Source: a virus. From it: 38,406 nucleotides of DNA. A model generated the notes under the pieces. The model worked only from the letters and a program-made list of their open reading frames with translations, searched no databases and was not told the DNA's origin. Shown one piece after another: positions 1 to 38,406 of this stretch (positions are counted from its first letter, which is position 1; every line of letters begins with the position of its first letter). The stretch is taken from IMG/VR virus record IMGVR_UViG_3300024185_000019, positions 1-38,406 of that record. One strand, written 5' to 3'. The position numbers were made by a program, and so were the translations under genes.

Positions 1-1837
1 CTTCACTCTCGTACTCATTAAGTAGCTCCCAATTAATATTAGCTGGCATCTTGGCAAGCATTTCTTCATACTCCTCTTGGGTGCAATCCTGATAAGGCGC
101 TTGCTGATAAGTATGATCTGAGTGTGGCAGAAATGATACACCTGACATCTCATCGAAGTGTTCATATACAAATGCACCCACAGCCATCCACTCAGCATCC
201 CGTACAGAGATAGTAACGCTAGGCTTATGCTCACACCATGAGCGTTGATACGTCAGCCACAACTCTAGCTGCTCTACTGCTGTCATGTCGTTACGTGTAA
301 CTGCACCACTGGGAGACTTTACAGGAAAGCTGAACACCACAGTAGAGTCAGGCTTCATAACGCAAGGCTCATTAGGAATTTCCTGATCAATCATGAACTG
401 TGTCAGAGGATCTTTATTGTCACCACGCACAGTACGAATATAATAGGGGCTGTGACGAGCATGTATTCCACTAGCAGAATCAACCAGTTGTGATACCGTA
501 CCCGAAGGTTTAACGCAGCTGATAGCAGCACTGACAGGGATGCCAAGCAACTCAGCCCACTCAGCGTTAGTAGCCACAGCGATGGATCGTAAATGCTCAA
601 GTGTCTTCTCCAATCCTCTGTTTTCATGTGTCATTAAAGGGTTGTCCATGATGCCTGTCATAGACACGCCAAGCAACCTCTCTTCTGCTGTGTTCTTCTG
701 CCATACCTTACGTAAGTAGGGAAACTTAATCATGGTAGACTGAATTGTACCCAAGATTGTAGCTAGGCGTACCTTACGTTCAAGATCATCAATGGTATCT
801 GTAGCACGTACAACACACTCCGTTAAGTTACAAAATTGATACGGACGTAAAATTATTTCAGAACAAGGGTTTGTACCAAAATCATAGTTAGGATCACGCC
901 TACCAAACTTAGCTGCTTGCTTCTTGGATGCTTCACGATTAAAGATGCCACGCTCACCAGACTTAGACTCAACCAGAGACAACCACTCACGCATGAATGT
1001 TTCCATGTCTGGCTTCTCACTGTATGATACAGAATTATTAGCCAAGGCACGATGTCCTGCAGTCTCCCACCATTGACCTGACTTAGCATATCGCATACGA
1101 TCATCACTAAGATTAGACAATGAGATCATAGCTGAACGCCTCACCCCACCCACGACAACGATCTGACCAATAAAGCACATCAAGTCGTGACATTCCATAG
1201 ATGATAGCTTGCGTCCCTGTGCGGCCTTGAATGTAGATACAGCAAAGTTAAACAATTCTATAAGAGGCGCTGGGCCTGATGCTCTACCGCCAAACGTTTT
1301 AAGCCTTGCACCTGCAGGGCGTACCTGAGATACATCCCACTTAGGTATTTCACCAGCCCAAAGGAGTGCAAGAACTTGACGGAACCCCTTAGCCCAGCCT
1401 TCCTTACTGTCCTTAACGACAACGATAGACTCACTCTCGAACAACTCAGGCACTTCTGGGAGCTTGCTGATGAACTGGCGCTCAACGGAGAATCCAACTC
1501 CAGTCCCGCAGAGGAGAATGTACATAGCCTCATCGAAGGACTTAGGGTCATCTACGGGTAAGTAGCTACAGTTGTAGCCTGCAGTGTTGTCACGATCAAG
1601 CGCTGGGCCTGCTGTCATCATTGCCCTCATAGATGGCATGATCTCTTGTCCAAGGATAGCTTGCTCAAGGTCTTTGATTAGGCTGTTCTTTATACCCCCT
1701 ACTGCTTTAGCTACTACATTATTCATGTAGCGTGATACTGTTTCACTATATGACTCACGCCCTTTACCGTCGAAGTATTTTGCGTACCGCGACTTGTGGA
1801 TGAATGCTTGGTAATCTGTTGGTAATTCGTTGCTCAT
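1..1837 (-). CDS. Class II (adenosylcobalamin-dependent) ribonucleotide reductase, partial
   Basis: Reduces ribonucleotides to deoxyribonucleotides for phage DNA synthesis in the host cytoplasm, using B12. The reading frame is open from ATG 1837 to the window edge (612 codons, C-terminus missing). Active-site landmarks match the monomeric Lactobacillus-type RTPR: Cys90 (YNCSYLP), then NPCSEI with Cys325 and Glu327, then Cys336 eleven residues later, the spacing of the family's Cys408/Glu410/Cys419. These would be the redox pair, the thiyl-radical cysteine and the general-base Glu. The ATG overlaps the mazG stop as ATGA, so translation is probably coupled. The family is about 740 residues, so about 130 residues and the C-terminal redox cysteines lie outside the window. 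The class II assignment rests on these motifs. Confidence 0.93.
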   Translation of the reverse strand, partial: MSNELPTDYQAFIHKSRYAKYFDGKGRESYSETVSRYMNNVVAKAVGGIKNSLIKDLEQAILGQEIMPSMRAMMTAGPALDRDNTAGYNCSYLPVDDPKSFDEAMYILLCGTGVGFSVERQFISKLPEVPELFESESIVVVKDSKEGWAKGFRQVLALLWAGEIPKWDVSQVRPAGARLKTFGGRASGPAPLIELFNFAVSTFKAAQGRKLSSMECHDLMCFIGQIVVVGGVRRSAMISLSNLSDDRMRYAKSGQWWETAGHRALANNSVSYSEKPDMETFMREWLSLVESKSGERGIFNREASKKQAAKFGRRDPNYDFGTNPCSEIILRPYQFCNLTECVVRATDTIDDLERKVRLATILGTIQSTMIKFPYLRKVWQKNTAEERLLGVSMTGIMDNPLMTHENRGLEKTLEHLRSIAVATNAEWAELLGIPVSAAISCVKPSGTVSQLVDSASGIHARHSPYYIRTVRGDNKDPLTQFMIDQEIPNEPCVMKPDSTVVFSFPVKSPSGAVTRNDMTAVEQLELWLTYQRSWCEHKPSVTISVRDAEWMAVGAFVYEHFDEMSGVSFLPHSDHTYQQAPYQDCTQEEYEEMLAKMPANINWELLNEYESE

Positions 1838-2193
1838 CTGTTGTCTCCTGATCCTTTAATAACACCCCGTCTTGCACGGCTGTCTAGTTTTTCCATGTTA
1901 GCCTGCAGTACTTCTGTTAGGTCACTGTTAAAGTAATTGGCTAGGGCAGTAACGTAGAACACTACATCACCTAACTCTTTGACTAGTTCATCTGGTGAGA
2001 CTTTTGTAGAATCACGCAGCATCTTCTTGATCTTCTCTGCTACCTCACCTGCTTCACCTACTAAGCCTAGTGTGTTCTCAACTAAGCGTGTCTCGCCTTC
2101 TGTGACGATCTTACCTTCAACCCAGTATGAATAATCCTGAGTATTAACGTCTGCCATTGCAGCGAATGCGTCTATGTCTTCCTGAGTAATCAT
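1834..2193 (-). CDS. mazG: MazG-like nucleotide pyrophosphohydrolase
   Basis: 119-residue all-alpha NTP pyrophosphatase-like protein. The metal-binding signature is visible: Glu47, Glu50 and Glu53 (GEAGEVAEK) followed by Glu73-x-x-Asp76 (ELGDV), the ExxE-n-ExxD pattern of MazG. Family members hydrolyse nucleoside triphosphates to monophosphates; phage versions have been proposed to reshape the nucleotide or ppGpp pool, which is not settled. It sits between a 55-residue unknown gene and the ribonucleotide reductase, with ATGA overlaps at both ends, consistent with a nucleotide-metabolism role. Confidence 0.9.
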   Translation of the reverse strand: MITQEDIDAFAAMADVNTQDYSYWVEGKIVTEGETRLVENTLGLVGEAGEVAEKIKKMLRDSTKVSPDELVKELGDVVFYVTALANYFNSDLTEVLQANMEKLDSRARRGVIKGSGDNR

Positions 2194-2357
2194 TGTCTCT
2201 CTCTCACGTTTAAGTTTTCTATTTCAATATCATCTATGTCATAGATAACATCTGTAATTAAGTCATGAATGTCTTGTTCATGGTTATCTTCATATGCAGA
2301 TAGTATGTTGTTACTGTCATCTATCTTAGCAACAAAGGTTATACTAAACTTCTTCAT
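2190..2357 (-). CDS. Small acidic hypothetical protein (55 aa)
   Basis: Short reading frame that fills the gap between two genes exactly. Its ATG at 2357 overlaps the upstream stop as ATGA and its own TGA overlaps the mazG ATG as ATGA. The product starts MKKFSITFVAKIDD and ends NLNVRERQ; the middle is rich in Asp, Glu and Ile (DLITDVIYDIDDIEIE). No family recognised. The double coupling is the main evidence that it is real; the pattern of beta strand then acidic helix resembles other small phage proteins of this arm (for example the product at 8371-8610), but no homology can be claimed. Confidence 0.7.
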   Translation of the reverse strand: MKKFSITFVAKIDDSNNILSAYEDNHEQDIHDLITDVIYDIDDIEIENLNVRERQ

Positions 2358-2707
2358 GCATTCCCCTCTGTCTTTGTCCAGCGCCCTAGTGTGTAGACGT
2401 TGCCCTCTACTTCAACAGCATTGTCTGCTTCAAACTCTTCCTCTGCCTCTGCAAACTCATCAGGGAACATGGCTTGCATTATATCCGTTCTTAAGTCAGC
2501 GAAGTCTTCCCAAGCATCAGGGTAAAGCTCTAGGAACTTCTGTGCTGCAGACATAGTGAGTGCCTCATCTAGTGCAGCCCTCATACCATCTGCAGAACCA
2601 GCAGAACCAAACACCATACCTGTCTTGATGTTACCGTTCCACTCACCTTCTTCAATCACAGGGGATAATACTATAGCTACATCACCAGGTTTAATCTCGT
2701 AAGCCAT
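2354..2707 (-). CDS. Hypothetical phage protein (117 aa)
   Basis: Start set at ATG 2707 (MAYEIKPGDVAIVLSP). The frame is open further upstream, but this ATG follows a clear AGGAGAGAG ribosome-binding site and shares one base with the endonuclease I stop (TAATG). The product looks globular: an N-terminal beta-rich segment, then an acidic helical region (residues about 55-100) with the run EEEFEADNAVEVEG, ending LGRWTKTEGNA. No known domain recognised. Its position between the endonuclease and mazG suggests a role in nucleic-acid or nucleotide metabolism, but that is only context. Confidence 0.8.
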   Translation of the reverse strand: MAYEIKPGDVAIVLSPVIEEGEWNGNIKTGMVFGSAGSADGMRAALDEALTMSAAQKFLELYPDAWEDFADLRTDIMQAMFPDEFAEAEEEFEADNAVEVEGNVYTLGRWTKTEGNA

Positions 2708-3135
2708 TACTCTCTCCTCTTTACTTTGACACGTTGCTCTTTCATACGCTTGCCCTTTTCTTTCAGCCACTGTTCAGGTATCACACGATGCGCCCATTTG
2801 AAACCCTTCTGATCACACCAATCGCAGTACCTACTCTTAGCTCCCTTGTAAAGCTTTGAATTAGCATTACTAAATACAAAACGAATATCTAGTGTAGGAT
2901 GCTGTCGCTGTATCTCTATATGCTTACGCCTATCTGCAGCAGAAAACAAGCCCTTCATCTCAATTATTATGCCATTGTCTAACTCAAAGTCAGGTGTGTA
3001 AGTACGATACTTTAGATCCTCCCATTCTATCTTTAGCTTTTCATAGGCTACGATCTTCTGCCTGTCCTTGAGGTACGCAGCAGCCTCAACTTCAAGACCA
3101 CTGCGATACAAGCGAGAGTTATGTCTTCTAGCCAT
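2707..3135 (-). CDS. Endonuclease I, T7 gp3-like Holliday junction resolvase
   Basis: 142-residue PD-(D/E)xK endonuclease that resolves branched DNA and, in T7, helps degrade host DNA. The sequence follows T7 gp3 closely: SGLE with Glu15, YTPDF with Asp49, IIEMKG with Glu59 and Lys61, then RRKHIEIQRQHPTLDIRFVF and KLYKGAKSRYCDWC. These match T7 catalytic Glu20, Asp55, Glu65 and Lys67 in residue and spacing. The ATG overlaps the end of the Cas4/RecB-like nuclease gene by 8 bases (ATGGCTAG) and the stop shares a base with the next ATG. The C-terminal 20 residues are Lys/Arg-rich and may bind DNA. Confidence 0.95.
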   Translation of the reverse strand: MARRHNSRLYRSGLEVEAAAYLKDRQKIVAYEKLKIEWEDLKYRTYTPDFELDNGIIIEMKGLFSAADRRKHIEIQRQHPTLDIRFVFSNANSKLYKGAKSRYCDWCDQKGFKWAHRVIPEQWLKEKGKRMKEQRVKVKRRE

Positions 3136-3994
3136 CTAAGTACTCAGGTGCAATGTAAGTATAGTCTACCTCTTGTGGGTTCTTAGACTTACTAGGGATG
3201 CTAGGCCGTGGCTGCAGGCTAGTGTGGCACTTGTGCTTGAAGCTACAGAACTTACATGATGATGGTAACACCCAGTTGCCTGTCTTCTTACGGTAGAATG
3301 TCTCTTCTACTGGTTCATAGCAACGCTCAAACGGTTCATCGTTATCTATGTAATCAGCTAAGGCTTGGATGTCAGCCAGCACGGCTTCCCTGTCCACCTC
3401 AGAGGCGTCTACGTACTTGAAGTGACCATTAGCCTTGTTCACTGCCCACCAGCCACCTACATCCTTTCCAGCGGCCTCTGCGTAGCCCACAAGCTGTGCC
3501 ACGTACCCAAAGCTGTCACCCTGAGAGAGTGTCTCAAAGGATGCAAACTTGTTATCGTATGACCAAGGTGATGCAGACTTAACATCATCAATACGCCCAT
3601 CCAACTCCATGTCATACTCACCCTTGATCTTCTGACCGTTAGGCAGGTTAAGTACAACCTTGTCATTGTCTTTGAAGTCTACCCCTGCTGCACGTAGCAG
3701 TCCCTTGAACACAGCCTCAACAATATCACCAAGGATCATATTCATTAGGAAGTGTGGTGGGAAGGGTGTCTTACCCTCTGGATCATTCTTCTCAAACCAT
3801 AGCTGGCACTTAGGCTTACCAATGTTAGACATACGCAGTCGGAAGTTATCACGTGGGCCTGAGTTGAACTGCTTGTCCATAGCTGCCTCAACGTCAGCGG
3901 CAACCTGTTTGGTTACCGCCTCCGTCATTGTTGCTTCACCAGCCATGGCCTTCTGTAAGAAGTTAAAGACCATTAGTTCTGCTGGATGATTCAT
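3128..3994 (-). CDS. Cas4/RecB-like PD-(D/E)xK nuclease with predicted Fe-S cluster
   Basis: 288-residue nuclease, probably a DNA exonuclease for recombination or host DNA breakdown. Visible motifs: LDGRIDDVKSAS with Asp132, Asp137 and Lys139 (the catalytic D...DxK core) and a RecB-type QxxxY motif (Gln167, Tyr171). Four cysteines are placed as in Cas4/AddB proteins: Cys63 (KPKCQLWF) far upstream, then Cys247, Cys250 and Cys256 (CxxC-x5-C), which would hold a 4Fe-4S cluster closing the nuclease domain. It lies between the putative ssDNA-binding gene (TAATG junction) and endonuclease I, a T7-like recombination/maturation cluster. The precise direction of cleavage cannot be read from sequence. 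Confidence 0.9.
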   Translation of the reverse strand: MNHPAELMVFNFLQKAMAGEATMTEAVTKQVAADVEAAMDKQFNSGPRDNFRLRMSNIGKPKCQLWFEKNDPEGKTPFPPHFLMNMILGDIVEAVFKGLLRAAGVDFKDNDKVVLNLPNGQKIKGEYDMELDGRIDDVKSASPWSYDNKFASFETLSQGDSFGYVAQLVGYAEAAGKDVGGWWAVNKANGHFKYVDASEVDREAVLADIQALADYIDNDEPFERCYEPVEETFYRKKTGNWVLPSSCKFCSFKHKCHTSLQPRPSIPSKSKNPQEVDYTYIAPEYLDG

Positions 3995-4869
3995 TATTCC
4001 ACCTCAATGAAGTCGTTGTTGAGAATGTCATTAACCATAGCCTCATCAGAGGCAGACATACCCTTATTGCTACGCTCATTGTGTAGATCCAGAACCTTGC
4101 CATTCATGTACTCAACAAGATCAATGAAGTCTTTTAGTGTATCATTGTCACTGTCAGACAGATCAACGCTACTACCTAGCTTGGCTTCAATCCTACCAAA
4201 CTTAGCACCTGTAGGAATACTATCCTCTACACCCATCATTTTAATGGTAGACATGATAGGTAAGAGATTCTTACGGTTCAAGCCATTCAGTACAGCATCA
4301 ATGCTCTTGAGTGAGTCACGGTTCTTAACATCCATGACCACAGGCACATCAGTAAAGTTACCTGTCACAGGCTCACCCTTGTCATTGATAGGGTTGTCTA
4401 GTGTGACTGTGGCAAAGAATACCTTGACACGCTTGACTGTACGCATGATCTGTTTGGTAGCCTCAGGTAGTGACTGGAAGTCTTCGATGTATCCAGTAGG
4501 ACGCCCAAGGTTAAACCCACCAACGCTATCCTTCATGTCACCGTTGAGTGAGTTAGACATGATAGACTTCTCCATCTCCTCTGTCTCACTGTTCCAGCGC
4601 TGCCACTGATTACGTTGAGCAAATATACGTAGGGTAATACCGTTGCTGTATACCTTATCCTCACCCTGGACTAAAGTGAAAGCACCGATTGGTACAACCT
4701 CTGTCTTGATTGTCTTACCGTTAAACTCAACCTCACCCATGATAGGCTGGTGGATCATACCGACACGTGCGATAGATGGTGTAGCCTGCTGTGCTGGTGC
4801 GGAAGACACACCCATAAGCTCAGCCATAGACTGTCCACGATCTGCTGCGATTTGTAGTTCATTGCTCAT
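3994..4869 (-). CDS. Putative single-stranded DNA-binding protein
   Basis: 291 residues, no catalytic motif recognised. It starts after a strong AAAAGGATATAGAA ribosome site. Residues about 35-185 look beta-rich and ordered (GEVEFNGKTIKTEVVPIG, VKVFFATVTLD, DVPVVMDVK), and the C-terminus is acidic and short (NDILNNDFIEVE). An acidic tail is typical of phage ssDNA-binding proteins such as T7 gp2.5, and the gene lies between PolA and two recombination nucleases, as in T7 the ssDNA-binding gene precedes endonuclease I. Function is inferred from position and tail only; a recombination mediator or an exonuclease partner is an alternative. Confidence 0.6.
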   Translation of the reverse strand: MSNELQIAADRGQSMAELMGVSSAPAQQATPSIARVGMIHQPIMGEVEFNGKTIKTEVVPIGAFTLVQGEDKVYSNGITLRIFAQRNQWQRWNSETEEMEKSIMSNSLNGDMKDSVGGFNLGRPTGYIEDFQSLPEATKQIMRTVKRVKVFFATVTLDNPINDKGEPVTGNFTDVPVVMDVKNRDSLKSIDAVLNGLNRKNLLPIMSTIKMMGVEDSIPTGAKFGRIEAKLGSSVDLSDSDNDTLKDFIDLVEYMNGKVLDLHNERSNKGMSASDEAMVNDILNNDFIEVE

Positions 4870-4912
4870 TTCTATATCCTTTTAATAGAGTCAAAGAGTA
4901 CCTAGTTATACC

Positions 4913-6961
4913 TCATACATCCACTGTGTCAAGCCAGTTTGGCCCGATTTTAGCTTCTAATAATAGTGGTACATTCATTCTTACTCCATACACTGACTCA
5001 ACTAGATCAGTCAAGCCCTCATTCATATCATTTACCATACCTAATACCTGATCTACTTCATCAGGGTGTATATCAATAACTGTTGAGTCATGTACAGTAT
5101 TTACCAGACAGGATTGCATAGGCTCAAGACGCCTGTACATCTCATTAAGCACAACAGGTACAACATCACCTGTTGCAAAGCCCTGCACTGGATAGTTCTT
5201 GATCATAGTGAAGTGTGTTACACTCCCGTTTGACCTACGAGATATGTCAGGGAAAGCATACTGCCTGCCTGATACGTTAGTAATCTTATTGAAGCGCATT
5301 GCCTCCTCACCTAAATTCTTATGCCATGCTGCAATTCCCTTATACTTATCAATGAATTGAATGTAGTAGGCCTCCTCTGCCTTACTTCTACCATATCCTG
5401 TAGCCCCGAAGAGAGGAGCGAAGGTATGTTCCTTGGCTTGCTGGCGCGTTGTAGGCTGGCCTGCATCAGAGATAACCTTGGCTGTGTAACTGTGTACATC
5501 AAAGCCTGTGTTAATCTCCTCAATAGCAGTCTCATCCTGTGACAAGAATGCTGCCGCCCTAAACTCAAGCTGGGCAAAGTCAGATTCACATATGTAACCG
5601 CCATCCCAGCGAGACACGAACACACGCTTAACAGGGAATGTACCCCCACGTGGCATGTTCTGCATGTTAGGTTCCTTACCACTGAAACGTCCAGTAGCTG
5701 TCACACTCTGAGTGAGCGTGGCGTGTAAGAAACCATCATCCTTTGAGTAAATACCTATGCCATCCACAAACGTAGACAGATAGCTGCTGATAGCAGAGAA
5801 GCGTAGGTAGTCTTGCAGGAATGAAACAGCCTCATCCTTGTTGTGTGTCTTGGCTGTACCAATCAGGAGCGTCAGCTTATCCTTACTTGTACTGAACCCA
5901 TTGGCACTGACCCACTTCTTACTAGGTGCAGAGAACCGCAACCCAGCAATCTGTTGTGTCTGAGTAAGCTGGAACCCACGAGTGTCACAGTCCTTGCACT
6001 TGTTGGGCTTAGCAAACTTAGTGCCATCCTTCTTGGTCTTGTATGTCTTGCCTAAACCCTCACAGGTAGGGCAGGTGAATGCCTTGGTACGATAGATAGG
6101 ATGGCTGTTGGAGTTTACTGCTGAGCGAAATTCAGCGGGTGTGTTGGTGAACTCAAACAGTCCAGCCCATTCCTTCTTGTTATTCATACGAACACTAAAC
6201 ACAACCTGAGACATCTGCTCTGGTGAGTTGATATTGATAGGCGTGTCACCCATAAGCTCACGCACCTTACTCTGAAGTCGTGTCTCTAGCTCTGATCGTT
6301 CATCCTCAAACTGCTTTCTAACTTTTTCTAGTTCTTCAAGATCCACCCTGATTCCTGACATGTACATTCTGGTGAGGGTCTTGCAGGTATCGAAGGTAAC
6401 ATCTCTGACTGTGTGAAGGGACTTACTTTCTGGGGTAGCGTAGTCTGCTTCGATAGAGTGGAACAACTCACTAGTTGTGAGCAGGTCAGCCCTAAGATAA
6501 AGGCTAAGCTTACTGAGATCAGTTTCATTTGTGTTGATACCTTTCTTGATACATGTAGACAGGTAGTCTTCCTTTTGCTCAGCAAGGTCACGGCGTATGG
6601 CACAGGCGCTAAGAGAGATAGCATCCTTCTGCCCACGTAGAAGTAAATACTCTGCAAGCATGGTGTCATAGATAGGGCCATCATAGGTGAAGCCACTTTC
6701 CCACAGCCACATTAAGTCATGCCTAGCGTTGTGCATGATGAGCAAGGTTGTCATGTCAAGAACACTCTGTATCAATGCACGGCCTGCACCTGATGTATCC
6801 TTAGCTTCATTGTGATCTAATGTTACAATATGTAACTCTTCGTGATTGTCAGCATTGACCATGCCAACCTGAGTCAGCGTGTTGGTAGGCTCAAAGGGAT
6901 CGTTAAAGATCTTGCCATCCCTCCAAGTCACACTGTTCTCAACGTCTAATACTAGTCTCAT
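4913..6961 (-). CDS. polA: Family A DNA polymerase with DnaJ-type zinc insertion
   Basis: Replicative polymerase, 682 residues. The N-terminal 3'-5' exonuclease keeps Asp6/Glu8 (LVLDVEN), Asp82 (HNARHDLMWL), Asp99 (IYDTMLAEYLL) and Tyr155/Asp159. The polymerase domain has TGRFS (424-428), motif A with Asp461 (SDFAQLEFRAA), the O-helix RQQAKEHTF (Arg506, Lys510, Phe514 at the position equivalent to E. coli 762) and motif C HDS (His624-Asp625). Between the two domains, residues 297-330 hold CPTCEGLG and CKDCDTRGF, a four-cysteine DnaJ-like zinc module. This fusion is characteristic of HMO-2011-type phages. It begins 10 bases after the helicase gene, with a GGAGATAG ribosome site. Confidence 0.97.
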   Translation of the reverse strand: MRLVLDVENSVTWRDGKIFNDPFEPTNTLTQVGMVNADNHEELHIVTLDHNEAKDTSGAGRALIQSVLDMTTLLIMHNARHDLMWLWESGFTYDGPIYDTMLAEYLLLRGQKDAISLSACAIRRDLAEQKEDYLSTCIKKGINTNETDLSKLSLYLRADLLTTSELFHSIEADYATPESKSLHTVRDVTFDTCKTLTRMYMSGIRVDLEELEKVRKQFEDERSELETRLQSKVRELMGDTPININSPEQMSQVVFSVRMNNKKEWAGLFEFTNTPAEFRSAVNSNSHPIYRTKAFTCPTCEGLGKTYKTKKDGTKFAKPNKCKDCDTRGFQLTQTQQIAGLRFSAPSKKWVSANGFSTSKDKLTLLIGTAKTHNKDEAVSFLQDYLRFSAISSYLSTFVDGIGIYSKDDGFLHATLTQSVTATGRFSGKEPNMQNMPRGGTFPVKRVFVSRWDGGYICESDFAQLEFRAAAFLSQDETAIEEINTGFDVHSYTAKVISDAGQPTTRQQAKEHTFAPLFGATGYGRSKAEEAYYIQFIDKYKGIAAWHKNLGEEAMRFNKITNVSGRQYAFPDISRRSNGSVTHFTMIKNYPVQGFATGDVVPVVLNEMYRRLEPMQSCLVNTVHDSTVIDIHPDEVDQVLGMVNDMNEGLTDLVESVYGVRMNVPLLLEAKIGPNWLDTVDV

Positions 6962-6970
6962 GTCTATCTC

Positions 6971-8191
6971 CTAAGCCGTGTAGATAGAACGTGATCCATC
7001 TAGCACACAAGTAATCTTTCCCTGATACCCGTTTAGTTTGTTCTTTGCAAGGTTAAGATAGCGCACTGGATCTTCATCCTGCCCCTCAACTTGAGCAGCC
7101 TTACCAATAAGTACCATAAGGTCTGCTTCTGCAGCCTTGCCTGTCTTGCTGCCTTCCATCATAGACTGGTTAGGATCTGTCCTACCCTCTGCCTCTGCGC
7201 TTAACTGTGACATCCATATCACACAACAGTCATACTGTTTAGCAATGTTACGGGCATGGATAGCTGCAGCCTTGAGGGTAATGTCACTGCGCTCACTCTT
7301 CATGTCAGAGAACTTGTCACCCATGTCTAAAACAACAACATCAGGCTTCTCCTGTTTAACAACAGACTCAACCCATGCCATGCCCTTACCTGTGCTTTCC
7401 TTGAACATGATGTTCTTACGCACAGGCTCATAGCGCATACGTGCTAGGGCTTGGTTCTCTCTTACTTCCTTCATTGTCATATTAGCAGAGGCACTGACGT
7501 AACGTGACGCTACCCGTGTGTATGCTTCCTCATTGCAGAGGATAATACAACGTGCGCCTTGATGAGCGAAGCCACCATCAGCTGCGATAAGAGAGGCGTG
7601 GAAGGATGTCTTACCTGTGTTGGGACGTGCGCCTACTACAACAAGGTGACCACCACTGACACCCTCTACCTTACGGGCTAGGGTAGGTATGTTGAATGAC
7701 CAACGTGACTCAAGGGCGGTAGCATCTAGGATTGTATCAAGGTCATCATCTTCCCAGTCAACACGCAGGTTAGGCGTAAAGTCATTCTTGTATTCCTCAA
7801 GTAGATGACGCAGTGGCTCAAGGCTATTCTCTGTGCCATTCACGTAGTCAAAACCCAGGTTAGCCACAACATCCCCAACGTGCTGCTGAAATAAATGTGA
7901 CAGTGTGTCCTGTGCTATCTCTTCCTTGATAGGCTCCGCAATATCTATGCGGCGAAAGAGTGCATCATATGCTGTACGTGTGGCGGTGGTCATGCTCTGA
8001 TTCATACGGTTGAACACAGCCTGCAAGTCCTGCACATTCATGCTGCCATCGTATGTTTCCATGGCGCTGTCTAGTGCTTGCTTAATCTTGCGTACATCCT
8101 TACTAAAGATCTTGTCGGGGCAACGAATGCCCTTGTGTTGATTATAAAAGTCACGGTCAAGTAACGTTTTAATAAGAGCCAGTTCCATCAT
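6971..8191 (-). CDS. DnaB-like replicative helicase
   Basis: 406-residue hexameric helicase that unwinds DNA at the fork, probably partnering PolA and the separate primase. An N-terminal helical region (1-165) precedes a RecA-fold ATPase: Walker A GARPNTGKTS (187-196), the conserved Glu in CNEE (219-222), Walker B VVVLD (285-289), and a QL sensor (WMSQLSAEAEG, about 327-336). The C-terminal IGK...LAKNKLNGYQGK segment resembles the DNA-binding/arginine-finger end of DnaB. Two adjacent ATGs (8191, 8188) follow an AGGAGAGAA site; the first is used here. No primase zinc finger is present, unlike T7 gp4; a separate primase lies at 9861-10652. Confidence 0.93.
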   Translation of the reverse strand: MMELALIKTLLDRDFYNQHKGIRCPDKIFSKDVRKIKQALDSAMETYDGSMNVQDLQAVFNRMNQSMTTATRTAYDALFRRIDIAEPIKEEIAQDTLSHLFQQHVGDVVANLGFDYVNGTENSLEPLRHLLEEYKNDFTPNLRVDWEDDDLDTILDATALESRWSFNIPTLARKVEGVSGGHLVVVGARPNTGKTSFHASLIAADGGFAHQGARCIILCNEEAYTRVASRYVSASANMTMKEVRENQALARMRYEPVRKNIMFKESTGKGMAWVESVVKQEKPDVVVLDMGDKFSDMKSERSDITLKAAAIHARNIAKQYDCCVIWMSQLSAEAEGRTDPNQSMMEGSKTGKAAEADLMVLIGKAAQVEGQDEDPVRYLNLAKNKLNGYQGKITCVLDGSRSIYTA

Positions 8192-8381
8192 TGTTATTCT
8201 CTCCTACAATTATACGGTATATAACCTCAAGGGCCACTAGAGGCCACATGAGTGCAAATTTAATAGGGCCAGAATTATTCTCCTCAGGATCTTCTGGCTC
8301 TACCATGTGATATAGTAGTGGTACGGCTAACACATAAATGGATAAAGATCCAATCAAAAAGTACAAACCTTCATCGCTCAT
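8169..8381 (-). CDS. Small two-helix membrane protein (70 aa)
   Basis: Contains two hydrophobic segments, residues about 6-25 (LYFLIGSLSIYVLAVPLLYH) and 42-59 (FALMWPLVALEVIYRIIV), separated by an acidic loop (EPEDPEENNS). It would sit in the host inner membrane with both ends on the same side. The ATG follows GGAGTTAAGAC and overlaps the previous stop by 11 bases; the 3' end overlaps the helicase start by 23 bases. No family recognised; possible roles (host takeover, superinfection exclusion, membrane anchoring of replication) are speculation. Confidence 0.65.
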   Translation of the reverse strand: MSDEGLYFLIGSLSIYVLAVPLLYHMVEPEDPEENNSGPIKFALMWPLVALEVIYRIIVGENNNDGTGSY

Positions 8382-8610
8382 GTCTTAACTCCAAGTAATA
8401 CGCCCCTTCTTTGCTATTGTATGCAGCTATAATATCTAATAATTGTTGGCTACTCATGATTAACATTTGATAAGCATCCATTTCTGGTTCATACTGTCTC
8501 ATAAATACAACACCATCATCACCTAGTATAACCTCAACGTCTTCATGTTCATCATGCTGATCAAGTGTTGTGATTACAGAAGCATCTGATTCAAACTCAA
8601 CTGTGTACAT
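8371..8610 (-). CDS. Acidic hypothetical protein (79 aa)
   Basis: Starts at ATG 8610 after GGAGATCAACC. The product is strongly acidic in its first half (residues 5-30, DQHDEHEDVEVILGDDG) and ends with a helix-rich stretch (MLIMSSQQLLDIIAAYN) and LELRHER. No domain recognised. It overlaps its neighbours on both sides (14 bases with the 42-residue gene, 11 with the membrane protein), typical of this operon. Acidic small proteins can be DNA mimics, but there is no direct evidence here. Confidence 0.65.
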   Translation of the reverse strand: MYTVEFESDASVITTLDQHDEHEDVEVILGDDGVVFMRQYEPEMDAYQMLIMSSQQLLDIIAAYNSKEGAYYLELRHER

Positions 8611-8725
8611 CTGGTTGATCTCCTACAAGAATGTTTACGTGTGCCACGTTACCATCAACACGAGTGATGACAAACTCTAGACCAGCCTTAGTGAGTAACA
8701 ATCTTAGTTGACCTATAGGTATCAT
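8597..8725 (-). CDS. Very small hypothetical protein (42 aa)
   Basis: Reads MIPIGQLRLLLTKAGLEF then VITRVDGNVAHVNILVGD and ends DVHS. The ATG at 8725 overlaps the DUF3310 gene stop as ATGA and is preceded by GGAGAGGAGAAG, a very strong ribosome site; the end overlaps the next gene by 14 bases. This tight fit and the alternating helix/strand character support a real product. No homology is recognised. Confidence 0.55.
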   Translation of the reverse strand: MIPIGQLRLLLTKAGLEFVITRVDGNVAHVNILVGDQPDVHS

Positions 8726-9033
8726 AGCTTCTCCTCTCCATTAAGTTGATTGATACGCATCTGACAATAGCGTTGAACTTTCTCTAAGTCAATGATCTCG
8801 CTTTGTACCTGCGTCTTACCCTCATACATCTTGTAGCCTGCACGGCTGGCATACTTAACAATGTTGCCACGCCAGAACTCAAAGCCATTACGCATGATGT
8901 ATGTGATAGGTTCAATAGCCCACCGTGCATAGTGTGTAGGCTCATTCACGATGTCTGATGTATGTTCTGCCAATACATTCTCCTTAAAGTCTTCACGTTC
9001 TTTTATTAGACGATTCCATTCACTCTTTATCAT
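8722..9033 (-). CDS. DUF3310 family protein
   Basis: 103 residues. The core NEPTHYARWAIEPITYI, then GNIVKYASRAGYK and SEIIDLEKVQRYCQMRI, matches the DUF3310 pattern (xPxHY, IExI, GNxxKYxxRAGxK, DLxKAxxY) found in many phages, often near nucleotide-metabolism genes. Biochemical function is unknown; an old annotation as a nucleotide kinase is not supported by any visible P-loop. The ATG overlaps the thyX stop as ATGA. Its N-terminal 25 residues are charged and unlike the family core. Confidence 0.85.
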   Translation of the reverse strand: MIKSEWNRLIKEREDFKENVLAEHTSDIVNEPTHYARWAIEPITYIMRNGFEFWRGNIVKYASRAGYKMYEGKTQVQSEIIDLEKVQRYCQMRINQLNGEEKL

Positions 9034-9692
9034 TCTTCCTCATTCTCCGTAAGTGCATCCCATGACACAGGGAATAGTTCAATCATCTTACGATCAATCT
9101 GTTGTGCTACCTGCCGTGTTTCTGCCTGTGTGTCAGACTTGCACCTTAGGTTACACATGTCAGAGAAGGCATCAAGGCTACCAGACCAGTACCACTCAGT
9201 CATGGCTGACTGTGGCAGTACCACACGGGCTTGCTCTTCGCAAACACCTGTCTCTAGTAGGTATCTGTACTGCTTATCCGCTTGGATGTGAACCTGTTTA
9301 ATCACTTCATCCTGCTGTATGCTAAGTATCAGAGGATCACCACTGCCCTGCTTCTTATCTTTAGCAGCAGCTCTTAGCTTAGGTTGGTAGAACTCTGGTT
9401 TATCCTTGACGTAACGCCTAGATATTTCGTTCCATCTCAAGAACTTATGCTTGACTAGCTGCCGTGCTACGAACACAGGTGCTTTGATGTGAAAGCTGGC
9501 AAAGCAATGTCCGAATGGAGAGATATGACGATGCTTGGCAAGGTAGCGGATCAGCTTATCGTCTTTAGCTTTGAGTACTGGTGGCCCCCACGGATCGTCT
9601 TCCATCTCACTTGTCTTACCAAACGATACACGGGCAGCGTTAGCTACCGTCAAGTCTGTACCCATATGGTCAATGTAAGTTGCTTTAATCAT
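9030..9692 (-). CDS. thyX: Flavin-dependent thymidylate synthase ThyX
   Basis: 220 residues. Converts dUMP to dTMP with methylene-tetrahydrofolate, FAD and NADPH. ThyX features: ARVSFGK near the N-terminus, the RHISPFGH segment (residues 55-62), the signature region KHKFLRWNEISRRY (81-94), and ARVVLPQSAMTEWYWSGSLDAFSDMC followed by AETRQVAQQI. The canonical RHRx7S signature appears here as Lys81-His82-Lys83-x7-Ser91, so both arginines are replaced by lysine while NE and SRRY are kept. The gene overlaps a small exported-type gene upstream by 8 bases and DUF3310 downstream by ATGA. It supplies dTMP alongside MazG and the ribonucleotide reductase. Confidence 0.95.
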   Translation of the reverse strand: MIKATYIDHMGTDLTVANAARVSFGKTSEMEDDPWGPPVLKAKDDKLIRYLAKHRHISPFGHCFASFHIKAPVFVARQLVKHKFLRWNEISRRYVKDKPEFYQPKLRAAAKDKKQGSGDPLILSIQQDEVIKQVHIQADKQYRYLLETGVCEEQARVVLPQSAMTEWYWSGSLDAFSDMCNLRCKSDTQAETRQVAQQIDRKMIELFPVSWDALTENEEE

Positions 9693-9864
9693 TGATCCTT
9701 ACTCCAATACATTCTAATGTCTCTTGTTTATTATTGACTAATACAGAAGCAATACGGAGTTCTGTCATACACATTGTTTCATTGTCGAATGTACCTAAGT
9801 GGTGATACCTAACACCCTGTTCTGGTACAGCATCAAACCATATAAGTAAAAATATTAGTTTCAT
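9685..9864 (-). CDS. Small Cys-containing protein with hydrophobic N-terminus (59 aa)
   Basis: Start chosen at ATG 9864 (ATGA overlap with the primase stop, AAGGAGG seven bases upstream) rather than GTG 9870. The product opens MKLIFLLIWFDAVPEQG, a short hydrophobic segment like a signal peptide or anchor, then GTFDNETMCMTELRI, and ends ETLECIGVRIND. The layout (hydrophobic start, an F-x-(S/N)xExxC element, a late TC/EC followed by a short strand) resembles the product at 18060-18266. I believe such short exported-type proteins are common in marine phages, but the function is unknown. Confidence 0.65.
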   Translation of the reverse strand: MKLIFLLIWFDAVPEQGVRYHHLGTFDNETMCMTELRIASVLVNNKQETLECIGVRIND

Positions 9865-10652
9865 TTGCACACCTCCTTTAGTTGTTTAATATCATCAGGC
9901 ACTTTATATTTTATATCATCATACAACTTCATAGCAACTGTATCAACGCCTGTCCATAGCTCAATCTCTCTTCTGAACTGTAAAGTTTTATCCATGGCAT
10001 CAGGATCAAGTGCTATGACTACCTTTCGATACTCACCCACCTTATCCATATGCTTAGTGGATAGTGATGTACCAAGGATAGCCAAGGCTGTGATGTTAGG
10101 TAGCAGCTGGCTTGCAACTACTGCAGAAACGACATCTTCTACAATTAATACGACATCCCCACTGCCCACTGTGAAGTAATCAGCCTCACCAGTATAGCGA
10201 TACCACTTAGGCATGGTGCGCTTACCTACTGCACGTCCCACTGCATCAATCAAACGTCCACGGTAGTGTATAGGAAACACTACACGCTCCTGTTTAACAT
10301 CGTACATCAAGCCAGGATAGTCGCGGATACCCCAGCGCAAAACAAAATCCTTGTGCTTGGTATGATCAAAGGTAGGGTTGACTAGGTAAGCAGGTATTTC
10401 CATGGTCTCAGCCTCTTCTGTGCCTCTCTCAGGCGGTGGTCTCATACGCATAATAATCTCTGCTGCTGTCATGTCTGTCTCATAGATGCCACCCACCCGA
10501 CAGCCTAGCTTGTAGCAGTTATACTTCATTGTGCCGCCATCGTTCATGGCTGTGAATGTACCCTTACCCTTGCACTCAGGGCAGTTATTACGATAGGTGT
10601 CACCATCGTGTAGGTTTAGGGCTTCAACGTAACTACGAATGTTCATCGTCAT
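9861..10652 (-). CDS. Zinc-finger TOPRIM primase
   Basis: 263 residues from ATG 10652 (AGAGGA upstream; 10646 is an alternative). The N-terminal zinc ribbon has Cys24, Cys27, Cys46 and Cys51 (CPECKGKGTF, YNCYKLGC), as in T7-type primases. The TOPRIM domain has Glu172 (LIVEDVVSAVVAS) and the DPD motif at 216-218 (VVIALDPDAMDK), the metal ligands of RNA primer synthesis. No helicase domain is fused; a separate DnaB-type helicase lies downstream. The gene start overlaps the integrase end by 20 bases in another frame. Confidence 0.92.
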   Translation of the reverse strand: MTMNIRSYVEALNLHDGDTYRNNCPECKGKGTFTAMNDGGTMKYNCYKLGCRVGGIYETDMTAAEIIMRMRPPPERGTEEAETMEIPAYLVNPTFDHTKHKDFVLRWGIRDYPGLMYDVKQERVVFPIHYRGRLIDAVGRAVGKRTMPKWYRYTGEADYFTVGSGDVVLIVEDVVSAVVASQLLPNITALAILGTSLSTKHMDKVGEYRKVVIALDPDAMDKTLQFRREIELWTGVDTVAMKLYDDIKYKVPDDIKQLKEVCK

Positions 10653-11550
10653 CGTTTCCTCTAGCTGATAGTGCCTTGGATGCACCACTGAATGTGTTGA
10701 CCATGTAAGGCTTTATGGATGCCACGTTCTTGTGGCCCGTCACCTGCATGATACCTGCTAAGTCTACCCCACCCTCCATCATCTCTGTCACTGCTGTACG
10801 CCGTAAGTCCATAGCTGTCAGAGTGGTAGGTAGATTAGCTTCCTTTAATACATCATTGATAAGATAGCTTATTTCTAGTTTGTCATAGGGCGAGTACGCA
10901 TTAGCGCGTGGCTTTATACGGGGCGCTACATATTCTTGAAACCCAAAGTCTTCCTTCTGCTGGCGCAGCATATCGCACAACCCTGTTGAGATAGGTAAAT
11001 GTATCTCTGCGTTGCGCTTACTCTGTGTCAAGTCCAAGCGGCACTGGGTTAAGTCTAGCTTATCCCACTTGAGAAGGCGCATGTCACCAACACGCTGCCC
11101 CCAATCATATGCCATGTGGACAATCAGACCAATGCTGCGCCAGCGGAAGTCGCCATAAGCTGTTGCAAGGAATGACTGCACTTGATCGCGGCTCCACAGT
11201 ACACGCCGTGGTTGACCAGACCTGGTTTGTACCAGAGCTACAGGATCATGCGTCATTACGTCATGTCTCATTGAGTGCCTCCACGCAGTAGATAGCACAG
11301 ACTTGCGGTAGTTAGCTGTCCGAACCCCGACAGACAGCCACTCCTCATAAGCCTGAGTTAGATGACGTACCTTGATATTCTTATGGCGATAATCCCCAAG
11401 AGCCTTACCCTCAACCACTGTGCCAGATACGGCAGCAAGATGGATGTCATAATCTTTCTGTGTAGAACCTGCCAGACGACCAAATACAGCAGATTTACTA
11501 TAAAAATCAATGACTTCCTGTAGTGTTGATGAAGCCTTGGGGATATTCAT
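10633..11550 (-). CDS. int: Tyrosine recombinase / integrase
   Basis: 305 residues. The N-terminal core-binding region (about 10-105) precedes the catalytic domain: Arg153 (WGQRVGDMRLL), Lys178 (TQSKRNAEI), Arg250 (AMDLRRTAV), His273 (VTGHKNVA) and the nucleophile Tyr282 (IKPYMVNT). The usual HxxR box reads Met247-Asp-Leu-Arg250, so its His is replaced. The other key residues are intact, so it is probably active. It could integrate the phage or act in resolution. It lies inside the replication operon, between tiny genes and the primase, with an AAAGGAGACTAAC ribosome site. No tRNA-like attachment site was recognised next to it. Confidence 0.93.
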   Translation of the reverse strand: MNIPKASSTLQEVIDFYSKSAVFGRLAGSTQKDYDIHLAAVSGTVVEGKALGDYRHKNIKVRHLTQAYEEWLSVGVRTANYRKSVLSTAWRHSMRHDVMTHDPVALVQTRSGQPRRVLWSRDQVQSFLATAYGDFRWRSIGLIVHMAYDWGQRVGDMRLLKWDKLDLTQCRLDLTQSKRNAEIHLPISTGLCDMLRQQKEDFGFQEYVAPRIKPRANAYSPYDKLEISYLINDVLKEANLPTTLTAMDLRRTAVTEMMEGGVDLAGIMQVTGHKNVASIKPYMVNTFSGASKALSARGNDDDEHS

Positions 11551-11551
11551 G

Positions 11552-11653
11552 TTAGTCTCCTTTTACGTTAGCGTACCAGAGGTACAAGAACCCTACTAAG
11601 TAAACAGTCACTACTGCTAGTGGCAGAGCATGCATTAAAATGTAGGATACCAT
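11552..11653 (-). CDS. Tiny single-pass membrane protein (33 aa)
   Basis: Begins MVSYILMHALPLAVVTVYLV, continues GFLYLWYANV and ends KGD: one transmembrane helix with a short polar tail. It starts inside the end of the previous 59-residue gene (different frame, 19-base overlap), and its stop sits one base before the integrase ATG. The coding end also carries the integrase ribosome site (AAAGGAG). No family recognised. The continuous hydrophobic helix and the exact fit support it, but at 33 residues it could be chance. Confidence 0.5.
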   Translation of the reverse strand: MVSYILMHALPLAVVTVYLVGFLYLWYANVKGD

Positions 11654-11814
11654 ACTTCACCCCTATCTACGTGTTCCTTAACGTCCTTAGCTGTAAGCTC
11701 TAATGCCTTAACCGTTCCACCGTTCCAGTATGCGTCATCAATCTGCCTCAATAGTTTGTGGTAGTAATCTGAGGCTGGCATAAGGTTAGTGGTATTGAAT
11801 GCATATACTTTCAT
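11635..11814 (-). CDS. Small hypothetical protein (59 aa)
   Basis: Reads MKVYAFNTTNLMPASDYYHK, then LLRQIDDAYWNGGTVKALEL and ends DRGEVWYPTF. The ATG at 11814 overlaps the previous stop as ATGA. The first strand (MKVYAFNT) and the amphipathic helix rich in Lys, Leu and Asp suggest a folded small domain. No family recognised. It is one of a run of short genes between the winged-helix protein and the integrase. Confidence 0.65.
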   Translation of the reverse strand: MKVYAFNTTNLMPASDYYHKLLRQIDDAYWNGGTVKALELTAKDVKEHVDRGEVWYPTF

Positions 11815-12014
11815 AACTGGTGTACCTCATTATTGGTGTATGATGCAAGCTCTTTCTCTTTTACTGTCTTGAATATTACACGGCGTATGCCTGTGCGTTT
11901 GAACAGTTTGGCTCGAACCTTTATCGCATCATCTGCGCTGAACACTGTGGTGACATACTCACCATCAGGCTGACCTACACTTGCGTAGACTTTTATAGCT
12001 TTACTTGCAATCAT
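11811..12014 (-). CDS. Small basic hypothetical protein (67 aa)
   Basis: 67 residues starting MIASKAIKVYASVGQPDGEY; the ATG shares a base with the previous stop (TAATG) after a GGAGACAG site. It is basic in the middle (RAKLFKRTGIRRVIFKTVKEK), with a predicted beta-alpha-beta pattern. No domain recognised. Coupled on both sides (TAATG upstream, ATGA downstream). Confidence 0.65.
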   Translation of the reverse strand: MIASKAIKVYASVGQPDGEYVTTVFSADDAIKVRAKLFKRTGIRRVIFKTVKEKELASYTNNEVHQL

Positions 12015-12286
12015 TAACTGTCTCCTTCATTATAGTACCAAGCGGTGGGATCATCAGGTAACACATAAGGCTTCCAGTGATCAGGGTTACCATCCTCTCT
12101 TGCAGGAGGACGGAAGTCAAACATATTTTTCAATGCCCAAGACTTATCACGCAGGTCACTGAGTTGTGACAGGCGAACATCCATCATCTCCATTGAATCA
12201 TCTATCATGCTATCCATACAGGTGTACACTTCCAAGAGTATCTTTACCTCGTCACGAGTGAGTTCTGTTTTAAGTGTCTTAGTCAT
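12014..12286 (-). CDS. Hypothetical protein (90 aa)
   Basis: 90 residues starting MTKTLKTELTRDEVKILLEV. Residues 10-58 look like one or two long helices with a Met/Asp-rich stretch (DSMIDDSMEMMDVRLSQL), followed by a Pro-rich, probably extended tail (FRPPAREDGNPDHWKPYVLP). The ATG shares a base with the stop of the winged-helix gene (TAATG), so the two may act together, but no family is recognised. Confidence 0.7.
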   Translation of the reverse strand: MTKTLKTELTRDEVKILLEVYTCMDSMIDDSMEMMDVRLSQLSDLRDKSWALKNMFDFRPPAREDGNPDHWKPYVLPDDPTAWYYNEGDS

Positions 12287-12501
12287 TATACTGTCTCCTC
12301 AATTAAAACGTATCGTGTATACTGTTGACCCGTCACAGGGTGCTTACCCTTCACGCCATCAATGCGATAGCCAGCCTTGCGTAGCTCAGAGATACGCTTA
12401 GTGAATGACTGAATGCTGTAGTCCAGCATAGCCTCACGCAGGGTCAGCCCCTTGGTTGCACGAAGGTGAGCCAGGATCTTAGTGTTTTGTGAGTTAGTCA
12501 T
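12286..12501 (-). CDS. Small winged-helix DNA-binding protein
   Basis: 71 residues from ATG 12501 (AAAGGAGAAACAGAC upstream; an in-frame GTG at 12525 would put that ribosome site inside the gene). The sequence ILAHLRATKGLTLREAMLDY, then IQSFTKRISELRKAGYRI and a basic turn KGKHPVTGQQYTRYVL, is the layout of small phage winged helix-turn-helix proteins (HTH_39-like): helix, recognition helix (SFTKRISELRK), beta wing. It is first behind a promoter-like sequence and could regulate the following genes, including the integrase and primase. Target DNA is unknown. Confidence 0.8.
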   Translation of the reverse strand: MTNSQNTKILAHLRATKGLTLREAMLDYSIQSFTKRISELRKAGYRIDGVKGKHPVTGQQYTRYVLIEETV

Positions 12502-12565
12502 GTCTGTTTCTCCTTTGTTAGACACTTATAGATTAGTCATTGTAGTTGGCTGCGTCAATGTTACC

Positions 12566-12574
12566 ATTATATCA
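12566..12574 (-). promoter_or_regulatory. Extended -10 promoter, leftward
   Basis: On the minus strand the gap between the PP-loop gene and the winged-helix gene reads TGATATAATGG: a perfect TATAAT (12566-12571) with an upstream TG (TGnTATAAT, 12573-12574). The -35 region is weak (TAGTTG 16 bases upstream), as is usual for extended -10 promoters. The start of transcription would fall about 60 bases before the winged-helix ATG, giving an internal promoter for the integrase-primase-polymerase part of the arm. Confidence 0.5.
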
Positions 12575-12593
12575 CGTTGTAATTATGCAACTA

Positions 12594-13373
12594 CTATAGT
12601 TTCTCAGGGTTAGAGTATACATCTTCCAAACGAGGATGCAGTATCTCAGTGAACTCTATGTCGCAAAAGTTACCACAGTCAGGCATGATAATCTTCTGCT
12701 GCCTACCCGCATCAGGGTCTAGCTCATCCAGAAAAGTGTTACGGATGCAGCTGTTACCTACTAAGCGTTCAGCCTTTGACATCTTATCGAAGGTATCAGG
12801 GAAGTCCCTGCGTATCTTATTCCAATACCCCTTGCCACCCTTGACGCAGCCTATGCAGTTATTGTTTCCATAACCTAAGTCATACATTACTGGACGTTTT
12901 ATTTTAGCGTGTGTCTCTAGATAATGTAAGCTCTCTGGCTTATTCATCTTGCTATCTATGAGCGGGAACAAAGGTTTAGCGTCAGGGTACTGTTCCTTGA
13001 ATCGTATAGCTCTGTTGATCTCCTTCTTGCTGTACTCAAAGCCAAAGACTTGGCCCTCGTATTGTAATTCTTTCTCTAGTCTCTGGCGTACCCGCTTCTT
13101 GAGAACGAGCGTACACCTTGCGCCTCCTGGGCCATTGACATACTTGTCCTTGATTATTACGTCGAATTGATCTTTATACTTCTCAGGCGCACGTTCAGTT
13201 ACGATCTCTCTACCGTACCATTCCTCGCACTGCTCTTTGAATCTTGCGTTGTCTGAATGTGCGCTATCAATGGCGAAGTAGATAGGCAAAATGTTATCTT
13301 TACCATACTTATCAATGGCTAACTTAGTAGCCACAGCACTCGTTACTCCTGCACTCCACCACGATATAATCAT
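12594..13373 (-). CDS. PP-loop ATPase / PAPS reductase-like protein
   Basis: 259 residues of the adenine nucleotide alpha-hydrolase-like superfamily. The N-terminal SWWSAGVTSAVATKLA (4-19) is a variant PP-loop (S-x-G-V-T-S in place of SGGxDS) that binds ATP or an adenylated substrate. A cysteine set follows: CIGCVKGGKGYW and, near the C-terminus, MPDCGNFCD, which may bind a metal or Fe-S cluster. Phage members are usually called phosphoadenosine phosphosulfate reductases, but relatives also activate bases in RNA/DNA thiolation and modification. Given the methyltransferase-like gene 750 bases upstream, nucleic-acid modification is as likely as sulfate reduction; this is inference. Confidence 0.8.
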   Translation of the reverse strand: MIISWWSAGVTSAVATKLAIDKYGKDNILPIYFAIDSAHSDNARFKEQCEEWYGREIVTERAPEKYKDQFDVIIKDKYVNGPGGARCTLVLKKRVRQRLEKELQYEGQVFGFEYSKKEINRAIRFKEQYPDAKPLFPLIDSKMNKPESLHYLETHAKIKRPVMYDLGYGNNNCIGCVKGGKGYWNKIRRDFPDTFDKMSKAERLVGNSCIRNTFLDELDPDAGRQQKIIMPDCGNFCDIEFTEILHPRLEDVYSNPEKL

Positions 13374-13624
13374 TTTACTATCTCATACTTTTTGTTGATC
13401 TGATTTAGGCTAGACTTAGCTATTTGCGCGTCACACATACAGCCCTCAATGCTGCACTCTGCACCCTTAACTTTAAGAGTGTGGCCCGTGACTAGATCAG
13501 TTAAATCCATGACCCAGTACCCACGAGATACAGATTGTAATTGCTCCTTGGATAATGTCATGGGTATGCGTTTAGCCTTGGGGCTTGTGCTATTTGATAG
13601 CCTTGGAAAAAAGTTAGGTGTCAT
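13370..13624 (-). CDS. Hypothetical protein (84 aa)
   Basis: 84 residues: MTPNFFPRLSNSTSPKAKRI at the start, then a domain around WVMDLTDLVTGHTLKVKGAE followed by CSIEGCMCD, three closely spaced cysteines (CxxxxCxC) that could bind metal, and a helical end (LNQINKKYEIVK). The gene is coupled by ATGA to both neighbours, including the PP-loop gene after it. No family recognised; a partner role with the PP-loop protein is possible from context only. Confidence 0.7.
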   Translation of the reverse strand: MTPNFFPRLSNSTSPKAKRIPMTLSKEQLQSVSRGYWVMDLTDLVTGHTLKVKGAECSIEGCMCDAQIAKSSLNQINKKYEIVK

Positions 13625-13764
13625 TGTGTTACCTCTATCTCTGTCTTGATACCTTCCATGCGGCTATAAGTTTCCGCATGACGTTCTGCCTCATCCAAGC
13701 GATTGACTGTGTGGTAGCAGATCTCTTTGTTAGTCTTCTTGCTGGTCAATATGATGCGTATCAT
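13621..13764 (-). CDS. Small hypothetical protein (47 aa)
   Basis: Reads MIRIILTSKKTNKEICYHTV and ends KTEIEVTQ. The ATG and the stop each overlap a neighbour as ATGA. The pattern (strand, turn, strand, helix NRLDEAERHAETYSR, strand) suggests a small beta-alpha fold. No family recognised. Confidence 0.62.
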   Translation of the reverse strand: MIRIILTSKKTNKEICYHTVNRLDEAERHAETYSRMEGIKTEIEVTQ

Positions 13765-13934
13765 GTGCTTAGCTCATCTAAAACTTGGTTGTATACTTGG
13801 CAACGATCAAGGAAGTACAGCAGATATTCTTCATCCTTGTAGTCAGGCATATCTTGTTCAGACATGAACATGTCACTCTCAATCATGTTCTTCATCATAA
13901 GCATCTGGCTGCTTGTTAGTTCTAGCGTATACAT
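13761..13934 (-). CDS. Small acidic hypothetical protein (57 aa)
   Basis: Reads MYTLELTSSQMLMMKNMIES and continues through a Met/Asp-rich helix and DEEYLLYFLDRCQVYNQVLD to end ELST. A good AACAGGAGAG site precedes the ATG, and the stop overlaps the next ATG as ATGA. It is Met-rich and helical. No family recognised. Confidence 0.62.
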   Translation of the reverse strand: MYTLELTSSQMLMMKNMIESDMFMSEQDMPDYKDEEYLLYFLDRCQVYNQVLDELST

Positions 13935-13984
13935 TTGTTTTCTCTCCTGTTCTTACCGTTACTAGTATAGGGAATCATTGGTGG

Positions 13985-14128
13985 TTACTTTGCCTCCTCT
14001 CTGGCCTCAACGTATGCCTTGTATAGAATATTACATAAGTTATCCCGCATACCTTCAGGGACTTCAACGTACTCCTCTACGATAGCCAATATCTTATCCT
14101 TTGTAGCCTTGTCAAGTTTCTTAGTCAT
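13985..14128 (-). CDS. Small hypothetical protein (47 aa)
   Basis: Reads MTKKLDKATKDKILAIVEEY and ends VEAREEAK; almost wholly helical and charged. The ATG shares a base with the stop of the methyltransferase-like gene (TAATG). A 50-base gap follows before the next gene, with nothing recognised in it beyond that gene's ribosome site. No family recognised. Confidence 0.6.
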   Translation of the reverse strand: MTKKLDKATKDKILAIVEEYVEVPEGMRDNLCNILYKAYVEAREEAK

Positions 14129-14865
14129 TACGCCATCTCCTCTACTGATTGGCTGTTAAACTCATATACTGCGGTAGCAAAGCCACGGGGTGTGGCAGAG
14201 CGTATATCTTTAGTGCGCTGTGACTTACCGCCCAGCTTTTTGTGTTGCCTACTGTGGCCCTGCTCAGGCTGTACTGGATCTTTCCACGGCATAGTAAAGC
14301 CGTTGCCTGTCCACAGGCATGTCTTTTTAGGGTAGGCATCCTTGGCTGCAATGTACTCAGGCCAGCGTGGATGCTCTGCATGATCGTCATGGATGTAGCC
14401 GCCATACTCATAAGGGTGGAAGCTATGGTCAGGCTTGCGCCACTTAGTAGCCAAGACACTGACAGGGTTTTCTATGAAGTAAGGCACCCCTAGCTCATTG
14501 AACATCTGAGCACATATCTTAGCGTAACTTACTGCCTTGTTCTGAAACTCAGGATCACGCTCTGCCTTGCGCTTGAAGTGCGCCGCACCTGATACAGCCA
14601 TGTCAGTGCAGACAGGAAAGGCCATGCCAAACACAACGTCCTCAAACTGAAACTGTACAGCTATCCTGTTGAGTGTGCTCTGATCATGCAAGTCAGCTTT
14701 GACATACTTGATGCTGCCACCACTACCAAACACATCAGTGACTGTGTTATCGTGTTGAATATCAAAGGCGATACAGCTGTAGCCAGCCTCTGCCCAAGGT
14801 ACAAGCGCCTCGCCTGTGAAGTCATACAGGCTTAGCACATATTTATCTACGTTATGGTTTGTCAT
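14128..14865 (-). CDS. C5 cytosine-DNA methyltransferase-like protein
   Basis: 245 residues, Rossmann-type methyltransferase. Motif I-like LSLYDFTGEALVPWAEAG (11-28), then CIAFDIQHD (motif II acidic residue), then FPVCTDMAVSGAAHFKRK with Cys86 in the position of the catalytic PC motif (here FPVC, not PPC), and YFIENPVSVL with ENP at 132-134 in place of the usual ENV. The conserved end KKTCLWTGNGF, then IRSATPRGFATAVYE, is found in a large phage family. It may methylate phage DNA against restriction, but the altered motifs leave activity and target uncertain. Start by ATGA overlap with the previous gene. Confidence 0.8.
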   Translation of the reverse strand: MTNHNVDKYVLSLYDFTGEALVPWAEAGYSCIAFDIQHDNTVTDVFGSGGSIKYVKADLHDQSTLNRIAVQFQFEDVVFGMAFPVCTDMAVSGAAHFKRKAERDPEFQNKAVSYAKICAQMFNELGVPYFIENPVSVLATKWRKPDHSFHPYEYGGYIHDDHAEHPRWPEYIAAKDAYPKKTCLWTGNGFTMPWKDPVQPEQGHSRQHKKLGGKSQRTKDIRSATPRGFATAVYEFNSQSVEEMA

Positions 14866-15185
14866 TGTTTTACCTCCTCTGTTAGATAGATTATTAGCTC
14901 GTCCACATCGTCAAACTGATCTTGCAATACGAGATACCCTTCCGCATCCTCTACAGTGTAGGACAGCAAGCTCCACCTCTTATCTTCTCGCCTGTCAGGG
15001 TTTATGTAGTCCACAAAGATGCGGCAGGTGTTGCCATGAAGCTCCTCTTTCTGGAGTGACGGGCAGGTGTCATTCTTCCAAGTGCTATTCTTCCAGCCAT
15101 GCGGTGACAATGCGTGAAAGAGTTTATTGAGCATGTCATAGTTGTCATAGTCTTCATGCGGTACATCAGCTATTGCATAGATCAT
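14862..15185 (-). CDS. Hypothetical protein (107 aa)
   Basis: Start placed at ATG 15185 (MIYAIADVPHEDYDNYDMLN), preceded by AGGAGAGACTAAC; an upstream in-frame start at 15230 would overlap the previous gene by 34 bases and has no such site. The product looks like a single alpha/beta domain with strands at IYAIADV, CRIFVDYIN and WSLLSYTVEDAEG and a final acidic helix (DDVDELIIYLTEEVKQ). No family recognised. Confidence 0.72.
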   Translation of the reverse strand: MIYAIADVPHEDYDNYDMLNKLFHALSPHGWKNSTWKNDTCPSLQKEELHGNTCRIFVDYINPDRREDKRWSLLSYTVEDAEGYLVLQDQFDDVDELIIYLTEEVKQ

Positions 15186-15196
15186 GTTAGTCTCTC

Positions 15197-15787
15197 CTAG
15201 ATATTGTGGACGCGTTTCCATGTAGTCCAAGTGATAGCCTGTAGCACATGCGGCTTTACCTTCACACGCTTGGCAGCTTTGACATACGCCACCTGTAATT
15301 CACGATATTGACGCTTGCCCATGTTAGTCTTATCAGAAGTCAATCCTTCACGTTGACCACGAGCAATATTAAGAGCGTGTCCATCGATAGTCACTTCATC
15401 CAGTCCACGAATGTTAGAGTAGAATGAGCGTATCTTCTGCCCGTTCAAGCGTGTCAGAATGTCATCATCATCAATCAAGTCATCCTGTAATATAGACCAC
15501 GCTTTCTGTTTCATCGTGTTATAGCATGACACCTTGAAGTCATCCAAGCTGTCGCCACTCTGCCATGCAGCGCACATGGTGTCGGTGTCTTTACAGTTAC
15601 GTTCCCACCTATTGTTAGGTGATAGCGCGGCCATGACACCGATCACAGTGTTGACGGGTAGCTTGTGAGTGTCAGCTATTTGTACCGCCACACGTTCAGC
15701 ACGAGCGTACCATTCAACGCCATTGATTGTGTCATCATTTGACGCTTGACGGTATAGCTTTAGAATGTTGCGAACATATTGGGTCAT
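15197..15787 (-). CDS. Conserved phage protein, possibly HhH glycosylase-like
   Basis: 196 residues, mostly helical. Notable motifs are VMAALSPNNRWERN (51-64) and VTIDGHALNIARG (131-143), with the middle acidic cluster DDDDILTRLNG. I recognise this pair of motifs from a widespread uncharacterised phage family (LSPxxxWxxN, then TIDxHA); its helices and the late invariant Asp suggest a relation to helix-hairpin-helix DNA glycosylases, but I cannot confirm this. It has its own TTGACA-type promoter candidate and palindrome immediately upstream. Confidence 0.78.
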   Translation of the reverse strand: MTQYVRNILKLYRQASNDDTINGVEWYARAERVAVQIADTHKLPVNTVIGVMAALSPNNRWERNCKDTDTMCAAWQSGDSLDDFKVSCYNTMKQKAWSILQDDLIDDDDILTRLNGQKIRSFYSNIRGLDEVTIDGHALNIARGQREGLTSDKTNMGKRQYRELQVAYVKAAKRVKVKPHVLQAITWTTWKRVHNI

Positions 15788-15818
15788 CTGGTCAATCCTT
15801 CTGTGTTAAACTATCCAG

Positions 15819-15848
15819 AGAGTAGGCACAGCAGCGCCTACCTGTCAA
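15819..15848 (-). promoter_or_regulatory. TTGACA promoter with palindromic operator in its spacer
   Basis: Minus strand: a perfect TTGACA (15843-15848), an 18-base spacer and a weak -10 TACTCT (15819-15824). The spacer and -10 are occupied by an inverted repeat with arms GTAGGC and GCCTAC (15822-15841, loop of 8). The same GTAGGCAC/GTGCCTAC sequence recurs upstream of the next gene at 16184-16218 and 16298-16306. A dimeric regulator binding here would block the promoter. The -10 is only 3/6, so promoter strength is uncertain. Confidence 0.45.
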
Positions 15849-15856
15849 GAAAGTTT

Positions 15857-16123
15857 TTATGCTGTGCGCCATACACGAATCACACGGTTAACTTTATCTG
15901 TGCGGTAGCAGAATTTACGGCCACCATTATCCTTGTGCTTTTGTTGGACTTGGATCTTCACAGACACACGATTAGCCACACGGATGTAGTTTAGGGTGGT
16001 AGTCGGATCTACAGGCACAGCAAAGCTTTCGCCCACATTCATCGTGAAGAAGGGGTATTTATAATAAGGTAATCCATTGCGAGTAGGATTAGGCATAGGG
16101 ATATTCTTTTCAACTTTATACAT
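15857..16123 (-). CDS. Hypothetical protein, first gene of the leftward arm (88 aa)
   Basis: 88 residues: MYKVEKNIPMPNPTRNGLPY, then FFTMNVGESFAVPVDPTTTL and a strongly basic end (RVSVKIQVQQKHKDNGGRKF, VNRVIRVWRTA). The core 'MxVGESFxVP' followed by basic strands resembles a short phage family of unknown function; the basic surface suggests nucleic-acid binding. It is the promoter-proximal gene of the leftward arm, so it is probably made early and may be regulatory. The ribosome site is AAAAGGACGACC. Confidence 0.75.
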   Translation of the reverse strand: MYKVEKNIPMPNPTRNGLPYYKYPFFTMNVGESFAVPVDPTTTLNYIRVANRVSVKIQVQQKHKDNGGRKFCYRTDKVNRVIRVWRTA

Positions 16124-16143
16124 TTTGGTCGTCCTTTTATGAG

Positions 16144-16170
16144 GTTATATTTGTACTGGTGATTGGTCAG
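16144..16170 (-). promoter_or_regulatory. Candidate leftward early promoter
   Basis: On the minus strand CTGACC (16165-16170, 4/6 to TTGACA), a short 15-base spacer and TATAAC (16144-16149, 5/6 to TATAAT) lie just before the first leftward gene. Transcription would start about 14 bases before its ATG. The TAGGCACAA inverted repeat sits immediately upstream. The spacer is shorter than ideal, hence the low confidence. Confidence 0.35.
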
Positions 16171-16183
16171 ATACACCATGAGA

Positions 16184-16218
16184 TAGGCACAATCCAAGCG
16201 GAAACCAGGTTGTGCCTA
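16184..16218. repeat. Inverted repeat TAGGCACAA / TTGTGCCTA
   Basis: Perfect 9-base arms at 16184-16192 and 16210-16218 around a 17-base loop. A further TGTGCCTAC copy lies at 16298-16306, and a related compact palindrome at 15822-15841. All four half-site groups lie in front of the first two leftward genes, so they are likely binding sites for one regulator rather than a transcript hairpin. Confidence 0.6.
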
Positions 16219-16266
16219 CCCTAGCTATATCTAAGACCAGCACTATAGACGGGCTGATTCAAGTCA

Positions 16267-16290
16267 CCGTTCTCAAGCCCCGTTCTCAAG
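16267..16290. repeat. 13-base direct repeat CCGTTCTCAAG
   Basis: CCGTTCTCAAG occurs at 16267-16277 and 16280-16290, a period of 13 bases, with a partial third copy (TTCAAG) ending at 16263. Lies between the TGTGCCTAC sites. Function unknown; possible regulator sites or iterons. Confidence 0.5.
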
Positions 16291-16433
16291 GACATTCTGT
16301 GCCTACTTCCCTTGCTCAATGTCACAGGTTTTGTCATGCCTGATCCAATCGGGTATCGTCACTGTGGCTGCTTAAACCACTCATTCGCTTGGCCTGAAGT
16401 GTGTTGGCCTGTTGTGTTGCCCTATCGTGGGCT

Positions 16434-16528
16434 GATTCGGTTTTGTTAGTCAAGTCTTTTATTCGGTCTGCGTATTCGGTCTTACTTTTATTCGGTCTTA
16501 GTATTCTATGCGGCTCTTCTATGCGGCT
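16434..16528. repeat. Iteron-like repeat array
   Basis: TATTCGGTCT occurs at 16460-16469, 16473-16482 and 16489-16498, with a diverged copy GATTCGGTTT at 16434-16443. These are followed by TTCTATGCGGCT at 16504-16515 and 16517-16528 (period 13). On the other strand the two groups read AGACCGAATA and AGCCGCATAG, clearly related. Six related 10-12-mers in 95 bases of non-coding DNA fit iterons bound by an initiator, or operator sites. No such initiator protein can be named from this window. Confidence 0.6.
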
Positions 16529-16798
16529 TGATCGTCTAGGACGCTGGCTTGTGCTAGGTCTTAACCTTGTGCGTTTCGCCTTGTCGCTTTCGATGTATCA
16601 ACATTGGCATGAATTGTTTCTGAATGTCTAGAACTTTTTTACGATTTACCCTAATTATTTTATAACTGTATGTTTTTGTTGGATAATGTTGTTGCTTTTA
16701 TGGGCTATGGCTTAAATCGCTGCCTCGCGGATGTAATACTACACGCGCGTTTTCTATTATACATCACGAACGGGTTTTGATTTTAGGGGGTATCATAT

Positions 16799-16864
16799 TT
16801 GTGATCACAAGAAGGGGGATATGGTTTGACGTTTTGTGCATCCTTCTTTGATTTGTGATCACAG
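16799..16864. repeat. Paired palindromes TTGTGATCACAA
   Basis: A perfect 12-base palindrome TTGTGATCACAA lies at 16799-16810 and an 11/12 copy TTGTGATCACAG at 16853-16864, 54 bases apart centre to centre (about five helical turns). Spacing on the same face of the helix suggests cooperative binding with looping by a dimeric regulator. No promoter of good quality is visible between them. Confidence 0.6.
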
Positions 16865-16905
16865 TTTTGAAACTGCCTAGAAAAACGCCTCTTTTAGCCA
16901 TTTAT

Positions 16906-16914
16906 TGTGGATAC
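16906..16914. promoter_or_regulatory. DnaA-box-like site
   Basis: TGTGGATAC is 8/9 to the inverted DnaA box TGTGGATAA. It is part of a 13-base sequence TTTATTGTGGATA repeated upstream of the capsid gene (27962-27974). Near iterons and an A/T-rich stretch it could take part in origin function, but a single 8/9 box is weak evidence. Confidence 0.35.
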
Positions 16915-16992
16915 ATCAGTTATAGAACGTAACAAAATCAACACTTTAGGTAGTCTGACACCACTGATTTAGCACAATACCAGTAAAAACGA

Positions 16993-17024
16993 GGGGGGTG
17001 CGAGGGCCATGGCGGGGTATGGGG
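16993..17024 (+). other. G-quadruplex motif
   Basis: Four G-tracts on the plus strand, 16993-16998 (6 G), 17004-17006 (3 G), 17014-17017 (4 G) and 17021-17024 (4 G), with loops of 5, 7 and 3 bases. This satisfies the standard G3+N1-7 rule. It stands out from otherwise A/T-leaning non-coding DNA. Confidence 0.65.
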
Positions 17025-17182
17025 TACGTATATATACACAACTACACGCACGGGTATTTTAGGTTTGGCATATTATGTCAGTAATACAGACCTATATCTA
17101 TAAAAGTGGTGCATTTACATCACACATTTTTACAAAGCTGTAATAATTAGTAACATTATCCTGGGTACGTGCATTTTAGGGA

Positions 17183-17210
17183 TTGACACGTATGTTCTGT
17201 GGAGTATAAC
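17183..17210 (+). promoter_or_regulatory. Rightward promoter P1
   Basis: Perfect TTGACA (17183-17188), 16-base spacer, TATAAC (17205-17210, 5/6). It points to the late genes, about 330 bases upstream of the first. The sequence after the -10 (TATAACTACGTAG) resembles that at other late-region elements (19807, 26797, 27805). Followed by five AGTTTAACT-type sites. Confidence 0.7.
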
Positions 17211-17230
17211 TACGTAGTAGTAGTAGACAG

Positions 17231-17348
17231 AGTTAAACATTTAAGTTAAACTTAATACAAGTAATAAATAATAAATAGTTTAACTATATAAAAAGTGTGT
17301 TAATAAGGTTACTGGACATAGGAAGAGTTTAACTTAGAGAGTTTAACT
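17231..17348. repeat. Five copies of AGTTTAACT / AGTTAAACT
   Basis: AGTTAAAC[A/T] at 17231-17239 and 17244-17252, and AGTTTAACT at 17277-17285, 17326-17334 and 17340-17348. The two forms are reverse complements, so the first two copies point one way and the last three the other. They fill the space between promoters P1 and P2. The layout is that of an operator array for a repressor or activator. A sixth 8/9 copy is at 15804-15812 near the leftward promoter. Confidence 0.65.
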
Positions 17349-17355
17349 ATAGGGG

Positions 17356-17384
17356 TTGACACCCTTCTTTATAGTTTGTACACT
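17356..17384 (+). promoter_or_regulatory. Rightward promoter P2
   Basis: Perfect TTGACA (17356-17361), 17-base spacer, TACACT (17379-17384, 4/6). It lies directly after the last AGTTTAACT copy and about 150 bases before the first rightward gene. Together with P1 it probably drives the plus-strand genes. Confidence 0.6.
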
Positions 17385-17434
17385 ATCCATATGTAACACA
17401 CATAAACTTGTATAAATATAAGTGTTGCACTATT

Positions 17435-17510
17435 GGTACGTGTCACAAAACATATGTGTACACTCTCCTCATGTCTCCTCTCTCCTAACATGTAGTTTGC
17501 GACACGTACC
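17435..17510. repeat. Inverted repeat GGTACGTGTC / GACACGTACC
   Basis: Arms 17435-17449 and 17496-17510 match at 14 of 15 positions (10 perfect at the outer end), separated by 46 bases that include a CTCCTC-rich pyrimidine tract. It lies in the leader of the first rightward gene, downstream of P2. GGTACGTG also occurs singly at 17164-17171. It could be a long-stem RNA leader or a pair of protein sites. Confidence 0.55.
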
Positions 17511-17537
17511 TTTCTTTTATTAAGAAAAGTGTTGACA

Positions 17538-17798
17538 ATGCCTTCTAAACCTGTACAACTATATGCAGACGATAATATATTAGAAGAGTTTTACTCTGCG
17601 TTAGCTGACGGTAGTGCTAAACGTATACGCCGTATTCATATCCCTCGTAGTGATGTATTCTATGTACGTGCTGCAATAGAGGCTGACACTGGTGTGAAGT
17701 ACACTTTAGATCACGTAGAGAGAGCTATGTACTTAGAAGGCATGTTATCTCGTAACGATGTGTTAGACCCCGATAGGAAAAGACCTTATGGCGATTGA
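17538..17798 (+). CDS. Conserved hypothetical protein, first rightward gene (86 aa)
   Basis: Start at ATG 17538 (MPSKPVQLYADDNILEEFYS); an in-frame GTG nine bases earlier is less likely. The rest includes KRIRRIHIPRSDVFYVRAAI and HVERAMYLEGMLSRNDV, a helical, basic small protein. No strong ribosome site is visible (AAGAAAAG), so translation may be modest or regulated by the leader repeat. Overlaps the next gene by 11 bases. No family recognised with confidence. Confidence 0.75.
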   Translation: MPSKPVQLYADDNILEEFYSALADGSAKRIRRIHIPRSDVFYVRAAIEADTGVKYTLDHVERAMYLEGMLSRNDVLDPDRKRPYGD

Positions 17799-18066
17799 AT
17801 ATAGAGGTGAGAAGTTTGAAGGTTACAACAAACCCAAGCGTACCCCTAAGCATCCGACTAAATCCCACGCTGTACTTGCCAAAGAAGGTGACACCATTAA
17901 GCTCATCCGCTTTGGTGAACAGGGAGCATCAACGGCAGGTAAACCTAAAGCGGGTGAATCTGATCGCATGAAGAAGAAACGTGCATCTTTCAAAGCTAGA
18001 CATGCTAAGAATATCAAGAAGGGTAAGCTCTCAGCTGCGTACTGGGCAGATAAAGTAAAATGGTAG
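17788..18066 (+). CDS. Small basic conserved phage protein (92 aa)
   Basis: 92 residues, very basic. The part LIRFGEQGASTAGKPKAGES, then KRASFKARHAKNIKKGKLSA and AYWADKVKW, is a motif I recognise as widespread in marine phages, including cyanophages (KARHAxNIxKGKxSAAYWAxKVKW), of unknown function. It begins with an 11-base overlap with the gene before it and its end overlaps the next by 7. A virion-associated or DNA-packaging role is possible from position. Confidence 0.85.
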   Translation: MAIEYRGEKFEGYNKPKRTPKHPTKSHAVLAKEGDTIKLIRFGEQGASTAGKPKAGESDRMKKKRASFKARHAKNIKKGKLSAAYWADKVKW

Positions 18067-18266
18067 GTACTCTTGGTGTCATCATGGTATGTATGTCTGC
18101 TTTAGCTGAGCATTGCCAAGTACTGACTAGCCCCTACGTATTCAGTAGTGAGGAGGAATGTCAGGCTTCTACAGTAGCTGAGTCACGTAAGATCATGGAT
18201 ATGTATAGCCACGCAGTCATCACACCTACTTGTGTAGCTCTGCGCTACAATGGGGAGCCAGCCTAA
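18060..18266 (+). CDS. Small Cys-containing protein with signal-like N-terminus (68 aa)
   Basis: 68 residues: MVGTLGVIMVCMSALAEHCQ looks like a signal peptide or lipoprotein-type export signal, followed by VFSSEEECQASTVAESRK and ending TPTCVALRYNGEPA. Cysteines at 19, 34 and 58 suggest a disulfide in the periplasm. The layout parallels the 59-residue product at 9685-9864 in the other arm. Function unknown. Confidence 0.75.
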   Translation: MVGTLGVIMVCMSALAEHCQVLTSPYVFSSEEECQASTVAESRKIMDMYSHAVITPTCVALRYNGEPA

Positions 18267-18448
18267 TGGCTAAGTCTAAATCAACAGTAAACGCAGCAGG
18301 TAACTACACTAAGCCTACTATGCGTAAGAACCTCGTAGCTAAAGTAAAGGCTGGTGGTAAGGGTGGAAAGCCTGGACAGTGGTCAGCACGTAAAGCTCAA
18401 ATGGTAGCTAAGCAATACAAAGCTAAGGGTGGGGGCTACAAGTCATGA
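18266..18448 (+). CDS. DUF5872-like N-terminal half, small basic protein (60 aa)
   Basis: Starts at ATG 18266, sharing a base with the previous stop (TAATG). NYTKPTMRKNLVAKVKAGGK and GGKPGQWSARKAQMVAKQYK, ending AKGGGYKS, match the GGKPGQWSARKAQ element of DUF5872 proteins known in phages and large DNA viruses. Strongly basic; probably binds nucleic acid or packs in the virion. The companion element of that domain is in the separate gene at 18605-18859. Confidence 0.82.
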   Translation: MAKSKSTVNAAGNYTKPTMRKNLVAKVKAGGKGGKPGQWSARKAQMVAKQYKAKGGGYKS

Positions 18449-18636
18449 AGGGTGTTAAGCATTACCTTAGGGATGGTACTCTCTATAGTGGTAAGACACA
18501 CAAGCATTCAGATGGTACTGTTATGACAGGTGCTCGTATGTCTAAGGCTTCTAAGAAGTTACTTCACTATAAAGATCTAAGTAAAACAGCAAAGGCTAAA
18601 GCGGATGGCAGTAGCAAAAAGTCAAAAAAGTCTTAA
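18445..18636 (+). CDS. Small basic conserved protein (63 aa)
   Basis: 63 residues: MKGVKHYLRDGTLYSGKTHK, then VMTGARMSKASKKLLHYKDL and a Lys/Ser-rich tail (AKADGSSKKSKKS). The pattern HYLxDGT...THK...MTGxxxxxxSKKLxHxKDLSKxAK is one I recognise from marine phages. Overlaps both neighbours (4 and 32 bases). Function unknown. Confidence 0.8.
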   Translation: MKGVKHYLRDGTLYSGKTHKHSDGTVMTGARMSKASKKLLHYKDLSKTAKAKADGSSKKSKKS

Positions 18637-18859
18637 GAAGTGGACAAAGCAGAACTGGCGTACTAAGAGCGGTAAGCCTTCCACGCAAGGCTCTAATGCT
18701 ACTGGTGAACGTTACTTACCTGCTAAGGCTATTAAGTCTCTTAGCAGTAGTGAGTATGCCGCTACAAGTAGAGCAAAAAGAAAAGGCGCTAAGGCAGGTA
18801 AGCAGCATGTGGCTCAACCTAAGAAAGTTGCGAAGAAGACAGCAAAGTATAGAACTTAA
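18605..18859 (+). CDS. DUF5872-like C-terminal half, basic protein (84 aa)
   Basis: 84 residues, very basic: SLKKWTKQNWRTKSGKPSTQ, then GERYLPAKAIKSLSSSEYAA and KRKGAKAGKQHVAQPKKVAK. This is the second conserved element of DUF5872-type proteins (SLxxWTxxxWxTKSGKxS, GERYLPxKA, KxGKQxxxQPK). Here it is split from the first element (18266-18448) by an inserted gene. Start at ATG 18605, inside the preceding gene in another frame. Confidence 0.82.
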   Translation: MAVAKSQKSLKKWTKQNWRTKSGKPSTQGSNATGERYLPAKAIKSLSSSEYAATSRAKRKGAKAGKQHVAQPKKVAKKTAKYRT

Positions 18860-18871
18860 CTTAAAAGGATT

Positions 18872-19075
18872 ATGACTATGATGAACAAAGGTATGATGAC
18901 TCTTAAGAAAGAAGCACCTGAAGTAGCTAAGAAGATGGGTTACATGAAGGGCGGCATGACTAAGAAGACGGGATACATGAAGGGTGGTATGTCCAAGAAG
19001 ATGGGTTACGCTCACGGTGGTTTAGCCTGTGGTGCAGATATGAAACCCGCACGTCCAGTTAAGAAGGGCAAGTAA
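18872..19075 (+). CDS. Met/Gly/Lys repeat protein (67 aa)
   Basis: 67 residues with three tandem imperfect repeats of about 10-11 residues: KKMGYMKGGMT, KKTGYMKGGMS, KKMGYAHGGLA. The rest is charged (MTMMNKGMMTLKKEAPEVA, ADMKPARPVKKGK). Low complexity and likely disordered. Short GGL/GGM motifs recur at the end of the protein at 25419-26789 (GFSDGGLMKKKK), hinting at a shared interaction motif in the virion. Ribosome site AAAAGGATT. Confidence 0.75.
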   Translation: MTMMNKGMMTLKKEAPEVAKKMGYMKGGMTKKTGYMKGGMSKKMGYAHGGLACGADMKPARPVKKGK

Positions 19076-19392
19076 TGAAGTACTATCACAAGTATCAAGA
19101 AGCCCTTGAAGCTAAGGGTTATCGTGTAGATGAGCATGGCTACGTGTGGGACTCCATGGGTAATCAGTCTGCAGGTGAAGATAACTATGGCAACGTACAG
19201 AGTAAAGACCCTAACGTTACAGCTATCTGTATTGAACAGGATGAGTCACCACTATTAGGCAAGTTAGCTAAGAAGATTAAACCTAAGAAGGCTGCAGCCC
19301 CTGCTGGCAAGAAACGTGCTCGTACAGATAAAGGTCATTTTGTAAAGGATGACCCTAACACACCAGAGAATGAAGCATGGGTTGATGAGTAA
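19075..19392 (+). CDS. Hypothetical protein with Lys/Ala-rich linker (105 aa)
   Basis: 105 residues; TAATG junctions at both ends. N-terminal helix (YHKYQEALEAKGYRVDEHGY), a polar middle (SAGEDNYGNVQSKDPNVTAI), then a basic stretch (AKKIKPKKAAAPAGKKRART) and acidic end (DDPNTPENEAWVDE). No family recognised; its place among basic small genes ahead of the terminase suggests a virion or packaging accessory role. Confidence 0.72.
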   Translation: MKYYHKYQEALEAKGYRVDEHGYVWDSMGNQSAGEDNYGNVQSKDPNVTAICIEQDESPLLGKLAKKIKPKKAAAPAGKKRARTDKGHFVKDDPNTPENEAWVDE

Positions 19393-19754
19393 TGGCAGTC
19401 TTAACCAGTGCAAAGTATGTAACTAAATCTATTGATGTAACTTCTACTAGCTCATCAAGCCCTCAAGATTTGTATGTATGTCCTAATACTTTTGTTTGTC
19501 TGGTTAAGTTCCTGCACTTATCTAATAGCGCAGCTAATAATAAGAAGATCAGTGTGTATTGGTATGAAGCTGCCACTACTACGCATCACTATATCGTAGA
19601 TGACTTCTCATCAAGTGCTAACTCTATGCATGAGGTAGTAGAAGGTGGTGGATACATAGCATTACAGCCAGGTGATAAGCTGCAGTGCTTTGCTGAGACA
19701 GCAGGTACATACCACGTAACTATGTCGGGTGAAGAATACTATCAGCCTACCTAG
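19392..19754 (+). CDS. Beta-sandwich-type structural protein (120 aa)
   Basis: 120 residues, nearly all beta: TSIDVTSTSSSSPQDLYVCP-type opening, a central strand KISVYWYEA, then YIALQPGDKLQCFAETAGTY and HVTMSGEEYY. The pattern 'xxxLxxGDxLxxxAxxAxxxxVxxSxEEY' is shared with the 124-residue protein at 33687-34061 (YLEEDMSLTVTAGTANDLEVIVSYEE), suggesting the same fold. Such proteins often decorate capsids or tails of marine phages. Function inferred. Confidence 0.72.
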   Translation: MAVLTSAKYVTKSIDVTSTSSSSPQDLYVCPNTFVCLVKFLHLSNSAANNKKISVYWYEAATTTHHYIVDDFSSSANSMHEVVEGGGYIALQPGDKLQCFAETAGTYHVTMSGEEYYQPT

Positions 19755-19806
19755 TAAGTCATAACGGGTATGCAAACTTATTAGAGGTAACTACTACACA
19801 TTTATG

Positions 19807-19861
19807 TATAACTATGTAGGCAAACCAGCAATAGTGCTGGCTCAATACATAGGAACATAAA
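19807..19861 (+). promoter_or_regulatory. Leader element with hairpin before the DUF1127 gene
   Basis: TATAACTATG (19807-19816) is followed by a perfect hairpin CCAGCA-ATAG-TGCTGG (19825-19840), then an AGGA ribosome site and ATG 21 bases after the hairpin. The same order and spacing occur before the scaffold gene (26797-26848). There is no T-run, so it is not a typical intrinsic terminator. The -35 is not recognisable, so promoter function is unsure. Confidence 0.5.
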
Positions 19862-20032
19862 ATGTACGCATTAATCGTTAAAACACTGTCCAACTTTTTA
19901 GTAAGCATACAAAAAGCACAACAAGCACGTGCTGACTTCTGGTTACTACATAACATGACAGACAAAGAATTACATGATATTGGTATCGCACGTGGAGAGA
20001 TACGCAACGTTATCGGTGAAGGTTTCAAATAG
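19862..20032 (+). CDS. DUF1127 (YjiS-like) small protein
   Basis: 56 residues: MYALIVKTLSNFLVSIQKAQ, then RADFWLLHNMTDKELHDIGI and ARGEIRNVIGEGFK. The element (W/L)LxxMTDxELxDIGIxRGEI is the DUF1127 signature, a family abundant in alphaproteobacteria (roles in phosphate and carbon metabolism and RNA turnover have been shown for bacterial members). The ribosome site is AGGA before ATG. The gene lies alone between non-coding stretches and has the repeated leader hairpin. Probably captured from the host; it could modulate host RNA or stress responses. Confidence 0.85.
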   Translation: MYALIVKTLSNFLVSIQKAQQARADFWLLHNMTDKELHDIGIARGEIRNVIGEGFK

Positions 20033-20046
20033 TTAGGAGAGCTATT

Positions 20047-20394
20047 GTGGAGAATGTTAAACTACCTATTGCCCTTGTGGCTGCTATGGCTGTTCAGCTT
20101 GCTGGTGGTGTATGGTGGGTGTCACAACAGGCTTCCACAATAGCAAGCCTAGAAGAGACTGTTAGCCAGTTAGGCTCACGTATGGCTATTGAGGACAACA
20201 TTAACCTTAAGCGTGATGTTGAAGGTAATGCTATAGAGATAGAATACGTATGGGATGACGTAGAAGAGTTGTGGGATAATCTTGCATCTATGACCTTAGC
20301 TATCGGTGAGATAAATAAACTTAAACAACGGGTAGCTGTTATGGAGAGTGAGCTACGGTACATCAACAGAGACCATAGAGATATGGCAAGGTAG
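20047..20394 (+). CDS. Membrane-anchored coiled-coil protein, possible spanin-like (115 aa)
   Basis: Starts with GTG (20047) after TTAGGAGAGC. An N-terminal transmembrane helix (KLPIALVAAMAVQLAGGVWW, residues 5-24) is followed by long helical, coiled-coil-like sequence (IASLEETVSQLGSR; INKLKQRVAVMESELRYI). This is the shape of an inner-membrane spanin or of small anchor proteins often found upstream of the terminase in marine phages. No endolysin or holin was recognised in the window, so the lysis role is only a possibility. Confidence 0.75.
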   Translation: MENVKLPIALVAAMAVQLAGGVWWVSQQASTIASLEETVSQLGSRMAIEDNINLKRDVEGNAIEIEYVWDDVEELWDNLASMTLAIGEINKLKQRVAVMESELRYINRDHRDMAR

Positions 20395-20395
20395 G

Positions 20396-20869
20396 ATGAT
20401 TGATCCTATTACCGCTATGGCTACTGCTACAGCAGCGTATAATGGTATCAAGAAAGCTGTATCTGTAGGTCGTGAGATCAGCGGTATGGCTGGTACTATA
20501 TCTCAATGGTCTAAGGCTGTAAGTGATCTGGACTTCTTAGAGGATAAAGCTAAGAATCCTCCTATGTACAAGATGTTTAATAACAACCAGGCTACTGCAT
20601 TAGACATATGGGCGCAGAAGCAAAAGCTCAAAGAGATGCGAGAAGAGCTTAAGAACCATATATCTTGGACGTATGGCCCTAGTGCTTGGGAAGAGATAGT
20701 ACGTATAGAAGCAAAGCAACGTAAAGAACAACGTGAGCTAGTCTATAAGAAGCAAGAGTTTATAGATAAATGCATTAACTGGTCTGTAGGCATTGCAGTA
20801 GCGCTTGCAGGTGTAGGTTCTTTAATTATTCTGATGTACTTCTTAGGCGTAAAACAAGGCAAGTGGTAA
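20396..20869 (+). CDS. Conserved helical protein with C-terminal membrane helix (157 aa)
   Basis: Start at ATG 20396 (MIDPITAMATATAAYNGIKK) rather than the upstream in-frame start inside the previous gene. Residues 1-45 are small-residue rich; 65-130 form a charged helix (WAQKQKLKEMREELKNHI, WTYGPSAWEEIVRIEAKQRK); residues about 131-152 are a transmembrane helix (WSVGIAVALAGVGSLIILMY). I recognise the MIDP...WTYGPxAWxxIxxI pattern as common in marine phages, of unknown function. Possibly a virion or membrane-associated factor. Confidence 0.8.
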   Translation: MIDPITAMATATAAYNGIKKAVSVGREISGMAGTISQWSKAVSDLDFLEDKAKNPPMYKMFNNNQATALDIWAQKQKLKEMREELKNHISWTYGPSAWEEIVRIEAKQRKEQRELVYKKQEFIDKCINWSVGIAVALAGVGSLIILMYFLGVKQGKW

Positions 20870-20878
20870 GGAAACAAC

Positions 20879-21247
20879 ATGGCTAGAGCACTAACAGAAA
20901 AGCAGCAGCGCTTCCTAGAGGTACTCTTTGATGAGGCTGGCGGTGATGCTGTAGCTGCTAAGAAGATGGCGGGTTATGATCCTGCGTCTAGCACATCAGC
21001 TATTGTAGAAGCGCTTAAGGATGAGATCGGTGACAGGACACGTACATATTTTGCTCGTACTGCCCCTAAGGCTGCTATGGCAATGGTTGGTGCCTTGTAT
21101 GATCCTACAGAGCTAGGCATAAAAGAGAAGATGGTTGCAGCTAAGGACTTGCTAGATCGTGCAGGACTTGGTAAGGTAGACAAAGTAGACGTAACATCTG
21201 GCGGGGGTGTATTCTATCTGCCACCAAAAGAAGGTACAAACGAATAA
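20879..21247 (+). CDS. terS: Terminase small subunit
   Basis: 122 residues. The N-terminal helix-turn-helix type start MARALTEKQQRFLEVLFDEA, then AAKKMAGYD, is typical of small terminase subunits that bind the packaging site and hand DNA to the large subunit. A middle region (AAMAMVGALYDPTELGIKEK, MVAAKDLLDRAGLGKVDKVD) is the usual oligomerisation part, ending in a beta strand VFYLPP. It lies directly before the large subunit. The stop TAA is followed by an unusual ATA (see next entry). Confidence 0.88.
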   Translation: MARALTEKQQRFLEVLFDEAGGDAVAAKKMAGYDPASSTSAIVEALKDEIGDRTRTYFARTAPKAAMAMVGALYDPTELGIKEKMVAAKDLLDRAGLGKVDKVDVTSGGGVFYLPPKEGTNE

Positions 21248-21660
21248 TACCTGAGAGAGATTTAGGGTTCTGGCAGTTACCATTACCTCCCAAGAACCAC
21301 ACAAAAGAATGGCACCCTATAGTTAAGATAACAAAGAGGATACCCTTTGGTTACAGGATAGATCCTGAGAACGACAGACTACTCTTACCCATTGAATCAG
21401 AGCTTGAAGCTTTAGAGCTTGCAAAGCGCCACCTTAAGCAGTATAGTTATCGTGCAGTAGCACAGTGGTTAAGCAAAGAGACTGGTAGAACTATAACGTT
21501 CACAGGGTTAAAGAAGAGAATTGAAGTTGAGCAGAAACGTAGAAAAGCAATTGCAATTAAACGCAAGCTTGCCAAGTGGCTCCAAGAAACGCTTGAGCAA
21601 ATCGAAAAGCTTGAAAAGAAAGGTGCAGGAGCCTACACAGAACCTGACAAAGATAGCTGA
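21247..21660 (+). CDS. Terminase-associated HTH domain, in a different frame from TerL; ATA start
   Basis: An uninterrupted frame of 137 codons with clear protein character: IPERDLGFWQLPLPPKNHTK, RIPFGYRIDPENDRLLLPIE, LKQYSYRAVAQWLSKETGRT (helix-turn-helix like) and GLKKRIEVEQKRRKAIAIKR. No ATG, GTG or TTG is in frame. The expected start, coupled to the terS stop as TAATG, reads TAATA, so AUA would be the start, with AGAAGG about nine bases upstream. I recall this domain as the N-terminal part of TerL in related marine phages; here the TerL core continues one frame over (+1). Alternatives: a frameshift, a sequence error, or an independent protein. Confidence 0.55.
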   Translation: MPERDLGFWQLPLPPKNHTKEWHPIVKITKRIPFGYRIDPENDRLLLPIESELEALELAKRHLKQYSYRAVAQWLSKETGRTITFTGLKKRIEVEQKRRKAIAIKRKLAKWLQETLEQIEKLEKKGAGAYTEPDKDS

Positions 21661-23116
21661 AGAACCTGTAGTAGAAACTGTACCTGCACAAGTTAAGGCA
21701 CCTGAATACGATGTAGAAGAAGCTCAGCAGGTAGTATTTAAGCCTAACCCTGGCCCACAGACAAACTTCCTTAGTGCGTCAGAACGAGAAGTACTTTATG
21801 GTGGAAGTGCTGGTGGAGGTAAGAGTTACGCCATGTTGGCTGATCCTCTACATGGACTGAATGATCCTAACTTCTCAGGACTACTAGTAAGACATACTAC
21901 AGAAGAATTAAGAGAGCTAATACAAAAAAGTCAGGAGTTATATCCTCGTGCTATACCTGGAATTAAGTGGTCGGAACGTAAATCGCAATGGACTTCTCCT
22001 CAGGGTGGCAGACTTTGGATGTCTTATCTTGATAAAGACACGGATGTCACACGCTATCAAGGTCAGGCTTTTAACTGGATTGGATTCGATGAGCTTACCC
22101 AATGGTCTAGCCCTTACGCTTGGGATTATATGAGATCAAGATTACGTAGTAGTTTCAAGGACTTAGGTCTTTATATGAGAGCTACAACCAACCCTGGAGG
22201 AAGTGGACATGCTTGGGTTAAAAAAATGTTTATTGATCCTGCAGTCGGGAATCAGCCGTTTTGGGCAACTAACATTGAAACAGGTGAAACGATTACGTTC
22301 CCTAGAGGGCATAGTAAAGAGGGTACACCTCTATTTAAAAGACGTTTTATTCCTGCCTCTCTATTTGACAATCCGTACTTGGCTGAAGCTGGCGACTATG
22401 AAGCAATGCTTCTCTCGCTTCCAGAGCATCAGCGCAAGCAGTTACTTGAAGGTAACTGGGATGTTAATGAGGGTGCCGCTTTTCCAGAGTTTGACAGAAA
22501 AGTACATGTTGTGGACGCATTCGATGTACCTGACTCTTGGGCAAAGTTTAGGGCTTGCGATTATGGTTATGGTAGTTACACTGGTGTTCTGTGGTTTGCT
22601 GTAGCACCTGACGAACAACTAATTGTGTACCGTGAGATGTATGTGTCTAAGGTTACAGCTTCTGATCTAGCAGACTTGATCTTGGAAGCAGAAGCAAGAG
22701 ATGGTACAATAAGATACGGGGTGCTGGATAGTTCTTTATGGCACAACCGTGGCGACACTGGGCCTAGCTTGGCAGAGCAGATGAATCACAAAGGGTGCCG
22801 TTGGCGTCCGTCTGACAGGTCAAGGGGTTCACGTGTCGCGGGTAAGAACGAGATACATAGACGGTTAAAGGTGGATGAGTTCACTGAAAAGCCTCAACTA
22901 GTATTTATGGATAGCTGTACAAATACTATTGCACAGATACCTAGTATTCCTCTGGACAAGCGAAACCCAGAAGATGTTGATACTCATGCAGAGGATCACT
23001 TGTATGACGCTCTAAGGTACGGAATCATGACACGTCCACGCAGCAGCATATGGGACTACAACCCAGCAAAACAACGCACTGGCTTTCAGGCTAGTGATCC
23101 ATCATTCGGGTATTGA
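21521..23116 (+). CDS. terL: Terminase large subunit (packaging ATPase-nuclease)
   Basis: Packages DNA into the capsid. ATPase: Walker A GGSAGGGKS at residues 94-102 (counted from TTG 21521), Walker B WIGFDE at 186-191, and YMRATTNPGG. Nuclease: RACDYGYG with its Asp, the GVLDSSLW segment, and DTHAEDHLYDALRYG near the end. There is no ATG before MLADPL, so the true start is unclear: TTG 21521, another in-frame TTG or GTG, or fusion by frameshift from the overlapping frame. Residues 1-40 (in this frame) look like a shadow of the upstream domain; the homologous part starts near TKIAEEP. It is in the same frame as terS. Confidence 0.93.
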   Translation: MKLSRNVEKQLQLNASLPSGSKKRLSKSKSLKRKVQEPTQNLTKIAEEPVVETVPAQVKAPEYDVEEAQQVVFKPNPGPQTNFLSASEREVLYGGSAGGGKSYAMLADPLHGLNDPNFSGLLVRHTTEELRELIQKSQELYPRAIPGIKWSERKSQWTSPQGGRLWMSYLDKDTDVTRYQGQAFNWIGFDELTQWSSPYAWDYMRSRLRSSFKDLGLYMRATTNPGGSGHAWVKKMFIDPAVGNQPFWATNIETGETITFPRGHSKEGTPLFKRRFIPASLFDNPYLAEAGDYEAMLLSLPEHQRKQLLEGNWDVNEGAAFPEFDRKVHVVDAFDVPDSWAKFRACDYGYGSYTGVLWFAVAPDEQLIVYREMYVSKVTASDLADLILEAEARDGTIRYGVLDSSLWHNRGDTGPSLAEQMNHKGCRWRPSDRSRGSRVAGKNEIHRRLKVDEFTEKPQLVFMDSCTNTIAQIPSIPLDKRNPEDVDTHAEDHLYDALRYGIMTRPRSSIWDYNPAKQRTGFQASDPSFGY

Positions 23117-23118
23117 TA

Positions 23119-25248
23119 ATGGCAGAACAAGAAGAAATGTTTGAAACAGATGAAGTCGTAGCTGCAGAGGACAGTACGGATAGCATCTTTGAGACTAAAT
23201 CTAGTGTTGTATCCTTTGTAGCTGATCGCTACAAACGTGCAGAAGACTCCCGTTATGCAGATGAGGAGCGTTGGTTAAAGGCTTACCGCAACTACCGTGG
23301 TTTATATGGCAAGGATGTACAGTTCACAGACACTGAGAAGTCTCGTGTTTTTGTTAAGGTTACTAAGACTAAGACCCTAGCAGCATATGGACAGATCGTA
23401 GATGTACTATTCGGTAACAACAAGTTCCCCTTATCAGTAAACCCTTCTGTACTTCCTGATGGTGTAGCGGAGTCTCTGCATATCAATGTAGATCCTAACG
23501 CTGCCGCTGCAGGTAAAGCTCTTGATCCTGTAACAGAACAGCCTTCTCCTAAGCCGTACCTGCTTGATGGTGAGAATAAACTTCAACCAGGTGAGACACT
23601 CTCAGATCTATCTAGGCGTCTTGGCCCTCTCTCTAGAAAACTAGAGTCTGTATCTGATAGGGTAGTAGAGGGTGACGGTACTTCCCCTACAACTGTTACA
23701 TTCCATCCTGCATTGATTGCAGCTAAGAAGATGGAAAAGAAGATCCATGATCAACTTCAAGAGTCTGGAGCTTCTACACACTTACGTTCTATGGCATTTG
23801 AGATGGCTTTACTTGGCACAGGTGTCATGAAAGGCCCATTTGCAGTAGATAAAGAATACCCTAACTGGGATGAGTCAGGTGAGTATGACCCTATAGTTAA
23901 GACTGTACCTGAGTGTAGTCACGTTTCTGTGTGGGACTTTTATCCTGATCCAGAAGCTAAGTCTATGAATGATGCAGAGTATGTGGTTCAACGTCATAAG
24001 ATGTCTCGTACACAGCTTCGCTCACTCAAGAACCGTCCTTACTTTATGGCTGACTCAATAGGCATGGCTGTTGATAAAGGCCCAGACTATGTACAGAAGT
24101 ACTGGGAAATGACTATGGAGGATGACGATACACAACCGTCCTCTGAGCGCTGGGAAGTATTAGAGTTCTGGGGTTATGTTGATATAGAGGTACTTGAAGA
24201 GCATGGGGTATCTATCCCTAAGTCACTTAAAGACCTAGATGAAGTTAACTGTAACGTTTGGGTATGTAACGGTGAGGTTCTTCGCTTTGTACTTAACCCA
24301 TTCAAACCTACACGTATCCCCTACTATGCAGTACCTTATGAGCACAACCCCTACAGCTTCTTTGGAGTAGGTATTGCTGAAAACATGGATGATACGCAGA
24401 CGTTGATGAATGGCTTTATGCGTATGGCTATTGACAATGCTGCACTATCTGGTAATCTGATTATTGAAGTAGATGAGACTAACCTAGTTCCAGGACAGGA
24501 TCTGTCTGTATACCCTGGCAAAGTGTTCCGCAGACAGGGGGGCGCACCAGGACAAGGCATTTTTGGCACCAAGTTTCCCAATGTAGCACAAGAGAACATG
24601 CAACTCTTTGATAAAGCACGGGTATTAGCTGATGAAAGTACTGGGTTCCCTTCTTTTGCTCATGGTCAAACTGGTGTTTCGGGTGTGGGTAGAACGGCAT
24701 CTGGTATTAGCATGCTTATGTCTGCTGCTAATGGTAGTATCCGTACAGTAGTTAAGAACATAGATGACTATCTACTGCGTCCATTGGGTAAATCATTCTT
24801 CTCATTCAACATGCAATTTGATTTTGATGAGACTATTCGTGGTGACTTAGAGGTTAACGCATCTGGTACAGAGAGCTTGATGGCTAACGAAGTACGCTCA
24901 CAACGCTTGATGCAATTCCTACAGGTTGCACAGAATCCAGTACTAGCTCCCTTTGCTAAGATGGATTACGTTATTCGTGAGATTGCTAAGTCTATGGATC
25001 TTGACCCAGACAAGGTTACTAACTCCATGCAGGATGCTGCCATTCAAGCTGAGATCCTCAAAGGCTTTCAGCAGCCAGCACAGCCCCCTGCAGGGCCAGA
25101 AGGTGTAAACATGCCTGAGGGTAGCCCAGCGCCAGAAGGACAGGCTCCACAGGGCGTACAGGACACCTCAGGTGGTGGTGGCTCTCAGATAGGTATTGGT
25201 ACAGCACCTACACCAGGTGAGCAAGGGTTTACTGGTAATGTCGCTTAA
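23119..25248 (+). CDS. Portal protein
   Basis: 709 residues from ATG 23119 (the frame is open six bases earlier). Forms the dodecameric portal vertex through which DNA is packaged. Evidence: size and place directly after the terminase, and sequence features typical of large podovirus portals (an N-terminal charged helix DRYKRAEDSRYADEERWLKA, then KVTKTKTLAAYGQIVDVLFG, YYAVPYEHNPYSFFGVGIAE, and a long C-terminal region with ASGISMLMSAANGSIRTVVK). The last 60 residues are Pro/Gly/Gln-rich and probably disordered (QQPAQPPAGPEG and onward). Confidence 0.88.
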   Translation: MAEQEEMFETDEVVAAEDSTDSIFETKSSVVSFVADRYKRAEDSRYADEERWLKAYRNYRGLYGKDVQFTDTEKSRVFVKVTKTKTLAAYGQIVDVLFGNNKFPLSVNPSVLPDGVAESLHINVDPNAAAAGKALDPVTEQPSPKPYLLDGENKLQPGETLSDLSRRLGPLSRKLESVSDRVVEGDGTSPTTVTFHPALIAAKKMEKKIHDQLQESGASTHLRSMAFEMALLGTGVMKGPFAVDKEYPNWDESGEYDPIVKTVPECSHVSVWDFYPDPEAKSMNDAEYVVQRHKMSRTQLRSLKNRPYFMADSIGMAVDKGPDYVQKYWEMTMEDDDTQPSSERWEVLEFWGYVDIEVLEEHGVSIPKSLKDLDEVNCNVWVCNGEVLRFVLNPFKPTRIPYYAVPYEHNPYSFFGVGIAENMDDTQTLMNGFMRMAIDNAALSGNLIIEVDETNLVPGQDLSVYPGKVFRRQGGAPGQGIFGTKFPNVAQENMQLFDKARVLADESTGFPSFAHGQTGVSGVGRTASGISMLMSAANGSIRTVVKNIDDYLLRPLGKSFFSFNMQFDFDETIRGDLEVNASGTESLMANEVRSQRLMQFLQVAQNPVLAPFAKMDYVIREIAKSMDLDPDKVTNSMQDAAIQAEILKGFQQPAQPPAGPEGVNMPEGSPAPEGQAPQGVQDTSGGGGSQIGIGTAPTPGEQGFTGNVA

Positions 25249-25432
25249 GAGCTTCGTTAACGATAAAACTACATGGGAGGCGTTCCTCGTTGAGCTTGAG
25301 GATCGCATCTCTACACAGCATCGTAGCATGGAGAATGTTACAGACACTGCTGAGCTATACAGACATCAGGGTGCCTTACGTGCTCTTCGGCAACTGCAAT
25401 ACTTGAGGGACAAAGTGAATGGCAATAAATGA
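25238..25432 (+). CDS. Small helical protein (64 aa)
   Basis: Start at ATG 25238, overlapping the portal end by 11 bases. The product MSLKSFVNDKTTWEAFLVEL, then LYRHQGALRALRQLQYLRDK and VNGNK, is helical and charged; the layout (W near residue 13, LYRxQGxxxALRxLxxLRDxV) is one I recognise as common in marine phages between portal and head genes. It may be a small head or scaffold accessory. It overlaps the next gene by 14 bases. Confidence 0.8.
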   Translation: MSLKSFVNDKTTWEAFLVELEDRISTQHRSMENVTDTAELYRHQGALRALRQLQYLRDKVNGNK

Positions 25433-26789
25433 TCAAATGGAAATGGCCTTTGGTGAACAACCAGAAGTAGACCCAGTGTCAGGCAATGAAGTACCTACAG
25501 GCTCCTTACCAGAAGAAGTACGTGATGACATCCCTGCTCAACTAAGTGAGGGTGAGTATGTTGTACCTGCTGATGTAGTACGTTTCTTTGGTGTTAAGTT
25601 CTTTGAGGATATTCGTGCAGAAGCTAAACGTGGTTTCGCATCTATGGAAGCTAATGGACGTATTGGTGGTGAGCCTATTGGTATAGAGATGGGTGGGGAT
25701 GAACTGCCATTTGACATCTCTGAGTTACAGATGGTTGATGATGGTGAGCCAGAACAGCCCATGATGAATGAAGGTGGTTTCATCTCTGGTTATGCTCCTG
25801 GCGGTTTAGCTGATACAGGTGATCTGCCTCTGACTGAGGAGAATTATCAAGGCACAGGAATGCAGCAACGTCAGTATACCAATGCTGAAGGTAATATCAT
25901 TACTATATTATTCTTCAACGGTATGCCTATGAGTGTAATACCAGCAGGCTACTCTCCATATACTCCTGAGGCTACACCTACTGAAGCTAAAGAAGCTGTT
26001 GTTAATGATAATGATGATGGCCCTCCTCCTATGCAAAACCCTGAGCCTATAGACTACAAAGCACTGTCAGCAGAAGAGCTTCGTGGTTTAGTTGAAGATC
26101 AGAAAGGCACAAACTCAACCGCTATTTCATTAGGTCTAGGTATGCTTAACCCTCTTCTAGGTATGGCATTTAAAGCAGCTTCGTGGCATCAATCTAAGCA
26201 AATAACTAAAGAGTTACAACGGAGAATGGAAGACGCTTCATTAGATGCTAAACAGAAGGCTTTCTATACAGATCTTACAGAGACTATGACTGCAGACCAG
26301 CCAGGATTCTTTGAGAGATTATTTGGCAAGACAGAAGAGGAAGCTAAGAAGCCTGATGTAGCAGGTGCTGTAATGACCCCTGAGGAGATCACCGCTACAG
26401 TAGAAGCAGCTTTAGCATACTCCCCAGAAGCGGGATATGTTCCAACAGGTATGCCACCAATTCCAGCACCTTCTCCTATCACAATGACGGTCTTGGACGA
26501 TGAACCTGGTGCTAGAGATTATAAAGGCCCATTAGCACCTACTGTTTCTAGTGATACAGACAGCGGCAGTGATGCTAGTGGATCAACTGACATATTTGCA
26601 GATGCAGCCAGCAACGCAGATGCAGGTACGGCTAAAGTAGTGAAGGCTGCACAAGAAAACCTAGCCACTGAAAGTGAGATTAGCGACATACAAAAAGAAG
26701 GTGCTAAAATTAAGGAAAAACTTGAGTCAGCTGCCAAAGGCGGTGGAAGAGGTTTCTCTGATGGCGGCTTGATGAAGAAAAAGAAGTAA
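25419..26789 (+). CDS. Virion-associated protein, Gly/Pro-rich (456 aa)
   Basis: 456 residues. An N-terminal conserved part (PEEVRDDIPAQLSEGEYVVP, then DVVRFFGVKFFEDIRAEAKR and GFASMEANGRIGGEP) is a pattern seen in marine phages; the rest has GGFISGYAPGGLADTG, a hydrophobic stretch (AISLGLGMLNPLLGMAFKAA), a long low-complexity region with Asp/Ser/Ala runs, and ends RGFSDGGLMKKKK. It is placed between portal and scaffold, so a head or internal virion role is likely. No enzymatic motif recognised. Confidence 0.75.
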   Translation: MAINDQMEMAFGEQPEVDPVSGNEVPTGSLPEEVRDDIPAQLSEGEYVVPADVVRFFGVKFFEDIRAEAKRGFASMEANGRIGGEPIGIEMGGDELPFDISELQMVDDGEPEQPMMNEGGFISGYAPGGLADTGDLPLTEENYQGTGMQQRQYTNAEGNIITILFFNGMPMSVIPAGYSPYTPEATPTEAKEAVVNDNDDGPPPMQNPEPIDYKALSAEELRGLVEDQKGTNSTAISLGLGMLNPLLGMAFKAASWHQSKQITKELQRRMEDASLDAKQKAFYTDLTETMTADQPGFFERLFGKTEEEAKKPDVAGAVMTPEEITATVEAALAYSPEAGYVPTGMPPIPAPSPITMTVLDDEPGARDYKGPLAPTVSSDTDSGSDASGSTDIFADAASNADAGTAKVVKAAQENLATESEISDIQKEGAKIKEKLESAAKGGGRGFSDGGLMKKKK

Positions 26790-26796
26790 CTACCAA

Positions 26797-26848
26797 TATA
26801 ACTATAAGGCTACCCAGCTACGGCTGGCCCCAACATAAGGAGTAATAA
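26797..26848 (+). promoter_or_regulatory. Leader element with cUACGg hairpin before the scaffold gene
   Basis: TATAACTATAAGG (26797-26809) is followed by a hairpin CCAGC-TACG-GCTGG (26814-26827) closed by a C(UACG)G tetraloop, one of the most stable RNA loops, then AAGGAG and the ATG 21 bases after the stem. It matches the element at 19807-19861 in order, stem core and spacing. No T-run follows, so it is not a classical terminator; a translation or mRNA-processing signal is possible. Confidence 0.5.
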
Positions 26849-27781
26849 ATGTCGGAAGCCCAAATTCAAACGGACTCAGTGTCCCATAATCGTAACCTAT
26901 CTCGTATAGAACGTGATGAGGTTGAGCTAAAAGAACTGCTCAAGCAAGCAGGGGTTACCACAGATGAAACAGAAGAGGAAGCTGTTGAAGCGGAACCCAG
27001 TAGCTCAGAGTCTAGCGAACCCCCAGTTCAGGCAGAGAGTAGTTCCAAACAAGAAGAAGAACCACAAGCTAAAGCACAAGAAGATGAAGATCTAAGTGCA
27101 GAAGAGAAGAACTTCAAGAAGCGTTATGGTGATCTCAGGCGGCACACTCAAGAGAAAGAGAAAGAGTTTCAGGCACAGCTTGATAAGCTAACTTCGCAAC
27201 TTGATGCAGCCACAAAAAATGAGCTTGTACTACCTAAGTCAGAAGATGAGGTAGAGGCTTGGGCTAAGAAGTACCCAGACGTTGCAGGTATCGTAGAAGC
27301 TATCGCTGATAAGAAAGCTAGTGAACGTTCATCTGAGCTTGACGGGCGCTTAAAAGAGATTGAAGCTTTACGCTCAACAGCTAAGCGTGAGAAAGCAGAA
27401 GCAGAGTTACTCTCTATGCACCCTGACTTTAAAGATATTCGTGCTGATGATGCATTTCATTCTTGGGCAGAGAAACAGCCTAAAGTCGTACAGGATGCTT
27501 TATACGAGAATAGTGAAGATGCTAAGTCTGTTGCACGTGTTATTGATCTATACAAGTCAGATCAGGGCATCAAGACTAAAAGCACTAATGACTCTGATAA
27601 AGCAGCTGCGTCTTCAGTTAAGGCTAAGGGACGTGCTACACCAGATACAGATGACTCATCTAAGTACCTCAGTGAATCACAGGTATCCAAGATGTCACTA
27701 AAGGAATACGAGAAGCGCATGGATGAGATCTTTGATGCTCAGCGCTCTGGTAAATTTATTTACGATATGAGTAAGAAATAG
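26849..27781 (+). CDS. Scaffolding protein
   Basis: 310 residues. Acidic, Glu/Ser-rich N-terminal region (residues about 27-85), a long charged helical middle (KKRYGDLRRHTQEKEKEFQA, QLDKLTSQLDAATKN), then AEAELLSMHPDFKDIRADDA and a basic/helical end (SLKEYEKRMDEIFDAQRSGK). This composition and the position directly before the major capsid gene are typical of podovirus scaffolds, which direct procapsid assembly and then leave. Assigned by composition and position. Confidence 0.88.
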   Translation: MSEAQIQTDSVSHNRNLSRIERDEVELKELLKQAGVTTDETEEEAVEAEPSSSESSEPPVQAESSSKQEEEPQAKAQEDEDLSAEEKNFKKRYGDLRRHTQEKEKEFQAQLDKLTSQLDAATKNELVLPKSEDEVEAWAKKYPDVAGIVEAIADKKASERSSELDGRLKEIEALRSTAKREKAEAELLSMHPDFKDIRADDAFHSWAEKQPKVVQDALYENSEDAKSVARVIDLYKSDQGIKTKSTNDSDKAAASSVKAKGRATPDTDDSSKYLSESQVSKMSLKEYEKRMDEIFDAQRSGKFIYDMSKK

Positions 27782-27782
27782 T

Positions 27783-27810
27783 TTGACATTTCTTTAATCG
27801 TAGATAAAAC
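27783..27810 (+). promoter_or_regulatory. Promoter before the major capsid gene
   Basis: Perfect TTGACA (27783-27788), a 16-base spacer and TAAAAC (27805-27810, 4/6), starting two bases after the scaffold stop. The stretch AACTATAGG that follows matches 17345-17353. It would give extra transcription of the capsid gene, about 230 bases downstream. Confidence 0.55.
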
Positions 27811-27817
27811 TATAGGT

Positions 27818-27850
27818 ATGTACAGTGTCAGGCATTAACTGCCTGTACAT
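27818..27850 (+). terminator. Strong hairpin after the scaffold gene
   Basis: CAGGCA-TTAAC-TGCCTG forms a 6-base stem, and the flanking ATGTA and TACAT pair around it with a 6-base bulge. It is followed by GCTTTTC, a short T-run of four. It may be a weak intrinsic terminator or a structured leader of the capsid mRNA started at 27783-27810. Confidence 0.4.
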
Positions 27851-28018
27851 GCTTTTCAATAAGCACTAGCCACACGAAGAACTACCTCTGAGTATAGGCC
27901 CAGCGCTTGAAGGATGGCCCTCCTGATAGCAATGCTGACTACCCTAGAACAAAGAGCCTCTTTTATTGTGGATATGTAGTGTCTAAATCTCACGCCATAT
28001 CTATAAAGGAGAATTATT
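27851..28018 (+). other. Non-coding leader of the major capsid gene
   Basis: Together with the promoter and hairpin before it, this forms a non-coding stretch of about 235 bases. It contains a DnaA-box-like TGTGGATAT (27967-27975) within a 13-base sequence TTTATTGTGGATA also present at 16901-16913, and an AAAGAGCCTCTTT self-complementary run just before it. It ends with a strong AAAGGAG ribosome site. No small gene with good coding character was seen. Confidence 0.5.
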
Positions 28019-29068
28019 ATGGCTATTGGAACCGCTGGTGGTGGATTTAACGGGAACTTCTCCCCAATTATCTACTCCAAACAGGCACAGATTGCTCTAC
28101 GCAAGGCTGCTGTTACTAACGCAATCACCAACAACTCATATTTCGGTGAGATTGCAAACCAAGGCGACACTGTTCGCATTCAGAAAGAGCCAGACGTAAC
28201 AGTCAACGCTCTGCAGCGTCACACAGGTATCTCAGTAGAGAAGCTTGATGACTCTGACTTCTCGCTCACCATTGACCAAGCTAACTACTTTGCTTTCAAA
28301 ATGGATGACATTGAAGAGCAGTTCTCAAATGTAGACTTCACATCTTTGGCTGCTGATCGTGCAGCATATAAGATGGCTGATGCAATGGACGCAGACGTAT
28401 TGTCGTACCTCTCAGGTCACACTGCTGCTGGTGCTCACATCACTAGTTCATCAGGTGATAAGCAAACTGCTTTGACTGCTACTGGTGAATACATTGCTGC
28501 GAACCACTTGGACGCAACTGACTTCTCAAGCTTGACCATCTCAGGTTCTGCTACAGCAGGAGACTCAGTTCCATTAGCACCACGTTTACCAGGTGCAACT
28601 GCATTGTCAGCAACTACAGTATCTCCTTTAACAGTCGTAGCTCGTATGGCTCGTAAGATGGATACAGCAAGTGTTGACTCACGTGGGCGTTGGATCTGTG
28701 TTGACCCAGTGTTCGTAGAGATGCTCAAAGACGAAGACAGTCGCGTATTAAATGCTGACTTCGGTGGGGCAGGTCTTATGAATGGCTTGGTTCTAAACAA
28801 CTTGCACGGCTTCCGTGTTTATGTGTCTACGAACCTTCCAGCAAAAGGCACGGGCGCTGGTACTTCTGGTACAACTGCACAAGACGCTAACTATGGCGTT
28901 ATTGTAGCTGGTCAGGAGGATGCTGTTGCTTCTGCAGAGCAGATCAACAAAGTTGAGAACTACCGTGACCCAGACAGCTTTGCTGACATCGTGCGTGGTA
29001 TGCACCTCTATGGCCGCAAGATTCTGCGCCCAGAGGCATTGCTAACAGTACGTTACAACGCTGCTTAA
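28019..29068 (+). CDS. Major capsid protein
   Basis: 349 residues, HK97-like fold expected. It opens MAIGTAGGGFNGNFSPIIYS and has the helix-rich AQIALRKAAVTNAITNNSYF, FGEIANQGDTVRIQKEPDVT, YFAFKMDDIEEQFSNVDFTS and a beta-rich end with NLHGFRVYVSTNLPAKGTGA and MHLYGRKILRPEALLTVRYN, a pattern found in coat proteins of marine podoviruses. Follows the scaffold gene and has its own promoter and an excellent ribosome site. Codons are richer in C and G at third positions than in nearby genes, as expected for a highly expressed gene. Confidence 0.92.
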   Translation: MAIGTAGGGFNGNFSPIIYSKQAQIALRKAAVTNAITNNSYFGEIANQGDTVRIQKEPDVTVNALQRHTGISVEKLDDSDFSLTIDQANYFAFKMDDIEEQFSNVDFTSLAADRAAYKMADAMDADVLSYLSGHTAAGAHITSSSGDKQTALTATGEYIAANHLDATDFSSLTISGSATAGDSVPLAPRLPGATALSATTVSPLTVVARMARKMDTASVDSRGRWICVDPVFVEMLKDEDSRVLNADFGGAGLMNGLVLNNLHGFRVYVSTNLPAKGTGAGTSGTTAQDANYGVIVAGQEDAVASAEQINKVENYRDPDSFADIVRGMHLYGRKILRPEALLTVRYNAA

Positions 29069-29082
29069 TACTACTTAGTTTG

Positions 29083-29113
29083 TTGGGCTGGTCTTGTCAA
29101 GAGGCTGGCCCTT
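29083..29113 (+). terminator. Hairpin after the capsid gene
   Basis: GGGC (29085-29088) and GCCC (29108-29111) pair, extended inward by G-T and G-C pairs to a central self-complementary TCTTGTCAAGA. No T-run follows, so it is not a classical intrinsic terminator. It carries the same GCTGGC core as the leader hairpins at 19825-19840 and 26814-26827 and lies 30 bases before the tail gene start. Confidence 0.4.
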
Positions 29114-29140
29114 CAACACACTTATCATTAGGATAGCTCT

Positions 29141-29863
29141 ATGGCTAATTATGTAACTCTAGTTAATCAGGCATTACGCCGTGTCAATGAAGTTGAACTT
29201 GATATTGGTGGTGATGGCTTTGGTGACGCACGTAACTTACAAGCGTTAGCTAAGGATGCTATTAACTCTGCTATACGTGAGATCCTGCAGAACAGCCAAG
29301 AGTGGCCTTTTACACTTACAACATATACGCAAACCCTTACCGTTGGTACAGGTGTGTATGACTTTGCCCCAGATGCTTCTAAAATTGACTGGGACACTAT
29401 CTACCTCAAGCGTCTACCTTCTAAGGGTAATACACCTGCTAGACTACCCGTAATTACTTATGAGGATTATATTCGTAAGTATCGCTCAGGTGAAGATGTT
29501 AGCGGTGCAGATGGGCATAGCGTACCTAACATTGCTTACCAGACACAGGACATGAAGTTTGGTATTACACCTCTACCAGATGATGCATACGAATTAGAGT
29601 ACCGCTACTGGTCATATCCTTCTGATCTAGTTTCTTATAATGATCTATGTATAATACCTGATCGCTTTAACACGGTGATAGTTGATGGTGCTACAATGTA
29701 TCTTATGCGCTTTCGTGCTAACGAACAGAGTGCTGCATTACACCAGCAGAAGTTTGAGGATGGTATGGATAACATGCGCCGTTTACTTCTTGACTTACCT
29801 TTATATGTTAGATCCTCTGTAATAGCTGGCAGATACTTTAACAAGCAGACTGGCACTAACTAA
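29141..29863 (+). CDS. Tail tubular protein A (adaptor)
   Basis: 240 residues, similar in layout to T7 gp11. N-terminal helices (YVTLVNQALRRVNEVELDIG; LAKDAINSAIREILQNSQEW), then PFTLTTYTQTLTVGTGVYDF and YLKRLPSKG; later YELEYRYWSYPSDL and a C-terminal helix with MYLMRFRANEQSAALHQQKF. It would join the portal to the tail nozzle. It lies directly before the tail tubular B gene with a TAATG junction, the typical order. Confidence 0.87.
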   Translation: MANYVTLVNQALRRVNEVELDIGGDGFGDARNLQALAKDAINSAIREILQNSQEWPFTLTTYTQTLTVGTGVYDFAPDASKIDWDTIYLKRLPSKGNTPARLPVITYEDYIRKYRSGEDVSGADGHSVPNIAYQTQDMKFGITPLPDDAYELEYRYWSYPSDLVSYNDLCIIPDRFNTVIVDGATMYLMRFRANEQSAALHQQKFEDGMDNMRRLLLDLPLYVRSSVIAGRYFNKQTGTN

Positions 29864-31647
29864 TGGCTGATAACCTACGTACCTTTGCTACACCTTGTAT
29901 GGGTGGCTTGGTAGTTAACCAAGACCCTTTAACACAGGGTGGTCAGATGGCAGGTTCAGCACTGCGTCTTATCAACTATGAGCCTGCCTTGAATGGTGGG
30001 TATAGACGTATATCAGGTTATAAAAACTCTTATGGTGAGCTTACAGGATTAGCTAATAGCCCTGTGTTAGGCGTACATGTATCTGCTAATATTAATCAGG
30101 GCATCTTTGGTTGTCGTAAACCTGCTTCTGGTAATAACTACCTACACTGGTATAACCATTACTATGATGTTACATTAGCTTCAGGACAGGGTTCAGGCTT
30201 TGCAGTAGGCGAAACTGTAACAGGTGTAGTTAGCTCAAGTGATGACACAGGAGTAGCTGCTACAGGAACAGTTATCTCTAAAACTGCAAACGCTCTTGTA
30301 ATTAACTTTGGCAAGCTACCTGATGCTATATTTGCTACAGGTAATGTTTTAACAGGTGGTACATCTACGGCTACAGGTACAGTACAGGCTACTCCTGTAG
30401 TAAAAGGATGGCAGGCTGTTACTAGCGTAGGTTCTCCTACTATGGTTGGTGTATCTAAGGTACGCTTTGAAAGCTTTAACTGGGGTGCATCTAAGTTTGC
30501 TATGGCTGATGGTATTAACCCTGCCGCTACTTGGGATGGTACAACGTATGTTCAACTTAATGGTGGAGAAGCGCCCAGCGCACCTAGTTTAGTTGCAGCA
30601 TTTAACAATCACTTATTCTTAGCTGGTGACCCTTCTGAGCCTTACAACTTATACTTTAGCGCCCCAGTAAACGAGACTGATTGGACTCCTGCAGGTGGCG
30701 CAGGGGTTATCAATGTAGGCTTTGAAGTTATACAGCTTAAGACTTTTCGTAATGAGATGTATATCTTTGGGCGTAATAACATTAAGCGCTTAGTAGGTAA
30801 TAACATTGCTGACTTCGCACTACAAACAGTTACGTCTAATCTTGGATGTGTTGCCGCTGACAGTGTAGCAGAGTTTAATGGTGAGATACTATTTCTAGCA
30901 CCTGATGGCATTAGACCCGTTACGGGTACTGACCGTATTGGTGATATTGAGCTGGCTACATTGTCTAAGCCTATTCAGTCTATCTTTGAAGACTATACAG
31001 CTAACGAAGATCTTGCTACAATGACTACTGTAGTAATAAAAAAGAAGTCACAGTTTCGTTTATTCTTTACTAACCAAGATTCACTTGGTATCATTGGCGC
31101 TATCAGGCGTAGTGGTCAGGGTGGTGCAGGGTTTGAGTTTAGTCAGTTAGTAGGCGTATCAGTAAACTGTGCAAACAGTGGTTACCTTGGTGATGAAGAG
31201 TTCGTTATACATGGCGATAGTGTCGGGTATGTATTTCGCCAAGAGGTAGGTAATGACTTTGATGGTAGAGACATCTTTAGTTTATTTCAGACACCCTTCT
31301 ACTACATGGATGACCCTGCTGTTCGTAAGTCTTTCTATGATGTAGATACGTACATGCGCTCTGAGGGAGAAGTCTCTGTAGTTATGGCTGTTGAGTATGA
31401 CTATGGAGACCCTTCAGTAGAATTAAGTTCAGATTACTTCTTATCTACTGCAGGTGCTGCTGCATATTATGACAAGGCTACGTTTGACTCCACAGACATA
31501 TACGATGGTAACCCTTCCCCTGTAGAGCGTACTACTATTGCTGGTTCTGGTAAGTCTGTCTCAGTACGTTACGTGGCAAGCAATACAAAGCCTAGTCACA
31601 CTATCCAGGCTATCACACTAACATATGGCCTAAACGACAGGCGCTAA
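29863..31647 (+). CDS. Tail tubular protein B (tail nozzle)
   Basis: 594 residues, beta-rich, corresponding to T7 gp12. It opens with FATPCMGGLVVNQDPLTQGG and contains GGYRRISGYKNSY, FESFNWGASKFAMADG, AAFNNHLFLAGDPSEPYNLY, MYIFGRNNIKRLVG and AEFNGEILFLAPDGIRPVTG, the beta-propeller-like strand pattern typical of the nozzle. Residues about 108-150 hold an inserted Thr/Gly/Val-rich domain (FAVGETVTGVVSSSDDTG). It forms the tail tube to which fibres attach. Confidence 0.87.
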   Translation: MADNLRTFATPCMGGLVVNQDPLTQGGQMAGSALRLINYEPALNGGYRRISGYKNSYGELTGLANSPVLGVHVSANINQGIFGCRKPASGNNYLHWYNHYYDVTLASGQGSGFAVGETVTGVVSSSDDTGVAATGTVISKTANALVINFGKLPDAIFATGNVLTGGTSTATGTVQATPVVKGWQAVTSVGSPTMVGVSKVRFESFNWGASKFAMADGINPAATWDGTTYVQLNGGEAPSAPSLVAAFNNHLFLAGDPSEPYNLYFSAPVNETDWTPAGGAGVINVGFEVIQLKTFRNEMYIFGRNNIKRLVGNNIADFALQTVTSNLGCVAADSVAEFNGEILFLAPDGIRPVTGTDRIGDIELATLSKPIQSIFEDYTANEDLATMTTVVIKKKSQFRLFFTNQDSLGIIGAIRRSGQGGAGFEFSQLVGVSVNCANSGYLGDEEFVIHGDSVGYVFRQEVGNDFDGRDIFSLFQTPFYYMDDPAVRKSFYDVDTYMRSEGEVSVVMAVEYDYGDPSVELSSDYFLSTAGAAAYYDKATFDSTDIYDGNPSPVERTTIAGSGKSVSVRYVASNTKPSHTIQAITLTYGLNDRR

Positions 31648-31661
31648 GAGAGGAATAAAAC

Positions 31662-33104
31662 ATGTCAGGCTATACACGCCAATCCACTGCAGACATTGTA
31701 CCTACCGCTGTAGTACGCGCAGCGCCTATCAACGCAGAGTACAACAAACTACGTGATGCTTTTACACAAAGTGACACAGGTACTACAGGACACAAGCACG
31801 ATGGTTCATCTGATGAGGGTTCCTACGTACCTCTGATCGCTGACCTAGATGCTAAGAATAAGCTTATAGTAAGCCAAGCAGACAATCGCTTTGGTCTATT
31901 TGTAGAAGTATCTAACACCTCTACTGAACAACTACGCTTTCAAGACGGTCTTGTTGTACCCGTAGTAGATAACGATATTGACTTGGGTACATCTTTACTA
32001 GAGTACAAGAACCTGTACGTAGATGGTACAGCATTTATTGATACAGTTAGTATCGGTGATAATGACTATACCACTATTACAGATAATACTTACACTGTAT
32101 CTGCTGGTAACTTACTGTTTGATGTAGCTGGTAACATTAACTTAGATGCTGATGGTGGAAATGTAGCACTTAAGGATGGCGGCACTACTTATGCTACCTT
32201 GACAAGTAACTCAGGTAACCTTACACTTAAGAGTGGAACAACTACTGCTGTAACATTCACTGGTGCTAACGCTGACTTAGCTGGTACTCTGGATGTAACA
32301 GGTGCTGCTAAGTTTGACAATAACGCTACTATAGATGGCAACACTATCATTGGTGATGCTAACACTAAGACTGTAGCTGTCAATGCTAAGATTACTACAG
32401 CACTTATTCCTACAACTAATGGCGTTAATTCGGTGGGTAGTGCTTCTGCTTACTGGGGAGACAGCTTTCTAAAGAGCGTAACTACCACAGGCAATGTCAC
32501 TATTGGCGGTGACCTAACAGTTAACGGTGGTGCAGACTTTACTAATACTACACTGAATAACGTTACTGATCCTTCTAGCGCACAACAAGCCGCAACGAAG
32601 AATTATGTAGATACATCAATAGCTAACTTGATTGCGGGTGCTCCTGCTACACTAGATACGTTAGATGAGATTGCTGCAGCTATCAACGATGATAACAATG
32701 TTTATACTACTCTAACAAGCAGTATCGCAACTAAGTTACCTTTAGCTGGTGGAACCATGACTGGTGCCATTGCTATGGGTGGCAGCAAGATTACAGGTGC
32801 AGGTGCACCAACTACAGGTTCTGACCTCACTAATAAAACATATGTAGATGGCATTCTAGGTTCAGCAACCGCAGCAGCAGATAGTGCAGCAGATGCACAG
32901 AAGCTTGCTATTAACCCAGAAGACTCACAGTTCACACTTTCTGATAGTTCTACTACTGGCTTTTCTGCTTTGCATTACGCAGAGAAAGCAGAAGAGACTT
33001 ATACTAATCTATTAGCTCTAGCTAGTGTAGTTAGTGCTACTGTAGCTGATTATGGGTTTATCAACACTTCACCAACTTCAACGTCAGACTACGGAGCATT
33101 ATAA
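31662..33104 (+). CDS. Tail fibre protein (480 aa)
   Basis: 480 residues, Thr/Ala/Gly/Asn-rich and repetitive. N-terminal STADIVPTAVVRAAPINAEY, then HKHDGSSDEGSYVPLIADLD, is a likely virion-attachment region; the middle has beta-helix type strands (NINLDADGGNVALKDGGTTY, GNLTLKSGTTTAVTFTGANA); typical fibre signatures follow (LDVTGAAKF, ATKNYVDT, MTGAIAMGGSKITGAGAPTT). A C-terminal helical part has ALHYAEKAEETYTNLLALAS. It is the first of the receptor-binding cluster. The ribosome site is AGAGAGG. Confidence 0.87.
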   Translation: MSGYTRQSTADIVPTAVVRAAPINAEYNKLRDAFTQSDTGTTGHKHDGSSDEGSYVPLIADLDAKNKLIVSQADNRFGLFVEVSNTSTEQLRFQDGLVVPVVDNDIDLGTSLLEYKNLYVDGTAFIDTVSIGDNDYTTITDNTYTVSAGNLLFDVAGNINLDADGGNVALKDGGTTYATLTSNSGNLTLKSGTTTAVTFTGANADLAGTLDVTGAAKFDNNATIDGNTIIGDANTKTVAVNAKITTALIPTTNGVNSVGSASAYWGDSFLKSVTTTGNVTIGGDLTVNGGADFTNTTLNNVTDPSSAQQAATKNYVDTSIANLIAGAPATLDTLDEIAAAINDDNNVYTTLTSSIATKLPLAGGTMTGAIAMGGSKITGAGAPTTGSDLTNKTYVDGILGSATAAADSAADAQKLAINPEDSQFTLSDSSTTGFSALHYAEKAEETYTNLLALASVVSATVADYGFINTSPTSTSDYGAL

Positions 33105-33674
33105 ATGTCTACACAAATACAACGCCGTAGAGGCACAACATCAGATCATTCTACTTTTACAGGCGCTGGGGGTGAGATAACTGTTGATACAACAAAGAAT
33201 ACTATTGTTGTACACGATGGTTCTACACAGGGTGGCTTCCCTTTAGCTAAAGAATCAGCTGTAGCTTCCACAGTAGGTGGTTTAACAGATGTAACCATCA
33301 CTTCTGTAGGTGCAGGAGAGATACTTAAATACAGCGGCTCTGAGTGGGTAAACAACACTCTAGCAGAAGCAGGTATTGTAGCTACAGGTGACATTGGTGT
33401 TAGTGTACAGGCTTTTGATGCAGATACTGCTAAGCTTGATGCTACAACGGCTAACTTTACAGGTACACTACAAAACGGTGGTAGTAACGTAGTAGTTGAC
33501 ACAGACATAGGTTCTACTGTACAAGGTTATGATGCTAACTTACCAGCATGGCCTGCAAGTGTAAGTGCTACAGAAGTAGGTTATCTCAACGGTGTCACCT
33601 CTGGCATTCAATCTCAACTAGATGTAAAAGCATCAACAGGAAAAGCCATCGCTATGGCTATCGTATTCGGTTAA
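33105..33674 (+). CDS. Tail fibre protein with MTD-like N-terminus (189 aa)
   Basis: 189 residues. The N-terminal IQRRRGTTSDHSTFTGAGGE, then ITVDTTKNTIVVHDGSTQGG and FPLAKE, matches the short domain found at the start of phage major tropism determinants and many marine fibre proteins. Later segments (LTDVTITSVGAGEIL, SVSATEVGYLNGVTSGIQSQ) are fibre-like repeats. Begins immediately after the previous stop. A possible adaptor or short fibre. No reverse transcriptase or variable repeat was seen near it. Confidence 0.83.
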   Translation: MSTQIQRRRGTTSDHSTFTGAGGEITVDTTKNTIVVHDGSTQGGFPLAKESAVASTVGGLTDVTITSVGAGEILKYSGSEWVNNTLAEAGIVATGDIGVSVQAFDADTAKLDATTANFTGTLQNGGSNVVVDTDIGSTVQGYDANLPAWPASVSATEVGYLNGVTSGIQSQLDVKASTGKAIAMAIVFG

Positions 33675-33686
33675 AGGAGAAACTCA

Positions 33687-34061
33687 ATGACCGCACCAAA
33701 CATCGTAAATGTCAGCACAATCACTGGCAAAACAGATCAGATTGCATTATCTAGTACAGCTGCAACAGTACTGGTTTCTAATCCAGCTTCTTCTGGTAAA
33801 GTAGTTAAAGTAAACATGATTATAGTAGCAAACGTAGATGGGCTAAATGCCTGTGACGTTACTGTAGACTTGCATAGTGCAGCAGCAGGTGGCGGCACAG
33901 CCTTCTCTATTGTATCTACTGCATCTGTAGCTGCTGACTCTTCCCTTGTAGCACTAGACAAGAGTACCGCTATGTATTTAGAAGAGGATATGTCTCTCAC
34001 TGTCACTGCTGGCACAGCAAACGACTTGGAAGTAATTGTTTCATACGAAGAGATTAGCTAA
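33687..34061 (+). CDS. Beta-sandwich virion protein (124 aa)
   Basis: 124 residues: MTAPNIVNVSTITGKTDQIA, then VVKVNMIIVANVDGLNACDV, ending VALDKSTAMYLEEDMSLTVT then ANDLEVIVSYEEIS. The order of strands and the terminal SYEEI pattern match the protein at 19392-19754. Found among fibre genes, so it may decorate the tail or head. Ribosome site AAAGGAGAAAC. Confidence 0.75.
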   Translation: MTAPNIVNVSTITGKTDQIALSSTAATVLVSNPASSGKVVKVNMIIVANVDGLNACDVTVDLHSAAAGGGTAFSIVSTASVAADSSLVALDKSTAMYLEEDMSLTVTAGTANDLEVIVSYEEIS

Positions 34062-35482
34062 TGCGGTTCATTGGTAACGCCCCTGTAGATGGTGAAGTTC
34101 GTGCTATCGCCTCTGGTGCGTTAGCCACTGGAGATACTGTTGTCGTTAATAGCGATGGGACTGTGAGTGTTATTTCAGGTTCTAGCACCTCTGAGTCTGC
34201 TGGATCGGATACAGTCTTCACCTCTGGTATTACGCCAAATAGCACTGCGGCTGTATATGATACCAACTCCAATAAAGTTGTAGTTTTTGTAGCTACAACA
34301 GGCACTGGTTATGCTTACGTTGGAACAGTTAGCGGAACATCAATCAACTTCACCTCTGGTACAAACTTTGAGTCTGGATCGGCCACTTTTGTAAAAGCTG
34401 CTTATGATCCAGTATCAGGAAAAATTTTAGTGCTATGGCAAACGGCTTCTCTCTTTAGGGCAAGGATGGCTACGGTAAGTGGTAGCTCCATTTCATATGG
34501 CTCTATTGTGACAGTAGATGCTGATAAATTAGAAGAAAGTGCCATTGCTTATGACACTGTAAATCAAAAGTTTGTTATTGCGTACACTGATTGGACAAAC
34601 AATAATAGATACGGCACGGCTATAATAGGCACAGTCAGCGGTACAAGTATTAGTTTTGGCACCCCAGTAATCTTTAGATCAGCAAGAACAGACGCTACTT
34701 TTGCGTGTGTTTATGACGTATCTTCTGGTAAGACTGTTATTGCGTATAGTGAAGTAGCAGGATCAAATAACATAAATGCCATTGTGGGAACCATTAGCGG
34801 CACATCAATTAGCTTTGGAAGTGCGGTTACAGTTTCTACAACGGGATCATATACGACTGGTGTGTATGACTCCGCTTCTCAGAAAACTGTTATTTTTTAC
34901 AAGAATAGCACAGGCAGAGCCAGAGTCGGCACAGTATCTGGCACATCTATTAGCTTTGGTACAGAAGCTGTCTTTGGAACCAACCCCGCCTATATCAGCA
35001 CTGTGTACGATACAACGGCACAAAAAATTGTTGTCTCTTACAACGAGAATTTTGCCACTACCGAAATGCAATCTGCGAAAGTTTCAGGCACTGATATTAC
35101 TTTTGATAGCCCCCTAGAAGTTTCAAATAGTGTCTACACAGATGCTCTTTCTTCTGCGTATGACCCCGACACAGGTAAAGTAATCTTGACTTACAAAGAC
35201 AATGGCAACTCTAACAACGGCACTTACGTTGTTTACCAAGCGGGTTACACCTCCACCAACCTCACCTCTGAAAACTTCATAGGCTTTGCCAATAGCGGCT
35301 ACGCTGACGGTCAATCCGCAGCACTTAACTCGACCTGCTCCGTGGACAAGAACCAATCTGGTTTAACGGCTGGCGAGACTTACTATGTGCAGACTGACGG
35401 CACTTTGGGTACAACCCCTGCTGATCCGTCTGTATTGGCTGGTACAGCCATCTCTTCTAACTCTATCATCGTAAAAGGATAA
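34061..35482 (+). CDS. Fibre/adhesin with one seven-repeat block (473 aa)
   Basis: 473 residues in three parts. The N-terminal module (MRFIGNAPVDGEVRAIASGA, LATGDTVVVNSDGTVSV) and the C-terminal module (QSGLTAGETYYVQTDGTLGT, then SIIVKG) are shared with the 861-residue protein downstream. Between them, seven repeats of about 50 residues each read roughly F-E-S-x(8-12)-AYDS-xx-NKVVIAY...G-T-A-IVGTVSGTSISFG, the last stopping after GTYVVYQ. Four strands per unit and seven units suggest a beta-propeller, probably a receptor-binding head. The fold is inference. The start shares a base with the previous stop (TAATG). Confidence 0.85.
   Translation: MRFIGNAPVDGEVRAIASGALATGDTVVVNSDGTVSVISGSSTSESAGSDTVFTSGITPNSTAAVYDTNSNKVVVFVATTGTGYAYVGTVSGTSINFTSGTNFESGSATFVKAAYDPVSGKILVLWQTASLFRARMATVSGSSISYGSIVTVDADKLEESAIAYDTVNQKFVIAYTDWTNNNRYGTAIIGTVSGTSISFGTPVIFRSARTDATFACVYDVSSGKTVIAYSEVAGSNNINAIVGTISGTSISFGSAVTVSTTGSYTTGVYDSASQKTVIFYKNSTGRARVGTVSGTSISFGTEAVFGTNPAYISTVYDTTAQKIVVSYNENFATTEMQSAKVSGTDITFDSPLEVSNSVYTDALSSAYDPDTGKVILTYKDNGNSNNGTYVVYQAGYTSTNLTSENFIGFANSGYADGQSAALNSTCSVDKNQSGLTAGETYYVQTDGTLGTTPADPSVLAGTAISSNSIIVKG
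34202..35248 (+). repeat. Seven-unit protein repeat in first fibre
   Basis: Seven in-frame units of about 150 bases encoding AYD/VYD-xxxxK-(V/I)(V/I)-(A/F)Y and GTVSGTSISFG motifs. The GTVSGTSISFG-type segment follows units 1-6 but not unit 7. Confidence 0.85.
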
Positions 35483-35488
35483 ACTAAG

Positions 35489-35752
35489 ATGAAAACTATC
35501 GTTGAAACATCAAGCGGTCTGAGCAAGTATCTCCTTGCTGATGACGTGACAATCACAGCTACTGCTGATAACATTACTGTAGGTGATCCTGCACAGTTCA
35601 TCATTGGTGACTTGAACAGCACCACAGTGACCATCACCGACAACGTGACAAACGCCCCAGAAGACTGGTCTGGCAATAAGTACACGTTTGACGGCACTAC
35701 ATGGACACTGAACCCTAATTGGGTAGACCCAGAAGCAGAAGACGGGGAATAA
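35489..35752 (+). CDS. Small conserved fibre-locus protein (87 aa)
   Basis: 87 residues: MKTIVETSSGLSKYLLADDV, then NITVGDPAQFIIGDLNSTTV, NAPEDWSGNKYTFDGTTWTL and NPNWVDPEAEDGE. The pattern SKYLxADD...VGDPxxFIIGDxN...DWxGxKYxFDGTxWxLNP is common beside tail-fibre genes in cyanophages and other marine phages, so it may be a fibre chaperone or tip protein; the role is unproven. It sits between the two repeat-bearing fibre genes. Confidence 0.82.
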   Translation: MKTIVETSSGLSKYLLADDVTITATADNITVGDPAQFIIGDLNSTTVTITDNVTNAPEDWSGNKYTFDGTTWTLNPNWVDPEAEDGE

Positions 35753-35757
35753 TATAA

Positions 35758-38343
35758 ATGCGCATCATTGGTAACGCTGAAAAAGCGAGAGAAGTACAGG
35801 CCGTTGCCAGTGGTGTGTTGCCCAGTGGACAGCCTGTTGTGGTGAACAGCGATGGGACTGTGAGTGTTGCGGCTGAAACAAGCATTACTCAAGGGGTAGG
35901 AAGCAATACAACATTTGAGTCTGCTACTAGTAGTTGGAACGCTTCTGCTTACGACTCAAATGTAAAACGAATAGTTATAGCTTATAGTGACGAGGGTAAT
36001 TCTAGTGCTGGTACTGCTGTAGTTTGTGCAGTGGACGGTACAAGTCTTACCTTTGGAACACCTGTTGTATTCTCTTCTAATGAAGTAAACCATATTTCTG
36101 TCGCTTTTGATTCCTCAAACAATAAAATTGTTATTGCTTGGCACAACTATAATTCTGGTACAGACACAGATACAGGAAAAGCTATCGTTGGAACTGTAAA
36201 TAGTTCTAACAATTCTATATCATTTGGCTCTGCTACAACTTTTGAGTCTGGTAATTGCGATTCAACAGGTTGTGGGTTTGACTCTACTAATAATAAGATT
36301 GTTATAGCCTACAAAGATCATAACAATTCTAGCCGTGGAACAGCCATAGTTGGCACTGTAAGTGGCACAAGCATTAGCTTTGGTAGTGCAGTTGTTTTTG
36401 ACGCTACACCAACTACTCGTAATATAGTTATGTTTGATTCTTCTAATGATAAAATTGTTATTGCATATTCAGATCAAGCTGATGGAGATGATGGCTTTGC
36501 TATTGTTGGCACTGTATCAGGTACGTCTATTTCTTTTGGGTCTCGTACAAAGTTTGAAACAGGCGGTGTGTTTGGGAATTGGATGGGGGGCGCTTTTGAT
36601 TCAACAAACAATAAAATAGTTATTGCCTACGCCGATAATAATAATAGTGCATATGGAACAGGAATAGTAGGAACAGTAAGCGGAACATCTATTAGCTTTG
36701 GTACTCCTACTGTTTTTGAGTCGGCAAACTCAAATTACATCAATGTTGCTTACAACACTGCTGCTGGCAAAGTGATTATAGCCTATCAAGACAAAGGCAA
36801 TTCGGATACAGGGACGTATGTTGAAGGTACTGTCTCAGGCACATCTATTAGTTTTAACACACCAGCCACGTTCCCAAGTACGGCAGACGCTATTTATATA
36901 TCTGTTGCTTATGACTCAGATCAATATGCCTCTATCATTTCGTTTAGAAATACTGACAATTCTTCACATGGTACGGCTTTTTCATACCAAAGCACTGCAT
37001 CAGTCACCAACCTCACCTCAGAGAACTACATCGGCATGTCTGATGGGGTGGTTAATGTTGATAGCCAGACAGAAGATATAGGCTCTGCATCAATTTTTGA
37101 AAGTGCTGATGTTCAACACCTCAGCGCTGCTTTTGATAGCAATTCAAATAAAGTAGTTATTGTTTATAGAGACAATGCTAATTCATATTACGGGACTGCT
37201 GTCATAGGCACAGTGAATGGTACAAGTATTAGCTTTGGAAGTCCTGTTATTTTTAATAGCAGAAATGTTAACTATAATTCGGTAGTTTATGATAGCAATG
37301 CTCAAAGAATAGTTATTGCTTACACTGATACTGGCCCAGATATAGGCACTGCTATCGTCGGAAATGTAAGCGGTACATCCATTAGTTTTGGAACAAAAGC
37401 TGTTTATCAAAATTCAGCCAGTTACGATTCTTCTATTGTCTATGACCCTAATTCAAATAAAGTAGTTATTGCTTTTAAACATTATGCTAATGCAGAAAGG
37501 GGTAAGGCTGTTGTTGGTACGGTGGATGGCAGCGGTATTAGCTTTGGTTCAGTAACTACATTTGAAATGGGTCAAGCGCAACGTATTGTTTCTACCTTTG
37601 ACACTCATAATAATAAGGTAGTTATTGCTTACAGAACTAGCGCAGGTAAAGCTGTAGTTGGAACTGTATCGGGAACGAGTATTAGTTTCGGAACTGCTGT
37701 TACATTTAAGAATGAAGTTACAGAAGCTATCGGGCTTGCCTTTGACACCAGTAATAATAAGGTTGTGTTAGGTTATCTAAATGGAGCTGGTGATAAAGGC
37801 CATGCCGTGGTCGGGACTGTATCGGGAACCTCTATTAGCTTTGGTGCAGAGGCAACTTTTGAAAGTGGCGCTGCGTATGAAATTAAGCCTGTCTTTGACA
37901 GCAGTATTAATAAAACTATTATGGTTTATCAAGATGGTGGAAATTCTGATAATGGGACAGTTGCAGTGGGAACTGTAAGCGGCACTTCTATTAGCTTCGA
38001 AGATCCAACTGTTTTCGCTGCGGTAGACATTAAGCTATTAGCAACTGTTTTTGATAGTAGTAATAATAGAGTTGTTACTGCGTATAGAGACGGGGATAAT
38101 TCTAATTACGGTACATCTGTAGTCTTCCAGCCAGGCTACCAAGACATAGTCAGAGGCCAAGTCGCAGATGGTGTCAATGCTGAGATCAATATCAAGGGCG
38201 CTGTGGCTGAGAACCAAGTAGGCCTCACCGCAGGCCAAAGTTACTACGTCCAGACGGACGGCACACTGGGTACGACACCAGCAGACCCAAGTGTATTCGC
38301 TGGCACTGCTGTAGCTGCAACCAAACTTATCGTGAAGGGCTAA
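35758..38343 (+). CDS. Fibre/adhesin with two seven-repeat blocks (861 aa)
   Basis: 861 residues. The N-terminal module (MRIIGNAEKAREVQAVASGV, SGQPVVVNSDGTVSV) and C-terminal module (QVGLTAGQSYYVQTDGTLGT, TKLIVKG) match the 473-residue fibre. Between them lie two separate blocks of exactly seven repeats each (residues about 48-411 and 442-794), split by a linker containing TNLTSENYIGMSD, which is also found once near the end of the shorter fibre. Each unit has AFDSxxNKVVIAY and GTVSGTSISFG. The repeats use A/T-rich codons while the end modules are richer in C and G, suggesting separate origins. Probably a double beta-propeller receptor-binding protein (inferred). Confidence 0.87.
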   Translation: MRIIGNAEKAREVQAVASGVLPSGQPVVVNSDGTVSVAAETSITQGVGSNTTFESATSSWNASAYDSNVKRIVIAYSDEGNSSAGTAVVCAVDGTSLTFGTPVVFSSNEVNHISVAFDSSNNKIVIAWHNYNSGTDTDTGKAIVGTVNSSNNSISFGSATTFESGNCDSTGCGFDSTNNKIVIAYKDHNNSSRGTAIVGTVSGTSISFGSAVVFDATPTTRNIVMFDSSNDKIVIAYSDQADGDDGFAIVGTVSGTSISFGSRTKFETGGVFGNWMGGAFDSTNNKIVIAYADNNNSAYGTGIVGTVSGTSISFGTPTVFESANSNYINVAYNTAAGKVIIAYQDKGNSDTGTYVEGTVSGTSISFNTPATFPSTADAIYISVAYDSDQYASIISFRNTDNSSHGTAFSYQSTASVTNLTSENYIGMSDGVVNVDSQTEDIGSASIFESADVQHLSAAFDSNSNKVVIVYRDNANSYYGTAVIGTVNGTSISFGSPVIFNSRNVNYNSVVYDSNAQRIVIAYTDTGPDIGTAIVGNVSGTSISFGTKAVYQNSASYDSSIVYDPNSNKVVIAFKHYANAERGKAVVGTVDGSGISFGSVTTFEMGQAQRIVSTFDTHNNKVVIAYRTSAGKAVVGTVSGTSISFGTAVTFKNEVTEAIGLAFDTSNNKVVLGYLNGAGDKGHAVVGTVSGTSISFGAEATFESGAAYEIKPVFDSSINKTIMVYQDGGNSDNGTVAVGTVSGTSISFEDPTVFAAVDIKLLATVFDSSNNRVVTAYRDGDNSNYGTSVVFQPGYQDIVRGQVADGVNAEINIKGAVAENQVGLTAGQSYYVQTDGTLGTTPADPSVFAGTAVAATKLIVKG
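35899..38138 (+). repeat. Two seven-unit protein repeat blocks in second fibre
   Basis: Block 1 spans about 35899-36990 and block 2 about 37081-38138, each with seven units of about 156 bases. In both, unit 7 lacks the SISFG segment and ends GTAFSYQ or GTSVVFQ. Consensus unit: F-E-S...A(Y/F)DS..NK(I/V)VIAY.D..NS..GTAIVGTVSGTSISFG. Confidence 0.87.
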
Positions 38344-38346
38344 GAC

Positions 38347-38406
38347 ATGGCACTAGATACCATTCCGAAGCAAGAGGGCGGTAAGCTCAAGGCCGTTGCA
38401 TCTGGG
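38347..38406 (+). CDS. Third fibre paralogue, 5' end only
   Basis: An ATG three bases after the previous stop opens MALDTIPKQEGGKLKAVASG, running off the right edge after 20 codons. The KAVASG ending matches QAVASG and RAIASG at the same place in the two preceding fibres, so this is probably a third protein with the same N-terminal module. Confidence 0.65.
   Translation, partial: MALDTIPKQEGGKLKAVASG

Follow-up and report, generated by a model that had tools for sequence, protein, structure and literature searches.

How is a long reading frame translated when it holds none of the usual start codons, and does it belong to the terminase gene that it overlaps? The question is raised by a frame, here termed A, in a 38,406-nt sequence from an IMG/VR virus record (the whole of this stretch is referred to as the window). 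Frame A is open from position 21175 to a TGA at 21658-21660 and its 161 stop-to-stop codons include no ATG, GTG or TTG; on both strands of the whole window, it is the sole stop-to-stop frame of at least 90 codons with this property. It lies between the genes of the small (terS) and large (terL) terminase subunits, and an earlier note had described it there as a frame of 137 codons beginning with ATA at a junction that reads TAATA. These observations were confirmed (the terS stop TAA is followed by TA), as was the frame relation: A ends in TGA, TerL is read in the +1 frame relative to A, and terS has the same frame as TerL. The further proposal that A encodes the N-terminal domain of TerL did not hold. 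Rather, the comparisons presented here indicate that A is very probably an independent gene with an AUA start coupled to terS termination, and that TerL begins separately at UUG 21527.

A predicted row of three overlapping genes

Judged by their sequences, the packaging genes match those of HMO-2011-type podophages of marine Alphaproteobacteria, which are common marine phages, and are predicted to form a row of three overlapping genes, terS, then A, then terL (Table 1). In profile searches, the terS product matched the small terminase family PHROG 2538 with an E-value of 1e-4; its gene occupies the position of the annotated terS in CRP-207, CRP-603 and others. The TerL frame is open from 21512 to 23116 and its product matched PHROG 979 (E 3e-56) and Pfam Terminase_6N (E 9e-9). 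Identity to Roseobacter phage CRP-207 amounts to 89% for TerL and 76% for A. Outside the packaging genes, two large ORFs at 34061-38343 are built from numerous copies of a VGTVSGTSISFGTP-type repeat and are tail-fibre or adhesin-like, and an ORF on the minus strand at 10633-11550 resembles a tyrosine integrase; some subgroups of HMO-2011-type phages carry a tyrosine integrase (PMC9038755).

Table 1. Positions of the terminase-region features in the window.
Feature	Position	Strand	Remark
terS, terminase small subunit	20879-21247	+	last codon GAA, stop TAA 21245-21247
Shine-Dalgarno-like GAAGG	21230-21234	+	9 nt before ATA
Proposed AUA start codon of gene A	21244-21246	+	overlaps terS stop (ATAA)
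Gene A, 138-aa predicted helix-turn-helix protein	21244-21660	+	stop TGA 21658-21660
TTG start codon of TerL	21527-21529	+	within gene A
terL, terminase large subunit, 529 aa	21527-23116	+	134-nt overlap with gene A, +1 frame

Conservation of an ATA at the terS stop

About 330 related loci, among which 204 A sequences are distinct, were collected from metagenome projects and from isolates by four protein scans, a single DNA-pattern scan and the use of annotated phages. Some of the sequences came from the DNA pattern, which fixed part of the terS end but left free the third base of its final codon. Firstly, all 140 distinct relatives that lack a canonical start at the junction have an ATA that overlaps the stop of terS (as ATAA or ATAG), a recurrence that makes the pattern far beyond chance. 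The AUA start that the earlier note had considered is thus supported; an ATA does stand in place of the expected start, but the conserved one is the first of the ATAATA, at 21244-21246, and not that at 21247-21249, from which the 137 codons had been counted. Of the 140, 130 lack a canonical start throughout the stretch before the conserved part of A, and in the remaining 10 the sole one is a TTG, located 17 nt downstream at a conserved Leu codon that is written TTA, CTA or CTG in other members. The ATA is also the only invariant codon of the A frame near the start: the codon that follows it is of 11 kinds (ATA, AGT, GTA, GCT, AGC, AAA, AGA, GTC, ACT, GGT and GTT).

Secondly, 49 relatives carry an ATG, TTG or GTG 2 nt past the terS stop and with the frame relation unchanged, and in all 49 the codon overlapping the stop is GTA instead of ATA, the final terS codon being the synonymous GAG and not GAA. 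Because the two final residues of terS, Asn-Glu, are conserved as well, free evidence comes only from the third position of the final codon; terS codons farther upstream vary synonymously. When the canonical start of A is in another frame relation to terS, both terS endings are found (GAA in 6 relatives, GAG in 5). Among the 49 relatives with a canonical start 2 nt past the stop, such as L083, a terS GAA with its in-frame ATA never occurs together with the downstream ATG. In these relatives, GAG may act as a short Shine-Dalgarno sequence for the ATG (GAG-UAANN-AUG). According to the A and TerL trees, the type of start switched 4-5 times between ATA and canonical codons, so that independent evolutionary events are few (about 4-5); grouping all ATA members in one clade is rejected by the TerL data (AU test, p-AU 6e-5), and so is one clade of all canonical-start members (p-AU 6e-4). 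Recombination could likewise distribute the type of start among lineages, but both changes would still have moved together.

The ATA is preceded at exactly 9 nt by GAAGG in all 140 distinct ATA-type relatives. This segment also encodes the conserved terS residues Lys-Glu-Gly and its match to a Shine-Dalgarno site extends over only 4 nt (AAGG or AGGU), so its role in initiation is putative.

The same region was considered as a site where a programmed -1 ribosomal frameshift near the terS end would generate a TerS-A fusion. A is indeed in the -1 frame of terS and, in most members, is open upstream of the terS stop for up to 24 codons. However, in several lineages an A-frame stop is found one codon before the ATA (6 sequences, with only CGA in between) or two codons before it (9 sequences), and slippage in L321 and L418 would require the tRNAs on AAC or GAA to pair anew with UAA and CGA. 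A slippery heptamer is lacking, the terS codon at -3 is variable, and a search for RNA folding at the junction revealed nothing beyond shuffled sequences. A shift out of terS would also leave the switch between GAA and GAG in canonical-start relatives unaccounted for. With an in-frame stop one codon before the ATA in some members and no slippery site, such a frameshift is implausible, and we consider it unlikely.

Relation of gene A to TerL

The selection acting on A was estimated over the 85 codons that precede the beginning of TerL. The dN/dS ratio was 0.075 in ATA members and 0.074 in canonical-start members, compared to 0.9-2.8 for the two other frames over the same codons; these values point to strong purifying selection on gene A irrespective of its type of start. 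In HMO-2011, CRP-1, CRP-2, CRP-9, CRP-13, CRP-345 and CRP-603, an A homologue with an ATG start has its own annotation as a hypothetical protein, which supports the production of two separate polypeptides, one of the options of the earlier note. These homologues lie in the same place between terS and terL and overlap terL in the +1 frame as A of the window does; they differ from it by their annotation and by their ATG, which overlaps the terS stop or is close to it. The arrangement of the window, with no canonical start for A, is present in the isolate CRP-207. In this genome (L082, MZ892987) A extends from 2495 to 2914 and GenBank lists only CRP207_gp62 (2756-2914), a 52-aa piece of its tail; the N-terminal two thirds of the gene are omitted because it has no canonical start. 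Gene callers demanding ATG, GTG or TTG thus overlook gene A, leaving a gap in annotation. Furthermore, profile searches did not find the A region in the distant TerLs of Yuavirus, Septimatrevirus, Seuratvirus, Klausavirus and others. Because A is a separate gene in isolates and is missing from distant TerLs, it is best regarded, on sequence grounds, as an independent gene and not as a domain of TerL.

To compare TerL starts, sequences were aligned on the conserved LPSG motif. Among the 175 alignable sequences, 167 have TTG at the position aligned with 21527 of the window; the other 8 have an ATG, which in 7 is placed exactly one codon before and in L085, a distant relative, at this same position. 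Many relatives have a TerL-frame stop one or two codons upstream of the start. TerL is predicted to be translated from its own UUG at 21527, its 134-nt overlap with A being an ordinary gene overlap. The alternative that the earlier note had suggested, a programmed frameshift of +1 (or -2) by which A and TerL make one protein, draws on the +1 relation of TerL to A in 191 of the 192 placeable sequences (including CRP-207), on the overlap of the two frames over more than 130 nt, and on one contig in which both are fused. A shift is not required, however, since a conserved start codon (TTG 21527, or ATG one codon earlier), often just behind a stop, is available to TerL itself; the separate annotation of A in isolates and its lack in distant TerLs also argue against a single protein, which we hold to be very improbable.

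The fused contig, L031, is the sole one with A and TerL in one frame, the fusion being located near locus position 1220. Compared to the near-identical L011, it results from a one-base deletion and is likely an assembly error. In the other 191 placeable sequences, the two parts lie in separate frames; normal starts for A are present in some relatives only.

The structure model of A (mean pLDDT 78) shows a bundle resembling a helix-turn-helix, which leads into a long helix. Searches of A against Pfam, PHROGs and the PDB, by sequence and by fold, returned only weak helix-turn-helix leads. The closest viral fold models are unnamed proteins, a fold search gave W8FPY0, a 668-aa viral protein (E 0.005), and the matches among solved structures, to serine-recombinase and small-terminase DNA-binding domains, are weak (best PDB E 1.1). 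Weak profile matches were obtained to Pfam Phage_Mu_Gp27 in 3 of 37 members (best E 0.004) and to the integrase family phrog_95 in 2 (E 4e-4). For A of the window itself, none of the resemblances to Mu gp27, serine-recombinase or small-terminase helix-turn-helix domains is significant, with no match to Phage_Mu_Gp27 at E 0.1 and none to the PDB by sequence up to E 1. From the position of the gene and its fold, we would guess that A recognises DNA in packaging.

The start codon of A and its possible coupling to terS

Another non-canonical codon might serve as the start of A: CRP-207 has AUU where CRP-603 has AUG, and the window has a second ATA at 21247. Neither codon is conserved, the position after the invariant ATA being the one occupied by 11 kinds of codon, and in L344 and L357 the invariant ATA is the sole near-cognate codon from the upstream stop to the conserved protein; a start elsewhere is therefore slightly less probable still than a fusion of A with TerL. 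A sequencing error or recent breakage of the gene in this genome only, which would account for the lack of any canonical start for A in the window and which the earlier note had also envisaged, is refuted by the low dN/dS of 0.075, by the 140 distinct sequences without a normal A start from many separate metagenome projects and the isolate CRP-207, and by the +1 arrangement in nearly all placeable sequences, and its probability is negligible.

The invariant AUA at 21244, overlapping the terS stop as AUAA, is thus the most probable site at which translation of A would start. AUA is a poor start codon that is normally discriminated against. In AUGA overlaps, the start occupies bases 1-3 and the stop bases 2-4 of the four; AUAA and AUAG share this layout, with AUA in place of AUG and with a coupling that is itself putative. 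As AUAA/AUAG is geometrically an AUGA overlap, termination-coupled re-initiation appears as the most natural route: ribosomes that have just finished TerS would most likely re-initiate on the AUA, which would be decoded by the initiator tRNA, and the GAAGG 9 nt upstream may assist them. The product of the window would then likely begin with Met-Ile-Pro-Glu-Arg-Asp-Leu-Gly-Phe-Trp and have a length near that of its ATG-started relatives. More tentatively, and with somewhat less than even confidence, we propose that the post-termination ribosome steps back onto the overlapping AUA and thereby evades the discrimination against this codon, AUAA/AUAG acting as a swappable stop-start signal that would set the ratio of TerS to A. 

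Conserved AUA starts are very rare in bacteria. Those of Staphylococcus aureus infC, ccpN and citZ function, with ccpN and citZ reporters reaching about 10-30% of AUG levels (PMC13009471), whilst in E. coli O104:H4 a change of the rpoS ATG to ATA is reported to lower RpoS (PMC12864459). Like gene A, the S. aureus genes involve a bacterial-type ribosome and an AUA start, conserved in some cases, with low but real initiation. They are single genes with extended Shine-Dalgarno motifs; in contrast, the AUA of gene A overlaps a preceding stop, has a weak Shine-Dalgarno-like site, is found in phages of marine Alphaproteobacteria and has been exchanged with AUG, GUG or UUG several times. No phage gene with an AUA start was described in the literature searched, the coverage of which was limited. 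If the proposed signal is real, marine phages would have exchanged AUAA/AUAG with AUG, GUG and UUG starts several times. Natural variants with ATA, ATG, GTG or TTG exist for one and the same gene and both types are represented by cultured phages (CRP-207 and CRP-603); the relaxation of start-codon choice by translational coupling is therefore directly testable.

Follow-up and report, generated by a model that had tools for sequence, protein, structure and literature searches.

The question raised by the locus studied here is whether the repeats of a pair of tandem fibre-type genes form exchangeable receptor-binding heads of constant architecture. The DNA analysed, referred to as the window, is a contig of 38,406 nucleotides (IMG/VR record IMGVR_UViG_3300024185_000019) from an uncultured, probably marine phage. 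Matches to PHROGs identify a terminase large subunit, a portal or head-tail adaptor, a major head protein, a tail protein and a tail fibre, which is followed by a small protein with an Mtd N-terminal domain, a 124-aa protein and the genes of interest: P1, an 87-aa ORF, P2 and the start of a third paralogue. An initial annotation of this DNA had described P1 and P2 as paralogues built from blocks of exactly seven repeats between identical ends, and had proposed seven-bladed β-propellers that are duplicated and swapped as whole receptor-binding heads, resulting in host-range evolution. The repeat observation is confirmed by our analysis, whereas the interpretation is only partly supported, because the predicted fold and the exchange of whole propellers found support, but their duplication within a gene did not.

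Repeat number and predicted fold

P1 and P2 are encoded by ORFs of 473 and 861 amino acids, respectively, and their features are compiled in Table 1, in which related loci in other viral contigs are denoted by L numbers. The units of P1 start at residues 66, 115, 164, 218, 269, 316 and 367, while those of P2 start at residues 65, 117, 174, 226, 280, 333 and 386 and, in a second block, at residues 459, 511, 562, 614, 662, 713 and 765, i.e., seven and seven plus seven units of approximately 52 residues. In each block, the last unit lacks the GTVSGTSISFG strand pair and a matching strand precedes the first unit, which is the strand-swapped (velcro) closure that is typical for a propeller. Two details of the initial annotation required correction: the ends are homologous but not identical, with 77% DNA identity between the N-terminal ends of P1 and P2 over 78 nt, and the A(Y/F)DSxxNKVVIAY motif is only a loose consensus.

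Table 1. Coordinates of the fibre, hub and predicted propeller features in the window
Position	Strand	Feature	Supporting observation
31662..33104	+	Tail fibre protein upstream of the propeller genes	Tail fibre PHROGs; 46% identity over 453 aligned positions to L103 residues 4-436
33105..33674		Small protein with Mtd N-terminal domain	Pfam E 5.6e-14
34061..35482	+	P1, single-propeller fibre-type protein	AlphaFold2 pLDDT 93.9, pTM 0.90
34061..34171	+	P1, N-terminal half of the split hub domain	90-94% DNA identity to same-slot relatives at 34036-34170; joined halves resemble Phage_cement_2
34154..34171	+	5' exchange border GATGGGACTGTGAGTGTT (DGTVSV)	5' breakpoint between window P1 and L138
34190..35245	+	P1, predicted seven-bladed propeller, closure strand included	Recurs in L138
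35255..35275	+	3' exchange border ACCAACCTCACCTCTGAAAAC (TNLTSEN)	3' breakpoint with L138
35255..35479	+	P1, C-terminal half of the split hub domain	75-96% DNA identity to same-slot relatives; strands at residues 406-471 in the model
35489..35752	+	87-aa ORF between P1 and P2, part of the conserved inter-propeller stretch; no family match	Lies in 35192-35869, 86-88% DNA identity to L050 and L094
35758..38343	+	P2, double-propeller fibre-type protein	AlphaFold2 pLDDT about 90 in both propellers; hub poorly modelled, pTM 0.50
35758..35868	+	P2, N-terminal part of hub	Direct repeat of the P1 end; 81-86% aa identity to same-slot relatives
35890..36993	+	P2, predicted propeller A (seven units), in the hub loop after the DGTVSV strand	Repeat count and structure prediction
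37006..37041	+	Hub strand TNLTSENYIGMS between the two propellers	Direct repeat of P1 35254-35284, 87%
37075..38136	+	P2, predicted propeller B (seven units), in the hub loop after the TSENYIG strand	Repeat count and structure prediction
38140..38340	+	P2, C-terminal part of hub	38179-38405 is 92% DNA identical to L050; 38236-38406 is 95% identical to L018 and L034
38347..38406	+	Start of third paralogue with related N-terminus (MALDTIPKQEGGKLKAVASG), cut by the contig end	Full copies in L050, L034 and several of L131-L155 carry one or two seven-unit blocks

For predicting the structure of P1, 62 family sequences were used, and each unit in the AlphaFold2 model forms a four-stranded blade. In a structural comparison with the PDB, the best matches were the seven-bladed Photorhabdus PLL/PHL lectins (PDB 6rgg, 5mxg) among many other propellers, with TM values of 0.73-0.79 on the target; the best match, PLL2, reached 0.79 over 352 alignment columns. 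P2 is predicted to contain two confident propellers, whose relative orientation is not defined by the model, and its PDB matches are tandem propellers such as 1nr0, which consists of two seven-bladed rings. The P2 prediction was based on only 21 sequences, and the hub model therefore rests on P1 alone. In contrast to the structural comparison, sequence and profile searches against the PDB revealed no lectin or other solved propeller at a meaningful E-value, and searches of PHROGs and Pfam with the whole proteins gave nothing useful for the repeats. Thus, the blocks are classified as propellers by predicted fold, and not as members of the lectin family.

The number of seven units is nearly universal in relatives and is not due to chance. 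A search of viral contigs with the GTVSGTSISFG pattern hit at least 120 stretches, and an iterated repeat profile detected 146 complete blocks of seven and eleven of fourteen (seven plus seven) units, with a spacing peak of 52 residues. Blocks scored as eight all contained a spurious N-terminal hit, and thirteen of the fifteen blocks scored as six were sevens with one divergent unit; lower counts of one to five, not each of which was resolved individually, come from fragments or from proteins with missed divergent units. When only the distance between end landmarks was measured, 115 of 116 blocks were 350-399 aa long, which corresponds to seven units, and one was 323 aa long. A second set, selected by the N-terminus of the third gene and not by the repeat motif, yielded 57 additional blocks of seven, and the few lower counts in this set belong to proteins of normal length. 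A 2353-aa protein on a contig labelled as Euryarchaeota MAG (L127, PBTA01000007.1) contains four blocks of seven units.

The occurrence of relatives with five, six or eight units had been named beforehand as evidence against the propeller, and this condition was partly fulfilled, because two six-unit blocks remain, in L006 and L036. L036 (3022-4726) is 99.5% identical to L060 (7313-9173) but lacks exactly 156 bp, i.e., one blade. A ring with one blade fewer or an assembly collapse of near-identical units explains these cases without rejecting the propeller.

The split hub and the exchange of propellers

The ends of these proteins appear to be two halves of one small domain. Joining the N- and C-terminal parts of the P2-slot protein of L050 resulted in a match to Pfam Phage_cement_2 (PF09956) that runs across the join and exceeds the curated threshold (26.5 bits against 24; E 8.6e-6). 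Fifteen of 28 joined hubs match at E<=0.1, while the hubs of P1 and P2 reach only 13.9 and 13.1 bits, respectively, and this signal became visible only after joining the two ends. This is likely a distant relationship, and the joined halves also align across the insertion point with Phage_cement and XM1 gp53-type proteins; these are capsid proteins, whereas the domain described here is split by propellers and lies among tail genes. A separate protein encoded upstream of the capsid gene in L018 was also tested as a possible stand-alone cement protein, but no match was found.

In 27 genes with two propellers, the second propeller occupies different hub loops: after the TSENYIG strand, as in the window, before the LTxGxxYYVQ strand, before the GKAVIVN strand, or within the turn before the DGTV-type strand. 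One hub thus offers at least four insertion loops. In L018 (10472-12689) and L034 (1680-3897), the P2-slot protein combines one seven-unit propeller with a different repeat family of the LFFRSDGAKMYVAGDAGNDINEYNLSTPW type in another hub loop, suggesting that unrelated heads can be plugged in as well.

Compared with relatives carrying the same gene order, the ends of P1 and P2 are mostly about 75-96% identical in DNA, while the P1 propeller shows only 37-58% identity. Across 15-22 genomes per slot, the median identity is 84-95% for the N-terminal ends and 71-90% for the C-terminal ends, but 41% for the propellers, which is close to the 43.3% (SD 7.0) of random propeller pairs. The strongest evidence for exchange concerns the window itself: the P1 propeller is 98.9% identical over 1045 nt to the first propeller of the third-slot double protein in another virus, L138, and identity falls to 68% and 55% in the flanks. 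The borders lie at GATGGGACTGTGAGTGTT and at ACCAACCTCACCTC (35255 onward). Because the contigs are metagenomic, single mosaics could be chimeras, although the two copies of the window propeller differ by about 1%, mostly by synonymous changes, and both joins are in frame. Further mosaics are L068/L074 with 95% and L022/L097 with 93% identity, in which 120-nt flanks are at 52-68%, and each of them links a single-propeller gene with a double-propeller gene. The two propellers of one gene also assort independently, as seen in L140 and L147, where the first propellers are 96% and the second propellers 36% alike.

At third codon positions, the two border motifs are as similar between slots as within slots (0.74 against 0.73 and 0.79 against 0.79), while motifs farther out are slot-specific (0.57 between against 0.88 within; 0.30 against 0.68; 0.28 against 0.56). 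This is the pattern expected if crossovers fall at the borders. In contrast to exchange, duplication is not supported: the two propellers of one gene show on average 44.7% identity (n=27) and are no more alike than random ones. Double forms therefore seem to be assembled from the pool.

Possible location, function and alternative explanations

The explanation that we consider likely is that P1, P2 and the third gene encode tail-fibre-tip proteins in which the hub, a small β-domain made of the N- and C-terminal ends together, carries one or two seven-bladed propellers in its loops. In this view, the propellers are the adhesive heads, whose variable loops lie on one face and probably bind surface glycans or other receptors of the host bacterium. 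Homologous recombination between the short border sequences would replace one whole propeller by an unrelated one from a shared pool, within a slot, between slots or between viruses, while the ends that attach to the virion stay the same. Of this view, the repeat number, the predicted fold, the mosaicism and the borders are demonstrated by our analysis; the location at the fibre tip, receptor binding, a consequence for host range and the involvement of ordinary homologous recombination are inferred. The location is inferred from the position of the genes behind the tail and fibre genes in the late tail gene cluster, from L103, where a homologue of the window's tail fibre is fused to a hub-propeller module, and from the long fibre-like N-terminal regions of many other members. 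The putative binding face is inferred from 1038 units, in which the loops between strands B-C and D-A, located on one face of a propeller, are most variable, while the C-D turn is nearly fixed; loops are, however, variable in many proteins without being binding sites. A more far-reaching reading, which is possible but tentative, is a natural combinatorial display system, in which a cement-fold hub with at least four accepting loops and a pool of propellers dealt among paralogous slots and viruses through conserved border DNA would give each genome several independently changing heads.

An unlikely but possible alternative is that the proteins decorate the capsid, with the hub seated on the head and the propellers used as surface adhesins, comparable to T4 Hoc, that help the particle to stick to glycans instead of being the tail receptor-binding protein. 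The cement-like hub would fit to this role, and decoration proteins that bind host or mucus carbohydrates are known (PMC7602432). On the other hand, the gene order, the L103 fusion and the fibre-like N-terminal regions favor the tail, and the window's own hubs stay below the Pfam threshold. It is also unlikely that the proteins are enzymes of the sialidase or glycan lyase type that degrade capsule. Although sialidases and the glycoside hydrolase BT3686 are among the fold matches, such matches are general to propellers, the most conserved repeat positions are the structural C-D turn, and no conserved polar cluster was seen in the variable loops when overall conservation, rather than individual active-site residues, was inspected.

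Even less likely is that no exchange occurs and that each slot's propeller simply diverges very fast under selection, with the conserved ends reflecting constraint. Same-slot propellers are indeed about as different as any two propellers, but over 90% of same-slot pairs are below 55% identity and most of the rest are at or above 95%; in addition, near-identical propellers occur in different slots with unrelated flanks and the borders lack a slot signal. This alternative would regain weight if all mosaic pairs were assembly chimeras. As judged from the sequence variation alone, diversification by a diversity-generating retroelement or by blade-by-blade shuffling appears similarly improbable. 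Some propellers contain nearly identical blades (up to 90%), and the comparison of L036 and L060 indicates that single blades can be lost or collapsed. However, blades within a propeller are only slightly more alike (0.495) than blades of different propellers (0.46), and the differences between the two copies of the window propeller are not adenine-directed.

Related systems

Propeller heads on phages and tail-like particles and the replacement of fibre tips have been described separately, but in the open-access papers that could be searched, no description of this split-hub family or of whole-propeller exchange between fixed borders was found. The Photorhabdus lectins provide the closest solved fold, but are free lectins that are not inserted in a virion hub. 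The receptor-binding protein of Staphylococcus phage phi11 is a host-recognition device that contains a β-propeller (PMC4901313). Its propeller is of another kind, with five blades, and is not known to be exchanged as a cassette; no sequence relation to the window proteins was seen. Tail fibres of eCIS carry propeller lectins as modular heads on conserved anchors (PMC12923769), but use different anchor domains (eBAP3, collagen shafts), and no split hub or multi-loop insertion was encountered in the parts consulted. In general tail-fibre mosaicism, C-terminal receptor domains are replaced while N-terminal anchors persist (PMC10386132); here, an internal domain is exchanged between two fixed borders, at several loops and between paralogous slots.

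The same architecture is present in a cultured phage, Lentibacter phage ICBM2, whose protein gp49 (A0A3G2YRE6) is annotated only as hypothetical. It comprises 515 aa, with seven units by eye, one propeller only and the same hub motifs, and it was found as a structural match (E 6e-22); its sequence identity to P2 is 27.5%. The Cobavirus study describes the ICBM2 fibre region as variable and its host range as narrow, without analysing this protein in the parts consulted (PMC6775973).

More than two hundred related blocks allow the exchange unit and its borders to be mapped closely, which is rare for phage receptor-binding parts. If the propellers bind receptors, tracking them in metagenomes would make the pace and source of host-range change in uncultured phages directly measurable. 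The hub with its several insertion loops is also a natural example of how a virion can present one, two or more interchangeable heads.

The fibre-type genes just upstream of the propeller genes, i.e., the Mtd-domain gene of the window and its counterparts in L018 (7698-8382) and L084 (6253-7543), end in the same peptide STGKAIAMAIVFG although the rest differs, and this shared C-terminal tail may be a docking peptide. In L095, one long protein (reverse strand, 1413 aa, open at one end) carries several hub-propeller modules in a row, which are joined by short fibre-type linkers (NQVLSWNGSDYAWAD).
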